A stretch of 64,000 nucleotides of DNA from Burkholderiales bacterium. Its GTDB lineage: Bacteria; Pseudomonadota; Gammaproteobacteria; Burkholderiales; Burkholderiaceae_C. Below the pieces are notes generated by a model. That model searched no databases, had not been told where the DNA came from, and worked only from the letters and a program-made list of their open reading frames with translations. Below are positions 1-64,000 of the stretch, in pieces. The position numbers and the translations under genes were made by a program. Every line of letters begins with the position of its first letter. Positions within the stretch are counted from its first letter, which is position 1. The stretch covers positions 310,001 to 374,000 of the forward strand of contig JAGWTR010000001.1 in assembly GCA_028868855.1 (NCBI GenBank). Direction: 5' to 3'.

Positions 1-401
1 AGGGTGGCCCTGGCATGCAGGAAATGCTGTACCCCACGTCCTACCTCAAGAGCAGGGGTCTGGGCAAGGAGTGCGCCTTGCTGACCGACGGTCGCTTCTC
101 GGGTGGCACGTCGGGCCTGTCGATCGGTCACGCCTCGCCCGAGGCGGCGTGCGGTGGCGCGATTGCGCTGGTTGAAGATGGCGACACCATCGAGATCGAC
201 ATCCCCAACCGCAAGATCCACCTGGCAGTCAGTCCCGAGACGTTGTCTGCTCGCCGTGAGGCCATGGAAGAGCGCGGCACCCATGCCTGGAAGCCGGTCA
301 AGCGCCAGCGTTATGTTTCGCAGGCATTGCAGGCCTACGCCTTGCTGACCACGTCGGCTGACACCGGCGCTGTGCGCGATCTTTCGCAGATCAAGTGCTG
401 A
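1..401 (+). CDS. ilvD: Dihydroxy-acid dehydratase, C-terminal part (5' end outside window)
   Basis: The gene runs in from the left edge in the frame beginning at base 3 and ends with TGA at 399-401. It leaves about 132 C-terminal residues of an enzyme that is normally 550-620 residues. The enzyme dehydrates 2,3-dihydroxy acids to 2-keto acids in cytoplasmic valine, leucine and isoleucine synthesis and carries an Fe-S cluster. The visible [12 protein letters not shown] segment and the [20 protein letters not shown] block are the C-terminal family signature that contributes to substrate and metal binding. A strong bidirectional terminator follows at once. The identification is firm; the missing N-terminus simply reflects the window edge. 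Confidence 0.95.
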
Positions 402-421
402 TCGCCCTGATGGCTTGACTC

Positions 422-449
422 AAAAGGCCCGTCACACGCGGGCCTTTTT
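422..449. terminator. Bidirectional intrinsic terminator between ilvD and the antiporter gene
   Basis: AAAGGCCCG and GCGGGCCTTT form a GC-rich stem with a short loop. The stem is flanked by T-runs on the right (plus strand) and by an A-run on the left that reads as T on the minus strand. It lies between two convergent stop codons (401 and 472), so it can serve both genes. Confidence 0.85.
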
Positions 450-471
450 CATGGCGGGTCGCTTGCCCTGA

Positions 472-1734
472 TCACAGGAGCTTGAAAGCCAGCAGTGCCA
501 CGAGGGTCGGTGCCAAGGCCGCCAGCAGCAGCCCTGCGGCGTTAATGGACTGATCAGGGAAGCCGATCTTCAGGATGGATGCACCTGCCGGGTTGGGCGC
601 ATTGGCAATGATGGTCAGGCCGCCACCTGTGACTGCACCGGCGACCAGTGCGTACTTGAATTCGTCGCTCAAACCTTGCACGAGCGAACCCAAGTAAGTC
701 AGTGCGGCGTTGTCGGTGATCGCTGTCAGCGCCGTCGCGCCAAAAAAGACGCTGGTGTGATCCATCGTCAGCAACAAAGGCTCCAGCCACCATTGCTGCA
801 CACCGCCCAACACCACCAACCCCGACAGGAAAAAAGCCACCAGCAGTCCCTCGCGCAGGATCAGGGGGCTTTGATGGCGTGCATAGGCGGTGGTAAAGCC
901 CAGGAAAAACAGGAGCAAACCCATGAACAGGGCAGGGTGGTGGGCGAACACGACCACGCCGATCAGGAACAGCGTGTGAACGAGGCTGACTGCCCATGGA
1001 GCGGCTTGCGCCTCTTGATCGGCTGCCGCCAGGGCGTGCACCTTGAGCAGTTCCCGGCGGAATATCAGCACCAGGCTCACGGCATTGACCACGACTGCCA
1101 GCGCAGCGCGCCATCCAAAGGTGAGGGCCATGAAGTGCATGTCCCATCCCCACACTCCCGCCACCATCAGCACCGGCGGCGCGGCAAACGGTGTGAGTGT
1201 GCCGCCAATCGACACGTTGGCAAAGAGAACTCCCAACGTGGCGTATTTCAACCGGGTGGACACCCGGGCCATGAACAGGCGCTCACGCAGCAGCAGCGCG
1301 GCCAATGTCATGGCGGCCGGTTCCGTGATGAAGGAGCCCAGCAAAGGCACGAACGTCAGCGTCACCAACATGAAGGACCAGCCGTCCGGCAAGGGCAGGC
1401 AACGGGCCAGCCGTCGAGTGATGCCGCCGGCCAGGTCCAGCACGGGTTTGCTTGCGGCCACCACCATGATGGCGAACACAAACATGGGTTCGGTGAAGTT
1501 GCGGGTGTCGAGGTAGCTGATGGCGGCCTGCTGGCCTTCCACGGCAAACATCAGCACGATCAGGACCATGGCCCAAAAGCCAAACACCACCTCGACCTCG
1601 CCCAATAAGTGCCACACGCCCGCATGGGCCGGTTGTTGACGAGCCAGACGCTCAAACAATTTGGTTGAAAAGGTGTGCACCACCGCCAAGGTAAACAAGG
1701 TGGCACCGACCATCTGAATAGGCGTGGGGTTCAT
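472..1734 (-). CDS. Putative Na+/H+ antiporter (PF07399-type membrane protein)
   Basis: This 420-residue, very hydrophobic protein has about ten to twelve predicted membrane segments spread along its whole length. The N-terminal portion (HTFSTKLFERLARQQP, then GEVEVVFGFWAMVL) and the ITEPAAMTLAALLL and TDNAALTYLGSL segments resemble the putative Na+/H+ antiporter family within the ion-transporter superfamily. Acidic residues lie inside membrane helices, as expected for cation/proton exchange. The ATG at 1734 is supported by AGGA eight bases upstream. It is divergent from lgt with a 106-base gap. The substrate is inferred from the family only and has not been demonstrated; transport of another cation is possible. 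Confidence 0.75.
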   Translation of the reverse strand: MNPTPIQMVGATLFTLAVVHTFSTKLFERLARQQPAHAGVWHLLGEVEVVFGFWAMVLIVLMFAVEGQQAAISYLDTRNFTEPMFVFAIMVVAASKPVLDLAGGITRRLARCLPLPDGWSFMLVTLTFVPLLGSFITEPAAMTLAALLLRERLFMARVSTRLKYATLGVLFANVSIGGTLTPFAAPPVLMVAGVWGWDMHFMALTFGWRAALAVVVNAVSLVLIFRRELLKVHALAAADQEAQAAPWAVSLVHTLFLIGVVVFAHHPALFMGLLLFFLGFTTAYARHQSPLILREGLLVAFFLSGLVVLGGVQQWWLEPLLLTMDHTSVFFGATALTAITDNAALTYLGSLVQGLSDEFKYALVAGAVTGGGLTIIANAPNPAGASILKIGFPDQSINAAGLLLAALAPTLVALLAFKLL

Positions 1735-1840
1735 GGCGGTATCCTAGCAAGGTTGAGTCCGTGAGTCGGCGCATCGGTTATCGTTCGATCCGGTTTCCCT
1801 TTGGCCACGACTTGACCGCGCCTTCAGCGTCCACCCCACC

Positions 1841-2662
1841 ATGCTTGTTCACCCCCAGTTCAATCCCATCGCCCTGGACCTCGGCCCACTCAAAGTGCAC
1901 TGGTATGGCCTGACCTATCTGGTGGCCTTCACCTTGTTTTATCTGCTGGCCAATGCGCGGGCGCGGCGTGCACCATTTGCCCAGGCCGGTTGGACCAGGG
2001 CCCAGGTGGAGGATCTGTTGTTCTTTGGCGTGATGGGCGTGGTGCTGGGTGGTCGCCTGGGCTATGTATTTTTCTACAAGCCTGGTTATTACCTCAGCCA
2101 CCCCGCTGAAATCCTCGCGGTGTGGCAAGGGGGCATGGCTTTTCACGGGGGCTTGCTGGGCGTGATGGTCGCCATGCTCGTCTACGCAAAGCGGCAGGGC
2201 CGGCATTTTTTCGAGGTGGCCGATCTGGTGGCGCCTTGCGTGCCGGTGGGGTTGGCGGCAGGGCGCGTTGGTAACTTCATCAACGGCGAACTGTGGGGGC
2301 GGCTGGCCGACCCTTCCCTGCCATGGGCCATGGTCTTTCCTCAATCGGGGTCCAGCGAGCCACGTCACCCCTCTCAGCTGTATCAATTCGGCCTTGAAGG
2401 GTTGACCTTGTTCGCCTTGTTGTGGTGGTATGGCCGCAAGCCACGTCCGCTGGGCGCCGTGGCTGGCATGTTCATGATCGGCTACGGCGTGTTCCGTTTC
2501 ATCGCCGAATACTTCCGCGAACCCGATGACTTCCTGGGCTTGCTGGCTCTGAATATGAGCATGGGGCAGTGGCTGTGCGTGCCCATGGTCTTGGCGGGCA
2601 TCTTGATATGGTGGCTTGCCGCCAAAAAAGACGCCTTCCGGCCCAGAAACCAGAAGGCGTGA
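1841..2662 (+). CDS. lgt: Prolipoprotein diacylglyceryl transferase
   Basis: This 273-residue inner-membrane enzyme transfers diacylglycerol from phosphatidylglycerol to the lipobox cysteine of prelipoproteins, the first step of lipoprotein maturation. About seven hydrophobic segments are visible. The family landmarks are present: HWYGLTYL near residue 20, [10 protein letters not shown] near 70, [12 protein letters not shown] with the essential histidine near 104, and [15 protein letters not shown] near 145, which holds the conserved asparagine and arginine. Length is typical. No strong ribosome binding site precedes the ATG, but the N-terminus [12 protein letters not shown] matches the family. 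Its last codons double as a terminator for the opposite-strand nrt operon. Confidence 0.96.
2624..2660 (-). terminator. Intrinsic terminator of the nrt operon, inside the 3' end of lgt
   Basis: Read on the minus strand, ACGCCTTC (2660-2653) pairs with GAAGGCGT (2638-2631), an uninterrupted 8-bp stem. A C and six T residues (2629-2624) follow. It lies 16 bases beyond the stop of the ATPase gene at 2677 and wholly within the last 13 codons of lgt. Confidence 0.8.
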
Positions 2663-2676
2663 GCCTAAGAAGCCAC

Positions 2677-3477
2677 TCAGGCTGCCTTGGACTCGATCCC
2701 TCCGTGGCGCGTGTACAAGAAGTCCAGCACCGCTTTGCGGCAGTGCATATAGGTGGGGTCCTCTGCCAGTTCAACCCGATGGCGGGGACGAACCAGGGGC
2801 ACGGTCACGATCTCGCCAATCGTCGCCGCAGGGCCGTTGCTCATCATCACGATGCGGTCTGATAGCAGCACGGCTTCGTCCACGTCGTGCGTCACCATCA
2901 CCACGGTGCTTTGCGTGCGGGCCACGATCTTGAGCAACTCGTCCTGCAAGTTGGCGCGGGTCAAGGCATCCAGGGCGCCAAAGGGTTCATCCATCAGCAA
3001 GACCTTGGGCTCCATCGCCAGGGCGCGGGCAATGCCCACCCGTTGTTTCATGCCGCCGGAGATTTCATGCGGCCGCTTTCCGATCGCATGACCCATGCCG
3101 ACCAGTTCAAGGGCGTCGAGGGTGCGCTGCTTGAGTTGCTCCTTGGTTTCCTTGTCGCCAAATACCCGCTCCACCGCCAGATAGACGTTTTGATGACACG
3201 TCAACCACGGCAACAGCGAGTGGTTTTGGAACACGACAGCGCGCTCAGGCCCCGGTGCATTGATTTCCTTGTTGTCGCAGATCAGCGCGCCGGCTGAGGG
3301 TTTGAGCAAGCCCGCGATCAGATTCAGCAGGGTGGACTTGCCACACCCGGAGTGCCCGATCAGGGTCACGAACTCGCCCTGGTCGATGCCCAGGTTGATG
3401 TTGGTCAGGGCGTGGAAGCGCCCCCGCTTGGTGTTGAACACCATCTCGGTGCTGTGGATGTCGATGAACTGACTCAT
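2677..3477 (-). CDS. Nitrate/nitrite ABC transporter ATP-binding protein (NrtC/NrtD/NasD type)
   Basis: This 266-residue cytoplasmic ATPase energises the nitrate importer formed with the two genes upstream. Walker A is GHSGCGKST near residue 42, the Q-loop is in VVFQNHSLLPWLT, the ABC signature is ISGGMKQR near 140, and Walker B is VLLMDEPFGALD near 160, followed by the switch histidine in VMVTHDVDEAV. The family is nitrate/sulfonate/taurine ATPases. There is no C-terminal substrate-binding-like extension, so it resembles NrtD or NasD rather than the long NrtC. GGAG lies nine bases before the ATG. It is the last gene of the operon, ending at the terminator inside lgt. Confidence 0.9.
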   Translation of the reverse strand: MSQFIDIHSTEMVFNTKRGRFHALTNINLGIDQGEFVTLIGHSGCGKSTLLNLIAGLLKPSAGALICDNKEINAPGPERAVVFQNHSLLPWLTCHQNVYLAVERVFGDKETKEQLKQRTLDALELVGMGHAIGKRPHEISGGMKQRVGIARALAMEPKVLLMDEPFGALDALTRANLQDELLKIVARTQSTVVMVTHDVDEAVLLSDRIVMMSNGPAATIGEIVTVPLVRPRHRVELAEDPTYMHCRKAVLDFLYTRHGGIESKAA

Positions 3478-3494
3478 GCTGGTGCTCCGCAGGT

Positions 3495-4367
3495 TTATTC
3501 AAAGCTGAAGCGCTTGGCCACGCTCATCAGCAGCTGCTCGAGCAGCAGGCCGACGATGCCAATCACGAAAATGGCGATCAGGATGTGGGCCACGTTGAGG
3601 TTGTTCCATTCGTCCCAGACCCAAAAGCCGATGCCCACGCCACCGGTCAACATCTCGGCCGCCACGATCACCAGCCAGGCCGTGCTCACCGACAGACGCA
3701 CGCCGGTCAGCATGTAGGGCAGCACCGAGGGAAGGAGGATGCGCGTGACGATCTTCCACTCGCTCAGGTTCAGCACCTTGGCCACGTTCAGGTAGTCCTC
3801 GGGCACGCGCTGCACGCCCACCGCTGTGTTGATGATCATGGGCCAGATTGAGCAGATGAAGATCGTCCAGATGGCGGCCGGGTCGGCCGACTTGAACACC
3901 ATCAGGCCAATGGGTAACCAGGCCAGCGGAGAGACCGGGCGCAGCAAGCTGATCAAGGGCGACAGCATGTTGTTGATGAAAGTGACTCGCCCGATCAAGA
4001 AGCCCATTGGTATGCCCACCAGGGCGGCCAGGCCAAATCCGACGGCCACGCGCTTGAGCGAGTACCAGATGTTCCAGCCCAGGCCCTGGTCATTGGGCCC
4101 GTTTTGGTAGAACGGGTCCGCGAACAGTTTGACCGCCTCGGTCCAGGTGGCCGCCGGTGTCGGAAAGGTCGTGCTGTTCATGGTCAGTAGGGCCCAGATG
4201 CCCAGTAGAAGGCCGATTCCGCACAGGGGCGGTAGGACTTTGAGCAGCAGGCTCGACCAGTCAAAGGGCGGGGCGACCGGCGCCACATTGGATACATTGG
4301 GCGCCACCTTGGTCAATTTCGTGACCTCACTGGCTTCGGATGGGTTGTGAAACACGGCACTGACCAT
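3495..4367 (-). CDS. nrtB: Nitrate ABC transporter permease
   Basis: This permease of about 290 residues has six predicted membrane helices. Its EAA-type loop, around LRPVSPLAWLPIGLMVF and the following WPMIINTAVGVQRVP, is where the ATPase docks. This is typical of NrtB/NasE permeases of the nitrate/sulfonate/bicarbonate group. An upstream ATG at 4379 directly abuts the nrtA stop codon (TAAATG) and could allow translational coupling. The ATG at 4367 has GGAG at ideal distance and is preferred here. It sits between nrtA and the ATPase gene on the same strand with very short gaps, so the three form one transcription unit. Confidence 0.9.
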   Translation of the reverse strand: MVSAVFHNPSEASEVTKLTKVAPNVSNVAPVAPPFDWSSLLLKVLPPLCGIGLLLGIWALLTMNSTTFPTPAATWTEAVKLFADPFYQNGPNDQGLGWNIWYSLKRVAVGFGLAALVGIPMGFLIGRVTFINNMLSPLISLLRPVSPLAWLPIGLMVFKSADPAAIWTIFICSIWPMIINTAVGVQRVPEDYLNVAKVLNLSEWKIVTRILLPSVLPYMLTGVRLSVSTAWLVIVAAEMLTGGVGIGFWVWDEWNNLNVAHILIAIFVIGIVGLLLEQLLMSVAKRFSFE

Positions 4368-4379
4368 GAGGGACTCCAT

Positions 4380-5603
4380 TTAAGCCTTGACCTTGAAACC
4401 GTCGGCGTACTTGGCGGGGTCTTTGCCGTTCCACACCACGCCATCGAGCAACTTACTGGTGCGCATCACATCTTTGGGAACACTGATCTTCATGGCGCCC
4501 GCCACGTCCTTGTAGAGGTCGACCTGATTGATCTGTTTGGCCACGGCCAGGTAATCGGGGTGCTGCTTGAGCAACCCCCAGCGCTTGTGCTGGGTCAGGA
4601 ACCACATGCCGTCGGACAGGTAGGGGAAGTTCACCGCGCCATCGTTGAAGAACTTCATGTGGTTAGGGTCATCCCAGGTCTTGCCCAGGCCGTTCTGGTA
4701 GCGGCCAAGAATGCGCTGGTTGATGGCGTCCACGCTGGTGTTCACGTAAGACTTTGCCGCGATGGTCTCGGCCATCTTCAGCTTGTTTTGGAGGCTGGCA
4801 TCAATCCAGCGACTGGCTTCCAGCACGGCCATCATGACGGCGCGGGCCGTGTTGGGGTGCTTCTTGACGAACTCGCCCGTGGTGCCCAGCACCTTCTCGG
4901 GGTGGTCCTTCCAGATGTCCTGCGTGGTGATGGCGGTGATGCCAATGCCGTCCATGATGGCGCGGTGACCCCACGGTTCGCCCACGCAGAAGCCGTCCAT
5001 ATTGCCCACCCGCATGTTCGCGACCATTTGCGGGGGCGGCACGGTGATCACTTTCGCGTCGGTCACCGGGCTGATACCAGCGCAGGCCAGCCAGTAGTTC
5101 AGCCACATCGCATGAGTGCCGGTGGGGAAGGTGCCCGCGAAGGTGTACTCGCGTTTCTCGGCGGCCATCAATTTGGCCAGTGAAGGGCCATCAACCGCGC
5201 CCTTGTTCGACAAGGCTCTGGACAGCGTGATGGCCTGGCCGTTGTTGTTCAGGCTCATCAACACGGCCATGTCCTTTTTGGGGCCGCTGATACCCAGGTG
5301 CACGCCATAGATCAGGCCGTACAGCACATGTGCCATGTCCAGCTCGCCATTAACCAGCTTGTCGCGAACACCGGCCCAGGAGGCCTCCTTGCTGGGAATG
5401 ATCTTGACGCCATACTTCTTGTCGAAACCCAGCACCGAGGCCATCACGACTGAGGCGCAATCGGTCAGCGGGATGAAGCCGATCTTGACTTCTTCCTTCT
5501 CGGGCTTGTCCGAGCCTGCGGCCCACACCGCCGATTGCAGCCCAGGCACGACGCCCACGGCACTGGCAGCCGCAGCGGTTTTCAAGATGGAGCGACGGGA
5601 CAT
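4380..5603 (-). CDS. nrtA: Nitrate ABC transporter substrate-binding protein, Tat-exported
   Basis: This NrtA/NasF-type nitrate-binding protein of about 407 residues begins with a twin-arginine signal (SRRSILK, then an alanine-rich hydrophobic stretch and cleavage near VWAAG). It is therefore predicted to fold before export and work in the periplasm. VKIGFIPLTDCASVVMA near mature residue 10 and the GNMDGFCVGEPWG block are characteristic of the nitrate/bicarbonate-binding family. ATGs at 5642, 5624 and 5603 are in frame. The last has AGGA about eight bases upstream and is preferred, although a longer N-region is possible. It is the first gene of the operon, preceded by the terminator-containing leader at 5652-5784. 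Confidence 0.88.
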   Translation of the reverse strand: MSRRSILKTAAAASAVGVVPGLQSAVWAAGSDKPEKEEVKIGFIPLTDCASVVMASVLGFDKKYGVKIIPSKEASWAGVRDKLVNGELDMAHVLYGLIYGVHLGISGPKKDMAVLMSLNNNGQAITLSRALSNKGAVDGPSLAKLMAAEKREYTFAGTFPTGTHAMWLNYWLACAGISPVTDAKVITVPPPQMVANMRVGNMDGFCVGEPWGHRAIMDGIGITAITTQDIWKDHPEKVLGTTGEFVKKHPNTARAVMMAVLEASRWIDASLQNKLKMAETIAAKSYVNTSVDAINQRILGRYQNGLGKTWDDPNHMKFFNDGAVNFPYLSDGMWFLTQHKRWGLLKQHPDYLAVAKQINQVDLYKDVAGAMKISVPKDVMRTSKLLDGVVWNGKDPAKYADGFKVKA

Positions 5604-5651
5604 TTTGAAATCCTGTGAGTTCATGGTGACTTCAGCTTTCATGGCCAGCGA

Positions 5652-5716
5652 TAAACAAAAAAGGCATCTGCCGTGAAGACCGCGCTGAACGCAGTTGCTT
5701 CTCGGAAGACGCCTTT
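5652..5716 (-). terminator. Leader terminator of the nrt operon
   Basis: On the minus strand the arms at 5716-5698 and 5678-5660 pair over about 19 positions, including one G-U pair and two mismatches. The outer six pairs are AAAGGC/GCCTTT. The 3' arm runs directly into TTTTTTG and then TTTAT. It sits just before the nrtA start codons and 8 bases after hairpin P2, so most transcripts should stop here unless an antiterminator acts. Confidence 0.85.
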
Positions 5717-5724
5717 GTCGGTGG

Positions 5725-5753
5725 CTTGAAGGCCCTTCATTGGGTTCTTCAAG
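5725..5753 (-). promoter_or_regulatory. ANTAR-type hexaloop hairpin P2
   Basis: Minus-strand CTTGAAG and CTTCAAG form a 7-bp lower stem. After a small internal loop, CCC pairs with GGG to close the six-base loop AATGAA (5741-5736). A at loop position 1 and G at position 4 are the bases recognised by ANTAR proteins. The hairpin lies between P1 and the leader terminator. Confidence 0.8.
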
Positions 5754-5760
5754 TCGGTAT

Positions 5761-5780
5761 CGAAATCGCCGTTGATTTCG
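5761..5780 (-). promoter_or_regulatory. ANTAR-type hexaloop hairpin P1
   Basis: Minus-strand CGAAATC and GATTTCG form a perfect 7-bp stem closing the six-base loop AACGGC, again with A1 and G4. It is separated from P2 by seven bases and begins about four bases after the start site predicted from the sigma-54 promoter, so it is effectively the 5' end of the transcript. Confidence 0.8.
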
Positions 5781-5795
5781 CTTGCTGGGTACTAC

Positions 5796-5810
5796 GCAAG
5801 CGTCGTGCCA
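5796..5810 (-). promoter_or_regulatory. Sigma-54 (RpoN) -24/-12 promoter of nrtABC
   Basis: On the minus strand TGGCAC (5810-5805), five bases and TTGC (5799-5796) match the RpoN consensus exactly, with correct spacing. Counting 12 bases from the GC of the -12 element puts the transcript start near 5784, immediately before hairpin P1. This implies nitrogen-status control by an NtrC-like activator. Confidence 0.85.
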
Positions 5811-5861
5811 GGCATGTTGGGTGGGTCAATGCCCTGTTGCAGGGCGAGGGCACGGTGATGG

Positions 5862-5897
5862 GGGCCGTGCTGGTGCGCGATAGGGCTGTAATGGTGC
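5862..5897. promoter_or_regulatory. Two tandem NtrC-like enhancer sites
   Basis: The pattern GGGC-N5-TGGTGC occurs at 5862-5876 and again at 5883-5897, exactly 21 bp (two helical turns) apart, centred about 85 and 106 bp upstream of the predicted nrt start. The right halves match the NtrC consensus GCAC-N5-TGGTGC fully; the left halves match only in part. Confidence 0.45.
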
Positions 5898-5917
5898 GGG
5901 ATGCGAACGCGTGCCTT

Positions 5918-6553
5918 TCAACTGAGCATGTCAGCGACATCCAGGAGTCGCTGCGCCACGTCGGCCAGCTTCAGGCCCTTGTCCATGGCGGTTTTGCGCA
6001 GGCGTGCATAAGCCTCTTGCTCAGACAGGCCATGCTTGGTCATCAGCACCCCTTTGGCCCGGTCGATCACCTTGCGCTCTTCAAGTTGGCCGCGCACATC
6101 GGCCAACTCACGGCGCAGCGCTTCTTCATGTTCGAAGCGGGCCATGGCCACGTCCATCACCGGCTTGATGCTGTCCGCGGGCAGTCCGGCCACCACATAC
6201 GCCGACACGCCTGCCGCAATGGCCGCGCGCACATGCGTCGTGTCCTCATCATCTGAAAAAAGCACGATGGGGCGGCGCTCATCGCGCGTGGCCATCACCA
6301 CATGCTCCAGGATGTCACGGCCCTGGCTTTCGGCGTCGACCACGATCATGTCAGGCTGGATCTGCGCGATGCGTTCTGGCAGGAACACGTCGGCGGGCAG
6401 GGCGGCCACGATGTTGAAGCCGGCCTCCAGCAAGGCAATGCGCAGCATGCGCGAGCGCTCCGCCTCGGCCCAGGCTGACGCATCGGTCTCGGGGTCGGCG
6501 GTCAGGTTCTCGGGCGCCACGATCACCAGGCGCATTTTTCGGGCTGCAGTCAT
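5918..6553 (-). CDS. nasT: NasT-type ANTAR antitermination regulator
   Basis: This protein of about 211 residues has an N-terminal receiver-like domain (about 1-130) and a C-terminal ANTAR RNA-binding domain (about 150-205, with RAKGVLMTKHGLSEQEAYARL and LADVAQRLLDV). The receiver keeps an aspartate in MIVVDAES but lacks the acidic pair after strand 1 and the conserved lysine, so it is probably a pseudo-receiver. In known systems NasT binds paired hexaloop hairpins in nitrate-assimilation leaders and prevents termination, and is held inactive by NasS. Exactly such a leader follows this gene. No nasS is present in the window. The ATG at 6553 is chosen because upstream codons do not look conserved. 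Confidence 0.88.
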   Translation of the reverse strand: MTAARKMRLVIVAPENLTADPETDASAWAEAERSRMLRIALLEAGFNIVAALPADVFLPERIAQIQPDMIVVDAESQGRDILEHVVMATRDERRPIVLFSDDEDTTHVRAAIAAGVSAYVVAGLPADSIKPVMDVAMARFEHEEALRRELADVRGQLEERKVIDRAKGVLMTKHGLSEQEAYARLRKTAMDKGLKLADVAQRLLDVADMLS

Positions 6554-6617
6554 GCCCAAGTCTATGCAATAAGCAAGCCTGCCTCCGGGCCATCTGGCGC
6601 GCACCTACACTGGCGAC

Positions 6618-7703
6618 ATGTCTGAATCTGCCCTTTGCATCCTCGGTATCGAATCATCCTGCGACGAAACCGGCGTGGCCCTGGTGGTCGTGGCCAAGCA
6701 GGGTCCCGTCCAATTGTTGTCGCACGCCTTGCACAGTCAGATCGACATGCACCAGGCCTACGGCGGCGTGGTGCCTGAACTGGCCTCGCGCGATCACATC
6801 CGCCGGGTGGTGCCGCTGGCTCGGCAAGTGCTAGCCGATGCAGACCGCACCATGGCCGACGTCGATGTGGTGGCCTACACCCGAGGCCCGGGTCTGGCGG
6901 GTGCATTGCTGGTGGGCGCCGGCGTGGCGTGCTCGCTGGCGACGGCCTTGGGCAGGCCCATGATCGGCATCCACCACCTGGAAGGCCACCTGCTGTCGCC
7001 CTTCCTGTCGGCCGATCCGCCGGAGTTCCCCTTTGTCGCCTTGCTGGTCTCGGGCGGGCACACCCAGTTGATGCGCGTCAACGGGGTAGGGCGCTACGAG
7101 TTGCTGGGCGAGACGGTGGACGACGCAGCTGGCGAGGCTTTTGACAAATCCGCCAAGCTGATGGGCCTGCCCTATCCCGGCGGGCCCCATTTGTCGCGCG
7201 TAGCCGAGTCGGGCGACCCCAAAGCGTTTGAGCTGCCGCGCCCTATGTTGCACAGCGGCAACCTGGACTTTTCGTTCGCGGGGCTTAAAACGTCGGTGCG
7301 CACACAGTTGCAAAAGCTTGGTCTGCTGGACAACGAGGCGGCGCTGGCGCAGGCCTGGGCGGCGGTGCCGGGCGGCGGTCCCTTGGTCGACCTGGCGGCC
7401 TCCACGCAAGCGGCCATCGTCGAGGTGTTGGTCAAGAAATCGCTGGCGGCTTTGAAAGCCACTGGCCTGAAGCGCCTGGTGGTGGCGGGCGGTGTGGGGG
7501 CCAACCGGCTTTTGCGCGAACAACTCAACCAAGCCGGTGCGCGCCGGGGCGTGCGGGTGCATTATCCCGAGCTGCACCTGTGCACGGACAACGGTGCCAT
7601 GATCGCCCTGGCTGGCGCGATGCGTTGGCAGGCAGGTCTGGCGATCTTGAGCCGCGAACCGGTATTTGACATTCAACCGCGTTGGGATCTGGCTCAGCTA
7701 TGA
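6618..7703 (+). CDS. tsaD: tRNA N6-adenosine threonylcarbamoyltransferase
   Basis: This 361-residue protein belongs to the Kae1/TsaD family (formerly Gcp/YgjD). It transfers threonylcarbamoyl from TsaC-made threonylcarbamoyl-AMP to A37 of ANN-decoding tRNAs together with TsaB and TsaE. The start [14 protein letters not shown] is the ASKHA phosphate-binding region. The metal-binding HxxxH is in IHHLEGH near residue 117. SGGHTQLM and the glycine-rich [13 protein letters not shown] near residue 295 are family hallmarks. Length is typical. It is divergent from nasT with a 64-base gap and is followed by the long leader of rpsO. Confidence 0.96.
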
Positions 7704-7734
7704 AGAATTCGATGCCCGTCGTGCCACCTCGCCT

Positions 7735-7757
7735 TTGCGGGCAAAACCAGTTATAAT
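7735..7757 (+). promoter_or_regulatory. Probable rpsO promoter (-10 element)
   Basis: A perfect TATAAT is present at 7752-7757 in the tsaD-rpsO gap. No good -35 lies at the usual spacing; TTGCGG at 7735-7740 is too close. The -10 match and the location before a ribosomal protein gene support a promoter, with start near 7764. Confidence 0.5.
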
Positions 7758-7800
7758 TTTCGGCTTACTGTCTTTTTGGGCGGTGAGTTTAAGCACGGCC

Positions 7801-7882
7801 TGGGTTGGTTTCACCCGGTGCCGCAAGTGTCCAACCCGAAACCCATGTGGGTCTGATCCGCGTGTGTCGCCAGACAAGGCGA
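7801..7882 (+). promoter_or_regulatory. Structured rpsO leader, candidate S15 autoregulatory site
   Basis: Between the putative promoter and rpsO, GGGTTGG (7802-7808) pairs with CCAACCC (7831-7837), and TCGCC (7867-7871) pairs with GGCGA (7878-7882) around a six-base loop. Smaller inner stems are also possible. S15 represses its own translation through leader RNA in several bacteria, by differing structures. Equivalence here is inferred. Confidence 0.4.
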
Positions 7883-7927
7883 TGCCAGGTGGCGGCCTCG
7901 GTTTCGAACCTCGAAACAGGAAAATCC

Positions 7928-8197
7928 ATGACCATCACCCTCATCAGCCGCGCTGAAGTTGTCAAAAGCAACGCCCGTACCCCTGGCGACACCGGCTCTC
8001 CCGAAGTGCAAGTGGCTCTGCTGACCGCTCGCATCAACGACCTGACCCCCCACTTCAAGACCCACAAAAAAGACCACCACGGTCGTCGCGGTCTGCTGCG
8101 GATGGTGAGCCGTCGTCGCAAGCTGCTGGACTACCTCAAGGCCAAGGACGCTGACCGTTACGTGGCCCTGATTCAAAAGCTGGGTCTGCGCAAGTAA
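7928..8197 (+). CDS. rpsO: 30S ribosomal protein S15
   Basis: This 89-residue protein binds the central domain of 16S rRNA early in small-subunit assembly. The conserved blocks [28 protein letters not shown] and [11 protein letters not shown] cover almost the whole sequence and match the family. The ATG at 7928 is preceded by AGGAAA and gives the exact family length. It is followed by a strong terminator and then pnp, the conserved rpsO-pnp order. It is predicted to be feedback-regulated through its leader. Confidence 0.97.
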
Positions 8198-8213
8198 GAT
8201 CGGCACCATGATG

Positions 8214-8256
8214 AAAAGCCTGTCTGGTTTTCTCCAGCACAGGCTTTTTGTTTTTT
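8214..8256 (+). terminator. rpsO intrinsic terminator
   Basis: AAAAGCCTGT (8214-8223) pairs with ACAGGCTTTT (8239-8248) and a long T-rich tail follows. It lies 17 bases after the rpsO stop. Some read-through into pnp is likely, as in other bacteria. Confidence 0.9.
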
Positions 8257-8286
8257 AAATCCAGGCACTCGACCAGCGACGCTTGT

Positions 8287-8341
8287 CATTCCATCGGGGC
8301 TGCAATGCCACTTTGCAGTCAAGCGCAACCCCGATGGAATG
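8287..8341 (+). promoter_or_regulatory. Large inverted repeat in the pnp leader
   Basis: CATTCCATCGGGG (8287-8299) and CCCCGATGGAATG (8329-8341) are perfect 13-base inverted repeats. They enclose 29 bases that can form a further small stem (TGCAA/TTGCA). No T-run follows, so it is not a normal terminator. Its position between rpsO and pnp recalls the RNase III-processed hairpin through which enteric pnp is autoregulated. Confidence 0.55.
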
Positions 8342-8403
8342 GCATCGCGCCAGAGTGACCCGGCCCGGACGCGACGAGAATGCTCGACGCGCCATCACAA
8401 AAA

Positions 8404-8421
8404 ACACCCCATGTGGGGTGT
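8404..8421 (+). promoter_or_regulatory. Hairpin just upstream of the pnp ribosome binding site
   Basis: ACACCCC and GGGGTGT form a 7-bp stem with loop ATGT, ending ten bases before the GGAGAAG Shine-Dalgarno sequence of pnp. It could influence ribosome access or mRNA stability. Confidence 0.45.
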
Positions 8422-8442
8422 CACTCAACCGGAGAAGCATCC

Positions 8443-10677
8443 ATGAGTCTGTTCAATAAAGTCACCAAGACCTTTCAATGGGGTCAGCACACCGTCACGC
8501 TCGAGACCGGCGAAATCGCCCGTCAAGCCAGCGGTGCCGTGCTCGCCGAAGTTGAGGGCACCGTCGTGCTGGCCACCGTCGTGGCTGCCAAGAACCCCAA
8601 GCCCGGACAGGACTTTTTCCCGCTGACGGTCGATTACATCGAGAAAACCTACGCCGCCGGCAAGATCCCTGGCAGCTTCTTCAAGCGCGAAGCCAAGCCC
8701 AGCGAGTTGGAGACGCTGACCTCGCGCCTGATTGACCGTCCTCTGCGCCCGCTGTTCCCTGAAGGCTTCTACAACGAAGTCCAGATCGTCATCCACGTGG
8801 TGTCGCTGAACCCTGAAGTCTCGGCCGACATCGTCGCCCTGATCGCTTCCAGCGCTGCTCTGGCCATTTCTGGCATCCCCTTCAACGGCCCCATCGGTGC
8901 GGCCCGCGTCGGTTATGTCAATGGCGAATACGTGCTGAACCCCGGCCCGTCGGTGCTGGCCCAGTCCAAAATGGACCTGATCGTCGCCGGGACCGAAGCT
9001 GCCGTGCTGATGGTCGAGTCCGAGGCTGACCAATTGTCCGAAGAAGTCATGTTGGGTGGTGTTGTGTTCGGCCACGAGCAAGGCAACATCGCTATCAACG
9101 CCATCCACGAACTGGTGCGTGATGCTGGCAAGCCCGTCTGGGACTGGGCCGCGCCCGCCAAGGATGAGGACTTCATCACCAAGATCAATGTTTTGGCCGG
9201 CGAAAAGCTGCGCGCTGCCTACCAGATCCGTTCCAAGCAAGCTCGCACGCAAGCCACCCGCGCTGCCTACGCGGACGTGAAGGCGGCGCTGACCGCCGAA
9301 GGCGTCGTGTTTGATGGCGTCAAGGTCGACAACCTGCTGTTCGACATCGAAGCTAAGATCGTGCGCAGCCAGATTCTGGCCGGCGAGCCACGCATCGACG
9401 GCCGCGACACCCGCACTGTGCGCCCCATCGAAATCCGCACGGGCGTGTTGCCCCGCGTGCACGGCTCGGCCTTGTTCACCCGCGGTGAAACCCAGGCCCT
9501 GGTGATCGCCACCTTGGGCACGGAACAAGACTCGCAGCGCATCGACGCGCTGGCTGGCGAGTTCCGCGACACCTTCCTGTTTCACTACAACATGCCTCCG
9601 TTCGCCACCGGTGAAACCGGTCGCGTGGGCACCCCCAAGCGCCGCGAAATCGGCCACGGCCGTCTGGCCAAGCGCGCCCTGGTGCCGCTGCTGCCCCCGA
9701 AAGACGAATTCGCCTACACCGTGCGCGTGGTCTCCGAGATCACCGAGTCCAACGGCTCGTCGTCGATGGCTTCGGTCTGCGGCGGCTGCCTGGCCATGAT
9801 GGACGCTGGCGTGCCGATGAAGGCCCACGTGGCCGGCATCGCCATGGGTCTGATCAAAGAAGAGAACAAGTTTGCCGTGCTGACCGACATCCTGGGCGAT
9901 GAAGATCATCTGGGTGACATGGACTTCAAGGTGGCCGGCACCACCGCCGGCGTGACCGCCCTGCAGATGGACATCAAGATCCAGGGCATCACCAAGGAAA
10001 TCATGCAAGTGGCGCTGGCGCAAGCCAAGGAAGCCCGCCTGCACATCCTGGGCAAGATGGTTGAAGCCATGGGCAGCGCCAACACCGAAGTCTCGGAATT
10101 CGCACCTCGCCTGTACACCATGAAGATCAACGCGGAAAAGATCCGCGACGTGATCGGCAAGGGCGGCGCCACTATCCGTGGACTGTGTGAAGAAACCGGT
10201 TGCCAGATCAACATCGGCGAAGACGGCACCATCACCATCGCATCGAGCGATGCTGACAAGGCCGAGCACGCCATGAGGCGCATCGGCGAGATCACCGCCG
10301 AAGTCGAAATCGGCAAGGTCTATGAAGGTCCGGTCACCAAGTTGTTTGACTTCGGGGCCCTGATCAACCTGCTGCCTGGTAAGGACGGTCTGCTGCACAT
10401 CAGCCAGATCGCCCACGAACGCGTCGAGAAGGTTTCCGACTACTTGACCGAGGGTCAGATCGTCAAGGTCAAGGTCATGGAAACCGACGAAAAGGGCCGC
10501 GTCAAGCTGTCCATGAAGGTGCTGCAGGAGCGTCCTGAAGGCATGGCCCCCGAGCGCGAGCGTTCGGACCGTGGCGACCGTGGCGACCGTGGTGGTCGTG
10601 GTGATCGTGGCGAGTCACGCAATGACCGTGGCGGTGACCGTGGTGCTCAGGAGCCTCACCAAGAGCCTCAGCAGTAA
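8443..10677 (+). CDS. pnp: Polynucleotide phosphorylase
   Basis: This 744-residue 3'-5' exoribonuclease uses phosphate to release nucleoside diphosphates; it works as a trimer and in degradosome-type assemblies. The order is RNase PH domain 1 (about 10-140), helical linker, RNase PH domain 2 (about 310-540, containing TRGETQAL and [13 protein letters not shown]), KH domain ([20 protein letters not shown] near 565) and S1 domain (about 620-695). The C-terminal 40 residues are a low-complexity tail rich in Arg, Asp and Gly. The ATG at 8443 has GGAGAAG upstream and is preferred over the earlier in-frame ATG at 8380, which lies in the structured leader. tpiA starts six bases after the stop. Confidence 0.97.
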
Positions 10678-10682
10678 GTGCC

Positions 10683-11438
10683 ATGAGCCTGTCGAAGAAA
10701 CTCATTGTTGGCAACTGGAAAATGCATGGCAGCCGCGCTGCCAATGCAGAGCTTCTCAAGGGCCTGCTGGGTGCCGACCTGAAAGGGTCGGCGCCTCGCG
10801 CCAGTGTCGCCGTGTGCGTGCCTTTCCCTTATTTGGGTGAGGTTGTCGCGGCGCTGCAGGACAGCGTCATGGCTGTTGGTTCGCAAGACGTTTCCGCGCA
10901 TGCTCATGGCGCCTACACCGGTGAGGTGTCGGGCGCCATGGTGCGTGAATTCGGGGCCGTCTACGCCATCGTCGGGCACTCCGAGCGTCGCAGCTACCAC
11001 GCTGAAAGCGATCAGTTGGTGGCCGACAAGGCCAAGGCCGCGCTGGCGCAGGGCCTGGTGCCCATCGTCTGCGTCGGAGAGACCTTGGCTGAGCGTGACG
11101 CAGGGCAGACCGACGCAGTCGTGGCTCGCCAGCTCAAGGCGGTGATCGATACGCTGGGAGTTGATCTGGCGCGTGTGGTCGTTGCTTATGAGCCCGTCTG
11201 GGCGATTGGTACTGGCAAAACCGCCTCCCCCGAGCAGGCTCAGGCTGTGCACGCTTTCCTGCGTGCGCAACTGGTGGCTGCGCAGGTCTCGGCGGCGAGC
11301 GTGCCTTTGCTGTACGGTGGCAGCGTCAAACCTGATAATGCGGCCGAGTTGTTTGCCCAACCGGATATCGACGGTGGTCTGATCGGTGGTGCCTCCCTCA
11401 AGGCGGCCGATTTTGCCGCCATAGCCCGCGCCGCCTGA
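10683..11438 (+). CDS. tpiA: Triosephosphate isomerase
   Basis: This 251-residue cytoplasmic glycolytic enzyme interconverts dihydroxyacetone phosphate and glyceraldehyde 3-phosphate. The catalytic residues are visible: Lys13 in VGNWKMH, the histidine in GHSERR near residue 99, and the glutamate in [12 protein letters not shown] near 170. The phosphate loop is present near [11 protein letters not shown]. Length is normal. It begins six bases after pnp and is probably translated from a shared message, with secG following after 34 bases. Confidence 0.97.
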
Positions 11439-11472
11439 TTCAGGCCAAGCGCGAAATCATTTGGAGTCTTGA

Positions 11473-11850
11473 ATGCAATTCTTGTGGACCCTGGTGCAAG
11501 TGCTCCAGATCATCTCGGCCCTGTCCATGATCGGCCTGGTGCTGGTGCAGCATGGCAAAGGCGCCGACATGGGCGCTTCCTTTGGCAGTGGTGCATCTGG
11601 CAGCCTGTTTGGCGCCACCGGCAGTGCCAACTTCCTGTCGCGCTCGACTGCTGTGGCGGCCACCGTGTTTTTCCTGGCCACCCTGGGCCTGGCCTACGCG
11701 GGCAACCTTCGCCACGCGGTTGTGTCGGATCAACCCAGCGTCTTTGACCAAGCGGCCAGTGCCGCCGCGTCGTCGGCATCGGCTGGTGCTTCGGCGGTGC
11801 CCGCAGCGGCCAAATCTGCGTCTGGCGCGGCTTTGATCCCAACAAAATGA
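11473..11850 (+). CDS. secG: Protein-export membrane protein SecG
   Basis: This 125-residue small subunit of the SecYEG translocon assists SecA-driven export. Two membrane helices (about 3-24 and 55-75) flank the conserved cytoplasmic loop containing LVQHGKGADMGASFG and GSASGSLFG-like glycine-rich sequence. The C-terminal 45 residues are alanine- and serine-rich and not conserved. The neighbouring tRNA-Leu(GAG) gene repeats the secG-leuU order known from enteric bacteria. Confidence 0.92.
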   Translation: MQFLWTLVQVLQIISALSMIGLVLVQHGKGADMGASFGSGASGSLFGATGSANFLSRSTAVAATVFFLATLGLAYAGNLRHAVVSDQPSVFDQAASAAASSASAGASAVPAAAKSASGAALIPTK

Positions 11851-11911
11851 CGCCATGGCGAAGGGCCTTCGGGCCCCTCGCGCTGCTCTCATCTGTTGAT
11901 GTGGCGCATGG

Positions 11912-11938
11912 TTGATGGGTGTATTTTCAGGTTAGAAT
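11912..11938 (+). promoter_or_regulatory. Possible promoter of tRNA-Leu
   Basis: TTGATG (11912-11917) and TAGAAT (11933-11938) resemble -35 and -10 elements with a short 15-base spacer, about 70 bases before the tRNA. Read-through from secG is an alternative. Confidence 0.35.
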
Positions 11939-11984
11939 TGAAGTCTTCGGTGAGCAAACCTCAAGCAAGCCGGAGGCAATAAAG

Positions 11985-12004
11985 AACAAGCTTTCGGGCT
12001 TGTT
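11985..12004 (+). other. Hairpin abutting the 5' end of tRNA-Leu
   Basis: AACAAGC and GCTTGTT form a 7-bp stem with a six-base loop (TTTCGG), ending one base before the first base of the tRNA. It could be a precursor processing element for RNase P or RNase E. Confidence 0.4.
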
Positions 12005-12005
12005 G

Positions 12006-12090
12006 GCCGACGTGGTGAAATTGGTAGACACGCTATCTTGAGGGGGTAGTGGCGAAAGCTGTGCGAGTTCGAGTCTCGCCGTCGGCACCA
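12006..12090 (+). tRNA. tRNA-Leu (anticodon GAG)
   Basis: The acceptor arms GCCGACG and CGTCGGC pair fully, and the 3' CCA is encoded (12088-12090). The anticodon stem CTATC/GGTAG holds loop TTGAGGG with anticodon GAG at 12040-12042. A long variable arm typical of tRNA-Leu and the T-loop GTTCGAGTC are present. It reads CUC and CUU codons. Confidence 0.96.
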
Positions 12091-12220
12091 AAATAATCAA
12101 CAGTGTCTTTCTATCCTTCCCAATGATCAGCCTGGTGTTAATTTTTCCGGTTGATGTTCCAAATTGGCTTGCCTGCCTCTCGATGAGTCATGGTGGTTGC
12201 GGTATGAAAGACCCGGGTAG

Positions 12221-12261
12221 GCGCGTGTGAGTTATCTGCTCAGCGCGCTTTTTGTTTTTTT
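12221..12261 (+). terminator. Terminator between tRNA-Leu and nuoA
   Basis: GCGCG pairs with CGCGC, and inside it TGAG pairs with CTCA across a small internal loop. The downstream sequence is TTTTTG followed by seven T residues. It separates the tpiA-secG-tRNA unit from the nuo operon. Confidence 0.75.
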
Positions 12262-12269
12262 GAGTGTGT

Positions 12270-12295
12270 TTCAATCACCTGTTGCCCTGATTGAA
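12270..12295 (+). promoter_or_regulatory. Inverted repeat overlapping the nuoA ribosome binding site
   Basis: TTCAATCA (12270-12277) and TGATTGAA (12288-12295) are perfect inverted repeats with a ten-base loop. The right arm overlaps the GAAGG Shine-Dalgarno sequence at 12293-12297, so the structure could mask nuoA translation or be an operator. Confidence 0.4.
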
Positions 12296-12306
12296 GGCTT
12301 TCGGTC

Positions 12307-12669
12307 ATGATGAATCTTGAGAACTACCTGCCGGTCATACTCTTCATCCTGGTGGGTGTCGGTGTGGGTGTGGCTCCGCAGTTGCTCGGCGCTCTGCTGG
12401 GCCCGCATCGTCCCGATGCAGCTAAAAACTCCCCCTACGAATGTGGTTTCGAGGCCTTTGAAGATGCGCGCATGAAGTTTGACGTGCGCTATTACCTCGT
12501 CGCCATTCTGTTCATTTTGTTCGACCTGGAAATCGCCTTCCTCTTCCCCTGGGCTGTCGCTCTCAAGGAAGTGGGTATGGTGGGCTTCATGGCCGTCATG
12601 CTGTTTTTGGGGATCCTCGTCGTGGGCTTTGTCTACGAGTGGAAAAAAGGCGCCCTGGATTGGGAATGA
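12307..12669 (+). CDS. nuoA: NADH-quinone oxidoreductase subunit A
   Basis: This 120-residue membrane subunit of respiratory complex I has three membrane helices. It shows the conserved [30 protein letters not shown]-type core (about 40-75); the cysteine loop lies near the quinone chamber. It is the first gene of a full nuoA-N operon, all on the plus strand with short gaps. GAAGG lies nine bases before the ATG. A second ATG follows at once, so the start is uncertain by one codon. Confidence 0.96.
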
Positions 12670-12678
12670 GGTATTGAC

Positions 12679-13155
12679 ATGGGTATCGAAGGCGTCTTCA
12701 AAGAGGGCTTCATCACCACCACGGCCGACACGCTGATCAACTGGTCTAAGACCGGTTCGTTGTGGCCGATGACATTCGGGCTGGCCTGCTGTGCGGTTGA
12801 GATGATGCATGCCGGTGCTGCGCGCTATGACATCGATCGCTTTGGCATGCTGTTTCGCCCCAGTCCCCGCCAGTCCGATCTGATGATCGTGGCCGGCACG
12901 CTGTGCAACAAGATGGCCCCCGCGCTGCGCAAGGTTTATGACCAGATGGCTGAGCCGCGCTGGGTGTTGTCGATGGGATCGTGCGCCAATGGCGGCGGCT
13001 ATTACCACTACAGCTATTCGGTGGTGCGCGGCTGCGATCGCATCGTCCCGGTGGACGTATACGTGCCTGGCTGCCCTCCAACCGCTGAAGCCTTGCTCTA
13101 CGGCATCTTGCAGCTGCAGGCCAAGATCCGCCGCGAAAACACCATCGCCCGCTAA
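12679..13155 (+). CDS. nuoB: NADH-quinone oxidoreductase subunit B
   Basis: This 158-residue peripheral-arm subunit carries cluster N2, the last Fe-S centre before quinone. The ligands are seen in [11 protein letters not shown] (tandem cysteines near residue 37), the [10 protein letters not shown] cysteine near 101 and [12 protein letters not shown] near 131. Length matches betaproteobacterial NuoB. It starts nine bases after nuoA and is followed by nuoC as a separate gene, not the fused nuoCD of enterics. Confidence 0.97.
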
Positions 13156-13174
13156 ATAGCGCAGGACCGTTTCC

Positions 13175-13786
13175 ATGAGCACCAAACTCGATACCTTGCA
13201 AGCCGCCTTGCACTCCGTGCTGGGTGAGGCCGTCAAGCGCTTGGACAACGCCAAGGGTGAGCTGACCTTGACCGTTGCCAGCGCCGACTACCTCACGGTG
13301 GCCACCACTTTGCGTGACCATCCGGAGCTGCGTTTCGAGCAGCTTCAGGACCTGTGTGGTGTGGACTACTCCACCTACAAGGACGGCGCCCCGTCCATCT
13401 ATCTCGATGGGCCGCGTTACTGCGTGGTCAGCCACCTCTTGTCGATCAGCAAGAACTGGCGTCTGCGCCTGAAGGTCTTCGCGCCGGACGACAGCCTGCC
13501 ACTGGTGGCCTCGGTCAACGAGGTGTGGAACTCGGCCAACTGGTTTGAGCGAGAGGCGTTTGACCTATACGGGATCATCTTTGAAGGTCACGTCGACTTG
13601 CGTCGCATCCTCACAGATTACGGCTTCATCGGCCATCCCTTCCGCAAGGACTTTCCGACCTCGGGTCATGTGGAAATGCGCTATGACGCCGAGCAGCGGC
13701 GCGTGATCTACCAACCGGTGAGCATTGAGCCGCGCGAGATCACCCCGCGCATCATCCGCGAAGACAACTACGGTGGTCTGCACTGA
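13175..13786 (+). CDS. nuoC: NADH-quinone oxidoreductase subunit C
   Basis: This 203-residue subunit of the complex I hydrogenase-like module corresponds to the 30 kDa mitochondrial subunit. The signature [18 protein letters not shown] near residue 120 and [19 protein letters not shown] near 145 are the diagnostic family block. The C-terminal [16 protein letters not shown] is conserved. It lies between nuoB and nuoD with gaps of 19 and 12 bases. Confidence 0.96.
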
Positions 13787-13798
13787 GCACGAGTCATC

Positions 13799-15052
13799 AT
13801 GGCTGATATCAAAAACTACACCCTGAACTTCGGCCCGCAGCACCCTGCAGCACACGGCGTGCTGCGCCTGGTGCTGGAGCTGGATGGCGAAGTCATCCAG
13901 CGCGCCGACCCCCACATCGGCCTGCTGCACCGCGCCACCGAGAAGCTGGCCGAGTCCAAGACCTACATCCAGTCGCTGCCCTACATGGACCGGCTGGACT
14001 ACGTCTCGATGATGTGCAACGAGCATGCTTACTGCTTGGCCATCGAAAAGCTGATGGGCGTCGATGTGCCACTTCGTGCACAGTACATCCGAGTGATGTT
14101 CTCCGAGATCACCCGCATCCTGAACCACCTGCTGTGGCTGGGTGCGCACGGGTTGGATTGCGGCGCAATGAACATCCTCATCTACTGCTTCCGTGAGCGG
14201 GAAGACCTCTTCGACATGTACGAGGCGGTGTCGGGTGCTCGCATGCATGCGGCCTATTTCCGTCCGGGTGGTGTCTACCGCGATTTGCCGGACACCATGC
14301 CTCAGTACAAGGTCAGCAAGATCAAGAACGCCAAGACCATTGCGCGCTTGAACGAGAACCGCCAGGGCTCGCTGCTCGATTTCATCGAGGATTTCACGCA
14401 GCGCTTCCCAGGCATGGTGGACGAGTACGAAACCCTGCTCACCGACAACCGCATCTGGAAGCAGCGCACTGTCGGTGTCGGCGTGGTCACGCCCGAGCGC
14501 GCCATGAACATGGGCTTTTCGGGCGCCATGTTGCGCGGTTCGGGCATCGTGTGGGATCTGCGCAAGCACCAGCCCTACGACGTCTATGAACACCTGGATT
14601 TCGACATTCCCATCGGCAAGAACGGCGATTGCTATGACCGCTATCTGGTCCGCGTCGAAGAGTTGCGCCAGTCCAACCGCATCATCAAGCAGTGCGTGGA
14701 CTGGTTGCGTGCCAACTCTGGCCCGGTCATCACCGACAATCACAAGGTGGCCCCGCCATCGCGTGTCGAGATGAAGACCTCGATGGAGCAACTGATCCAC
14801 CACTTCAAGCTGTTCACCGAAGGCTTCCATGTGCCCGAAGGTGAGGCTTATGCAGCGGTGGAACACCCCAAGGGTGAGTTTGGCATCTACCTGTCCAGCG
14901 ACAGTGCCAACAAGCCTTATCGCCTCAAGATCCGCGCACCGGGCTTTCCGCACCTGGCTGCGATGGATGAAATGAGCCGTGGCCACATGCTGGCCGATGC
15001 GGTGGCCATCATCGGCACGATGGACATCGTGTTCGGTGAAATTGACCGCTAA
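13799..15052 (+). CDS. nuoD: NADH-quinone oxidoreductase subunit D
   Basis: This 417-residue subunit corresponds to the 49 kDa subunit and is related to hydrogenase large subunits; it forms the quinone-binding cavity with NuoB. The N-terminal [22 protein letters not shown] and [14 protein letters not shown] carry the conserved histidines at the quinone head-group site. The ending DIVFGEIDR is typical of the family. No Fe-S ligands are expected or seen. Confident by length, order and motif content. Confidence 0.97.
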
Positions 15053-15057
15053 GTGAA

Positions 15058-15558
15058 GTGACTGACAAACCCATGCTCAGCGAACAAACCAAAGCGCGTT
15101 TTGACCGCGAAGTGGCCAAGTACCCGGCCGATCAGAAGCAATCGGCCGTGATGGCTTGCCTGTCGATCATCCAGCACGAGCGCGGCTGGATTTCGCCCGA
15201 CAGTGAGCAAGACGTGGCCGACTACCTCGGCATGCCCCCCATTGCGGTGCACGAGGTCGTGAGCTTCTACAACATGTACAACCAGCAACCGGTGGGCAAA
15301 TACAAGCTCAACGTGTGCACCAATCTGCCGTGTCAGTTGCGCCAGGGGCAGCAGGCCTTGCAGCACCTTTGCGAAAAACTGGGCGTTGAAAACGGCGGCA
15401 CCACCGCAGATGGCCTGTTCACCGTGCAGCAATGCGAATGCCTGGGCGCCTGCGCCGATGCGCCCGTGATGCTGGTCAACGATCGCCAGATGGTGAGCTA
15501 CATGAGCAACGACCGCCTGGATGCGCTGGTCGATGCCCTCAAGGCTCAGGCCAAGTAA
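15058..15558 (+). CDS. nuoE: NADH-quinone oxidoreductase subunit E
   Basis: This 161-166 residue subunit of the NADH-dehydrogenase module holds the [2Fe-2S] cluster N1a. Four cysteines are seen in VCTNLPCQL (near 88 and 93) and QCECLGAC (near 129 and 133), the C-x4-C...C-x3-C pattern of the 24 kDa family. The start is ambiguous: GTG at 15058 lies close behind nuoD, whereas ATG at 15073 gives [10 protein letters not shown], a more usual N-terminus. Neither has a clear Shine-Dalgarno sequence. Confidence 0.95.
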
Positions 15559-15574
15559 ACAGAGGTACCCAAAG

Positions 15575-16930
15575 ATGTTGGACCTTTCTCAATTTCAGGC
15601 AAGCGGTCAAGAAACCGTTTTGCACGGCCGTCACATCAGTCCGCAGATCTACGCCGGCCTGGATGGCAACAACTGGCGCCTGAAGGATTACGAAGCTCGC
15701 GGCGGCTATGCCGCCTTGCGCAAAATTCTGGGCAAGGATGGCATGCCCGGAAACGAAGGCGGTATGACGCCCGATCAGGTTATTGCCGAGGTCAAGGCGT
15801 CGGCCCTGCGGGGTCGTGGTGGTGCCGGCTTCCCCACGGGGTTGAAGTGGAGCTTCATGCCTCGAGCATTCCCCGGTCAGAAGTACCTGGTCTGTAACTC
15901 CGACGAGGGCGAGCCGGGTACCTGCAAGGACCGCGAGATCCTGCGTTTCAACCCGCACATCGTCATCGAAGGCATGGCCATTGCTGCCTATGCCATGGGC
16001 ATCAGCGTGGGCTACAACTACATCCACGGCGAAATCTTCGAAGTCTATGAACGCTTTGAAGAGGCCCTGGAAGAAGCGCGCGCTGCCGGGCTGCTCGGCG
16101 ACAACATCCTTGGCAGCAATTACAGCTTCCAGTTGCACGCGTTCCACGGCTTTGGCGCCTACATCTGCGGTGAAGAAACCGCCTTGCTCGAATCGCTGGA
16201 AGGCAAGAAGGGCCAGCCGCGCTTCAAGCCGCCGTTCCCCGCCAGCTTTGGCCTGTACGGCAAGCCGACCACAATCAACAACACCGAAACGTTCGCGGCT
16301 GTCCCCTGGATCATCCGCCATGGTGGGGAAGCCTTCCTGAATGTCGGTAAGCCCAACAACGGTGGTACCAAGCTGTACTCGATCAGCGGCGACGTCGAGC
16401 GCCCCGGCAATTACGAGATCCCGATGGGCACACCCTTCGCGACTCTGCTGGAACTGGCAGGTGGCGTGCGTGGTGGCCGTAAGCTCAAGGCGGTGATCCC
16501 TGGTGGTTCATCGATGCCTGTGCTGCCCGCTCACATCATGATGGAGTGCACGATGGACTATGACTCCATCGCCAAGGCCGGCTCCATGCTGGGTTCTGGC
16601 GCGGTCATCGTGATGGACGAGACCCGCTGCATGGTCAAGAGCTTGCTGCGCCTGTCCTATTTCTACATGCACGAGTCCTGTGGCCAATGCACGCCTTGTC
16701 GCGAAGGCACTGGCTGGCTGTGGCGCGTGGTTGAACGCATCGAGAACGGCAAGGGTCGTCCAGAAGACATCGACCTGCTCAACTCCGTGGCCGACAACAT
16801 TCAAGGGCGCACCATTTGTGCGCTGGGTGATGCCGCAGCCATGCCGGTGCGCGCCTTCATCAAACACTACCGTGATGAATTCATTCACCACATCGAGCAC
16901 AAGACCTGCGCGGTCCCGGCCTACCTCTGA
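15575..16930 (+). CDS. nuoF: NADH-quinone oxidoreductase subunit F (NADH- and FMN-binding)
   Basis: This 451-residue subunit accepts hydride from NADH onto FMN and passes electrons to cluster N3. [18 protein letters not shown] near 82 and [15 protein letters not shown] near 110 form the NADH and FMN site. [14 protein letters not shown] near 368, with a further cysteine near 413, binds the [4Fe-4S] cluster. The ATG at 15575 is preferred; an upstream in-frame ATG at 15521 lies inside nuoE and gives a non-conserved N-terminus. Confidence 0.97.
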
Positions 16931-16944
16931 GCAGGGCAAGAATC

Positions 16945-19260
16945 ATGGTTGAAATCGAACTAGACGGACAGAAGATTCAGGTGCAGGAAGGCAGCATGGT
17001 CATGCATGCCGCCGAGCAAAACGGCACCTACATTCCGCACTTCTGTTATCACAAGAAGCTGTCGATCGCGGCCAACTGCCGCATGTGTCTCGTGGACATC
17101 GAAAAAGCGCCTAAGCCCATGCCGGCTTGCGCCACGCCGGTGACGCAAGGCATGATCGTGCGCACCAAGAGCGAGAAGGCAGTCAAGGCCCAACAGGGTG
17201 TGATGGAGTTCCTGCTGATCAATCACCCTCTGGATTGCCCTATTTGCGATCAGGGTGGCGAGTGTCAGTTGCAGGATCTGGCCGTCGGCTATGGCGGGTC
17301 TTCTTCGCGGTACACCGAAGAGAAGCGCGTGGTCTTCCACAAGGACGTGGGGCCGCTGATCTCGATGGAGGAGATGAGCCGCTGCATCCAGTGCACCCGC
17401 TGCGTACGCTTTGGCCAAGAGATTGCCGGCGTGATGGAATTGGGCATGGTGAACCGGGGCGAGCACGCCGAGATTGCCACTTTCGTGGGCAATACGGTGG
17501 ACTCCGAACTGTCGGGCAATATGATCGATCTGTGTCCCGTGGGTGCCTTGACGAGCAAGCCGTTCCGGTACAGCGCCCGCACCTGGGAACTGTCGCGCCG
17601 CAAGAGTGTGAGCCCGCACGACAGCACCGGTGCCAACCTGATTGTTCAGGTCAAGAATGGCAAGGTGCTGCGCGTGGTGCCGCTGGAAAATGAAGCGGTT
17701 AACGAATGCTGGCTGGCTGACCGCGACCGTTTCAGCTACGAAGCGCTTAACAGCGCTCAGCGCTTGACCAAACCCATGCTCAAGCAGGGTGGTCAGTGGC
17801 AGGAAGTGGACTGGACGACGGCGCTGGAATATGTGGCCCATGGTCTGCAGTGCATCAAGACCGAGCATGGTGCGGCGTCCATCGGCGCGCTGGGCACGGC
17901 CCACAGCACCGTTGAAGAACTGTTCTTGCTGGGCCAACTGGCGCGTGGTTTAGGCAGCGATAACGTCGACACCCGCCTGCGCCATGCTGATTTCACCGTC
18001 ACCAACAGCGTAACCTGGTTGGGCTTGCCCATTGCCGACCTGTCCACTCTGGACCGTGCCTTGGTGGTGGGCTCTTTCCTGCGCAAGGACCATCCTCTGT
18101 TCGCTTCGCGTTTGCGCCATGCCACCAAACGCGGCGCGCAAATCACTGCCATCGGCGCGACGACGGACGATTGGTTGCTACCCATCAAGCAACGCATCAC
18201 GGTAGCCCCGGGTGCCTGGGCGCAAGCCCTGGCCGATGTGGCGACGGCCGTGGCTGCAGAACGTGGCGTGACCAGTCCTGCCAGTGGCACGGCCACTGAC
18301 GCTGCGCGCGCCATGGCCGCATCGCTGCTGTCAGGTGAGCGGAAAGCCATTTTTCTGGGTAATGCCGCCGCGCAGCATCCGCAAGCCTCGACCCTGCACG
18401 CGCTGGTGCAGTGGATTGGAGAGCAAACGGGCGCCACAGTAGGCTTCCTGGGCGAAGCTGCCAATTCTGTGGGCGCCCAATTGGTTGGGGCGCATCCGCA
18501 GCGAGGCGGTCTGAACGCCGCTCAGATGTTGGGCGGCAAGGGCCTCAAGGCCGTGCTGTTGCTCAACGTTGAACCTGAATTTGATGCCGCCAATCCTGTC
18601 GCTGCTCGTGCTGCGGTGGAGGGTGCTTCGATGGTGGTGGCCATGTCGGCCTTCAAGACCGCAGCCATTGATTACGCTGATGTGCTGCTGCCCATTGCGC
18701 CTTTCAGTGAAACTTCGGGCACCTTCGTGAACGCCGAAGGCCGCGTACAGAGCTTCCATGGCGTGGTCAAGCCCTTGGGCGAGACCCGTCCGGCGTGGAA
18801 GGTGTTGCGCGTACTGGGTAATTTGCTGGGCCTGCAAGGATTTGGGTTCGAAACCTCTGAAGAGGTTCGCTCACAGGCCTTGGGCGATGTATCCGCGATT
18901 GCGTCGCGCCTGTCGAACCAGACCTCGGTCGCCATCAATGTTCAGCCCTCCACGGGTGGCTTGGAACGCATCGCCGATGTGCCCATCTACAGTGCCGACG
19001 CGATGGTGCGCCGTGCGGAGTCGCTCCAAAAGACCGCGGATGCGGCCCTGCCGACGGCCAGCTTGTCGCAAGCCTTGTGGGCTGAGCTGGGTCTGACCGA
19101 GGGCGCTCAGGTGAAGGTCTCGCAAGGTGATGCTTCGGCCATCCTGCCAGCCGCGCTGGACGCCACCTTGCCCGCCAATGTGGTGCGAGTGCCGGCTGGG
19201 CATGCTGCGACGTCCTCGCTGGGCGCCCAGTTTGGCGCGATTCGCGTCGACAAAGCATAA
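16945..19260 (+). CDS. nuoG: NADH-quinone oxidoreductase subunit G
   Basis: This 771-residue subunit links NuoF to the connecting Fe-S chain. The N-terminal ferredoxin domain has [20 protein letters not shown] for [2Fe-2S] N1b. [18 protein letters not shown] is the His/Cys N5 site, and [13 protein letters not shown] with a later LCPVGAL is the N4 site. The molybdopterin-oxidoreductase-like portion follows. The CxxCxxxC group that binds the extra cluster N7 in enteric NuoG is absent; the equivalent stretch reads [14 protein letters not shown]. It is shorter than the enteric protein (about 900 residues) and typical of betaproteobacteria. Confidence 0.96.
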
Positions 19261-19279
19261 GGCACAGAAGGGAATACAC

Positions 19280-20338
19280 ATGATTGATACCCTCTACGCC
19301 GCTGGCGCGGGCGCCCTGGGCGGTGCCTGGCCCGTGATCTGGGCGCTGATCAAGATCGTTGCCTTGCTGCTGCCCTTGATGGGTTGCGTGGCCTACCTGA
19401 CCTTGTGGGAACGCAAGGCCATTGGCTGGACGCAGATTCGCCCGGGCCCAAACCGCGTCGGTCCTTACGGGCTGCTGCAACCCATTGCCGATGCCGTCAA
19501 GCTGATCTTCAAAGAAGTGATCGTGCCGTCAGCTGCTCACAAGGGGCTGTTCTTCCTGGGCCCCATCATGACCATCATGCCGGCCCTGGCCGCCTGGGCG
19601 GTCGTGCCATTTGGCCCGGAGGTCGCGCTGGCCAACGTCAATGCCGGCCTGCTGTTCCTGATGGCCATCACGTCGATGGAAGTCTATGGCGTGATCATTG
19701 CGGGCTGGTCGTCCAACTCGAAGTACGCCTTCCTGGGTGCCATGCGCGCCTCGGCGCAGATGGTGTCGTATGAAATCGCCATGGGTTTTTGTCTGGTGAT
19801 CGTGCTGATGGTGTCGGGCTCGCTGAACATGAGCCAGATCGTGCTGGGGCAGGACAAGGGCATGTTTGCCAGTCAGGGCTGGAGCTTCCTGTCCTGGAAC
19901 TGGCTGCCGTTGTTGCCGATCACGGTGGTGTACTTCATCTCTGGTCTGGCTGAAACCAACCGCCACCCCTTCGACGTGGTGGAGGGCGAGTCCGAAATTG
20001 TGGCCGGCCACATGATCGAGTACTCCGGCATGTCCTTTGCCATGTTCTTCCTGGCCGAGTACGCCAACATGATCCTCGTGTCGGCCCTAGCTGCCATCAT
20101 GTTCTTTGGCGGGTGGCTGGCCCCCGTGCATTTCCTGAACTTCATTCCGGGCTGGATCTGGCTGGGGCTTAAGACTTTTGTCATTGTCACCATGTTCCTG
20201 TGGGTGCGGGCTTCGTTCCCTCGCTTCCGCTATGACCAGATCATGCGTTTGGGCTGGAAGATATTCATCCCGATCACCCTGGTGTGGTTGGTGTTGGTGG
20301 GGGGCTGGATCATGTCTCCCTGGAACATCTGGAAGTAA
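19280..20338 (+). CDS. nuoH: NADH-quinone oxidoreductase subunit H
   Basis: This 352-residue membrane subunit joins the peripheral arm to the membrane arm and contributes to the quinone tunnel. Eight or more membrane helices are predicted. The conserved loops [19 protein letters not shown] (near 45) and [20 protein letters not shown] (near 225) are diagnostic; the second carries charged residues implicated in coupling. The ATG at 19280 follows nuoG after 19 bases. Upstream in-frame codons overlap nuoG and are not used. Confidence 0.97.
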
Positions 20339-20350
20339 GGGGCCGCCAAC

Positions 20351-20848
20351 ATGAGCACCGCAACCTCAGTCAAGAGCTTTGTCTCCAGCTTCTTTCTACT
20401 AGAGCTGTTCAAAGGTCTGGCCCTGACGGGCCGTCACTTCTTCAAGCCGCACATCACCGTGCAGTTTCCGGAAGAAAAAACACCTTTGTCGCCGCGCTTT
20501 CGCGGGCTGCACGCCCTGCGCCGGTATGACAATGGCGAAGAACGCTGCATCGCCTGCAAGCTGTGCGAAGCTGTCTGCCCGGCCATGGCCATCACGATCG
20601 AGTCCGACGTGCGCGCTGACGGTTCGCGCCGCACCACGCGCTACGACATCGACCTGACCAAGTGCATCTTCTGCGGCTTCTGCGAAGAAAGCTGCCCGGT
20701 CGACTCGATCGTCGAGACGCACATTTTTGAATACCACGGCGAAAAGCGTGGCGACCTGTACTTCACCAAGGACATGCTCCTGGCTGTGGGCGATCGCTAC
20801 GAAAAAGAAATCGCAGCTAACAAGGAGGCGGACGCGAAGTACCGCTGA
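20351..20848 (+). CDS. nuoI: NADH-quinone oxidoreductase subunit I
   Basis: This 165-residue ferredoxin-like subunit holds the two [4Fe-4S] clusters N6a and N6b. Both ligand sets are intact: [16 protein letters not shown] near residue 60 and [14 protein letters not shown] near 100. An N-terminal amphipathic stretch ([18 protein letters not shown]) contacts the membrane arm. Length and position between nuoH and nuoJ are typical. Confidence 0.97.
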
Positions 20849-20859
20849 TCCGATACACC

Positions 20860-21507
20860 ATGGATACCATAACTGCGCTCTTCTACGTTTTTTCCTTCGT
20901 GCTGCTGTTCGCGGGCTTTCGCGTTATCACCGCAAGGAACACGGTCAATGCCGCCTTGTACCTGGTGCTGGCCTTCTTTAACGCAGCCTGCATCTGGATG
21001 CTGCTGCAGGCCGAATTCCTCGCCATTGCGCTGGTGCTGGTCTATGTCGGCGCTGTGATGGTGCTGTTCTTGTTTGTGGTGATGATGTTGGACGTCAACA
21101 TCGACTCGCTGCGTCAGGGCTTTTGGAAGCACTTTCCTCTGGCCGGTTTGATGGGGGTGGTCATTGCGCTGGAAATGGCAGCGGTGCTGACGCGAGGATT
21201 CAACCTCAGCGATGCCAAGCCATTCCCGGCTGATGTTGCCAAGCTGGACAACACCAAGGCGCTGGGCATTGAGCTCTACACCCATTACCTGTTCCCAGTG
21301 CAGATTGCTGCGGTCATCTTGCTGGTGGCCATCATCGCCGCCATCGCCTTGACCCTGCGTCGCCGCAAGGACGCGCACTATCAAAATCCTTCCGAGCAGG
21401 TCAAGGTCAAGAAGGCCGACCGCCTGCGCATCGTGCAGGTGGCCGCCGTGGTTGAGGCCAAGGTTGCCGCGTCTGCGGAGTCGAATCCCAATGGAGGCCA
21501 GGCATGA
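20860..21507 (+). CDS. nuoJ: NADH-quinone oxidoreductase subunit J
   Basis: This 215-residue membrane subunit has five predicted helices, including the conserved [19 protein letters not shown] segment near residue 60 that contains the pi-bulge helix 3 involved in conformational coupling. The C-terminal 50 residues are hydrophilic and variable. Its TGA overlaps the nuoK start in an ATGA arrangement (21504-21507), suggesting translational coupling. Confidence 0.95.
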
Positions 21508-21815
21508 CTTCTGTGACCCTTGGACACTACTTGTCGCTTGGGGGAATCCTGTTCGCCATGTCGGTGATCGGTATCTTCCTCAACCGCAAAAACCTGATCG
21601 TGCTGTTGATGGCCATTGAGTTGATGCTCCTGGCCGTGAACCTCAACTTCGTCGCCTTTTCGCATTACCTGGGCGACATGGATGGGCAGGTCTTTGTGTT
21701 CTTCATTTTGACGGTGGCCGCCGCTGAATCTGCAATCGGGCTGGCCATCCTGGTGGTGCTGTTCCGAAATCGCCAGTCGATCAATGTGGATGAGCTCGAC
21801 ACCCTCAAGGGTTGA
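21504..21815 (+). CDS. nuoK: NADH-quinone oxidoreductase subunit K
   Basis: This 103-residue subunit has three membrane helices and is related to MrpC. The intramembrane glutamate in [17 protein letters not shown] (near 38) and a second one in [15 protein letters not shown] (near 74) are the essential proton-path residues. It overlaps nuoJ by four bases. The length equals the family norm. Confidence 0.96.
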
Positions 21816-21842
21816 TCGATCGACGCTAGGAGAACCATAACA

Positions 21843-23852
21843 ATGTCAGAGCTCTCACTCAACAACCTGCTGGTGGTGCCCCTCGCGCCCCTGATCGGGT
21901 CGATCGCCGCGGGTCTGTTCGGCAAGACCATCGGTCGGCGCGGTTCACACATCGTGACCATCCTGGGCGTGCTCATCGCCTTCATCGTCTCGGCCATGAC
22001 GCTCAAGTCCGTGGCCGTGGATGGCGCCTCCTTCAATGCCACCGTCTACGAATGGATGACGCTGGGCTCGCTGAAGATGGAGGTCGGTTTCATGGTCGAC
22101 GGCCTGACGGCGATGATGATGTGCGTGGTGACCTTCGTGTCGCTGATGGTGCACGTCTATACCATCGGCTACATGGAAGAAGATGCCGGCTACCAGCGCT
22201 TCTTTAGCTACATCTCGCTGTTCACCTTCTCCATGTTGATGCTCGTCATGAGCAACAACCTGCTGCAGCTCTTCTTTGGCTGGGAAGCGGTGGGCCTGGT
22301 GTCGTATCTGCTGATTGGCTTCTGGTTCAAAAAGCCAACGGCCATCTTTGCCAACATGAAGGCTTTCTTGGTCAACCGCGTGGGTGACTTCGGCTTCATC
22401 CTGGGGATTGGTCTGATCGTCGCATTTGCGGGCACCCTGAGCTACACCGAGATCTTCGCCAAGGCCAATGATCTGGCGGCGCTGCAATTGCCCAAGACCG
22501 ACTGGTCCTTGATGACCGTGATCTGCATTTGCCTGTTCATCGGTGCGATGGGCAAGTCGGCGCAGTTCCCCTTGCACGTCTGGCTGCCTGACTCCATGGA
22601 AGGCCCGACCCCGATTTCCGCGCTGATCCACGCTGCCACGATGGTGACGGCTGGCATCTTCATGGTCGCGCGCATGTCGCCGCTGTTCGAGTTGTCGGAC
22701 GCTGCGCTGAACTTCATCCTGGTGATCGGTTCGATCACGGCGCTGTTCATGGGCTTTCTGGGCATCATCCAGAATGACATCAAGCGCGTGGTGGCCTATT
22801 CAACGCTGTCGCAGCTGGGTTACATGACCGTGGCCCTGGGCGCATCGGCCTACAACGTGGCCGTGTTCCACCTGATGACCCACGCTTTTTTCAAGGCGCT
22901 GCTGTTCCTGGGCGCAGGCTCGGTCATCATCGGCATGCACCACGATCAGGACATCCGCAACATGGGCGGCCTGTGGAAGTACATGAAGGTCACCTGGATC
23001 ACTTCCTTGGTGGGCTCGCTGGCTCTGATCGGCACGCCCTTCTTTTCGGGCTTCTATTCCAAGGACAGCATCATCGAAGCGGTGCACGCCAGCCACCTGC
23101 CGGCGGCTCAGTTTGCCTACTGCGCCGTGATCATTGGCGTGTTTGTGACGGCGTTCTACAGCTTTCGGATGTACTTCCTGGTTTTCCATGGCAAGGAGCA
23201 CTTCCATCACAAGCCTTTCCCGGGCGAGCATGATCACCATGATGACCACGGCGATCATGCTCACGCTCGCACACCGCACGAATCACCCTGGGTCGTGACG
23301 CTGCCGCTGGTGTTGCTGGCCATTCCCTCAGTGCTGATCGGTTTCCTGGCGATCGAGCCCATGTTGTTCGGTGATTTCTTCAAGAGCGCCATTTTCGTGA
23401 ACCTGGAGCGTCACCCCGCCATGGAAGAGCTCGCGCACGAGTTCCACGGTGCCATGGAGATGGCCTTGCACGGCTTCTCAGCGCTACCTTTCTGGCTGGC
23501 CCTGAGCGGCGTGGTCATGGCCTATGTGTTCTACATGGTCAACCCGGCGCTGCCAGCATTCTTTGCCCGTGTCCTGGCGCCCGTCATCAAGGTCATGGAA
23601 AACAAATACTTTCTGGACTGGTTCAACGAAAACGTCATTGCCGCTGGCGCGCGCCTGTTGGGCCGCGGCCTGTGGAAGGGTGGCGACGTGGCCATCATCG
23701 ACGGAGTGTTGGTCAACGGTTCGGCCAAGTTGGTCGGTTTGATCGCATCGCTGGTGCGTCTGTTCCAGACCGGATATCTCTATCACTACGCGCTGGTCAT
23801 GATCCTGGGGGTGTTCGCCCTCATGACATGGTTCGTGCTCATGCACCATTGA
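21843..23852 (+). CDS. nuoL: NADH-quinone oxidoreductase subunit L
   Basis: This 669-residue antiporter-like proton-pumping subunit is at the distal end of the membrane arm. It has a 14-helix core plus a C-terminal lateral helix. WEAVGLVSYLLIGFWF near 150, GKSAQFPLHVWLPDSMEGPTPISALIHAATMV near 240 and HAFFKALLFLGAGSV near 345 contain the conserved glutamate, lysines and histidines of the proton channel. An unusual histidine- and aspartate-rich loop lies at about 450-475. AGGAG precedes the ATG. Confidence 0.97.
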   Translation: MSELSLNNLLVVPLAPLIGSIAAGLFGKTIGRRGSHIVTILGVLIAFIVSAMTLKSVAVDGASFNATVYEWMTLGSLKMEVGFMVDGLTAMMMCVVTFVSLMVHVYTIGYMEEDAGYQRFFSYISLFTFSMLMLVMSNNLLQLFFGWEAVGLVSYLLIGFWFKKPTAIFANMKAFLVNRVGDFGFILGIGLIVAFAGTLSYTEIFAKANDLAALQLPKTDWSLMTVICICLFIGAMGKSAQFPLHVWLPDSMEGPTPISALIHAATMVTAGIFMVARMSPLFELSDAALNFILVIGSITALFMGFLGIIQNDIKRVVAYSTLSQLGYMTVALGASAYNVAVFHLMTHAFFKALLFLGAGSVIIGMHHDQDIRNMGGLWKYMKVTWITSLVGSLALIGTPFFSGFYSKDSIIEAVHASHLPAAQFAYCAVIIGVFVTAFYSFRMYFLVFHGKEHFHHKPFPGEHDHHDDHGDHAHARTPHESPWVVTLPLVLLAIPSVLIGFLAIEPMLFGDFFKSAIFVNLERHPAMEELAHEFHGAMEMALHGFSALPFWLALSGVVMAYVFYMVNPALPAFFARVLAPVIKVMENKYFLDWFNENVIAAGARLLGRGLWKGGDVAIIDGVLVNGSAKLVGLIASLVRLFQTGYLYHYALVMILGVFALMTWFVLMHH

Positions 23853-23868
23853 GCACGGGGACCAGTTC

Positions 23869-25356
23869 ATGCACACCATGTCTAATATTCTTTCTCTGGC
23901 CATCTGGCTCCCCGTGGCGTTCGGCATCTTGCTGCTGGCTGTGGGTCGTTCGCAAAGCGCTGGCGTCACTCGCTGGATCGCGCTGATCGGCTCCATTATT
24001 GGTTTCCTGGTCACCATCCCGGTGATGCTGGACTTCGACACGACGACGGCCGCCATGCAGTTTGTCGAAAAGGCGTCATGGATCGAGCGCTTCAATGTGT
24101 TCTATCACCTGGGCGTTGACGGCATCTCGATGTGGTTCGTCCCACTGACGGCTTTCATCACCGTCCTGGTGGTGCTGGCCGGCTGGGAGGTCATCGAAGA
24201 CCGCCCGCACCAGTATTACGGCGCTTTTCTGATCCTGTCGGGTTTGATGATTGGAGTGTTCTCCGCCATCGACGGACTGCTGTTCTATGTCTTCTTTGAA
24301 GCGACCCTGATTCCGATGTACATCATCATCGGCGTGTGGGGTGGTCCGCGTCGCGTCTATGCCGCGTTCAAGTTCTTCTTGTATACGCTGCTGGGCTCGC
24401 TGCTGATGCTGATCGCGCTGATCTTCCTGTACTACAAGTCGGGTGGCAGCTTTGACATCCTGACCTGGCATAAGCTGCCTTTGGGCGCCCTGGCCCAGTC
24501 GCTCTTGTTCGGCGCTTTTTTTGCGGCCTTCGCCGTCAAGGTGCCGATGTGGCCAGTGCACACCTGGTTGCCAGATGCTCACGTTGAGGCACCTACCGGG
24601 GGTTCCGTGGTGTTGGCAGCGATCATGCTTAAGCTTGGGTGCTACGGTTTCCTGCGCTTCATGCTGCCCATCGTCCCCGATGCCAGTCATGAGTACGCGC
24701 CGGTCGTCATTGCCTTGTCGCTGATCGCCGTGATTTACGTCGGCCTGGTGGCGCTGGTGCAGCAGGACATGAAGAAGCTGGTGGCCTATTCGTCCATTGC
24801 ACACATGGGTTTTGTCACGCTGGGTTTCTTCATCTTCAATGAGCTGGGCGTGTCTGGCGGTCTGGTGCAGATGATCGCGCACGGCTTTGTGTCGGGCGCC
24901 ATGTTCCTGAGCATCGGCGTGCTGTATGACCGCGTGCATTCGCGCGAAATCGCCAGCTACGGTGGCGTGGTTAATACCATGCCCAAGTTCGCCGCTTTTG
25001 CCTTGTTCTTTGCCATGGCCAATTGCGGTTTGCCGGGCACGGCCGGTTTCGTGGGCGAGTGGATGGTGATCTTGGGCGCCGTGCAGTTTGACTTCCTGAT
25101 TGGCCTACTGGCCGCCACCGCCTTGATCCTGGGAGCTTCCTACACCTTGTGGATGTACAAGCGCGTGTATCTGGGCGAGGTGGCCAATGACAACGTGCGT
25201 GGCTTGCAAGACATCAATGCCCGCGAATTTCTGATCCTGGCCATCCTGGCCGTTGCCGTGCTGTGGATGGGCATCCAGCCCAAGCCCTTCACCGATGCGA
25301 TGCATGTGTCGGTGATCGAGCTGCTCAAGCACGTGGCACAAAGCAAGTTGAACTGA
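23869..25356 (+). CDS. nuoM: NADH-quinone oxidoreductase subunit M
   Basis: This antiporter-like membrane subunit of 492-495 residues and about 14 helices is the middle of the three proton-pumping units. Family marks include FFEATLIPMYIIIGVWGG near 145 with the conserved glutamate, KVPMWPVHTWLPDAHVEAPT near 225 and YSSIAHMGFVTLGFF near 305. ATGs at 23869 and 23878 are both possible; the first has a G-rich Shine-Dalgarno-like sequence at suitable distance. Confidence 0.97.
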   Translation: MHTMSNILSLAIWLPVAFGILLLAVGRSQSAGVTRWIALIGSIIGFLVTIPVMLDFDTTTAAMQFVEKASWIERFNVFYHLGVDGISMWFVPLTAFITVLVVLAGWEVIEDRPHQYYGAFLILSGLMIGVFSAIDGLLFYVFFEATLIPMYIIIGVWGGPRRVYAAFKFFLYTLLGSLLMLIALIFLYYKSGGSFDILTWHKLPLGALAQSLLFGAFFAAFAVKVPMWPVHTWLPDAHVEAPTGGSVVLAAIMLKLGCYGFLRFMLPIVPDASHEYAPVVIALSLIAVIYVGLVALVQQDMKKLVAYSSIAHMGFVTLGFFIFNELGVSGGLVQMIAHGFVSGAMFLSIGVLYDRVHSREIASYGGVVNTMPKFAAFALFFAMANCGLPGTAGFVGEWMVILGAVQFDFLIGLLAATALILGASYTLWMYKRVYLGEVANDNVRGLQDINAREFLILAILAVAVLWMGIQPKPFTDAMHVSVIELLKHVAQSKLN

Positions 25357-25368
25357 GGTCGACACAAG

Positions 25369-26850
25369 ATGACTGCAATGAACTGGCTCGCGATCGCGCC
25401 CGAGATCCTGCTGTTGGCCATGGCCTGCGTGATCTTGCTGGTCGATCTTTTTGTGACCCACCCTCGACGTCTCCCGACGTATCTTCTGACCATGCTGTCG
25501 CTGGCGGCGGTAGCTGGGCTGCACCTGGGTGCCCTGGATACCAGCACGGCCAACTACGCCATGCAGCGCATGGTCGTGACCGATCCGATGGGGCATTTGC
25601 TGAGCCTGTGTGCCACGCTCGCCGTCATGGCTAGTTTGGTGTATGGCCAGGTGTACGCCAGCTCGCGTGACCTGCTCAAGGGTGAGTATTTCACCCTGAG
25701 CCTGTTCGCGCTGCTGGGCATCTCGATCATGGTCATTGGTAACAACTTCTTGACCATCTATCTGGGCCTGGAATTGATGTCCCTGTCGCTGTATGCCCTG
25801 GTGGCCCTGCGCCGTGACCACGCTCAGTCGACGGAAGCCGCCATGAAGTACTTTGTGCTGGGCGCGCTGGCCAGCGGCTTCTTGTTGTATGGCTTGTCGA
25901 TGATGTATGGCGCCACCGGTTCCTTGGATTTGGGCGATGTCTACAAGGCCACGCTGGCGGGCGAAATCAACAAGCAGGTGCTGGCCTTTGGCCTGGTGTT
26001 CATCGTGGCAGGCCTGGCTTTCAAGCTCGGTGTGGTGCCTTTTCACATGTGGGTGCCTGACGTTTACCAAGGTGCGCCCACTGCGATCACCATGATGGTG
26101 GCTGCGGCCCCGAAGTTGGCTGCGTTTGCCATCACCATCCGCCTACTGGTAGAAGGCCTGATCAACACCGCCACTGACTGGCAACAGATGCTGATGGTGT
26201 TGGCCATGGCGTCGCTTGCGCTGGGTAACCTGGCCGCCATCGCCCAGACCAACCTCAAACGCATGCTGGCCTATTCTGGCATTGCGCAACTGGGATTCAT
26301 GCTACTGGGCTTTGTGCCCAGCGTGGTGGCTGGCAACACGGTCTCGGCAGGCAACGGTTATGGCTCGGCGCTGTTCTATCTGCTGACCTATGTGCTGACC
26401 ACCTTGGGCACCTTCGGCTTGGTGGCCTTCCTGTCGCGGCCTGGCTTCGAAGCCGAGCAGATCTCGGATCTGTCGGGTTTGAACAAACGCAGCCCTTTGA
26501 TGGCGGCGGTGATGGCGGTGTTCATGTTCTCGCTGGCGGGCTTGCCGCCCACGGTAGGTTTTTACGCCAAATTGGCCGTGCTGCAATCGCTGATCACCAC
26601 GAATTCGCCATTGCACCTGCAATTGGCTATCGCGGCCGTGTTGTTCTCGCTGGTGGGCGCTTACTACTATCTGCGCGTCGTCAAGGTCATGTATTTTGAC
26701 GAGCCCACGGATACCAACCCGGTGACAGCCGGTAGTGAGGCCCGCGCCTTGTTGGCCGTCAATGCGTTGGTGGTGCTGGGCCTGGGGATCTTGCCTGGTG
26801 GCTTGATGGCCTTGTGCGCTCGTGCCATCACCCAGTCGCTGGCGGGCTGA
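25369..26850 (+). CDS. nuoN: NADH-quinone oxidoreductase subunit N
   Basis: This 493-residue third antiporter-like subunit sits closest to NuoK and NuoJ. Conserved elements are YLGLELMSLSLYALVAL near 130 with its glutamate, KLGVVPFHMWVPDVYQGAPT near 220 and YSGIAQLGFMLLG near 300. About 14 helices are predicted. It ends the canonical nuo series and is followed six bases later by a DUF2818 gene. GAGG precedes the ATG at 25369. Confidence 0.97.
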   Translation: MTAMNWLAIAPEILLLAMACVILLVDLFVTHPRRLPTYLLTMLSLAAVAGLHLGALDTSTANYAMQRMVVTDPMGHLLSLCATLAVMASLVYGQVYASSRDLLKGEYFTLSLFALLGISIMVIGNNFLTIYLGLELMSLSLYALVALRRDHAQSTEAAMKYFVLGALASGFLLYGLSMMYGATGSLDLGDVYKATLAGEINKQVLAFGLVFIVAGLAFKLGVVPFHMWVPDVYQGAPTAITMMVAAAPKLAAFAITIRLLVEGLINTATDWQQMLMVLAMASLALGNLAAIAQTNLKRMLAYSGIAQLGFMLLGFVPSVVAGNTVSAGNGYGSALFYLLTYVLTTLGTFGLVAFLSRPGFEAEQISDLSGLNKRSPLMAAVMAVFMFSLAGLPPTVGFYAKLAVLQSLITTNSPLHLQLAIAAVLFSLVGAYYYLRVVKVMYFDEPTDTNPVTAGSEARALLAVNALVVLGLGILPGGLMALCARAITQSLAG

Positions 26851-26856
26851 TCGCCC

Positions 26857-27171
26857 ATGAGTGGGCTGATCCCGGTCTGGGCCGTGGCCTGTATGTTGGT
26901 GGCCGCCGCGCTGATGGCCAATGCGCCTTTCCTGAATAACCGTTTGTTCCTGGTGGGCCCTGAGCGCGCACCCAAGCCGCTGGTCTGGCGTTTGGTGGAG
27001 TTGTCGGTATACGCCGCTGCGGTGTGCTTGCTGGGCCGAGGGCTGGAGGGGCTGTTGGGTCAGGTCACTGCCCAGAAATGGGAGTTTTACGCGGTCTGGG
27101 TGTTGGTGTTCCTGACACTGGCGTTCCCGGGCTTCGTGTGGCGCTATCTGCGCCGGGGCGCATCGCGCTGA
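26857..27171 (+). CDS. DUF2818 small membrane protein trailing the nuo operon
   Basis: This 104-residue protein has two to three predicted membrane helices (about 4-22, 44-62 and 70-90) and a basic C-terminus. Genes of this DUF2818 type are commonly found right after nuoN in Burkholderiales. The six-base gap to nuoN indicates co-transcription. Function is unknown. Association with complex I assembly or stability is inferred only from gene position; no catalytic motif is visible. Confidence 0.75.
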   Translation: MSGLIPVWAVACMLVAAALMANAPFLNNRLFLVGPERAPKPLVWRLVELSVYAAAVCLLGRGLEGLLGQVTAQKWEFYAVWVLVFLTLAFPGFVWRYLRRGASR

Positions 27172-27190
27172 TCTGAAAGGCAGGCGCCCA

Positions 27191-27772
27191 ATGGCCATCA
27201 ACGACGACCATCTGCGTGAAGACCTGCTGACCTCCCAGCAGGTCTATCGGGGGCATTTTCTGGACGTGCGGCGCGATGTGGTACGCCTGCCCGATGGCCG
27301 AGAGACGACACGTGAATACGTGGTGCATCCCGGCGCGGTGATGATCGTGGCGATGCTGCCTGATGGCCGACTCGTGATGGAGCGCCAATACCGCTACCCT
27401 GTGGGCCAGACCATGATCGAGTTTCCTGCAGGCAAGCTGGATGCGGGTGAGGGTGGATGGGTTTGTGCCCAGCGTGAGTTGCAAGAAGAAACCGGCTACA
27501 GAGCTCACCGTTGGGCCAAAGCGGGCATCATGCACCCAGTGATCGGCTACGCGACCGAGATCATTGAGATCTGGTTTGCCGACAATTTGACCCCTGGCGA
27601 ACGCCATTTGGACGACGGTGAGTTCCTGGATGTGTTCGCGGCCAGCGCCGATGAGTTGGACCAGTGGATGCAGCAGGGCGCGCTGACCGATGCCAAGACG
27701 ATTGTCGGGATGATGTGGCTAAAGCAGTGGCGCTCGGGGGGCTGGCCCCTGGACTGGCAGACGATTGACTAG
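27191..27772 (+). CDS. NUDIX hydrolase, ADP-ribose pyrophosphatase type
   Basis: This 193-residue protein has an intact NUDIX box (GKLDAGEGGWVCAQRELQEE followed by TGY, about residues 82-104) with the metal-binding glutamates of the RExxEExG core. Flanking sequence such as YVVHPGAVMIVAML and RQYRYPVGQTMIEFPAGK resembles ADP-ribose/ADP-sugar pyrophosphatases (NudF type), which turn ADP-ribose into AMP and ribose 5-phosphate. It follows the DUF2818 gene after 19 bases and may be the last gene of the nuo transcript. Its stop overlaps that of the convergent oxidase gene by four bases. Confidence 0.85.
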   Translation: MAINDDHLREDLLTSQQVYRGHFLDVRRDVVRLPDGRETTREYVVHPGAVMIVAMLPDGRLVMERQYRYPVGQTMIEFPAGKLDAGEGGWVCAQRELQEETGYRAHRWAKAGIMHPVIGYATEIIEIWFADNLTPGERHLDDGEFLDVFAASADELDQWMQQGALTDAKTIVGMMWLKQWRSGGWPLDWQTID

Positions 27773-29265
27773 CCTGGTGTGTGCCCCGACGGCGTGGCGA
27801 GCAGCCGCCCAGGGTTCATCAAGTCTTGCGGGTCAAGTGCCTGTTTGATGGCACGCATCATCTGCATCGCCACGGGTGTTTTGCGTTGGACCAGTTCATC
27901 ACGCTTGAGCAAGCCAATGCCATGTTCCGCCGAAATGGTGCCGCCCAGACTCAAGGCAACGTCATAGACCAAGTGGTTGACCTGCGTTTCGTGGCGCGCC
28001 AGAAATTCGTGGGCGTCCATGCTTGATGGGCCTTGCACGTTGTAGTGCAGGTTGCCATCACCAAGGTGCCCGAAGCACGCCACACGGCAGCCTGCAAAGG
28101 CCTGCTCCAACTGGCTTTGCGCGGCACGCACAAAGGTTGGGACGGCCGAGGTGGGCACGGCGATGTCGTGCTTGACCATGAGGCCCTCTAGCCGCTCTGC
28201 GCTGGGAATGGCCTCGCGCAACGCCCACATGGCTCGGCGTTGTCCGTGGCTTTGGGCCAAGCTGGCGTCCAGGGCTTCGCCGGCGTCCAGTGCTTGGGTC
28301 AGCAGGGTTTCCAGGGCGGCTCGCGCGCTGGCGTCTGAGTCCGGGCTGGCGGTGTCGATCAAGACGGTCCAGGCCGGTGCATCGCCACTCATCAGCGGCG
28401 CCATGGCCTTGGCGTGGTCGGGCAGGTGCTTGTGCACGAGGGCCACGGTCCAGGCCTGCATGACTTCAAAGCCGGTCAGGCCGGCGTCCAGTCGCGCGCG
28501 GGCGCGGTGCAGTAGGGCAACGGCGGCATCTAGGCTGGGGCAGTCCACCAGCGCGGCTACCTGGCCGGCAGGCTCCGGGAACAGGCGCAATGTCGCGGCG
28601 GTGATGATGCCCAGGGTGCCTTCGCTGCCGATGAACAGGTCGCGCAGGTCGTAACCGCTGTTGTCCTTGCGCAGGGCCGTGAGGCCATTCCAGACCTCGC
28701 CTTGCGGGGTGACCACTTCCAGGCCCAGGCACAGTTCACGGGCGGTGCCGTAGCGCAGCACCTGGGTGCCTCCGGCGTTGCTGGCAAGGTTGCCGCCGAT
28801 GGTGCAGGTGCCTTCCGAGGCCAGGCTCAGTGGGAACAGGAGGCCAGCATCCTTCGCCGCTTGCTGGACCTGAGCCAACAGGCAACCGGCCTGCACGGTG
28901 ATGGAGAGGTTGGCGGCGTCCACAGCAACGATGCGATTCAAACGGGTGAGGCTCACTAGTAGTTGCTGCCCGCTGTCGTCCGGGGTGGATGCGCCTACCA
29001 GTCCGGTGTTGCCGCCCTGAGGCACGATGGCCACGTTGTGGTCAGCGCACAGACGGGTCACGGCGGCGACCTCGGCCACGTCGCGGGGGCGCGCAATGGC
29101 CAAGGCCCGGCCTTGGTAGCGGCCGCGCCAGTCGTTCAGGTAGGCGCCAAGGGGGGGGGCGTCCTGCCCAGGCACGATTACCCCGTCCTCGCCCAACAGA
29201 CTCAGCAAGGCCGTTAAAAAATCGGGCAGGTCTGACGGGCCTGTGACGCTTTGGTACTCGGTCAT
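27769..29265 (-). CDS. FAD-linked oxidase, D-2-hydroxyacid dehydrogenase type (GlcD/DLD-like)
   Basis: This protein of about 498 residues has an N-terminal PCMH-type FAD-binding domain (about 45-225; VPQGGNTGLVGAST and SLASEGTCTIGGNLASNAGG) and a C-terminal FAD-oxidase domain ending HGIGLLKRDELVQ. Such enzymes oxidise D-lactate, glycolate or D-2-hydroxyglutarate, passing electrons to a quinone, cytochrome or flavoprotein acceptor. The substrate cannot be assigned from sequence. The ATG at 29265 has GAGG upstream; the codon at 29277 is TTG. A run of nine identical bases at 29151-29159 lies in its early coding part. It is downstream of and close to the DUF2069 gene. Confidence 0.85.
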   Translation of the reverse strand: MTEYQSVTGPSDLPDFLTALLSLLGEDGVIVPGQDAPPLGAYLNDWRGRYQGRALAIARPRDVAEVAAVTRLCADHNVAIVPQGGNTGLVGASTPDDSGQQLLVSLTRLNRIVAVDAANLSITVQAGCLLAQVQQAAKDAGLLFPLSLASEGTCTIGGNLASNAGGTQVLRYGTARELCLGLEVVTPQGEVWNGLTALRKDNSGYDLRDLFIGSEGTLGIITAATLRLFPEPAGQVAALVDCPSLDAAVALLHRARARLDAGLTGFEVMQAWTVALVHKHLPDHAKAMAPLMSGDAPAWTVLIDTASPDSDASARAALETLLTQALDAGEALDASLAQSHGQRRAMWALREAIPSAERLEGLMVKHDIAVPTSAVPTFVRAAQSQLEQAFAGCRVACFGHLGDGNLHYNVQGPSSMDAHEFLARHETQVNHLVYDVALSLGGTISAEHGIGLLKRDELVQRKTPVAMQMMRAIKQALDPQDLMNPGRLLATPSGHTPG

Positions 29266-29273
29266 GGTTAGCC

Positions 29274-29696
29274 TCAAGCCGGCGGTCGCGCCTTGTCTTT
29301 CAGTCGCAAGCGAACATAGACAGAACAGGCTGTGAACAGCACCAGACTGAGCACGACTTCAATGCCCGCCAGGATTTGACTCAACCCTGCGTCGCTGAAG
29401 GCGCGCATGGTGCCTTCGGTGAAATAGAGCCACACCAGCAGTGACAGCCAACGGACGGTGTACATGCGATGCCTGAGTAGGCCGGTGATGCCGAGGGTGA
29501 GGGGGATCACTTTCAGTGCCAGCATGCCGGTGCCGCCTTTCAATGGCGCCAGCATCAATTCCCACAGCAGGCCCAGCACGATCAGTCCGATGACGGAAGC
29601 GAAGGCAATCCATCGGACGGTGTTGATGGCCCGCAGCCGCGCGGGCGAGTGTTGGTGCAAAGGGCCCGAGGGCAGGGGAGCTGTGGTGTCAGGCAT
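29274..29696 (-). CDS. DUF2069 family membrane protein
   Basis: This protein of about 140 residues has four predicted membrane helices (around 27-50, 55-73, 82-100 and 106-128) and short polar ends; its pattern fits the DUF2069 family. Function is unknown. The ATG at 29696 is preferred; ATGs at 29732/29729 would add 12 residues and nearly abut the divergent YihY-type gene. It ends nine bases before the FAD-oxidase start, so the two are probably co-transcribed. Confidence 0.7.
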   Translation of the reverse strand: MPDTTAPLPSGPLHQHSPARLRAINTVRWIAFASVIGLIVLGLLWELMLAPLKGGTGMLALKVIPLTLGITGLLRHRMYTVRWLSLLVWLYFTEGTMRAFSDAGLSQILAGIEVVLSLVLFTACSVYVRLRLKDKARPPA

Positions 29697-29738
29697 CAAT
29701 TGGCGTGTTTGGTTAGGGTGAGATGGCATCATAGCCAG

Positions 29739-30980
29739 ATGATGTCGAAATTGACCGAATGGTCGCGAGCCCGCCAGCGTTGGGCCGCGTTGATCGTTAC
29801 CTTGCAGCAGTGGCCGTGGGCGCAAACCCTTGTGACGCTGCGCCAGCGTTTTCGCGAGGATCGCCTGGGCTTGACCGCAGGCAGCTTAACCTTCACCACG
29901 ACGATTGCGCTCGTCCCACTGTTCACCGTGATGCTGGCTTTGTTCAGCGCCTTTCCGGTGTTTTCGCGATTTCGGCAAGCCCTAGAGCAGGAGTTCATCC
30001 AGGGCTTCGTGCCGGATGCGATCGCCAAACCGGTGTTGTTGGCGTTGACGAAGTTTGCACTAAAAGCCAGCCAACTGGGTGGGGTGGGTCTGATCGGATT
30101 GGGGGTGACCGCCGTGGCCCTGATGTTGACCATCGATCACACACTCAATGCCATCTGGCGGGTTCGCACCCCGCGCTCTATCGCTCAGAAGGTGCTGGTG
30201 TACTGGGCGGCCTTGACTTTGGGGCCGCTGCTACTGGGCGTCAGTTTGTCGGTGACTTCGTATGTGCTGTCGGCCTCTCGGGGCCTGGTGAGTGAGTTGC
30301 CGGGAGGGGTGAGTTTCTTTCTGGCGGTGATCATCTTTGGCATGCAGACGGCCGGATTTGCCGCGCTGTTTCGCTACGTGCCCAACACCTATGTGCGTTG
30401 GGAGCATGCTTGGGGCGGGGCGGTGTTCGTGACGCTGGCTTTGGAATTGGGCCAAAAAGGGATCGCCCTGTACTTGAGCAAGGTGCCGGTGTACGCCAAC
30501 ATCTATGGGGCTTTTGCGGCGGTGCCGATCCTTCTGGTGTGGATCTACCTGAGTTGGGTGATCGTGCTGTTGGGCGCGGTGATCGCGGCTTACACGCCCA
30601 GTTTGTTGTCGCAAGTCAAGCGCTGGCCTGACACGCCAGGCTACCGTTTCCAACTGGGGTTGGCGCTGCTCAAGGCCCTGGCCACGGTTCAGCATGAAGC
30701 ACAGCGTGGCTACACCGCTGAAGCCTTGGCCGGTTTGTTGCGCACCGACCCCCTGCAGATTGAACCCATTGTTGAAACACTGGTTGAACTGGATTGGGCC
30801 GCCCGGCTGGATGAGCCGGAGGGTGAAGGGGGCGGGCGTTTTGTGTTGCTGTGTGATCCAGACCGAACCCTGATCGCACCCTTGGTGGGCCGCTTGTTGC
30901 TCAAGCCTGATGGCTTTACGTTTGGATTCTGGTCGGCCACAAAACTTGATGAGGTCACCTTGAGGCAAGCGCTGGAATGA
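29739..30980 (+). CDS. YihY/UPF0761 family inner-membrane protein
   Basis: This 412-413 residue protein has an N-terminal domain of six membrane helices (about 35-300) with the conserved DRLGLTAGSLTFTTTIALVPLF and LSWVIVLLGAVIAAY segments of the YihY/virulence-factor-BrkB group. Despite older names it is not an RNase. The C-terminal 110 residues are soluble and look like a winged-helix-type regulatory extension (AEALAGLLRTDPLQIEPIVETL). Function is unknown. ATGs at 29739 and 29742 are adjacent. The gene is divergent from the DUF2069 gene. Confidence 0.8.
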   Translation: MMSKLTEWSRARQRWAALIVTLQQWPWAQTLVTLRQRFREDRLGLTAGSLTFTTTIALVPLFTVMLALFSAFPVFSRFRQALEQEFIQGFVPDAIAKPVLLALTKFALKASQLGGVGLIGLGVTAVALMLTIDHTLNAIWRVRTPRSIAQKVLVYWAALTLGPLLLGVSLSVTSYVLSASRGLVSELPGGVSFFLAVIIFGMQTAGFAALFRYVPNTYVRWEHAWGGAVFVTLALELGQKGIALYLSKVPVYANIYGAFAAVPILLVWIYLSWVIVLLGAVIAAYTPSLLSQVKRWPDTPGYRFQLGLALLKALATVQHEAQRGYTAEALAGLLRTDPLQIEPIVETLVELDWAARLDEPEGEGGGRFVLLCDPDRTLIAPLVGRLLLKPDGFTFGFWSATKLDEVTLRQALE

Positions 30981-31119
30981 CTGGCGCGGCCGGTTCAAGC
31001 GCACAATTTAGGGCAAGTTTGCACTCTTTTCGCATTGGTGTTTATGCCATCTTGCGGCACTATTGCCGAAAGGTGTTAGATGTGTTCTTGTGTAACGCAC
31101 AATAAGAGGAGACTAGATC

Positions 31120-31587
31120 ATGAAAGTCAGCGACATCCTTCGCGTCAAAGGCAGCACGCTCTACACGATACAGCCCGATCAACAACTGGCTGAAGCGGTC
31201 AACACAATGGCTCAGTTTGACATTGGATCGTTGGTGGTGATGGAGCATGGTGATGTGGTGGGCATGCTGACGTTCCGGGAAGTGATGCAGGCGATCGTGC
31301 GCAATAAGGGGGCCATTGGCGACACCCGCGTGCGCTCCGTGATGGACGACCATCCGCTGACCTGCACGCCCGACACCGAGATCGACGAGGTGCGGCGCAT
31401 GATGCTCAGCCGCCATGCGCGCTACATGCCGGTCATGACGCAAAAGACACTGATGGGTGTGATGTCCTTCTACGACGTGGCCAAGGCCGTGGTCGACAGC
31501 CAGGACTTCGAGAACCGCATGCTCAAGGCATATATCCGCGACTGGCCTGTGGAAGAGGCTGGCGGTGAGCGTCGGGCGCTTTTGTGA
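31120..31587 (+). CDS. CBS-domain protein
   Basis: This 155-residue soluble protein consists almost entirely of a tandem CBS pair (about 5-60 and 72-130), a Bateman module that usually senses adenine nucleotides or S-adenosyl ligands. [17 protein letters not shown] and [15 protein letters not shown] are the paired CBS strand-helix elements. No effector domain is fused, so partner and role are unknown. A strong AGGAG precedes the ATG. The 139-base gap upstream contains only weak promoter-like elements. Confidence 0.85.
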
Positions 31588-31684
31588 CCGCTTCGGCCAT
31601 CTGAAGAAGGGAAGTCGGCTGTACTTCCCGTTGCGTTCATGGGGGACAATAGAGAACTTACCTCTTTTTAACCTGGTTCGCGCT

Positions 31685-32806
31685 ATGTCTGGCAGCACCT
31701 TTGGACTTCTGTTTTCGGTCACCAATTTTGGCGAATCGCACGGGCCGGCCATCGGCTGCGTGATTGATGGCTGCCCACCTGGCATGTCGCTGTCTGAATC
31801 AGACATTCAGCCTGACCTGGATCTGCGCCGCCCGGGCACGTCCCGCCACGTCACCCAGCGCAATGAGCCTGACGCCGTCGAGATCCTCAGCGGGGTCTAT
31901 GAAGGCAAGACCACGGGCGCGCCGATTGCCCTGCTGATCCGCAACACGGACCAGCGCAGCAAGGATTACGGCAACATCTTGCAGACCTTCCGCCCAGGGC
32001 ATGCCGACTACACCTACTGGCACAAATACGGCCTGCGTGATCCACGCGGTGGCGGGCGTTCATCGGCGCGTTTGACGGCGCCGATGGTGGCGGCGGGCGC
32101 CGTGGCCAAGAAGTGGTTGCGCGAACAATTCGGCACCGAATTTCGTGGTGCCATGACGCAACTTGGTGATGTGGTCATTGCATTCGAGGGCTGGGAGCAC
32201 GTCCGCAATAACCCCTTCTTTGCGGCCAACGTCAGCCAGATCGACGCGATGGAAGACTACATGGACGAGTTGCGCAAGGCCGGCGACTCCTGTGGTGCGC
32301 GGCTGATGGTCGAAGCCACCAATGTGCCCGTGGGGCTGGGCGCGCCGCTGTTTGACAAGCTGGACGCCGACATTGCCTACGCCATGATGGGTATCAACGC
32401 GGTCAAGGGGGTCGAAATTGGTGCCGGGTTTGGCTGCGTGACCCAGAAGGGCAGCGAGCATGGCGACGAGTTGACGCCGCAAGGCTTTGCGTCGAACCAT
32501 TCCGGTGGCGTCTTGGGCGGCATTTCGACGGGGCAAGATCTGCGCGTGTCGATCGCGATCAAGCCGACCAGCTCGATCCGCATTCCGCGCCAGTCCATTG
32601 ATCTGAATGGTCAGCCAGCGACGGTGGAAACCTTTGGCCGCCACGACCCCTGCGTGGGTATTCGCGCCACGCCGATTGCCGAGGCCATGCTGGCTTTGGT
32701 GCTGATGGATCACGCCTTGTTGAATCGCGCGCAATGCGGCGACGTGGTGGTGAGCACGCCAAAGATTCCCGCACGTACACCATCAATGGTGCAGGCATCG
32801 CCTTGA
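31685..32806 (+). CDS. aroC: Chorismate synthase
   Basis: This 373-residue cytoplasmic enzyme converts 5-enolpyruvylshikimate 3-phosphate to chorismate with reduced FMN, the last common step of aromatic synthesis. The family signatures are [18 protein letters not shown] near residue 14, GRSSARLTA near 126 (FMN and phosphate binding) and [17 protein letters not shown] near 320. The start ATG at 31685 yields the normal N-terminus MSGSTFG. The longer in-frame extension back to 31565 overlaps the CBS gene. Its product feeds the pabBC fusion encoded nearby. Confidence 0.97.
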
Positions 32807-32815
32807 TTTGTCTGA

Positions 32816-33208
32816 TCAGTGTTCGATCAGTTCAATCTTGTAGCCATCCGGGTCGGTGATGAAGGCGATCATGGTGTCCCCGCCCTTGACTGGGCCGGGC
32901 TCGCGAGTGATGGCGCCACCTAAGGCAGCGGCTTTGGCGCGCACCGCATCGCACGTGGCCACGATGTCGTCCACGCCGATGGCGATGTGGCCGTAGGCTG
33001 TGCCCAGTTCGTACTGGGTGACGCCGTAGTTGTAGGTCAACTCCAGCTCGGCATGCTCGGGGTTGCGGCCATAGCCTAGGAAAGACAGGCTGTATTGCTG
33101 GTCGGGACGGTCGGTGGTGCGCAGCAGGGTCATGCCCAGCACCTGGGTGTAGAAATCAATCGATCGTTGCAAATTGCTGACCCGCAACATGGTGTGCAAA
33201 AGACGCAT
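32816..33208 (-). CDS. gloA: Lactoylglutathione lyase (glyoxalase I)
   Basis: This 130-residue metalloenzyme converts the methylglyoxal-glutathione hemithioacetal to S-lactoylglutathione. The metal ligands fit the vicinal-oxygen-chelate fold: His in LLHTMLRV near 5, Glu in ELELTYNYG near 56, His in GHIAIGVDD near 74 and Glu in YKIELIEH near 127. GGAG lies suitably before the ATG at 33208. It is the last gene of a minus-strand run and starts 11 bases beyond the pabBC stop. Confidence 0.95.
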
Positions 33209-33219
33209 GGTGATTCTCC

Positions 33220-35133
33220 TCAAGGTTCAATCTTCTGGGTGGGTGCCAGCACGACATCGAGCCATCCGCGCACGCTATTGATCAGCGCAAGTCCCTGCGC
33301 TTGGCGCACATCGTCAAGGGTCAGGGTGCGCTCTTGCAAGCGCCCCTCAGCCAGCAGGGTTTCGCGCATCACCCCGGGCAACAAGCCGGCCGACAGGGGC
33401 GGCGTGTACCAGGTGGCATCGCCCTGGAGTTGCACGGCGACGTTGCCGATGGTGAATTCGGTAATTTCGCCGTTGGGGTTCCACAGCAGGGTGTCAAAAC
33501 AACCCGGTGGCGGCGTGAAGGGCGCATAGGCCAGTCGGTGCGTGGTCTTGTGGGCAATGAATTCATCCGCCGGGGGCATGGGCTGGCAGGCCAGATTGAC
33601 GCGAATGGGGGGCGCGTCTGTGGCCGTCGGCGCGAGCGGGTTGGCGTCGCACAGCACCTGGCCATGAGCATCGACACGCAGGCGGATTTTGTGAACGCCG
33701 TGGGGAAGGATATGGCTTTGTCGCGCCAGCGCATCGTGTATCGAGGCCTCGTCCAGCGGGAAGTTGAAATGAGCGGCGGCACGGGTCAGGCGCTCCAGGT
33801 GACGCGTCAGTCGGGTGATGTGGCCGTGGTCAAGTCGCAGCGATTCCAGCAGATCGAAGGGCTGGGCCGCGCGCCTGAGGAAGGCCTGTTTTTGTTGCCA
33901 TTCCTGGGCTTCGGCTTCAGCGGTTGCGTCCAGGGTGATGCCGCTTCCGATGCCGCAGTGGGCCTGCCAGCCGCCTGGTTGCAGGTGCAGCACCACGGTA
34001 CGGATTGGCACGTTGAAGGTGACTTCACCGCCGGGAGTCATCAGCCCCATGGCGCCGCAATACAGCCCACGCGGAGCGCCTTCCAGCGCGGCAATGTGGT
34101 GCATGGCACGTCGTTTGGGGGCCCCGGTGACCGAGCCGCAGGGGAACAAAGCGGCGAAGATGTCCGATAGTCTCAGATCGGCGCGGGTGCGGGCCTGCAC
34201 GGTTGAGGTCATTTGCCACACCGTGGGCAGGGCCTGCACGTCGAACAAGGAGGGCACCTGCACCGAGCCCACCTCGGCAATGCGCGACAGGTCGTTGCGT
34301 AGCAGGTCGACGATCATGAGGTTTTCGGCCCGCTCTTTGGCGCTAGTTTGGAGGTGTCGGGCGGCGTCGGCGTCGGCTTGCTGCGTGGCGCCGCGCGCGG
34401 CGGTGCCTTTCATGGGGCGGGTGGTGATGCGGCCGTCCTGCCAGTGAAAAAATAACTCCGGTGAGACGCTCAGCACGTGGCTGGGGGCGCCACCTGTTTC
34501 AGGCGTGGGGGGCAGTGTTGCGGTGTCCAGGTACGCTGCATAGCCCTTGGGTTGGCTGCGGTGCAAGGCCTCGAAGTAGGCCAGAGGTGTCGTTGATGCG
34601 CCGGGCGTGAGTGCGCTGTTCAAGGTCGTGGTCAGGTTGATCTGGTAGACCTCGCCATTGCGGATCAACTCATGGATGGCGCCGACCTGCGTTTTAAAAG
34701 TGGCGGGGGACAAGGGCGATTGCCAGGGCTGGGTTTGCCACGCGGCGAGCGGCATCGGTTGGGCGGCAAACACGGCCTCAGGCCACGGGTGAGCGTGATC
34801 AAAGACCGCGAACACGGCCAGTGGCTCGCCGGTCTGGGGCGGGAGCACGGGCAGGGCTGCATCGAAGGCCGAGGCCGCTTCGAAAGCCACCCAGCCAAGG
34901 CACCAGTGACCTTGGCGAGCGTACTCGTGGGCGGTGTCGATCACGCTGGCGACCTGGCTGGGCTCGGTGGCCACCAGCCAGTGCAGGGCCGGCCCGAAAG
35001 CGTGACGCTGTCGCTCCTGCGGTGGCCGCTGTGTCCCCTGCGGGTTGGGCTGATCCACTTCGCCTGTGTCGGGGCGGGGCGGAAAGTCGACCAGGGCCAC
35101 CAGAGGCGGCCCGGATGCCGCACTATCGGCCAT
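33220..35133 (-). CDS. pabB: Fused aminodeoxychorismate synthase component I / aminodeoxychorismate lyase
   Basis: This protein of about 637 residues combines two steps of 4-aminobenzoate synthesis for folate. The N-terminal chorismate-binding domain (about 60-420) shows [57 protein letters not shown] and [15 protein letters not shown]. The C-terminal region (about 430-637) is a PLP class-IV aminotransferase-like PabC domain with the catalytic lysine in HKTTHRLAY and [12 protein letters not shown]. Thus amination of chorismate and elimination of pyruvate are on one chain. Glutamine amidotransferase (PabA) is not in this window. The ATG at 35133 overlaps the dsbB end by 11 bases. Confidence 0.9.
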
Positions 35134-35620
35134 CAGCGCGCAAGGCGCACCACAGGCCGGTAGCGACCAGCAGCACGAACAAGCCCAGACTCCAGAATTC
35201 GAATGGCATGCCGGCCAGCTGGGCGGCGGCGTCGGCGCAGGAGGCCCGCACTTCAAAGATGTCGGGCCAGGCGGTGTCCAGTTGCAGGCCCGAGATGATG
35301 CGGTCGGCCAGCGTCAGGTTGCACGAACTTGAACGGGCGGCCACGAAGTGCTGATACCAGGCAGCGGCGGCCCCGGAAGCGGCCACAGGAACGATCAGCC
35401 AGGCGGCCAGTCTGGGGATGATTCTGCCGCCCAGTGGCGGGCCGAAGAGGGCGCCCAGCGCTGCCACAGCAGCGATCAACAAAAATTGAATGCGCTGCAG
35501 GATGCACCAGGGGCAGGGCTGCATGCCCAGTCGATGTTGGGCCAGTAGAGCCCCCGCCACGGCGATCACGCACACGACGGAGACCAACGCCAGCACCACG
35601 CGCGTATCGCGAGCCGCCAT
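35123..35620 (-). CDS. dsbB: Disulfide bond formation protein B
   Basis: This quinone reductase of about 165 residues and four helices sits in the inner membrane and reoxidises DsbA. The first periplasmic loop has the redox pair CPWC near residue 36. The second loop carries two further cysteines (SSSCNL and RASCADA, about 96 and 123), as in canonical DsbB. The ATG at 35620 lies two bases past the ridA stop, and the 3' end overlaps pabB. A dsbA is not seen here. Confidence 0.93.
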   Translation of the reverse strand: MAARDTRVVLALVSVVCVIAVAGALLAQHRLGMQPCPWCILQRIQFLLIAAVAALGALFGPPLGGRIIPRLAAWLIVPVAASGAAAAWYQHFVAARSSSCNLTLADRIISGLQLDTAWPDIFEVRASCADAAAQLAGMPFEFWSLGLFVLLVATGLWCALRADGR

Positions 35621-35621
35621 T

Positions 35622-36077
35622 TCAAGCCACCTCGGCAATCAGTTCGATCTCGACGCAGGCACCCAGCGGAATTTGGGCCACGCCAAAGGCGCTGCGGGCA
35701 TGGCGGCCGGACTCGCCCAGCACGTCGACCAACAACTCGGAGCAGCCGTTGGTGACCAGGTGGTGTTCGGTGAAGTCGGCGCTGCTGTTGACCAAGCTCA
35801 CGACCTTGACGATGCGCACGACCTTGTCCAGCCCTCCTGCGGCCACCTGCAGCGTGCCCAACAGGTCAATGGCAATGGCGCGCGCGGCTTGTTGGCCATC
35901 GGCGGTGAGCATGGTTTTGCCCAGTTGGCCAGCCCAGACCTTGCCGTCTTTTTTGGCAATGTGGCCCGACAGAAAAACGAGGTTGCCGGTGCGGGTGAAG
36001 GGTAGGTAGGAAGCGGCCGGCGCGGCCACGGGGGGCAGCGTGATTCCCAGGGCGTTCAGGCGGTCTTGAATGGACAT
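35622..36077 (-). CDS. RidA/YjgF family protein
   Basis: This protein of about 151 residues has the YjgF/YER057c/UK114 fold. Members hydrolyse reactive enamines and imines from PLP enzymes, but this subfamily (long form, GNLVFLSGHIAKKDGKVWAGQLG and GQQAARAIAIDLLGTLQ) is less well characterised. The canonical arginine and GxExE-type C-terminal segment appear as PLGACVEIELIAEVA. It is first in the ridA-dsbB-pabBC-gloA string. The codon at 36095 is TTG, so the ATG at 36077 is chosen. Confidence 0.88.
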   Translation of the reverse strand: MSIQDRLNALGITLPPVAAPAASYLPFTRTGNLVFLSGHIAKKDGKVWAGQLGKTMLTADGQQAARAIAIDLLGTLQVAAGGLDKVVRIVKVVSLVNSSADFTEHHLVTNGCSELLVDVLGESGRHARSAFGVAQIPLGACVEIELIAEVA

Positions 36078-36201
36078 GGTGTCAAAGCGATTCAATCAAT
36101 TGGTGGTGCGGGCAGGTCCCCCCTTCGTGGGGTGCGCCGTGCCCGTGCAAATGCGTGCTGCGATCCTACACTGTTGGATCGATGGATAAGGGAGGCGGGG
36201 C

Positions 36202-38805
36202 ATGACCCTGTGGGCGATGGCGATGCTTGCCTGGCTGGCAGGTGTTGCGGTGCAATTGCAGCAGACCAGTGTGTCGCCCGTGAAATGGGCGCAGGCAGCT
36301 TGCCTGTTGGCGGTGCTGGCTGGGGTGCTGGCGATTTGGGCCTGGGCGCGGCGGCCAGGGCGGCCTGGGCGACATGTCGCGCGCATGGGGTGCTGGGTCG
36401 CCTGCGCCTTGCTGGCGTGGGGCAGCACCAGTTGGCGAGCGCATGAGAAGGCGTCACAAGTGTTGCCGTCGGCATGGCAGGACCAGGATGTGATGGTGGT
36501 GGGGGAGGTCCTGGGCTTGCCTGAACCACGAGGGCAGGCCCTGGGGTTTGATGTGGCGGTGCGTCAGTATGAATTCCAGGGACGGATTTGGCCGGTGAGT
36601 CAATCGTCCGTGGGTGGCCGACCCTTGCCTGATCGTGTGTCCTTGTACTGGGCACCCGTGGGCGACGATGGGCAGGCTCCGGGCCGGTCGGATGGGCCGG
36701 GGCCACTCAAGCAGGTGCAGGCCGGGCAGGTGTGGCGTCTGCCGGTGCGCTTGCAATCGCCCATCCGGGCCGGCAATCCCGGCAGCTTCGACGCGGCGCT
36801 GTGGTTGTTTGATCGGGGCGTTCGGGCCACTGGCTCGGTGCGGCCCAAAGTGGCAGAGCCGCGCTTGTTGGCGCAGCCCAAAGGCTGGTGGTCCGCAGGG
36901 TGCGTTGACCGGGCTCGGCAGTTGATTCGGGCCGCGATCGGTCGCCAAGTCAGCGACCCACGGTTGGCGGGTGTCCTGGCGGGTTTGACCGTCGGGGACC
37001 AGGCCGCCATTGACCATGATGACTGGGATGTGTTCAGAAAAACCGGCGTGGCCCACCTCGTGTCCATCAGTGGTTTGCACATCGCGATGGTCGGCTGGAT
37101 GGCCGGTGGCGCCTTGTCCTGGGGTTGGCGGCGCAGTGAGCGCTTGATGCATCGCTGGCCGGCGCCTACAGTCCAGTTGATCGGTGGTGTGGTGGCGGCC
37201 GCTTTGTATTCCTTGCTCGCCGGTTGGGGCGTGCCGGCCCAGCGCACGGTGGGCATGATGGCCTTGTGGGCCGCATTGCGTCTGAGTGGTCGGCGGTGGC
37301 CCTGGCCTCTGGTGTGGTTGTTGTCTGCGGTCGTGGTCACGTTGATGGACCCCTGGGCCTTGTATCAGGCTGGATTCTGGCTCTCGTTTGTGGCCGTGGG
37401 TGTGCTGATGTCCAGTGGGCCAGCCGGACCCTCGCGTGGGCAAGATGCTGCACATTGGCATTGGAGGGTGTGGGGCAAGATCACCGCAGCGGTGCGCACT
37501 CAGTGGCTGGCCACGGTGTCGCTCACGCCTTTGGCGGCGGTGTTCTTTCATCAGGTGTCGGTGGTTGGTTTCGTGGCCAATTTGTTCGCCATTCCGATCT
37601 TCACCTTGTTGATCACCCCCTTGACGCTGGCAGGCGCGGCCTGGTCACCGGTGTGGAGCGTTGCAGCCTGGGTGTTGGCGCAATCGATCCAGGTGTTGTC
37701 CTGGATGGCGGCTTGGCCCTGGTCGGTCGCGCCGGTCGCCGCCTTGCCAAGCTGGGTGTCCGTGGTGTCGGTGGCGGCGGCGGGCGCTGTGGCCTTGCCC
37801 GTGCCTTGGCGCTGGCGCTTGATCGGGGTGCCGATGGTTCTCCCCCTGGTCTGCCTGCCCACGGCATGGCACTTGCAGCCTCCGCCAGCACCTGGCCAAT
37901 TCATCTTGGTGGCGCCTGATGTGGGACAGGGCACTGCGGTGCTGGTGCGCACGGCCCACCACGCTTTGCTGTTCGATGCCGGACCGAAAGTGGGCGAACG
38001 CAGTGATGCCGGCCAACGCGTGCTGCTGCCCATGCTGGCAAGCCTGGGAGTGACCCATCTGGACGAACTGCTCATCAGTCACCGCGATACCGACCACGTG
38101 GGCGGGGCAGCGTCCGTGGTGGATGCGGTGCCGGTCATGCAGTTGCGTTCGTCACTGGAGGATGAGCACCGCTTGCGACAGAAGGCGCCAGGTGGCCTGG
38201 TGCTGCGCCATGTGCGCTGTGAAACGGGCCAGCGTTGGCAGTGGGACGGCGTGGTGTTCGATGTCCTGAACCCCAGCGCCGAGGACTACGAACGGCGAGA
38301 CGACCTGTCCTCCAATGCGCTGTCTTGTGTCTTGAGAATTCAGGCCCAGGCTAGGAGCGGTCATGAGGCGGGGAGCGCCTTGCTTGCGGCGGACATGGAG
38401 GCGGCGCAAGAGGCCGCTACGCTGGATCGCGCCCAGTCTGTCGTTACGGGCCCGGCCCTCCTGCGCAGCACGGTGCTGGTGGCGCCGCATCATGGCAGCA
38501 AGACCTCGTCCTCAGAGGGATTCTTGCTGGCCGTGCAACCTGTGCAGACCGTGATTCAGGTGGGACGGCGCAACCGCTATGGCCACCCCTCGCCTGAGGT
38601 GATGGCCCGTTACGACGGCTTGAGCTTGGCTCGCGTGGCCACTCCGGCATGTGGCGCCTTTCTGTGGAATAGCGCTGAGGTGCTTCCCGTGTCGAGACCT
38701 ACGCCAACATCGACGATGGCAGGCGATGTGACCCAGCATCTGCGCCTCGGCGAGTGCTGGCGTCAACGCGCCGGGCATTATTGGGATGGTCAGGCGGACG
38801 GGTGA
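36202..38805 (+). CDS. comEC: DNA internalisation-related competence protein ComEC/Rec2
   Basis: This 867-residue polytopic protein forms the inner-membrane channel for single-stranded DNA in natural transformation. The parts in order are N-terminal membrane helices, a DUF4131-like domain (about 70-190), a Competence domain (about 240-510; GLTVGDQAAI and GVAHLVSISGLHIAM) and a C-terminal metallo-beta-lactamase-like domain (about 570-840) with SHRDTDHVGG and APHHGSKTSSS. The metal-binding HxDxDH pattern is intact, so nuclease activity is plausible. GGGAGG lies before the ATG. No other competence gene is present in the window. Confidence 0.93.
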   Translation: MTLWAMAMLAWLAGVAVQLQQTSVSPVKWAQAACLLAVLAGVLAIWAWARRPGRPGRHVARMGCWVACALLAWGSTSWRAHEKASQVLPSAWQDQDVMVVGEVLGLPEPRGQALGFDVAVRQYEFQGRIWPVSQSSVGGRPLPDRVSLYWAPVGDDGQAPGRSDGPGPLKQVQAGQVWRLPVRLQSPIRAGNPGSFDAALWLFDRGVRATGSVRPKVAEPRLLAQPKGWWSAGCVDRARQLIRAAIGRQVSDPRLAGVLAGLTVGDQAAIDHDDWDVFRKTGVAHLVSISGLHIAMVGWMAGGALSWGWRRSERLMHRWPAPTVQLIGGVVAAALYSLLAGWGVPAQRTVGMMALWAALRLSGRRWPWPLVWLLSAVVVTLMDPWALYQAGFWLSFVAVGVLMSSGPAGPSRGQDAAHWHWRVWGKITAAVRTQWLATVSLTPLAAVFFHQVSVVGFVANLFAIPIFTLLITPLTLAGAAWSPVWSVAAWVLAQSIQVLSWMAAWPWSVAPVAALPSWVSVVSVAAAGAVALPVPWRWRLIGVPMVLPLVCLPTAWHLQPPPAPGQFILVAPDVGQGTAVLVRTAHHALLFDAGPKVGERSDAGQRVLLPMLASLGVTHLDELLISHRDTDHVGGAASVVDAVPVMQLRSSLEDEHRLRQKAPGGLVLRHVRCETGQRWQWDGVVFDVLNPSAEDYERRDDLSSNALSCVLRIQAQARSGHEAGSALLAADMEAAQEAATLDRAQSVVTGPALLRSTVLVAPHHGSKTSSSEGFLLAVQPVQTVIQVGRRNRYGHPSPEVMARYDGLSLARVATPACGAFLWNSAEVLPVSRPTPTSTMAGDVTQHLRLGECWRQRAGHYWDGQADG

Positions 38806-38810
38806 TCGAG

Positions 38811-40094
38811 CTAGGCCACACGCGTGGCGAGCAATTTGTCGATGCGTTTGCCATCCATGTCAACCACCTCAAAACGCCAGCCTTCCCACTCGGCCGAGTC
38901 CGTGGTCTGGGGCAGGCGGCCTAACAGCATCATCACCATGCCGGCCAGGGTGTTGTAGCGACCCCGATCCTCGTCGGGCAGCGCCTTGAGGCCCAGGCGA
39001 TCCTTGAGTTCCGGGACCGGAATCAAGCCATCGAACAGCCAGGAGCCATCCTCCCGTTGCACGGCCCAACTGCTTTCGTCCTGGGGCGTGGTGAATTCAC
39101 CCGTGATGGCTTCCAGCACATCGCGCAAGGTGATCACGCCTTGCACTTCGCCGTATTCGTCGACCACAAAGACCATCTGGACGGCCGAGGCACGGAAGTG
39201 GTCCAGCAACTCCATGCCCGACAGTGTTTCGGGCACGAACACGGCCGGTTGCAAGCCCTGCGCGAGGTCATCGCTCAGCCCTTGGGTCACCTGGTGCAGC
39301 AATTGCTGGGCCGTGATGACGCCCAACACGTCGTCCAACCCGCCACGGCACACCGGGTAGCGCGAATGTCCATGCAGCGCAATGATGGCCAGGTTCTCCT
39401 TCATGCTTGCTTCCAGATTCAGCCAGGCGATGTCGCCACGCGGAATCATCATGGAGCCGACCTGGCGGTCGTCCAGACGGAACACATTGCGCACCATCTG
39501 ATGCTCGTTGGCCTCGATCACTCCGGCGTCCAGGCCTTCTTCCAAACTGGCGGCGATCTCTTCCTCGGTCACCCCGCGGTTGCCGGAGTCACGCACGCCC
39601 AGCAGCTTGAGGATGCCCTCGGTGCTGGCCGCCAGCAGGCGCACAAAGGGTCTGGTCAATTGCGACAGCCACTTCATGGGCTGGGCCACCAAGCGTGCCA
39701 CAGGCTCGGGGTACATCTGCGCGAAGCGCTTGGGCACCAGTTCGCCAAAAATGATGGTGACGAAGGTGATGATCATGACCACCAGACCGGTGGCGGTCAG
39801 TGCGGCAGCTTTTTCGTGAATGGGAAACTGTGTTTGTAGCCAGGTAGACAAGCCCGCTGAAAAAGCCGCATCGCCGACGATGCCGTTCAGAATGCCCGTG
39901 GACGTGATGCCGATTTGCACCGTGGACAGGAATTGGGTGGGGTTGTCATGCAGCTCCATGGCCACCTTGGCGCCGGCATCGCCAGTTTCCGCCATGACCT
40001 GCAGGCGCGCCTTGCGACTGGCGGCCAGTGCCATCTCGGACATGGCAAACAAACCATTGAGGATGGTCAGGAAAATCAGAAGCGCAACGTCCAT
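38811..40094 (-). CDS. CorC/HlyC-type membrane protein (DUF21, CBS pair, transporter-associated domain)
   Basis: This protein of about 427 residues has an N-terminal DUF21/CNNM domain (about 1-190) with three to four membrane helices (NGLFAMSEMALAASRKARL, FGELVPKRFAQ), a CBS pair (about 215-335) and a C-terminal CorC_HlyC domain (about 350-425). Related proteins are implicated in Mg2+ or Co2+ efflux; calling it a haemolysin is an older name. The ATG at 40094 begins MDVALLIFLTILNG; an upstream codon at 40124 adds ten non-conserved residues. It is convergent with comEC and divergent from apaH. Confidence 0.88.
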   Translation of the reverse strand: MDVALLIFLTILNGLFAMSEMALAASRKARLQVMAETGDAGAKVAMELHDNPTQFLSTVQIGITSTGILNGIVGDAAFSAGLSTWLQTQFPIHEKAAALTATGLVVMIITFVTIIFGELVPKRFAQMYPEPVARLVAQPMKWLSQLTRPFVRLLAASTEGILKLLGVRDSGNRGVTEEEIAASLEEGLDAGVIEANEHQMVRNVFRLDDRQVGSMMIPRGDIAWLNLEASMKENLAIIALHGHSRYPVCRGGLDDVLGVITAQQLLHQVTQGLSDDLAQGLQPAVFVPETLSGMELLDHFRASAVQMVFVVDEYGEVQGVITLRDVLEAITGEFTTPQDESSWAVQREDGSWLFDGLIPVPELKDRLGLKALPDEDRGRYNTLAGMVMMLLGRLPQTTDSAEWEGWRFEVVDMDGKRIDKLLATRVA

Positions 40095-40157
40095 AGGGGG
40101 CGCCGGGCAGAGCCGGGCCATCAATTTTTACCGCGCAAGCGTAGCAGAATCGGTGCC

Positions 40158-40982
40158 ATGAACTATCTCGTTGGCGATTTGCAAGGTTGTTGCGATCCAT
40201 TGGAGCGCTTGTTGAGCATCATCGGCTTCTCGCCTTCGCGAGACCGTCTTTATCTGTTGGGCGACCTCGTGAACCGCGGACCCGACTCGCTGGGGGTGCT
40301 GCGGCGCCTGCGCGATCTGGGTGATTCGGCGATGTGCCTGTTGGGCAATCATGATCTGCACCTGCTGGCCGTGGCTCACGGCGTGCGCCGGGCGCACCGC
40401 AGCGACACGCTGGAGGGCATATTGGCGACCCCCGACCGTGAGGCTTGGCTCGATTGGGTGCGCCATCGTCCGCTGGCACTGTGGGAGCATGGCTGGCTGA
40501 TGGTGCATGCCGGGGTGGTGCCGCAGTGGGATGCAGTGCAAACCATGGCACTGGCCGCCGAGGTAGAGGCGCTGCTTCAAGGGCCCGATCTGAGGGAATT
40601 CTTGACCGTGATGTATGGCAATGAACCTGCTCGCTGGCAGGACGACCTGGAAGGCGCCGATCGCTGGCGGTGCGTGATCAACTGCCTGACCCGCGTGCGC
40701 TTTTGTACGCTGGACGGCACCATGGACTTTTCGGCCAAGGAGGGGGCGGGTGCGGCCCCCGAAGGGCTCTTGCCCTGGTTTGAGGTGCCTGGACGCCGCA
40801 CGGCGAATACCCCTGTCGCCTTTGGGCACTGGTCGACCTTGGGGCTGATCAACCGAAGTGATTTGTTGTCCCTGGACACTGGTTGTGTGTGGGGCGGGCA
40901 ATTGACGGCGGTACGCATTGACGGCGCCACCCGCGAGGTGATTCAGATCGACTGCCCCCAGACGCAAAAGCCTGGCAAGTAA
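40158..40982 (+). CDS. apaH: Symmetrical bis(5'-nucleosyl)-tetraphosphatase
   Basis: This 274-residue metallophosphoesterase hydrolyses Ap4A to two ADP and can remove Np4 caps from RNA. The phosphoesterase metal motifs are VGDLQGC near residue 5, GDLVNRGPDS near 36 and LLGNHDLH near 65, with the later FGHWSTLG near 230. In the first motif the usual D-x-H is D-x-Q (GDLQG), as in ApaH proteins. The ATG at 40158 gives the normal start MNYLVGDLQG. A tRNA-Ser gene follows after 30 bases. Confidence 0.95.
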   Translation: MNYLVGDLQGCCDPLERLLSIIGFSPSRDRLYLLGDLVNRGPDSLGVLRRLRDLGDSAMCLLGNHDLHLLAVAHGVRRAHRSDTLEGILATPDREAWLDWVRHRPLALWEHGWLMVHAGVVPQWDAVQTMALAAEVEALLQGPDLREFLTVMYGNEPARWQDDLEGADRWRCVINCLTRVRFCTLDGTMDFSAKEGAGAAPEGLLPWFEVPGRRTANTPVAFGHWSTLGLINRSDLLSLDTGCVWGGQLTAVRIDGATREVIQIDCPQTQKPGK

Positions 40983-41012
40983 TGCGCGCCATGTCTTACA
41001 ATGCGGCCCCAA

Positions 41013-41099
41013 GGAAGTGTGGCCGAGTGGTTTAAGGCTCTAGTCTTGAAAACTAGCGTAGGGGCGACCTTACCGTGAGTTCGAATCTCACCGCTTCCG
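41013..41099 (+). tRNA. tRNA-Ser (anticodon TGA)
   Basis: The acceptor arms GGAAGTG and CGCTTCC pair, with one G-U pair. The anticodon stem CTAGT/ACTAG encloses CTTGAAA with TGA at 41047-41049. A long variable arm and GTTCGAATC T-loop are present. The bases after the discriminator are CCG, so the terminal CCA is not fully encoded, unlike the tRNA-Leu of this window. Confidence 0.96.
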
Positions 41100-41111
41100 C
41101 CGGATTTTTAT

Positions 41112-41138
41112 AAAAAGCGCCTCAGAAGGCGCTTTTTG
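41112..41138 (+). terminator. Terminator after tRNA-Ser
   Basis: AAAAAGCGCCT pairs with AAGGCGCTTTTT around a short loop, a textbook intrinsic terminator 12 bases after the tRNA. The A-run on the left makes it potentially active on the minus strand as well. Confidence 0.92.
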
Positions 41139-41240
41139 TTTTGCCGCCATCTCTAGCGGTAATGTGCAGAAGCCCCCCCAAAAAAAGCGGCAGCGGTTAC
41201 AAGGGTTTACACCTAGATCCAGGCCAACTGTACTAACATT

Positions 41241-41267
41241 GGTGCACCGCAACATATGGGGTGCACC
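41241..41267. repeat. Pair of GGTGCACC palindromes before a small membrane-protein gene
   Basis: The 8-bp palindrome GGTGCACC occurs at 41241-41248 and at 41260-41267, 19 bp start to start, in an otherwise AT-richer 100-base gap. The second copy directly abuts the ATG at 41268. It may be an operator or a translation-control structure. Confidence 0.5.
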
Positions 41268-41549
41268 ATGGTCCAACGAAGCTTGAAATTTGGCGGCTTG
41301 CGAGAGCCCAGCGTTCAGGAAAAGCGAAACCACAAGGCTTTAGTTCTGGAAAAGCTTGGGGTGATCGGTGGGTTTCTGCTTGGCCTGTTGGCGGGCGTGA
41401 ATTTCATTGAGGCGCCCTTGACGCAAGCGGGTCTGCCCCGGGGGCTCGTCATTGCCGCCACCGTGATGGGGGTGGCGGTGATCATGCGCGTTGGTGCTTC
41501 GCTGGGTGCGGCGGCTGCGGAACGCATCGACCAGGCGCGGCGCGGCTGA
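41268..41549 (+). CDS. Small two-helix membrane protein, unknown function
   Basis: This protein of about 93 residues has a basic N-terminus (RSLKFGGLREPSVQEKRNHK), two predicted membrane helices (about 28-48 and 58-76) and a short charged tail. I recognise no family. The ATG at 41268 has a G-run six bases upstream; an earlier in-frame ATG at 41256 would start inside the palindrome pair. Coding potential is supported by codon composition like its neighbours and by the clear membrane-helix pattern. It is convergent with the methyltransferase gene. Confidence 0.6.
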   Translation: MVQRSLKFGGLREPSVQEKRNHKALVLEKLGVIGGFLLGLLAGVNFIEAPLTQAGLPRGLVIAATVMGVAVIMRVGASLGAAAAERIDQARRG

Positions 41550-41570
41550 TCGTCGACGCTGCCAACGGCG

Positions 41571-42800
41571 TCAAGTCAACAGGGCATCGGCCTGGAGTAA
41601 GGACTCCAGGCACTGCTCCTTGATGCCATAGAACGATTTGATCTCATTGATCTGACCACGCACTTCCTCGGTGTGGGCAGGATCACGGTGGGCACGTTTC
41701 ACCGCCAGGATCATCTTGTTCTTGTTGGTGTGTTCCAGCGAGATGAATTCAAACACCTGCGTGTCGTAACCGCAGGCGTCCAGCAGCAGGGCGCGCAGCC
41801 CATCGGTCAGCATCTCGGCTTCCTGGCCCAGGTGTACGCCATGCTGCAAGATGGGGCGCAAAGGGTGCGGGCTGAGCAGTTGCGGGCGAATCTGCTTGTG
41901 ACAGCAAGGCGAGCACATGATGATGTCGGCCCCGGTGCGGATGCCCATGTGGATGGCGTAGTCCGTGGCGATGTCGCAGGCATGCAGCGCGATCATGACG
42001 TCGATGGTGCCGGCCTTGTAGTCCCGCACATCGCCATGGTCAAAGTGCAGGCCGGTCAGGCCTAGTCGCCGGGCGGCACTGTTGCACAACTCGACCATGT
42101 CCTGGCGCAGTTCAACGCCGGTCACATGGGCTGACAGCCCCAGAGTGTTTTGCAGATAGTCATGGATGGCAAACGTCAGGTAGCCCTTGCCTGAGCCAAA
42201 GTCGACCACATGGATGTCGCTGGCCTTGGCGAGTTGTGAGGCCACAAAAGCGCGGTCAAACACCTCGATGAATTTGTTGATCTGCTTCCATTTGCGCGAC
42301 ATGGCCGGGATCAAGGTCTGCTGGGTATCGGTGACGCCGAGGGCGGTCAAAAAAGGGCGGGCCAAGTCGAGGTGGCGCTGTTTCTGGCGGTTGTGTTCCT
42401 GGGACACGGCTTCGTGGTGCTCGGCCTTGCCAAAGCGCAGCGTGGCCTTGCCTTTTTTGCTGAACGCCAGTTGAATTTCTTCGGTGGGCGTTAGCAGGTG
42501 GGCGTTTCTGAAGTCCTGGCCGACCTGGGTGCGCAGCAGCGCCAGGCCATCGGCCACCGGGACGTTCTTGGTGATGTCCTTGGTCTGGTGCCGGTAGACA
42601 AAGCTCAGGCAGGCCTGCTCCTTGATGGTGACGGGGCGCACCTGAACGCGCAGCAGGTCGGCAACGGGGCCGCTGTAGTTGCCCAGCACCACCTTGATCA
42701 GCGTGCCGCCTTGCAGGTGGGTGTGCACCAGGCTGAAGAAGCGCTCAATGGCTTGGCTGGTGGACGATTCAAGCGGGCTGATCTGACTGGGGGAGGGCAT
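41571..42800 (-). CDS. Class I SAM-dependent methyltransferase (Methyltransf_32-like)
   Basis: This 409-residue protein has a non-catalytic N-terminal half (about 1-165) and a Rossmann-type methyltransferase half (about 185-340). Motif I is VVDFGSGKGYLTFAI near residue 193. An acidic motif II follows in VTGVELRQDMVELC. The SPCCHKQIRPQL block resembles the Methyltransf_32 group. The substrate is unknown; RNA or protein is plausible. The open frame continues upstream to 43667 antisense to nnr, but that part lacks conserved sequence, and the ATG at 42800 with an upstream AAGG-like site is preferred. Confidence 0.82.
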   Translation of the reverse strand: MPSPSQISPLESSTSQAIERFFSLVHTHLQGGTLIKVVLGNYSGPVADLLRVQVRPVTIKEQACLSFVYRHQTKDITKNVPVADGLALLRTQVGQDFRNAHLLTPTEEIQLAFSKKGKATLRFGKAEHHEAVSQEHNRQKQRHLDLARPFLTALGVTDTQQTLIPAMSRKWKQINKFIEVFDRAFVASQLAKASDIHVVDFGSGKGYLTFAIHDYLQNTLGLSAHVTGVELRQDMVELCNSAARRLGLTGLHFDHGDVRDYKAGTIDVMIALHACDIATDYAIHMGIRTGADIIMCSPCCHKQIRPQLLSPHPLRPILQHGVHLGQEAEMLTDGLRALLLDACGYDTQVFEFISLEHTNKNKMILAVKRAHRDPAHTEEVRGQINEIKSFYGIKEQCLESLLQADALLT

Positions 42801-42976
42801 GCGGGCGCCTTTTTGGCAGGGAAGGGGATAAGCCCCGATTTTCAGGGCAAAACAAAGGCCGGGTGCTCGCCAGTGGATGCCGAGCGTTGGCGTGAAAAGC
42901 TGCGCAGTTTTTATCCACCGCGTTGCCATTGAGGCAGACTGAGTGACTGTGCGTGGCAGATCACAATGAGGCGAGC

Positions 42977-44515
42977 ATGAAGCGTGTGGCGTTGTTGACC
43001 GTGGCGGAGATGAAGCAGGCCGAGCAAATGGCCATGGATGCGGGCACACGCGGCCTGGAGTTGATGGAGCGTGCGGGGCGAGCTGTGGCCGAGGCCATCC
43101 TGGCCCGATGGGATCGCCAACCGGTGTTGGTGCTGTGCGGCCCGGGTAACAACGGTGGCGACGGTTTTGTGGTGGCACGCCATCTGGCGCAGGCCCACTG
43201 GTCCGTGCGCGTCGCCCTGCTGGGGCCATGGTCGGCCTTGGCAGGCGATGCCTTGATGCAGGCCCAACACTGGGCCGATGAGTGTGTGCCAGGAGGCTCT
43301 GCCGTCCCGGACAGCAGCATCGTGGCCTTGAGCCCGGAGGTGATCCGGGGGGCGTCCCTGGTGGTCGACGCCTTGTTCGGCACCGGCTTGAGCCGACCAC
43401 TGACCGGTGCAGCCGCCCAGACCTTGCAGGCGTTGGCCGCCAGCGGGGTGCCCGTGGTCGCCGTGGACGTGCCCAGCGGAGTTTTTGGCGACACGGGTGC
43501 CGATGGCGGTGCGGCCAAGGCTCGGCTGACAGTGACCTTTGCTTGTCGCAAGCCCGGCCATGTCCTGATGCCGGGGCGTGATTTGTGTGGCGAGGTGCTG
43601 GTGGCCGACATTGGGCTGTCACCCGAGGCAGACCAGCAAGTGCGCTCCATGGCATTTGAAAACACACCCGGCTTCTGGCTCGATCAATGGCCCAATCTTG
43701 CTGCGGGGGCTCACAAGTACCAGCGTGGGCACGCCCTGGTGTATGGCGGCGGGCTCATGACAGGGGCCGCGCGCATGGCAGCACGCTCCGCCGCGAGGGT
43801 CGGGGCGGGCTTGACCACGGTGGCGGTGCCTCAGGGGGCGTTTCCCATCTATGCCGCAGGCTTGACCAGCGTCATGGTGCGTCCCATGGTCGGCGACGAT
43901 GTGCAGGCCTTGGCGACGGGTTTGAGGCAAGTGCTGGCCGATCAGCGCATTTCATCCGTGCTGCTGGGCCCGGGCGCGGCCGGTGGCTTGGTGCAAGGGG
44001 CCCGGCCCATGGTGGAGGTGGTGCTGGCCTGTGGTCGGCCTCTCGTGCTGGATGCCGACGCCCTGACGGCCTATGAGCACGACCAGGAGGCCTTGTCTGC
44101 CGCCATCCAAGCGCATGTGCGGCCGGTGGTGTTGACGCCCCATGAGGGCGAATTCGCGCGCCTGTTTCCCCGGGCGCGGAACTTGCCATCGACCGACAAG
44201 CTCAGCCGTGCCCGGTGGGCCGCGCAGCACAGCGGCGCCATCGTGGTCCTCAAGGGCGCGGATACTGTGGTGGCTTCACCCGATGGGCGCGTGGTCGTCA
44301 ACACCAATGCGCCGCCCTACTTGGCCACGGCGGGCGCGGGCGATGTGCTGGCGGGTTTGATCGTTGGCTTGCTGGCTCAGGGTATGGACGCTTTTGCAGC
44401 GGCGGCCGCTGCCGTGTGGCTGCATGGCGCAGCGGCCTCGGCTTTTGGTGTGGGCCTGATCGCGGAGGATCTGCCCGATCAGCTACCCAAGGTGTTGCGG
44501 CAACTGGCGCTGTGA
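42977..44515 (+). CDS. nnr: Bifunctional NAD(P)H-hydrate epimerase / ADP-dependent dehydratase
   Basis: This 512-residue fused repair enzyme acts on damaged NADH and NADPH hydrates. The N-terminal YjeF_N epimerase domain (about 1-215) has LCGPGNNGGDGFVVARHL near 55 and AVDVPSGVFGDTG near 170. The C-terminal ribokinase-like dehydratase domain (about 235-505) has TPHEGEFARLFP near 390 and the glycine-rich ATAGAGDVLAGLIVGLLAQG near 455, with the catalytic aspartate. GAGG lies before the ATG at 42977, preferred over 42953. It is divergent from the methyltransferase gene with a 176-base gap. Confidence 0.95.
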   Translation: MKRVALLTVAEMKQAEQMAMDAGTRGLELMERAGRAVAEAILARWDRQPVLVLCGPGNNGGDGFVVARHLAQAHWSVRVALLGPWSALAGDALMQAQHWADECVPGGSAVPDSSIVALSPEVIRGASLVVDALFGTGLSRPLTGAAAQTLQALAASGVPVVAVDVPSGVFGDTGADGGAAKARLTVTFACRKPGHVLMPGRDLCGEVLVADIGLSPEADQQVRSMAFENTPGFWLDQWPNLAAGAHKYQRGHALVYGGGLMTGAARMAARSAARVGAGLTTVAVPQGAFPIYAAGLTSVMVRPMVGDDVQALATGLRQVLADQRISSVLLGPGAAGGLVQGARPMVEVVLACGRPLVLDADALTAYEHDQEALSAAIQAHVRPVVLTPHEGEFARLFPRARNLPSTDKLSRARWAAQHSGAIVVLKGADTVVASPDGRVVVNTNAPPYLATAGAGDVLAGLIVGLLAQGMDAFAAAAAAVWLHGAAASAFGVGLIAEDLPDQLPKVLRQLAL

Positions 44516-46216
44516 TCAGCCCACGCAGGTGCGATTTTTGCCCGTTTGCTTGGCTTCATAAAGAGCCACGTCGGCGCGGTCCAGTGCGGCCTCAATGGTC
44601 TCGCCCACTCGGTACTGGGTCACGCCGGCCGAGAAGGTGATGAACACTTTCTTTTCGTCCTGCGTGAAGAACTCGGCGCTCAAGGTGCGCTGCAGGCGCG
44701 TGAGCACCTGCTGGCCTTCATCGACTTGTGTGTCTGGCAGCAGAACCACGAATTCCTCGCCGCCATAGCGGGCGATGGAGTCGGTCGGGCGCAGGCATTC
44801 ACCCACGCGGCGTGACAAGAACTGCAAGGCAAGGTCGCCCGTGTGGTGGCCCATCTGGTCGTTGAGCTTCTTGAAATTGTCCACGTCCAGCAAACCGATG
44901 GCGAGTTGGCCGCCATTGCGCTGCAGGTTCGCACATTCGGTATCAAAGGACTTCGCCAGGCCGCGTCGATTGGCAATCTGGGTGAGGGGGTCGGTCGACA
45001 CCTCGTCAGACAAGCGGCGAATTTCGCTTTCCAGGTCACGCACCCGATCGGTCAAGTCGGTGGCGCGGGCATGTTCAGCCTGCATGCGTGACTGAGCCTG
45101 CGAGACCAGACCGTGCACGGTGCGACTTTCTTCGACCATTTCACGCACCACACTGGCCAGGCTTTCCAGCGAGTCGGCCTGACCGATCGTGTCGGCATAG
45201 TGGCCCAGGCTTTGCTGGAAGCGATCCGTGGTGCTGCCCAGCGCCGCGATCTCCTGCAGCATTTCATGGATCAGGTGCTTGAGGGCCAGGCGCGCTGATT
45301 CACGGTCTTGTTTGAGCTGCTTCTGGCGCTGTCGGGTGCCTTCCAGCAGGTCCAGCATGTGCCGCACGCCACGGTGGTGCAGGCCATCGTCGAGTTGGTG
45401 CTGCATGGCCTGCACCTGGCCTTGCACCCAGGAGTCGTCTTCTGCCAGCTCCACCATGCTGTCCGTCAGCGTCTGGCACAGCTCGGTGAGCTGGTCGATG
45501 AGGTGATGGCGGTGCTCGATGACGCGCTGCGCCTGTCCGCAGGCTTCAGTGATCTGCTGACTGATTTCGCTGCATTGGTCTTCGCTGAGGTCCGTCTGGC
45601 GCCCACGCTGCAAGGCGGCTTGCAAGCTGGCCCTTGTTTCGCTGCTCTGAGCGATGTGGGGCGGCAGGGCAACGGCTACCGTGTCTTCGAGTTGTTCGAC
45701 CGAATGTTCGGCGAGCTTGGGCCATGGACTCTGGCCTGGGGGCGGAGTGGTCGCGATCGCGGCCGGGGGTGGGGTCGTTGTCGTGGCGACTTCGTCGACC
45801 AGGCCGGGCGCGACTTCGGTGATGCCAGTCAGGCTGTCGTCGATGGTGTCGCTGTCCCAGCCAGCCACCAGTTGGCTGAGGCGCTGGTGCAGGCGGTCGG
45901 CTGAATTTTTGCTGCCGTCCAGCACGCGCGTCAGGCTGTCCTTTTTGCGCGCGGTGGTCCATTGGCGGCCACCGCGTTCGGCCCCGCGCACGATCCGCCC
46001 GATCAGCTGCGACCAGCGTTCGCCATCGTCGGCCGACGACAGTGCGGTCGCTTCCGGACTGCCGCTGTGGGCGGCAACCCCCGATTCGGCCTCGTAGGCC
46101 TTGCGGAAATTCTCGGGCGTGGGCTCCTGCCTTTGCTCGGCCAGGCGGCGCAGCGCGGCTTTGGCCAGTTGCGTGGCAGTCTGCGATGCAGGGCCACTTC
46201 TGGGTGAATTGCCCAT
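44516..46216 (-). CDS. GGDEF diguanylate cyclase
   Basis: This protein of about 566 residues has no membrane helices. A long alpha-helical, partly coiled-coil region (about 1-395) precedes a C-terminal GGDEF domain (about 400-560). The active site is YGGEEFVVLLPD. An RxxD inhibitory site (RPTD) sits five residues before it, so c-di-GMP product inhibition is expected. SDEVSTDPLTQIANRRG marks the domain start. The codon at 46222 is TTG; the ATG at 46216 has AGGA upstream. It lies downstream of the REC-GGDEF-EAL gene on the same strand with a 22-base gap. Confidence 0.9.
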   Translation of the reverse strand: MGNSPRSGPASQTATQLAKAALRRLAEQRQEPTPENFRKAYEAESGVAAHSGSPEATALSSADDGERWSQLIGRIVRGAERGGRQWTTARKKDSLTRVLDGSKNSADRLHQRLSQLVAGWDSDTIDDSLTGITEVAPGLVDEVATTTTPPPAAIATTPPPGQSPWPKLAEHSVEQLEDTVAVALPPHIAQSSETRASLQAALQRGRQTDLSEDQCSEISQQITEACGQAQRVIEHRHHLIDQLTELCQTLTDSMVELAEDDSWVQGQVQAMQHQLDDGLHHRGVRHMLDLLEGTRQRQKQLKQDRESARLALKHLIHEMLQEIAALGSTTDRFQQSLGHYADTIGQADSLESLASVVREMVEESRTVHGLVSQAQSRMQAEHARATDLTDRVRDLESEIRRLSDEVSTDPLTQIANRRGLAKSFDTECANLQRNGGQLAIGLLDVDNFKKLNDQMGHHTGDLALQFLSRRVGECLRPTDSIARYGGEEFVVLLPDTQVDEGQQVLTRLQRTLSAEFFTQDEKKVFITFSAGVTQYRVGETIEAALDRADVALYEAKQTGKNRTCVG

Positions 46217-46238
46217 GATCAATTCCTGATTGAACTGC

Positions 46239-48461
46239 CTAGCCGGCCGTGGCGCCGCTGATCACGGCGTTGCCCATGTCGCCACTCAAAAGAGCGACAC
46301 GGGGCAGGTTTTGTTCGGTCTCGGCGCTGCGCAGCCAGTTCTCGACGTCGGGGGCGGGCATGGGGCGGGCAAACAGGAAACCTTGGCAAATGTGGCAGCC
46401 AAGGTTGTAGAGAATTTCCATTTGTGCAACCTCCTCGACGCCTTCGGCGACCACGCGCAGACCCAGGGCGCGGGCCAGTGCGATGATGGCCGACACCACC
46501 GCAGTGCTTTGCGGCGTCGTGCCCAGGCCATGCACAAAGGAGCGGTCAATCTTGAGTTCGCTGATGGGCAGGGTTGTGAGATAGGCCAGCGACGAATAAC
46601 CCGTGCCAAAGTCATCAATGGAGATCTCGATGCCGAGCTGATTGAGTCGGTGCAGCGAAGGAACTACGCCTTGCAGGTCCTTCATCAGGCCGGTTTCGGT
46701 GATTTCAAGCTCGATGAAATGTGGCGCCACTGCTTCGCGTAACAGGATGGCCTCAATTTTGTCGACCAGATCGGGCTGTTCAAACAGACGACTGGGCAGA
46801 TTGACGGCAATCGACGAGTCAAAGCCAAAATTGGCTTGCCATGTTTTGGCCTGACGAGCGGCTTCGGTGATCGCCCACAGGCTCATCTCGTTGATGAGAC
46901 CGGTGGCCTCCGCCAGGGGAATGAAGTCGTTGGGCGGAATGATTTTGCCGTCTCGCTTCCAGCGCATCAGCGCTTCGGCACCGACCATCTTGCTGGTGCG
47001 CACATCGATTTTTGGCTGGTAAAACAGTACCAGCTCATTGCGCTCCAATGCCTTGTGCAAGGCGGTGTCCAGGTCCAGACGGACCCGGCCTTTGTTGGCC
47101 GCTTGTGGGTCATAGATCAAGGCCGTGTTGCGCCCCTGGCTCTTGGCCATGTCCATCGCCACGTCGGCATTGCGAAGCAGGTCAGCCACGCTCAGACCTT
47201 GTTCGGGGAAAATGGCCACGCCAATGCTGGCGGTGATGAAACATTCCTGGCCGGCGACCATCATTGGGGCACGCAGCGCTCCCATGATGGCACTGGCTGT
47301 TTCCAGGGCCATGTCTTCGCTGGTGATCTCGGGCAGAAGCACGACGAATTCATCGGCGCCCAGACGGCCCACGGCTTCCAGCGTGCGGTGTCCGCGGGTG
47401 CCGCTGACGTCCATCGCGCTTTCCATGACCTGCTCGGAATGTTGAACGCACGAACGCAGTCGGCGGGCGACTTCAATCAACAATTCGTCGCCGGCGTGGT
47501 GGCCCAGGTTTTCATTGATGACCTTGAAGCGGTCAACCCCGATCTGCAGCAGGGCGACGCTGTGTTTGAGGCGCTTGGCATGCTCGATGGCACGTTCGCT
47601 GCGCCAGAAAATCTGGCGGCGGTTGGGCAGGCCGGTGAGGGTGTCGAAGTTGGCCAGGTGCTCGATCTTGTCTTCAGCAACCCGCCGATCGGTCACGTCC
47701 TGGACGATGCCGGTGTAACCGATCAAGGCGGCCAGTTCATTGAACTCAGGTTCGGCCTCGATGTGCAGGATACGTTGACGGCCATCTTCTAGGGTGATCT
47801 GGATGTCATGGCACAACACGGTACCGTGGTCCAGCACTTCGCGCAGAATGCGTTGAAAGCCGCGGCGTTCGTCGGCTGGCATCATGCGGATGATGCGCCT
47901 GAGACCCAGGCGGTCGCGTGGGCTCAGGCCAAACACGCGCAGCCCTTCGGTCGAGAACATCAGATCGGTGGCGCCCTTGCGCCAGTCAAAGCTGCCCATG
48001 CGGGCAAGATCCTGGGCTCGGGCCAGCGTGATCTTGCTGCGTTCAAGTTCCTGGCGGGTGCGGGCGGCACGCAGCAGGTAGCGCAGTCGACCAGCCAACA
48101 GGCTCCATTGAGTGCACTTGACGAAAAAATCCGTCGCGCCAACTTCATAGGCACGGGTGATGGAGGCCTCGTCGTCCAGGCCCGTCAACATCAGTACAGG
48201 GACCGATTCGTAGCCGGGCAACTGGCGCAACTCCTGGCAGGTGGCAAAACCATCCAGTCCAGGCATGACTGCATCCAGGACCACCACATCGGGCATGCCA
48301 TCGGCGATCATGTGCAGGGCTTGTTCTCCGGAGCTGGCTTCAGTGACGGCAAAACCGCGTTCTCTCAGGGCAATGGAGGTCAACAGCAGGTTGACTTCGT
48401 CATCATCGACCAGCAGCACCTTGGGCTGATCCTGATCATCGTCAAAGGCTCGCAGGCTCAT
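46239..48461 (-). CDS. Response regulator with PAS, GGDEF and EAL domains
   Basis: This protein of about 740 residues is predicted to control c-di-GMP. The receiver (about 12-130) has VLLVDDDE, phosphorylatable Asp in VVVLDAVMPGLDG and Lys in FFVKC. A PAS-like region (about 150-275) follows. The GGDEF domain (about 280-460) carries GADEF instead of GGDEF, probably lowering or abolishing synthesis. The EAL domain (about 475-720) has EALMRW, ELEITET, SIDDFGTGYSSLAY, LKIDRSFV and VAEGVE, so phosphodiesterase activity is likely. The ATG overlaps the TGA of the hybrid kinase gene (48458-48461). Confidence 0.9.
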   Translation of the reverse strand: MSLRAFDDDQDQPKVLLVDDDEVNLLLTSIALRERGFAVTEASSGEQALHMIADGMPDVVVLDAVMPGLDGFATCQELRQLPGYESVPVLMLTGLDDEASITRAYEVGATDFFVKCTQWSLLAGRLRYLLRAARTRQELERSKITLARAQDLARMGSFDWRKGATDLMFSTEGLRVFGLSPRDRLGLRRIIRMMPADERRGFQRILREVLDHGTVLCHDIQITLEDGRQRILHIEAEPEFNELAALIGYTGIVQDVTDRRVAEDKIEHLANFDTLTGLPNRRQIFWRSERAIEHAKRLKHSVALLQIGVDRFKVINENLGHHAGDELLIEVARRLRSCVQHSEQVMESAMDVSGTRGHRTLEAVGRLGADEFVVLLPEITSEDMALETASAIMGALRAPMMVAGQECFITASIGVAIFPEQGLSVADLLRNADVAMDMAKSQGRNTALIYDPQAANKGRVRLDLDTALHKALERNELVLFYQPKIDVRTSKMVGAEALMRWKRDGKIIPPNDFIPLAEATGLINEMSLWAITEAARQAKTWQANFGFDSSIAVNLPSRLFEQPDLVDKIEAILLREAVAPHFIELEITETGLMKDLQGVVPSLHRLNQLGIEISIDDFGTGYSSLAYLTTLPISELKIDRSFVHGLGTTPQSTAVVSAIIALARALGLRVVAEGVEEVAQMEILYNLGCHICQGFLFARPMPAPDVENWLRSAETEQNLPRVALLSGDMGNAVISGATAG

Positions 48462-51400
48462 GGTTGAGCCTCCTGCAAGAGTCGCAGGCTGGCGACAGCC
48501 CGCTCCACCTCGGGGCGGATCGCGCTGATTCGTGGGCCGAGGTCTTCTCCTGTTTGTCGCCTGATCATGGTTTCGATTTCGGCGCACATCTGGGACAACT
48601 TGAGTGCCCCAATGCTCGCGGACGATGATTTAAGGGTGTGCGCCACATGCGCAATCCCTGCATGATCGCCGATCTTGATCGCATCATCGAGTTGCGGCAG
48701 CATTCGCCCCACGGAATTTTCAAACGCCTTGGCGACGCGTTCGATCAATTTGTTGTTGCCATTGGGGTCCAGATCGCGCAGGCGTTGCAGGGCCTCGGGG
48801 TCCAAAACGGTTTCCCATGGACGGGGCTGCGTTTCATCATGGTTGACCGGCAGCTCCTGCAGAGCCATGGGGTCCGTGCTGATCTGGTCGCCAAGGGCAT
48901 CCGGATCAAGGTGGGTGTGTTCCACCAGGATTTTGTGCAACTGGCTTTGGCGGAACGGTTTGGAGAGGTAGTCGTCAAACCCCAACCCCAGGAAACGGCT
49001 CTCGTCACCTTCGAGCGCGTTGGCGGTCACGGCAATGACGGGTGTGTCCGGAGGTGTGATGAAGGTGAAGCGGCTATTGGAGCCTCGGCGGAACCAGCCC
49101 AGCGCCTCGACACCATCCATGCCTGGCATCTGGATGTCCATCAGGATCAGATCAAAACGGTGCTCACCCAGGCGACGCAAGCCCTCCAGGGCGGAGCTGG
49201 CCAGGCGAACCTCGCAACCCAGCCGTCGGAGCATCTGAGAGCAGACTTCCTGATTGACGGGATTGTCTTCAACGACCAGGATCACCTTATTGATGCGTTG
49301 CGGATCGGCAGTGATTTCGCCACGCTCGGCCGAAATCCCCAAAATGGCCTGACGCAGTTCGGCCTTGCGCAAGGGTTTGGCCACAAAACGCTGGAAACCC
49401 ACTTCCTGGGCGCGGCGCACGTCGTCGGGTGACGATACCGATGACAGCAGGATCATCTTCAGATCGGGATAGCGTCCACTGCGGCGCACGGCCTGGGCCA
49501 GTCCGACGCCATCGAGTTCGGGCATGTTCATGTCCACCAGGGCCAGGTCGAACGCGGCGTCCTGGGTGGGGTGTGCCATCAGCAGGTTCAGTGCCTCCTT
49601 GCCGTTGTTGGCCAGAACCACGTGCATGCCCCAGGCGGTGAGCATGTTCTCGATCACCGTGCGGTTGGTTTCGTTGTCGTCCACCACCAGGGCGTTGAAG
49701 GAGGGCATGCCAGGTTCTTCGAGCATGGCCATGTCGGCCTGCGTCGTGCCCACATGGGCAGGCACCCGGAAGACGAACTCTGAGCCTACGCCGGGGGCGC
49801 TGTGCACCTCGATGTGGCCGCCCATGAGTTCGACCAATTGCTTGGAGATCGCCAGGCCCAGGCCGGTGCCTCCATACCGGCGGGACATGCCCGCATTGGC
49901 TTGCACGAAGGCGCTGAACAGGCGGGGTATGACATCCGACGGAATGCCGATGCCGGTGTCGCGCACTGTGAATTCCAACTCAATGGACTCCAGTTTGGCG
50001 GTTGCGGCGGCGTCGGATGAGTGGCCACTGCTGGCGCGGCGGATGTCCACCACGATTTCGCCGTGCTCGGTGAATTTGATGGCATTGGCCACCAAGTTGG
50101 TGAGGATCTGACGCAGCCTCAGCGGATCGCCATGGATGACCGTGGGCAGGCCGGGTTGCTCCCGAAAGCTCAACTCCAAGCTCTTTTCATGGGCGCGTGG
50201 GGCCATCAGCTCCAGGGTGTCTTCGACCAGGGTGCGCAGCACAAAGTCGGAGATGGCGAGTTCGAGCTTGCCAGCCTCGATTTTGGCGAAATCCAGGATG
50301 TCGTTGATGATTTCCAACAAGCTCTCGCCGGAGCGGTACACCGCCTGGGCAAAGCGGCGCTGCTTATCATTGAGCGGGGTGCCCAGCAGCAACTCGGTCA
50401 TGCCCAGGATGCCGTTCATGGGGGTGCGGATTTCGTGGCTCATATTGGCCATGAACTGGCTCTTGGCCTGACTGGCGGCCTCGGCCAGATCGCGCGCTCG
50501 TTGCAATTCCAGTGCCTGGCGGTGGTCATCGGTGACGTCGGACACCAGGCCATAAATGCGTGCTTGCCCATCGGGCAGTCGGCGGGCCCGCGTGCGGTGC
50601 CGAAGCCAGCGCAGGCCTTTTTGCGGGTGTTGGAGACGCAGTAGGGTGTCGGTGGGCTCGGCCTGGGCTTCGAGCGCTTCTTGCTCGGCCAGAATGTGCT
50701 GGTCCTCAGGCACTACCAGCGATTTCAAGCGGTCGGGCTGTGCCTCGATGTCCTGAGCGGACACGCCCCACAAATCCTGAGTGCGGTGACTGAGGTAAAG
50801 GTAGTTGGCTCGGTGTTCGGTGGCCACATAGACCCAGTCGTCCATGGACTCCACCAGTTCGCGAAAGCGCCGTTCGGACTCCTCCAGGTCGGCCTGGGCT
50901 TGCCTGGACGCGGTGATGTCGCGCACCAGCGAGATCAGCAGGCGCGGGCGCCCGTTGCTGTGGCGCAGGGCGAAATGGCGGGCATTGACGATTCGTTCCT
51001 GGGTGGGGGTGCGCCATGAGAAATCGTGCTCAACGGTCTGTCCGGTGTCCAGAGCGTGCTGCATATGGCTTTGCGTCAGGTCCAGCACCGATTGGCCCAT
51101 GGCCTGGGCGATGGATTTGCCCACCACCTGGTCGCGTTTGAGGTTGAATTCAATCTCGGTGTAGCGGTTGATGGCCACCACATTGAAATTGACCGGATCC
51201 AAGACGAACAGGCTGACGGGCAGGTTGCCGAGCAGCGCTTCCAGGAATTCGCGCTCCTGTTCGCGCATGTGTTCCTGGGCCTTGCGCTTGGTGATGTCGT
51301 TGAAGAGGCAAACGTACTGGCTGCGCCCGCCGGTCTCATCAAGCATCTGGATGGCATCAATTTCGCCCCAGTAGCGGGTGATGACTTGGCCACCCTGCCG

Positions 51401-52489
51401 TGCCGCCTCATAGGTCAGGCGGAAGGGGACGCCCCGGGCGAGGTGGTCCTCCAGTTCGCTCACCGTGGTGGGGGCGCTGACTTCCTTGGCCAGCAACTCA
51501 CTCAGACGGTGGCCGATGACCTTGTCTTCGGGCCAGCCGGTGAGTGTCACGAAGGCGCTGTTGATCCATTCGATGATGCCGTTGCGATCGGTGATGGCCA
51601 CGCCGCTGCTGATGCGCGAGGCGACCAGTGCCAAACGCCCGAGGTTTTCGGCGCTGGTGGCCATGTCGGCCAAATTGGCATCGCGCTGGGCAACAAAACC
51701 CAATTGGATGGCCGCGATGTGGAGCACCAGCTTCAAATCCGCGCTGTCTTGTTGCGGGTCGTCAAATTCAAGCAGTGCCAGCGGCCAGCCTTCCACGGAA
51801 ATGGGCACGGCCAGAACCTTTTGCGTTTGCGTCGAACGCCAGGGGCTGCTGGAGACGGGCGGCAGTTCGCCCGGGTTGCGGGCAAACGAGGGTTGCAGGG
51901 TGTTCAGCGCATGGCCGAGGGGGCGCTCGTCGCGATGCGTGGCGGCAATGGCCGTGATGTCGATGATGTCGCCGGCGTCGCTGTCGGTGTGGACCCAGGG
52001 TCTCAGCAGGGCCGATTCGCCATTCCAGCCTTCCACCCGCAGGCACACCCAGGCACGCGAACCCAGGTGCTGGTGCAGGGTCTGGCCGACTTTCTGCAGC
52101 GCCTCGGTCAGCGAACGGGCGCCATGTGCCGCCTCGGCGATTTCCCGGCCGACCGCCAGCCAGTGGTGTGATTGGCTGTTGTCCAGGGGCGACAGCGGAT
52201 TTTCAGTCGGCAAGGTGGTGGCGGTTGCCGGGCGGGGCGTGGTCCCGGCATGAGTCGCGGCGGGTTTCTGGCGCTGGCGAGCAATGTGCGCAATGCCGGC
52301 CGATGCCCAAGCTGCCATGGCCAGGCCAAGACCGCTCCAACCCCAGACCCATGCGGCGGCCGACGTCATGAGCATCGCGCCCAGAACCCAAATCAGGGTC
52401 CAGGAATAGCGCGTCGAGTTAGTGTCCTGCGGCATCACTCGATCATCCTTGGGTAAGCCGCCCCCTTGGTCTTTGAAAACCGGGGGCAT
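48458..52489 (-). CDS. Hybrid sensor histidine kinase with PAS repeats, two receivers and HPt
   Basis: This 1343-residue multi-step phosphorelay protein has two N-terminal membrane helices (about 28-65), a GAF-like region (about 110-250), three PAS domains (about 280-640) and a HisKA domain ([18 protein letters not shown] near 685). The ATPase domain has [22 protein letters not shown] and GGTGLGLAI. Two receivers follow ([11 protein letters not shown] with [22 protein letters not shown] with [11 protein letters not shown]). The C-terminal HPt domain has [14 protein letters not shown]. The signal is unknown. A second possible start is the ATG at 52435. ATGA overlap with the REC-GGDEF-EAL gene makes that protein its likely output. 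Confidence 0.9.
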
Positions 52490-52578
52490 ACTGTTTCTCT
52501 TCGTTAAGTAATCACGGACTTTACAGGTACTGTGAAAACCTCAACCCACAGAACAAACCGCCTACGGTCCTTCTTACA

Positions 52579-53685
52579 ATGAGTTGGATGCAGGGTCCAC
52601 AGAATATTTCTCATCAAGCGCAACGGTCGCGGCCGTTTCGTGCGTATCTATTTGGCTGGGGCTTGGTCGGCTTGGTCGCGCTTGTGACCTTGGTGTTCAT
52701 CAAGGCGCCTGCTTGGGCGCACAGTCTTTTCCTCCTGCTGTGGTGTCTGGTGTGGGGCACTTGGCTGGCGCGCAATCCGTCAGGGCTTGAGGTGGAGTCT
52801 TTCCCGCCGGAGGTGGTGACGCCAGCAGTCCTGGCCTCTGATGACGAGCCGGATGTTGAGGATGATGCACCGCTGGCCGTGTCCGCGAACGACTCCAAAC
52901 TCGAACCCGACCCCGAGGTTTTACGCTACGCCCTGTCGCACGACCTGCGGGCACCACTGAGGGTGGTCGATGGGTTCACCCGCATCCTCAAGGAGGACTA
53001 TGGCCGTGTGCTGGACAAGGTGGGTAACGACCACCTGGAGCGTGTGCTTGCGGCCTCTGCGCGGATGAACGGCATGATCGACGCGATTCTGGCTCAGGCC
53101 CAGTTGGCACGGGCGCCACTGGAGCGCCGGGAGATCGACCTCAGCGCGCTGGCGCGAGAGGTGGCCGGTGAGTTGTCCGGCCTGCACCGAGACGCAAATG
53201 GGGGGCGCAGCCAGTTAACGGACTTCGGGTGTGCCGAGTTCGTGGTGGCCGATGGCCTGTTGGCCGATGGCGACCCGACCTTGGTGCGTCGTGTGCTGGA
53301 AAACCTCATGGGCAACGCCCTGAAGTACAGCGCCAAGGTCGCGCAACCGCGCATTGAGGTGGGCCTCATGCCTGCCACCAATCCGGCGGTGTTTTTTGTG
53401 CGCGACAACGGGGTTGGCTTTGATATGCAGCATGCCAACAAGCTGTTCGGCCTGTTTCAACGCTTGCACAGCGCCAAGGAGTTTCCGGGCTCCGGTGTGG
53501 GACTGGCGGGCGTTCAAAACATCATCGCGCGCCACGGCGGCCGTGTGTGGGCCGAGGCCCAGGCGGGGCAAGGGGCCTGCTTCTACTTCACGCTGATCAG
53601 TGCTGCGCAAGCGCAGCAAAAGGCGTTTCGCGTCTCAGGGGCCTCAGGCACTGATGTCGACTCAGGTCAGCGGGCCCAGGCCTGA
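52579..53685 (+). CDS. Membrane-bound sensor histidine kinase
   Basis: This 368-residue kinase has two short membrane helices (about 22-42 and 46-64), a linker, and HisKA with the phospho-accepting histidine in ALSHDLRAPLRVVDGF near 120. The ATPase domain has the N-box in ENLMGNALKYS near 235 and glycine boxes DNGVGFDMQ and GSGVGLAGVQNII. The sequence is of the type found after phytochrome and PAS sensors, but no sensory domain is fused, so the input is unknown. It is divergent from the hybrid kinase and convergent with the ANTAR regulator, overlapping its 3' end by 24 bases. Confidence 0.88.
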   Translation: MSWMQGPQNISHQAQRSRPFRAYLFGWGLVGLVALVTLVFIKAPAWAHSLFLLLWCLVWGTWLARNPSGLEVESFPPEVVTPAVLASDDEPDVEDDAPLAVSANDSKLEPDPEVLRYALSHDLRAPLRVVDGFTRILKEDYGRVLDKVGNDHLERVLAASARMNGMIDAILAQAQLARAPLERREIDLSALAREVAGELSGLHRDANGGRSQLTDFGCAEFVVADGLLADGDPTLVRRVLENLMGNALKYSAKVAQPRIEVGLMPATNPAVFFVRDNGVGFDMQHANKLFGLFQRLHSAKEFPGSGVGLAGVQNIIARHGGRVWAEAQAGQGACFYFTLISAAQAQQKAFRVSGASGTDVDSGQRAQA

Positions 53686-54288
53686 GAGGACTTCCTGGGC
53701 CTCCAGCAGCCGCTGGCACCAGGCCTCCAGTGAGCGGCCATCCTGTTGGGACTGCTTGTGCAATCGATCCAGGGCTTGGCTGCGGTTCAGCGAATGCCGG
53801 TGCATGACGATGCCCACGGCCAAGGCCACGGTATGGGTCAGCGGGTCGGCCTGTTGTTCGGCGACAGGCGCTGATGGTTTGGCGGTGAGCGGGGGGACAC
53901 CGGCCTGGTCCTGGGCTTTGCGGCGGTTGGCAAAGGCGGACTCGACCGCCGGGATGATCTGCTGGATGTCCAGGGGCTTGACCAGGTAGGTCACTGCGCC
54001 CAGTTCCTTGACCTGCGCCACCGTGGCTTCGTCAGAAAAGGCCGACAGAAACATGAAGGGGATCTGGCAGTAGTCGCGCAGATAGGCGGCCACGTCAAAG
54101 CCGGATTTTCCTTCCATGCGAATGTCTAGCAGGGCCAGTTCGGGCTTGTGTTCACGCGCCAGCAAGATGGCGTCGTCCCCGTTGTCAGCATCGATGACTT
54201 CATATCCCGCTTGCGACAGGCCATGCGTGACCGTGGCCAGCACCAGTCGGTCATCATCCACCACCAGAATTTTACCTTTGTGACTCAC
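53662..54288 (-). CDS. Response regulator with divergent ANTAR RNA-binding domain
   Basis: This protein of about 208 residues has a complete N-terminal receiver (ILVVDDDRLV, Asp in LALLDIRMEG, Lys in YLVKPLD), a linker rich in Ala and Pro, and a C-terminal ANTAR-like domain (about 150-200: VALAVGIVMHRHSLNRSQALDRL). The usual AKG is AVG and the LRxxA segment is replaced, so RNA binding may differ. ANTAR regulators act by antitermination when phosphorylated. The GTG at 54288 has GAGG at good distance; the ATG at 54294 is too close to it. It lies downstream of the HisKA_2 kinase gene, its probable partner. Confidence 0.85.
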   Translation of the reverse strand: MSHKGKILVVDDDRLVLATVTHGLSQAGYEVIDADNGDDAILLAREHKPELALLDIRMEGKSGFDVAAYLRDYCQIPFMFLSAFSDEATVAQVKELGAVTYLVKPLDIQQIIPAVESAFANRRKAQDQAGVPPLTAKPSAPVAEQQADPLTHTVALAVGIVMHRHSLNRSQALDRLHKQSQQDGRSLEAWCQRLLEAQEVLSGLGPLT

Positions 54289-54419
54289 GTGCATCCTCGT
54301 TGGGCCGCTCAAGCCCTGGGCCGCTACGGAGGCGATGCGCCTCAGATCACGTCAAGACTGCCTAACCGTATTGTCGACCGGCAAACGGCAGATATTCTAT
54401 ATATCTTTGCGCCGACCAC

Positions 54420-57044
54420 TCATTGTGACCAAAGCATGATCTGCTGACCAGTGGCTTCACCCATGAGGGGGGGGCGACTGACCAGACTGATGCTCGGGGG
54501 AGTCAGTTCAATGCGCGTGACCACTTCGGTGTCCTCCTGGGTCAATGTCAGCATGGAGCTGCGCCGGGGAAGCAGGGCGCGCACCAGGCCCAGGCCGGAG
54601 ACGCCCCCGCGCACCCGGGCCAGGGTGAAGTCCTCGGGCAGGCGCCCCGGATTGCGGATTTCGATGGTCACGCGCTGGTCCGAGCAGGTCATCATGCAAC
54701 TCAGCGGCCCGCCGCCCGGACCGTGCTTGTGGGCATTGGTGAGCAGTTCGTTCAGGCTCAGCGCGATGGGGATGGATTCAGCTTCGGGCAATTGCCAGTC
54801 GGCCGCCGAGGTGCCTTCGACCACCAGCGTGATGGCGCGCCCGAATGTGCGTTGCACCGACTGCGCAATCGCCTCGACGACATTCTTGAGGTGTAAGGGT
54901 CCGCCCGCGCCAACTTGCAGGCCGTAGACCTGGGCAATGGCCTGGACTTGGCCGACGGCTTCGGAGATGGCGGAGGCCACTTCGGGTTTGCGCACGGCGA
55001 TCTGTTGCAGCAGGCCCGCCACCCCTTGCAGGTTGTTCTTGATGCGGTGATGCACTTCCTTGACCAGCATGTCCCGCTGCGCAATGGCCGCGACCAGCCG
55101 CGCCTGTTCTGCGGCGCGCTGTTCGCTGACATCCGAGGCCACCAGCAAGAGTTCGTCAGCCATCTGCCCGTCGTGAGACAGCGGAAGGTAGTTCACGTCC
55201 CAGATCTGCACGCCTGATAGGCCATGCTGCAGCTTGTATTCGCGGCGCAAGGGCGTGTCCGAGTCGAGTGCCGTGAGCATGTCGGCGCGCACCAGTCGCG
55301 CACGTTCGGCGTCATGGATCTGTTCGGGCGCCAGATTCAGGGCCTTGCTGGCGTCGATGTTCAGGAACGCTGAAGATGCCTGATTAGACTGGATGACCTT
55401 CAAGGTGCGGGCGTCGTACAAGGTGATGGCCATCGGCGCCATCTCGATGATGCGTTGCAAGGTGGCCCGCGCTTCCAGCGTCAGGGCTTCGGCTTCGCGG
55501 CGGCGATCGATGTCCAGCAGGGCATAGGTGATCTGGCGTTCGTTGAACTCGCCCAGGGTGACCACAGCGTTACCAACCACCCAGAATACGCGTCCGTCGC
55601 GGCCCATCACCTCGCATTCAAAGGTGTGGGACTGCCCATCCTGCAGCTCGTCCAGGTAGCCCGTCAGGCGGAAGGGGTGGTCCAGGTCCGGGGTGGCCAC
55701 GGTGCTGAGCGGCAGGCCCAGGAAGTCGTTCAGGTCGCCTCCAAACATGCGCCGGGCCGAACGGTTCATCCAGACGATGCCTTGTTCATCCAGCGTGACG
55801 ATGCCCACGAAGACGGAGTCCAGGATGGCGCGAGTGCGGTTGGCCTGCCGGGTTAGGTTTTCTTCCGCACGGTGACGGTCGTCCACGTTGACGAACGAGG
55901 CGATGTAGCCTTCATCGGGGCGCTGCGCGTGCACCAGCCGTAGGCTGACTTCGGCCCACAGGGGGGTGCCTCGTCGGTGCAGCAAGGCGCGCTCTCCCTG
56001 CCAGTGACCGCGCCGGTTCAGTTGGGTCAGGACGTCGGCGTCGGTGTCTGGGCAGACATCGGTGGCGTATTGACTCAGCATGGGGCGCCCGACCAGGTCG
56101 CTGTCATCCACCCCCAGCAGATGGGCCAGCGCCGGGTTGACGCTTTGCACCAGTCCATCACGCACAAAGGCAATGCCCACGCCGGACAGGCTGAACATCA
56201 GGTCGCGGTCTCGGCCCAGGGCTTCGAGCTGGGCTTGCTGCGCGCGGATGCGGGAGATGTCCGACAGCACCGCAATAACCTCCAGAAGCGGGCCGGTTAG
56301 GCCGATGCGGCGCATGCTCAAGGCATACCAGCGGGTGGCGTGGCCCGGGGTGACGATTTCGATTTCGGTTTCAAACTGCCCGGTGGTCTGTAGTTCGGTG
56401 GTCGATTGCATGACCACGCGCTGGATGCGGGGGTCGCTGGCCAGCAGGGTGTCAAGGTGCTGACCCGGCAGGGCTCCGGGGGTGAGCCCCAGCATGCGCT
56501 CGAAACGGCGGTTGCAGCGCACCACGATGTCGCCACGCAGGTAGGCAGTGCCGGCCGGGCTGCTCTCCAAGATGGTGCTCAGTTCGTGCAGCAGCTGGTC
56601 CTGGGTGATGTCGGGCGGGTGGGGTAATTCGTCCAGAGCGCCTGGTTCAGTGTCTGGCTCGGGTGGGCGTTGCAGCATCAAGGACACCGGCGTCGTGTCT
56701 TGAACAATGCACAAAAAACGCAGCGATGCACCACCTTCGTTGGCGGCGTGTGCATGCACCTCGCTGCGCAGGTGGCGCGATTTTCGCGCCCCGAGTTGGA
56801 GTCTGGCTTGATTGTCCAGTGGCGCATCGCCGGGGGTCAGTCCCAGAAGGCTCAGCGGTGAATCCCAGCCGGTCAGGCATTGCAGGGTCGCGCTGCCTTG
56901 GGAGAGATAGCCGCCGGGACGCGGCTTGTCGCCAAGTAATTGCCTGAAGGTGGCATTACTACGCAGCACGCAACCTTGTTCGTCGAATTCGAGCAGGGCC
57001 TGGGGCACCAACTCAAACCAGGCATCGTCGGAACGGGGGGTCAT
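54420..57044 (-). CDS. PAS-rich sensor histidine kinase of the HisKA_2 type
   Basis: This 874-residue, apparently soluble kinase has about five PAS or PAS-PAC units (residues about 15-660). The HisKA_2 segment VKEVHHRIKNNLQGVAGLLQ near 680 holds the phospho-accepting histidine. The C-terminal ATPase domain is short, with LSLNELLTNAHKHGPGG near 775. HisKA_2 kinases are the usual partners of ANTAR regulators (EutW-EutV type), which fits the gene immediately downstream. It starts 30 bases after mrp on the same strand, so it may share that transcript. The sensed ligand is unknown. Confidence 0.88.
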   Translation of the reverse strand: MTPRSDDAWFELVPQALLEFDEQGCVLRSNATFRQLLGDKPRPGGYLSQGSATLQCLTGWDSPLSLLGLTPGDAPLDNQARLQLGARKSRHLRSEVHAHAANEGGASLRFLCIVQDTTPVSLMLQRPPEPDTEPGALDELPHPPDITQDQLLHELSTILESSPAGTAYLRGDIVVRCNRRFERMLGLTPGALPGQHLDTLLASDPRIQRVVMQSTTELQTTGQFETEIEIVTPGHATRWYALSMRRIGLTGPLLEVIAVLSDISRIRAQQAQLEALGRDRDLMFSLSGVGIAFVRDGLVQSVNPALAHLLGVDDSDLVGRPMLSQYATDVCPDTDADVLTQLNRRGHWQGERALLHRRGTPLWAEVSLRLVHAQRPDEGYIASFVNVDDRHRAEENLTRQANRTRAILDSVFVGIVTLDEQGIVWMNRSARRMFGGDLNDFLGLPLSTVATPDLDHPFRLTGYLDELQDGQSHTFECEVMGRDGRVFWVVGNAVVTLGEFNERQITYALLDIDRRREAEALTLEARATLQRIIEMAPMAITLYDARTLKVIQSNQASSAFLNIDASKALNLAPEQIHDAERARLVRADMLTALDSDTPLRREYKLQHGLSGVQIWDVNYLPLSHDGQMADELLLVASDVSEQRAAEQARLVAAIAQRDMLVKEVHHRIKNNLQGVAGLLQQIAVRKPEVASAISEAVGQVQAIAQVYGLQVGAGGPLHLKNVVEAIAQSVQRTFGRAITLVVEGTSAADWQLPEAESIPIALSLNELLTNAHKHGPGGGPLSCMMTCSDQRVTIEIRNPGRLPEDFTLARVRGGVSGLGLVRALLPRRSSMLTLTQEDTEVVTRIELTPPSISLVSRPPLMGEATGQQIMLWSQ

Positions 57045-57074
57045 GTGGGTTGTTGTTTGGCAACTGGTTCAGGG

Positions 57075-58190
57075 TCAGGAGACGACGGTCACGCCCGGCA
57101 GTTTGCCTGAATAATCCTTGGGTAGGCGCGACAAGCCAGCGGCGAGACGCTGGGCGATGTCCTTGTAGAGGCCAGCGATGCGGCCATGCGGATCAGCCAC
57201 CAGCGTGGGTTGCCCGCGGTCGGCCTGTTCCCGGATCTTGAGGTCAAGCGGCATCGATCCCAGCACCGGTACGCCGGTTTCCTGGGCCAGGCGCTTGCCG
57301 CCGTCCGCGCCAAAGATGTGTTCCTCGTGGCCGCAGTTGGGGCAGTGGTAGGTGGCCATGTTTTCGACCACGCCAAGCACCGGCACGCCGACCTTTTCAA
57401 ACATCTTCAGGCCCTTTCGGGCATCCAGCAGGGCGATGTCCTGCGGCGTGGTGACGATGACGGCGGCGGTCAGGGGGGCGCGCTGGCACAGGGTCAGGTG
57501 AATGTCGCCTGTACCTGGGGGCATGTCGATGATGAGGTAATCCAGCGGGGCGTCTGGCGCACCCCAGCGGGTCTGGCGCAGCAGTTGATCGACGGCCTGG
57601 GTGGCCATGGGGCCGCGCCAGATGGTGGGGGCGTTCTCATCGATCAGCAGGCCGATGGACATCATCTGCAAACCATGGTTGCGCAGGGGCTCAATGCTCT
57701 TGCCGTCGGGGCTGTCGGGGCGGCCGCTCAGGCCCATCATCAAGGGCTGGCTGGGGCCGTAGATGTCGGCATCCATCATGCCTACGCGGGCGCCCTCGGC
57801 GGCAAGGGCCAGGGCCAGGTTGATGGCGGTGGTGCTCTTGCCCACGCCACCTTTGCCCGAGGCGATGCCAATCAGGTTTTTCACCCCGGGCAGAGGGGTC
57901 TGGCCTTTCGGAGTGGCGTGCGTTTGTATTTGGGTGGTCCAGTGCACGTCCACGCCAGCAACACCGGGCACGGCCAGCAGCGCCTGGCTGACCTGTGCGG
58001 TGTAGGCGGGCCAGAGTGAGGTCGCCGGGTAGCCCAAGGCGATCTCCACCGTGGCCTGACCTTGCTCATCCACCCGCAAGGATTTGAGTTGCTTGCCGCT
58101 GACCCAGTCCTGGCCAGTCAAGGGGTCGTGGACGGTCTTGAGGGCCTCAACGGCCGTGGTTTCGAGGGCGGAGCGAGGGGTCGAGGTCAT
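57075..58190 (-). CDS. apbC: Iron-sulfur cluster carrier protein, Mrp/NBP35 ATPase family
   Basis: This protein of about 371 residues binds and delivers Fe-S clusters. The N-terminal MIP18/DUF59-like domain (about 10-90) is followed by a P-loop ATPase domain (about 105-360) with the deviant Walker [14 protein letters not shown] near 112, [10 protein letters not shown] near 140 and DMPPGTGD near 220. The cluster-binding CxxC is present as [14 protein letters not shown] near 285. The codon at 58208 is GTG; the ATG at 58190 is preferred. It is divergent from metG, an arrangement common in Burkholderiales, with about 118 bases between starts. Confidence 0.93.
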
Positions 58191-58308
58191 GCGGGGAGCG
58201 GTGGGCACGCGGTTGGTGGCAAGTGCACGTCAGGCACGGACAGAATTCTTTCCAGGCATGAGTCTAGCGCGGCCTAAAATCAAAGGTCCTACCCCAGCTC
58301 TTTGCACC

Positions 58309-60462
58309 ATGTCACGTCAGATCTTTGTCACCACCGCCTTGCCTTACGCCAATGGAAACTTCCATGTCGGGCACATCATGGAATACATCCAGGCCGATAT
58401 CTGGGTGCGTTTCCAGCGCATGCAAGGGCATCAGGTGAACTTTGTGGGTGCGGACGACGCCCATGGCGCGCCCATCATGATTGCCGCGGAGAAGGCTGGC
58501 AAGACGCCTCAGCAGTTTGTGGCGGACATCGCGGCCGGCCGCAAGCCCTACCTGGAAGGCTTTCACATCGCCTTTGACCACTGGTCCTCCACCGACAGTG
58601 CCGAAAACCACGCTTTGGCGCAAGAGATTTACGTGGCGCTGCGCGAGGCCGGCCTGATCACCGTGCGACCGGTGGAGCAGTTTTTCGACCCCGAAAAGAG
58701 CATGTTCCTGCCCGATCGCTTCATCAAGGGCGAGTGCCCCAAGTGCGGGGCCAAGGACCAGTATGGCGATTCCTGCGAGGTATGCGGCGCGGTGTATTCG
58801 CCCATTGAGCTCAAGAACCCGTATTCGGCTCTGAGTGGGGCCACGCCGGTGCGCAAGACCAGCGACCACTATTTCTTCAAGCTGTCCGACCCGCGCTGCA
58901 TGGAGTTTTTGCAGGCATGGACGCAAGACGGTCGGTTGCAGTCCGAAGTGGCCAACAAAATTGCCGAATGGTTCACCAAGGATGAGAGCGGCGAGGGTGG
59001 TCTGAGCGACTGGGACATCAGCCGCGATGCGCCGTACTTCGGTATCGAGATTCCCGATGCGCCGGGAAAGTATTTTTACGTTTGGCTGGATGCGCCGGTG
59101 GGCTACCTGGCCTCACTCAAGAGCTACTTTGCGCACGGCGGCCCCAAGGCACGCCACGGTGATGCGCGCACATTTGAAGAGTACATGGCGGACCCTGCCG
59201 TGGAGCAGGTGCATTTCATCGGCAAAGACATCACCTACTTCCACACCCTGTTCTGGCCGGCCATGCTGAAGTTCAGCGGCCGCAAGCTGCCCACGCAGAT
59301 CAATGTGCATGGCTTCATCACCGTCAGCGGGGAGAAGATGAGCAAAAGCCGCGGCACCGGCATCGACCCCCTCAAGTACCTCGGGCTGGGCATGAACCCC
59401 GAATGGCTGCGTTATTACATCGCGGCCAAGCTCAACAGCAAGGTCGAGGACGTCGACTTCAATCCAGAAGACTTCGTGGCGCGCGTCAACAGCGACCTGG
59501 TGGGTAAATACGTCAACATCGCCAGCCGCTGCTCCACCTTCATCCATAAGTACTTCGACGGCGAGTTGGCGCAACTGGCCGCGGCTGATGAAGGCAAGCT
59601 GCAAGAGATGATCCCCCTGCAAGCCGTGATCAGCCGCGAGACGGGCATTGCCGAGGCCATCGACAAGCGCGAGTTCGGCAAGGCCCTGCGCGAGATCATG
59701 GCGGCCGCCGACGAGATCAACCAATACTTTGACACCGCCAAACCCTGGGAGTTGGCCAAGGACAGCGCCCAGCATGTGGCCAACAGCGCTTTGCACGAGG
59801 TGCTGTCGGCCTGCCTGGAAGGTTTCAAGTACCTGACGCTGTTCCTCAGCCCCATCCTGCCCGAGGTGACGCGCCGCGCCTTTGATTTCCTCGGTTTTGA
59901 CATGCCGCTGTCCTGGGCGGAGCGCCGCCAGCCGGTCAGCACCATCCGCAAGTACGAGCACCTGATGACCCGCGTCGACCCCAAGATGCTGGACGCCTTG
60001 TTCGAGCCGCCTGTGCCGCCGGTGGTTGAAGCGCCCAAACCCGGTGGCGGAAATAAAGCCCCCATGCCCCCCGAGGGGGAGCACCTCGCCTTGGGGCGGC
60101 CCGGCGGCGAGGAGATCGCCCCCACCATCACCATCGACGATTTCGTCAAGGTGGACCTGCGCATCGCCAAGATCGTCAACGCCGAGCACGTCGAAGGCTC
60201 GACCAAGCTGCTGCGCCTGACACTTGATGTGGGCGAAGGCCGCACCCGCAATGTCTTCAGCGGCATCAAGGACGCCTACAACCCTGAAGACCTGGTGGGC
60301 AAACTGACCGTGATGGTGGCCAACCTGGCACCGCGCAAGATGAAGTTTGGCGTCAGCGAAGGCATGGTGCTGGCGGGCTCGCACGCCGATGAAAAGGCCA
60401 ATCCCGGCATCTACGTGCTGGAGCCCTTCGCGGGGGCGCTGCCCGGCATGCGGGTGCGCTGA
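58309..60462 (+). CDS. metG: Methionyl-tRNA synthetase
   Basis: This 717-residue class Ia synthetase charges initiator and elongator tRNA-Met. HVGH (HIGH box) lies near residue 20. The zinc knuckle [18 protein letters not shown] lies near 144 and [11 protein letters not shown] (KMSKS) near 344. The anticodon-binding helices follow to about 570. A C-terminal EMAP/Trbp111-type tRNA-binding domain occupies about 605-717. The linker between the last two is low-complexity and contains a palindromic repeat-like segment. The ATG at 58309 gives the typical start [16 protein letters not shown]; the longer open frame upstream is antisense to apbC. Confidence 0.97.
60055..60112. repeat. REP-like palindromic segment inside metG
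   Basis: CCCCC-CGA-GGGGG (60068-60079) is followed after a short spacer by a second hairpin-capable part around CGCC-TTG-GGGCG, and then CGGCCCGGCGGCGA. From memory it resembles intergenic palindromic repeats common in Comamonadaceae. Here it lies in frame and encodes the linker before the C-terminal tRNA-binding domain. Confidence 0.5.
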
Positions 60463-60479
60463 GATAACACAGCTGGGCC

Positions 60480-62192
60480 ATGAGTAATCTTCAATGGTCC
60501 GCCTGGGTCAAACGGCTCGATCTTGCGCCGTTTCGGCCGCGCTTGATCCGTGATCTGCAGGGCTACGACCGACACCGATTTGTCCAGGATGTGGGTGCGG
60601 GCCTGACGGCCGGCATCGTGGCCCTGCCGTTGGCCATGGCCTTTGCGATTGCCTCGGGGGTCAAGCCTGAAGTGGGCTTGGTCACGGCCATCATTGCGGG
60701 TTTCCTGACCTCGGCATTGGGCGGTTCCAGTGTGCAGATCGGCGGGCCAGCTGGGGCCTTCATCGTCATTGTTTACGGCATTGTCGAGCGCTATGGGCTG
60801 GCCAATCTGCTGATCTCGACGGTGCTGGCGGGCGGTTTGCTGTTTCTGCTGGGCTTGTTTCGATTGGGGGTGCTGGTGCGCTACATCCCGGTCAGCATCG
60901 TGATTGGCTTCACTAATGGCATCGCGGTGTTGATTGCTCTCTCGCAACTCAAGGATCTGCTGGGCCTCAGTGACGTCCACATGCCGGCTGACTTCGTGGG
61001 TCAGGTGTCAACCATTGCCTCCCATTGGCAGCAGTTCAACCCATATGCGTTGGGCCTGGGGCTGCTGACCTTGGTGGGGCTGGTCGTGTGGCCCCGCTTG
61101 CTGCTTGTGACGCGTCGCATTCGTCCCTTGCAACTGATTTCGCACATTCCGGGAACCATCGTGGTGCTGGTAACCCTGAGTGTGCTGGCAACGTTGCTGG
61201 CACTGCCCGTGGCCACCATCGGGTCCAAATTCGGGGGCATTCCGCAGAGCTTGCCGCACTGGGCCTGGCCGGCATTCACCTGGGATGGCGTGCGCCAGTT
61301 GTTCATCCCCACCGTCACGATCGCGCTGCTGGGCGCCGTGGAATCCCTGCTGTGTGCCCGAGTGGCCGACAACATCGCCGACTTGCCCCGGCATGACCCG
61401 AATCAGGAGTTGATGGCGCAGGGCGTGGCCAATATGGTGGTGCCATTTTTCGGGGGCATTCCCGCCACCGGCACCATCGCCCGCACCGTGACCAATGTGC
61501 GCGCCGGTGCCACCAGTCCGGTGGCGGGGATCGTCCATGCCGTCACCTTGCTGCTGTGCGTGCTGGTGGCCGCTCCTTTGGCTGCGCATGTGCCTTTGCC
61601 GGCCTTGTCGGGCATTTTGCTGTTCGTCGCGTGGAACATGGGCGAGTGGCGCGAATTCGTCAAACTGCGACAGTTCAACTTCACCTACCGGACCATCCTG
61701 CTCGGCACGTTCTTTCTGACCGTCGTGTTTGATTTGACCGTGGCGGTGGAAGTCGGCTTGGTGCTGTCGTGCGTGTTTTTCATCTACCGCATGAGCACCT
61801 TGTTCCGGGTCGAGCCGCTGGCCTCGATCAATCCGGCGGTGCCGCAGGAGCTGGCGACGCAGGTGCAGGTGTTTCGGCTATACGGCGCGCTGTTTTTCGG
61901 GGCCGTGGGCAAGGTGGAGGAGTTGTCCGATGAGTTGATGGCGACAACCCGGGTGGTGGTGCTGGAGATGCAGCGCCTGATCGCCATCGATACGTCAGGA
62001 CTGGACGCCTTGCTTCAGTTGCGCCGTGCACTGGAACGCAAGGATGTGCGCCTCGTGCTGTGCGAGGTCAATGATCAGGCGGTGAGTCTGATCCGCCGTG
62101 CCGGCCACGGCGATACCTTTGGCGCGGCCAATATGGTGAGTGACCTGCCCACCGCCATGAATCGCGCGCGGCAGTTGCTGCATCAGGGCTGA
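60480..62192 (+). CDS. SulP family anion transporter with STAS domain
   Basis: This 570-residue membrane protein has about 12-14 helices (about 35-435) and a C-terminal STAS domain (about 455-560). ALPLAMAFAIASGVKPEVGL and SSVQIGGPAGAFIVIVYG near 90 are the family's substrate-region segments. VLEMQRLIAIDTSGLDAL in the STAS domain contains the anti-sigma-antagonist-like helix. Substrates of relatives include sulfate, bicarbonate and dicarboxylates; this one cannot be assigned. It follows metG by 17 bases and its end overlaps the convergent CYTH gene by ten bases. Confidence 0.9.
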   Translation: MSNLQWSAWVKRLDLAPFRPRLIRDLQGYDRHRFVQDVGAGLTAGIVALPLAMAFAIASGVKPEVGLVTAIIAGFLTSALGGSSVQIGGPAGAFIVIVYGIVERYGLANLLISTVLAGGLLFLLGLFRLGVLVRYIPVSIVIGFTNGIAVLIALSQLKDLLGLSDVHMPADFVGQVSTIASHWQQFNPYALGLGLLTLVGLVVWPRLLLVTRRIRPLQLISHIPGTIVVLVTLSVLATLLALPVATIGSKFGGIPQSLPHWAWPAFTWDGVRQLFIPTVTIALLGAVESLLCARVADNIADLPRHDPNQELMAQGVANMVVPFFGGIPATGTIARTVTNVRAGATSPVAGIVHAVTLLLCVLVAAPLAAHVPLPALSGILLFVAWNMGEWREFVKLRQFNFTYRTILLGTFFLTVVFDLTVAVEVGLVLSCVFFIYRMSTLFRVEPLASINPAVPQELATQVQVFRLYGALFFGAVGKVEELSDELMATTRVVVLEMQRLIAIDTSGLDALLQLRRALERKDVRLVLCEVNDQAVSLIRRAGHGDTFGAANMVSDLPTAMNRARQLLHQG

Positions 62193-63226
62193 GGCGGCGG
62201 AGCGAACAAGGCGGCCAGCCCATCCAGACACAGCACGGTGGCGGCGGCCTGGCGTGCCAGTGTTGCCGGGTCCTGTGTGCGTCGCAATGTTGCAAGCAAG
62301 GGCGGCAAGGTCTGATGGGTTGCATGCAGAAAATTCAGCCCTTGCCTCACCATCAGGTGATCCAGTCGGCGTAGTCGCCGCAGGCCGATATGCCATTGGC
62401 GCACGACGGGGGTGGTGTTGGCGTGAGGTGGGGCGCTGGCCAACTCGCTCATGGCGCCCGTGATCTGCTCCAAGGCGTTTTCCAGGGCGTTGCGCCACGC
62501 TTGGTCCAAGGTGGCGTTGGCCGGGGCGGCCTTCACTTGTCCTCGAGCGGTGTGAACTGACGGGGCTGCGCAATCGGCCGCTTGACGGGCCAGGTGGTCG
62601 CCCCGATGGGCCTTGGTCTGCGTGTTCAGCCACAGTTGATGCCGTGCAACCCAAGCGCGCGCGGCCTCGATGACGGCCATGGGGTCGCCTTCCACCAGCT
62701 CGATCTCGAGTTCGCGCACCGGCACGCTCAAGGAGCCCGCCAGGATGTGCCCCAGGTCCAGGGCCAATTCCACGATGCCTGCGTGCGCGGTGTTCGTGCC
62801 CACGGCCACCCGGGCGGTTTCACGCCAGATGTCGGTGCGGTACAGCTCGGTCAGTGGCGTCTGGCGGCCTTGTGGATCGCTGTCCGGCTGCCAGCCCAGC
62901 GCTTTGATCAGCGCATCGCGGGCCACGCCCTGGTGTAGGTTGAGGTCGACCCGAGCGGGGCCGCCCGAGGTCGGGGCGGTGGTCGGACGGTTGTCTTCCA
63001 GCCGCACCATGGTGTTGGAGCCGCCCGCTTTGAGCGTTTGCACCCAGACGTCGCCTTCCTTGCGCAGGCGCAAGGCCATGCGCGCGGTGCCCAGTTGGCG
63101 GTCGGGGGTGTCGAAGTAATGGGCCTGGAGGTGTTCGCGCCGGTGGCCAGGGATTTGCCCGATTTCATGGGCCACGGCGCCCAGCGAATCCGCCGGGATC
63201 TGAAATTTGAGTTCGATTTCCTGCAT
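62183..63226 (-). CDS. CYTH-domain inorganic triphosphatase with short CHAD-like region
   Basis: This 347-residue protein starts with the CYTH signature EIELKFQI (ExExK), followed by ARMALRLRKEGDVWVQTLK and ELEIELVEGD (residues about 1-205). These are the cation and triphosphate contacts of bacterial triphosphatases. The C-terminal 120 residues contain VVRQWHIGLRRLRRLDHL, a histidine/arginine pattern like that of CHAD domains, but the region is much shorter than a usual CHAD (about 200-300). Hydrolysis of inorganic triphosphate or binding of polyphosphate is plausible. Confidence 0.82.
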   Translation of the reverse strand: MQEIELKFQIPADSLGAVAHEIGQIPGHRREHLQAHYFDTPDRQLGTARMALRLRKEGDVWVQTLKAGGSNTMVRLEDNRPTTAPTSGGPARVDLNLHQGVARDALIKALGWQPDSDPQGRQTPLTELYRTDIWRETARVAVGTNTAHAGIVELALDLGHILAGSLSVPVRELEIELVEGDPMAVIEAARAWVARHQLWLNTQTKAHRGDHLARQAADCAAPSVHTARGQVKAAPANATLDQAWRNALENALEQITGAMSELASAPPHANTTPVVRQWHIGLRRLRRLDHLMVRQGLNFLHATHQTLPPLLATLRRTQDPATLARQAAATVLCLDGLAALFAPPPQP

Positions 63227-63314
63227 AGACCCCGATTGTGGCGGTGCGAGGTATCTGGCCGGTGCTCTCTAGCCGATAAAATAGCCGGTTCGAATCCTTT
63301 GACTGGTGCCCACC

Positions 63315-63518
63315 ATGCCGCTTTTCTGGAAGCCTTACAAGTCCGACGTGACCCAGTTCATCGACAGCCTCAAGCTGCGCGACCCACAAATGGAAGAACG
63401 CCAGCGTCAAGGCCGTGCCCTGCTGTGGGACAAGGCCGTTGACCGCGCCGAGCAGCAGCAATTCAATGAGGCCCAAGTGCCCCAGCAAGCCTACGTCTAC
63501 CAGACGAAGGCCGATTGA
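63315..63518 (+). CDS. DUF3460 family small protein
   Basis: This 67-residue soluble, highly charged protein begins MPLFWKPYKSDVTQFIDSLK and contains MEERQRQGRALLWDK, the conserved pattern of DUF3460, a family seen in Burkholderiales. Function is unknown. The ATG at 63315 gives the family start; an ATG at 63306 would add three residues. The scpA gene follows after 38 bases. Confidence 0.82.
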   Translation: MPLFWKPYKSDVTQFIDSLKLRDPQMEERQRQGRALLWDKAVDRAEQQQFNEAQVPQQAYVYQTKAD

Positions 63519-63556
63519 GCGCCACGGAACACGCTTGACCGCCACTGAAAGCCTGC

Positions 63557-64000
63557 GTGAGCGAACAAGTCCTGGATGAGCAGCACCTGCCTGCGGTCGT
63601 GGACCGCGTGGCGATGGCGCGCCTGTATGGCGAGCCGCTGTTCTCCATGCCGACGGACCTCTACATCCCTCCGGATGCACTGGAGGTCTTCTTGGAGACC
63701 TTTGAAGGCCCGCTCGACCTGCTGCTCTATCTGATCCGCAAGCAGAACTTCAACATCCTGGACATTCCGCTGGCCGACGTCACGCGCCAGTATCTGACCT
63801 ACGTCGACCAGATCCGCAAGCACAACCTGGAGCTTGCGTCCGAATACTTGCTGATGGCGGCCATGCTCATCGAGATCAAGTCTCGGATGCTGCTGCCCCC
63901 CAAGAAGTCCGACCATGGCGACGAGGTGGAAGACCCGCGTGCTGAACTGGTGCGTCGCCTGATCGAATATGAGCAGATGAAGCTGGCCGCAGCCAAGCTC
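63557..64000 (+). CDS. scpA: Segregation and condensation protein A, N-terminal part (3' end outside window)
   Basis: An open frame from GTG at 63557 runs off the right edge (148 codons). After a 45-residue variable N-terminus, it shows FEGPLDLLLYLIRKQNFNI, the ScpA/kleisin signature, then LADVTRQYLTYVDQI and ELASEYLLMAAMLIEIKSRM followed by LLP. ScpA bridges the SMC ATPase heads together with ScpB in chromosome condensation. The long N-terminal extension before the kleisin helix is usual in betaproteobacteria. The GTG start is the best upstream candidate but lacks a strong ribosome binding site. Confidence 0.93.
   Translation, partial: MSEQVLDEQHLPAVVDRVAMARLYGEPLFSMPTDLYIPPDALEVFLETFEGPLDLLLYLIRKQNFNILDIPLADVTRQYLTYVDQIRKHNLELASEYLLMAAMLIEIKSRMLLPPKKSDHGDEVEDPRAELVRRLIEYEQMKLAAAKL

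Follow-up and report, generated by a model that had tools for sequence, protein, structure and literature searches.

The DNA between a nasT-like gene and nrtA in the window (the whole 64-kb stretch analyzed here) very probably specifies an ANTAR transcription-antitermination leader for nrtABC, in which a hairpin held closed by NasT would block the terminator. Read along the minus strand, a nasT-like gene is followed by a sigma-54-type promoter, hairpins P1, P2, and P3, a terminator, nrtA, nrtB, and nrtC/D. An earlier note on this DNA had proposed that nrtABC has a sigma-54-type promoter and an antitermination leader of the ANTAR (NasT-type) class, and this proposal is supported by the parts, their loops, and their conservation. 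The same note had regarded two hexaloops as the complete element, which was not borne out, since a third hexaloop hairpin, P3 at 5719-5708, had been overlooked. The parts, their conservation, and the mutual exclusion of P3 and the terminator were established computationally. The leader thus appears to be of a known kind, and what is presumably new is one extra upstream hexaloop hairpin.

In the mechanism that we favor, sigma-54 polymerase would start near 5784, and P1 and P2 would fold first, offering hexaloops on which NasT, the product of the gene just upstream, could dock. NasT would then hold the emerging P3 closed, and as P3 contains the terminator 5′ arm, the terminator could not form and nrtABC would be read. 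Without active NasT, P3 would be too weak and the terminator would form. NasT binding, read-through, and nitrate control are proposed by analogy with known systems, and the functions assigned to P1 and P2 are likewise putative.

Gene order, promoter, and upstream hairpins

The nasT-like gene (5918-6604, minus strand) ends at 5918, directly upstream of the leader, and encodes a C-terminal ANTAR domain (Pfam PF03861, 5.4e-23). Three minus-strand genes lie downstream of the leader, i.e., nrtA (4380-5642), encoding a nitrate-type Tat-signal binding protein (Pfam NMT1_2, 7.6e-99; TAT_signal, 6.3e-05) and named after its family and neighboring genes, nrtB (3495-4379), encoding a nitrate ABC permease (TIGR01183, above cut-off), and a gene for an nrtC/D-type ATPase (2677-3477; TIGR01184, above cut-off). 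All elements named previously (promoter, P1, P2, terminator, ANTAR gene, and nrtABC) were found in place.

The predicted sigma-54-type promoter, TGGCACGACGCTTGC at 5810-5796 on the minus strand, matches TGGCAC-N5-TTGC exactly and, as had been claimed, places the transcript start near 5784. On its own the match has little significance, since the exact string occurs once in the 64-kb window versus 0.47 times expected; it is the recurrence in relatives that counts. We therefore considered 81 stretches reaching from NasT to the next gene, made up of the window and the top 80 among 157 relatives that a NasT search had retrieved. The best promoter match was 10/10 bases in 66 stretches, 9/10 in 9, and 7 to 8 in 6, and this conserved -24/-12 element points to a sigma-54 promoter, from which sigma-54 would probably initiate transcription at about 5784. 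Seven stretches from loci without an nrtA match (L039, L041, L048, L062, L069, L071, and L077) were excluded, among them L069, one of the nine 9/10 stretches, whose match was judged to be due to chance and which was removed manually; 74 leaders remained. Elsewhere in the own genome, a near-match, TGGCCC-N5-TTGC, precedes nirB (L106, C17, at about 5580), and neither a terminator nor an ANTAR leader was seen with it. The idea that nirB-nasA of that genome also has an ANTAR leader was rejected, as inspection by eye and Rfam yielded only this near-match.

P1 (5761-5780, minus strand) is the hexaloop hairpin CGAAATC[AACGGC]GATTTCG (-6.2 kcal/mol), and P2 (5725-5753, minus strand; -10.9 kcal/mol), the middle hexaloop hairpin, comprises 7 bp, an internal loop, 3 bp, and the loop AATGAA. 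Both hairpins with their A1/G4 loops had been described before; their coordinates and stems were confirmed, and they recur in relatives with covarying stems. The linkers measure 7 nt between P1 and P2, 5 nt between P2 and P3, and 8 nt from P2 to the terminator, and the loop-to-loop distance is 25 nt for P2-P3 versus 32 nt for P1-P2. None of 200 shuffles folded as well as the stretch 5784-5640 (z = -4.6). The MFE structure of this stretch, which runs on to the nrtA start, breaks P1 for a long-range stem, and the centroid keeps P1.

The third hexaloop and the terminator

The terminator, previously predicted as a stem of about 19 bp with a six-T tail just before nrtA, was found at 5716-5657 (minus strand) with -31.3 kcal/mol and the six-T end. 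It overlaps P3, GAC[AAAGGC]GTC (5708-5719, minus strand), the presumed antitermination hexaloop hairpin, at positions 5716-5708. Because the loop and 3′ arm of P3 form the start of the terminator 5′ arm, the two structures are mutually exclusive. The suggestion of the earlier note that the leader acts like nasF, without a simple competing stem, did not hold up, given this overlap and the absence of P3 from the MFE structure of every one of 54 full leaders. The nasF leader itself offers no precedent for absent competition, since the excerpted text of Ramesh 2012 (PMC3369931) reports a terminator-base hexaloop in nasF.

Folded up to the terminator loop, the window leader has an MFE structure composed of P1, P2, and P3 (-21.6 kcal/mol). 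When the sequence extends to the T-run, the MFE structure consists of P1, P2, and the terminator (-51.3 kcal/mol versus -37.3 kcal/mol with P3 forced), such that forcing P3 costs 14 kcal/mol. For the 54 leaders in which all parts were located, full-leader MFE structures contained P3 in 0/54, P1 in 46, and P2 in 43, and P3 formed in only 20/54 when leaders were cut before the terminator 3′ arm. P3 is weak alone (-0.7 kcal/mol), which fits a hairpin that needs a protein to stay closed. Full-leader MFE structures with P1 and P2 folded together and P3 lost (35/54) would also suit hairpins that act mainly in trans, the terminated short sigma-54 transcript soaking up NasT in the manner of EutX/Rli55, which the excerpt of a review describes as known sponges for EutV. 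We consider such a role very improbable, as the site directly before nrtA and the exclusivity of P3 and the terminator point instead to a role in cis.

Conservation and covariation among relatives

The nr set comprises 60 leaders, the window included, kept from the 74 by k-mer similarity; these leaders are related, and the conservation counts are therefore not independent events. The earlier reading implied that relatives would retain the A and G of both loops. Indeed, the P1 loop is A1-G4 in 54/60 (G1-G4 in 3 more, other in 3) and the P2 loop is A1-G4 in 53/60 (G1-G4 in 3 more, other in 1, none in 3). A P3 candidate with R1 and G4 was detected in 60/60 leaders (A1 in 35, G1 in 25), of which only the detection in all 60 counts because the search required R1, G4, G5, Y6, a following GT, and a 3-bp stem. 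The G1 found in 25 leaders would be tolerable on the view presented in the excerpt of Walshe 2022 (PMC8934654), according to which the EutV protein is contacted by G4 and not by A1.

A stricter automatic count placed a P3-terminator pair in 56/60 nr leaders and missed it in 4/60. Upstream of P3, strict A1-G4, C-G-closed hexaloops numbered two in 39/56 leaders and one in 17/56, or 45/56 and 11/56, respectively, with G1 allowed; among 8400 dinucleotide shuffles, two upstream loops occurred in 0.08% and a single one in 3.1%. The distance between P3 and the last upstream loop is 21-27 nt in 28/56 nr leaders and at least 45 nt in 18/56. We also analyzed an order-level set of 45 hand-picked leaders from other genomes of the order, in which NasT is followed by an NrtA-type gene (stretches L153-L156, L158, and L159 lie outside this set). 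The automatic P3-terminator pair was present in 28/45 and absent in 17/45. Among the 28 leaders with P3, strict upstream loops numbered two in 8, one in 18, and none in 2, and the last upstream loop was 21-25 nt from P3 in 14/26. Three loci missed or misread by the program (L088, L129, and L143) look three-looped by eye.

A covariance model built from 28 hand-picked leaders, the window leader among them, matched 77/150 genomes of the family at E 0.01 or better. In the own genome its single strong hit was the window leader, one of the sequences from which it was built. As for further copies in this genome, the model gave seven weaker hits, of which the first three fall within or across ORFs and were discounted as chance matches, and the last four have E 0.23-0.82. 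Some loci depart from the window arrangement by eye. Acidovorax-type loci (e.g., L042, L058, and L072) carry an extra spacer hairpin between P2 and P3, with the loop CCCAAT in several. In L087, from a genome with adjacent NasS, the gap before nrtA (about 3060-3360) contains a promoter-like site matching 8/10 bases, together with three hexaloop-like hairpins of which two overlap, and no clear T-tailed terminator was seen there.

Alignment cells changed on both sides of a pair numbered 105 in P1, 83 in P2, and 13 in P3, each above all 500 shuffles, and the paired cells of the three hairpins likewise exceeded all 500 shuffles. Two weaker measures were less uniform, as shuffles reached the pair-type number in 77/500 (P1), 1/500 (P2), and 288/500 (P3) cases and the number of pairs with double change in 267/500, 1/500, and 44/500 cases, respectively. 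The closing pairs of P3 (C-G and A-U) yield no covariation because both are invariant, and its 3′ arm is additionally constrained by the terminator. In the 28-sequence alignment, the whole structure had 92.4% paired cells versus 76% when shuffled and at most 50% when slid, with 10 pairs changed on both sides (reached by 2/500 shuffles) and a pair-type number that was not outstanding (223/500 shuffles); the test is biased in favor of the structure, part of which was derived from the same sequences. As judged from these alignments, P1 and P2 covary.

P1 and P2 are the stronger hairpins, with most of the covariation, and their 7-nt spacing lies within the 5-12-nt range of eut leaders in the excerpted literature, all of which would be compatible with P1 and P2 alone being the ANTAR element, without a competing stem, and with P3 as a by-product of the terminator sequence. 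However, the P3 5′ arm lies outside the terminator stem and yet complements the 3′ arm in 60/60 leaders (the 3-bp stem being a search criterion), known ANTAR leaders, as far as the excerpts describe them, have a hexaloop at the terminator base, and in 18/28 order-level leaders with P3 only one strict loop lies upstream, which makes this explanation very unlikely. It is extremely unlikely that the hairpins are an ordinary nasT terminator region without any regulator. A strong terminator does lie downstream of nasT, but promoter and loops are conserved, the stems covary, and the leader is kept before nrtA in three congeners without adjacent nasT.

Known leaders, the regulator, and the nitrate signal

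The preferred reading, a NasT-held P3 that blocks the terminator, is consistent with what is described for other ANTAR leaders. According to the excerpted text of Ramesh 2012 (PMC3369931), the terminator 5′ base forms the second hexaloop hairpin in the eut, amiE, and nasF leaders, function depends on the linker length and on A1 and G4 in each loop, eutP P1 does not tolerate a swap of its two closing pairs, and eut leader linkers span 5-12 nt. In the window leader, P1, P2, and P3 all have stems of at least 3 bp and A1/G4 hexaloops, the linkers of 7 nt (P1-P2) and 5 nt (P2-P3) fall within that range, and P3, not P2, is the last hairpin that overlaps and excludes the terminator. The terminator-base hexaloop, its C-G closing pair, A1/G4, and the linkers agree not only with Ramesh 2012 but also with the NasR selection, which, in the part of the source available, also yielded C-G-closed A1-G4 loops. 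The window leader shares A1/G4 hexaloops, short linkers, a last hexaloop on the terminator 5′ arm, and nitrogen genes with the eutP, amiE, and nasF leaders and, going by the excerpts, differs from them by one more upstream hexaloop hairpin and a sigma-54-type promoter directly before it. Because P3 sits where the terminator-blocking hairpin of known leaders lies, we regard the window leader as an ANTAR antitermination leader of the conventional type to which one hexaloop hairpin has been added. Excerpts of Walshe 2022 (PMC8934654) state that an ANTAR dimer is unlikely to hold both loops simultaneously and propose a recruitment hairpin distinct from an antitermination (terminator-blocking) hairpin; the Paracoccus nasA leader is described in part as having two hairpins, of which the first one matters. 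No paper on a three-hairpin ANTAR leader, on NasT without NasS, or on the narK motif was found in the open-access literature, which does not establish absence from print.

At curated cut-offs, an Rfam search of the window returned tRNAs only. In an E-value threshold search, narK RNA (RF03032) matched at 5809-5706 with 36.6 bits (E 1.3e-05), below its cut-off of 43.2. In this alignment, the first model positions fall on the promoter, the model hairpin on P1, and the last positions, CGACAAAGACGUCG, drawn unpaired, on P3, with P2 inside a 33-nt insertion. The narK consensus also has the promoter bases, CC[AACGGC]GG at P1, and CGAC[AAAGAC]GUCG at P3, whereas the model lacks P2 and has its second hexaloop drawn unpaired, and the window scores below its cut-off. 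The alignment thus makes P2 the inserted hairpin by homology, although in the window P2 lies nearer to P3 than to P1. The Rfam model seems to contain a DNA promoter and to show no hairpin for its second hexaloop, and narK RNA is probably an ANTAR leader with the promoter inside its model.

Two loci, L146 (43.3 bits) and L094 (45.1 bits), reach the narK cut-off. Among ten order-level loci, those with two loops (L146, 43.3; L119, 40.7; L118, 37.3; L138, 36.5; and L147, 32.3 bits) tend to outscore those with three (L090, 32.9, and L128, 29.7 bits; none for L113, L124, and L142), with overlapping ranges and the window at 36.6. Ten three-loop nr loci gave a narK match at E 0.1 in four cases, all under the cut-off, and 41 relatives gave one at E 0.01 in 23 cases, one above the cut-off. 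The P11 RNA of Pseudomonas (RF00625) resembles the leader in its consensus UUGGCAC plus CUGC, its C[AACGau]G loop, and GGACAAAGGCGUCC plus a terminator; it was rejected as the closest family for being too weak (16.9 bits versus a cut-off of 70).

The own genome (99.67% complete) encodes two ANTAR proteins, both inside the window. In the window NasT, Pfam reports ANTAR and no receiver or NIT domain, and the N-terminal part is receiver-like by alignment only. In that alignment (with the L058 row disregarded for its wrong frame), NasT of the window lineage has lost what we take to be the acidic pair of the first receiver strand, carries an insertion, and keeps the presumed Asp after strand 3. No NasS was detected in this 99.67% complete genome, where NrtA is the only NMT1_2 match and also the only protein hit by a NasS query (31% identical). 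A NIT-ANTAR protein was not found there either, the sole NIT match (E 2.3e-10) being a frame of 645 aa located on another contig. The second ANTAR protein (receiver plus ANTAR; 53662-54312, minus strand) adjoins a multi-PAS HisKA_2-type kinase (54420-57044, minus strand), a pair that we take to be built like EutVW. Weak ANTAR matches similar to this protein are repeatedly present across the genus, and no target leader was found for it.

Like the NasS-NasT system of Paracoccus, as excerpted from PMC3795266, the locus combines an ANTAR-domain NasT (5.4e-23) with a leader before nitrate assimilation genes; unlike it, the window genome has no detected NasS and an altered NasT receiver. The likeness to NasR/nasF (PMC7496416, in excerpt) lies in nitrate-linked ANTAR antitermination, a two-hairpin target, and the occurrence of NIT-ANTAR in congeners, while the window regulator differs in having no NIT domain. 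When match tables of 25 genomes from the genus, counting the own one, were compared by eye, NasT stood beside an NrtA-type gene in 18/25 and NIT-ANTAR was present in 20/25 (domains confirmed with Pfam in two genomes and taken from matching frames in the rest). Four of the 25 (own, G008, G010, and G024) have NasT beside NrtA without NIT-ANTAR, and six carry NIT-ANTAR but have no NasT next to NrtA. In four of these six, the leader before nrtA was read. Three loops were found in G007 and G011 (the latter with G1 in P2) and P1 plus P3 in G023; in G021, P1 and P3 were recognized by eye before an nrtA only 32% identical to that of the window. Since the leader is kept before nrtA in NIT-ANTAR congeners without adjacent NasT, it appears to persist when one ANTAR protein is exchanged for another. 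NIT-ANTAR (NasR-type) proteins adjoin nirB in two loci read (L092 and L098).

Among 200 genomes of the order, six (G027, G080, G123, G136, G143, and G201) have by eye a NasS-like frame directly behind NasT, counting matches up to E 1e-30 only and with the assignment based on position except for G027, the source of the query. A rule that the NasT receiver insertion goes with NasS loss was rejected, as NasT proteins with the DE pair (L088, L089, and L090) are also without an adjacent NasS-like frame. The question thus raised is how a NasT without a NasS or NIT-ANTAR partner learns about nitrate. One speculative answer, which we consider unlikely, is that the extra hairpin makes the leader a feedback device: each terminated leader, in which P1 and P2 remain folded and form a full two-hexaloop ligand for ANTAR proteins, would sequester a NasT and keep the operon off, replacing the NasS brake in NasS-less lineages, with nitrate input coming from elsewhere, e.g., from a folded, unexported Tat-type NrtA. 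As for the preferred antitermination by a NasT-held P3, the window leader suggests a mechanism for the Rfam narK RNA, and the EutV recruitment model becomes testable with a conserved leader that has two hexaloops ahead of the terminator-blocking one, set against relatives that have a single hexaloop there.
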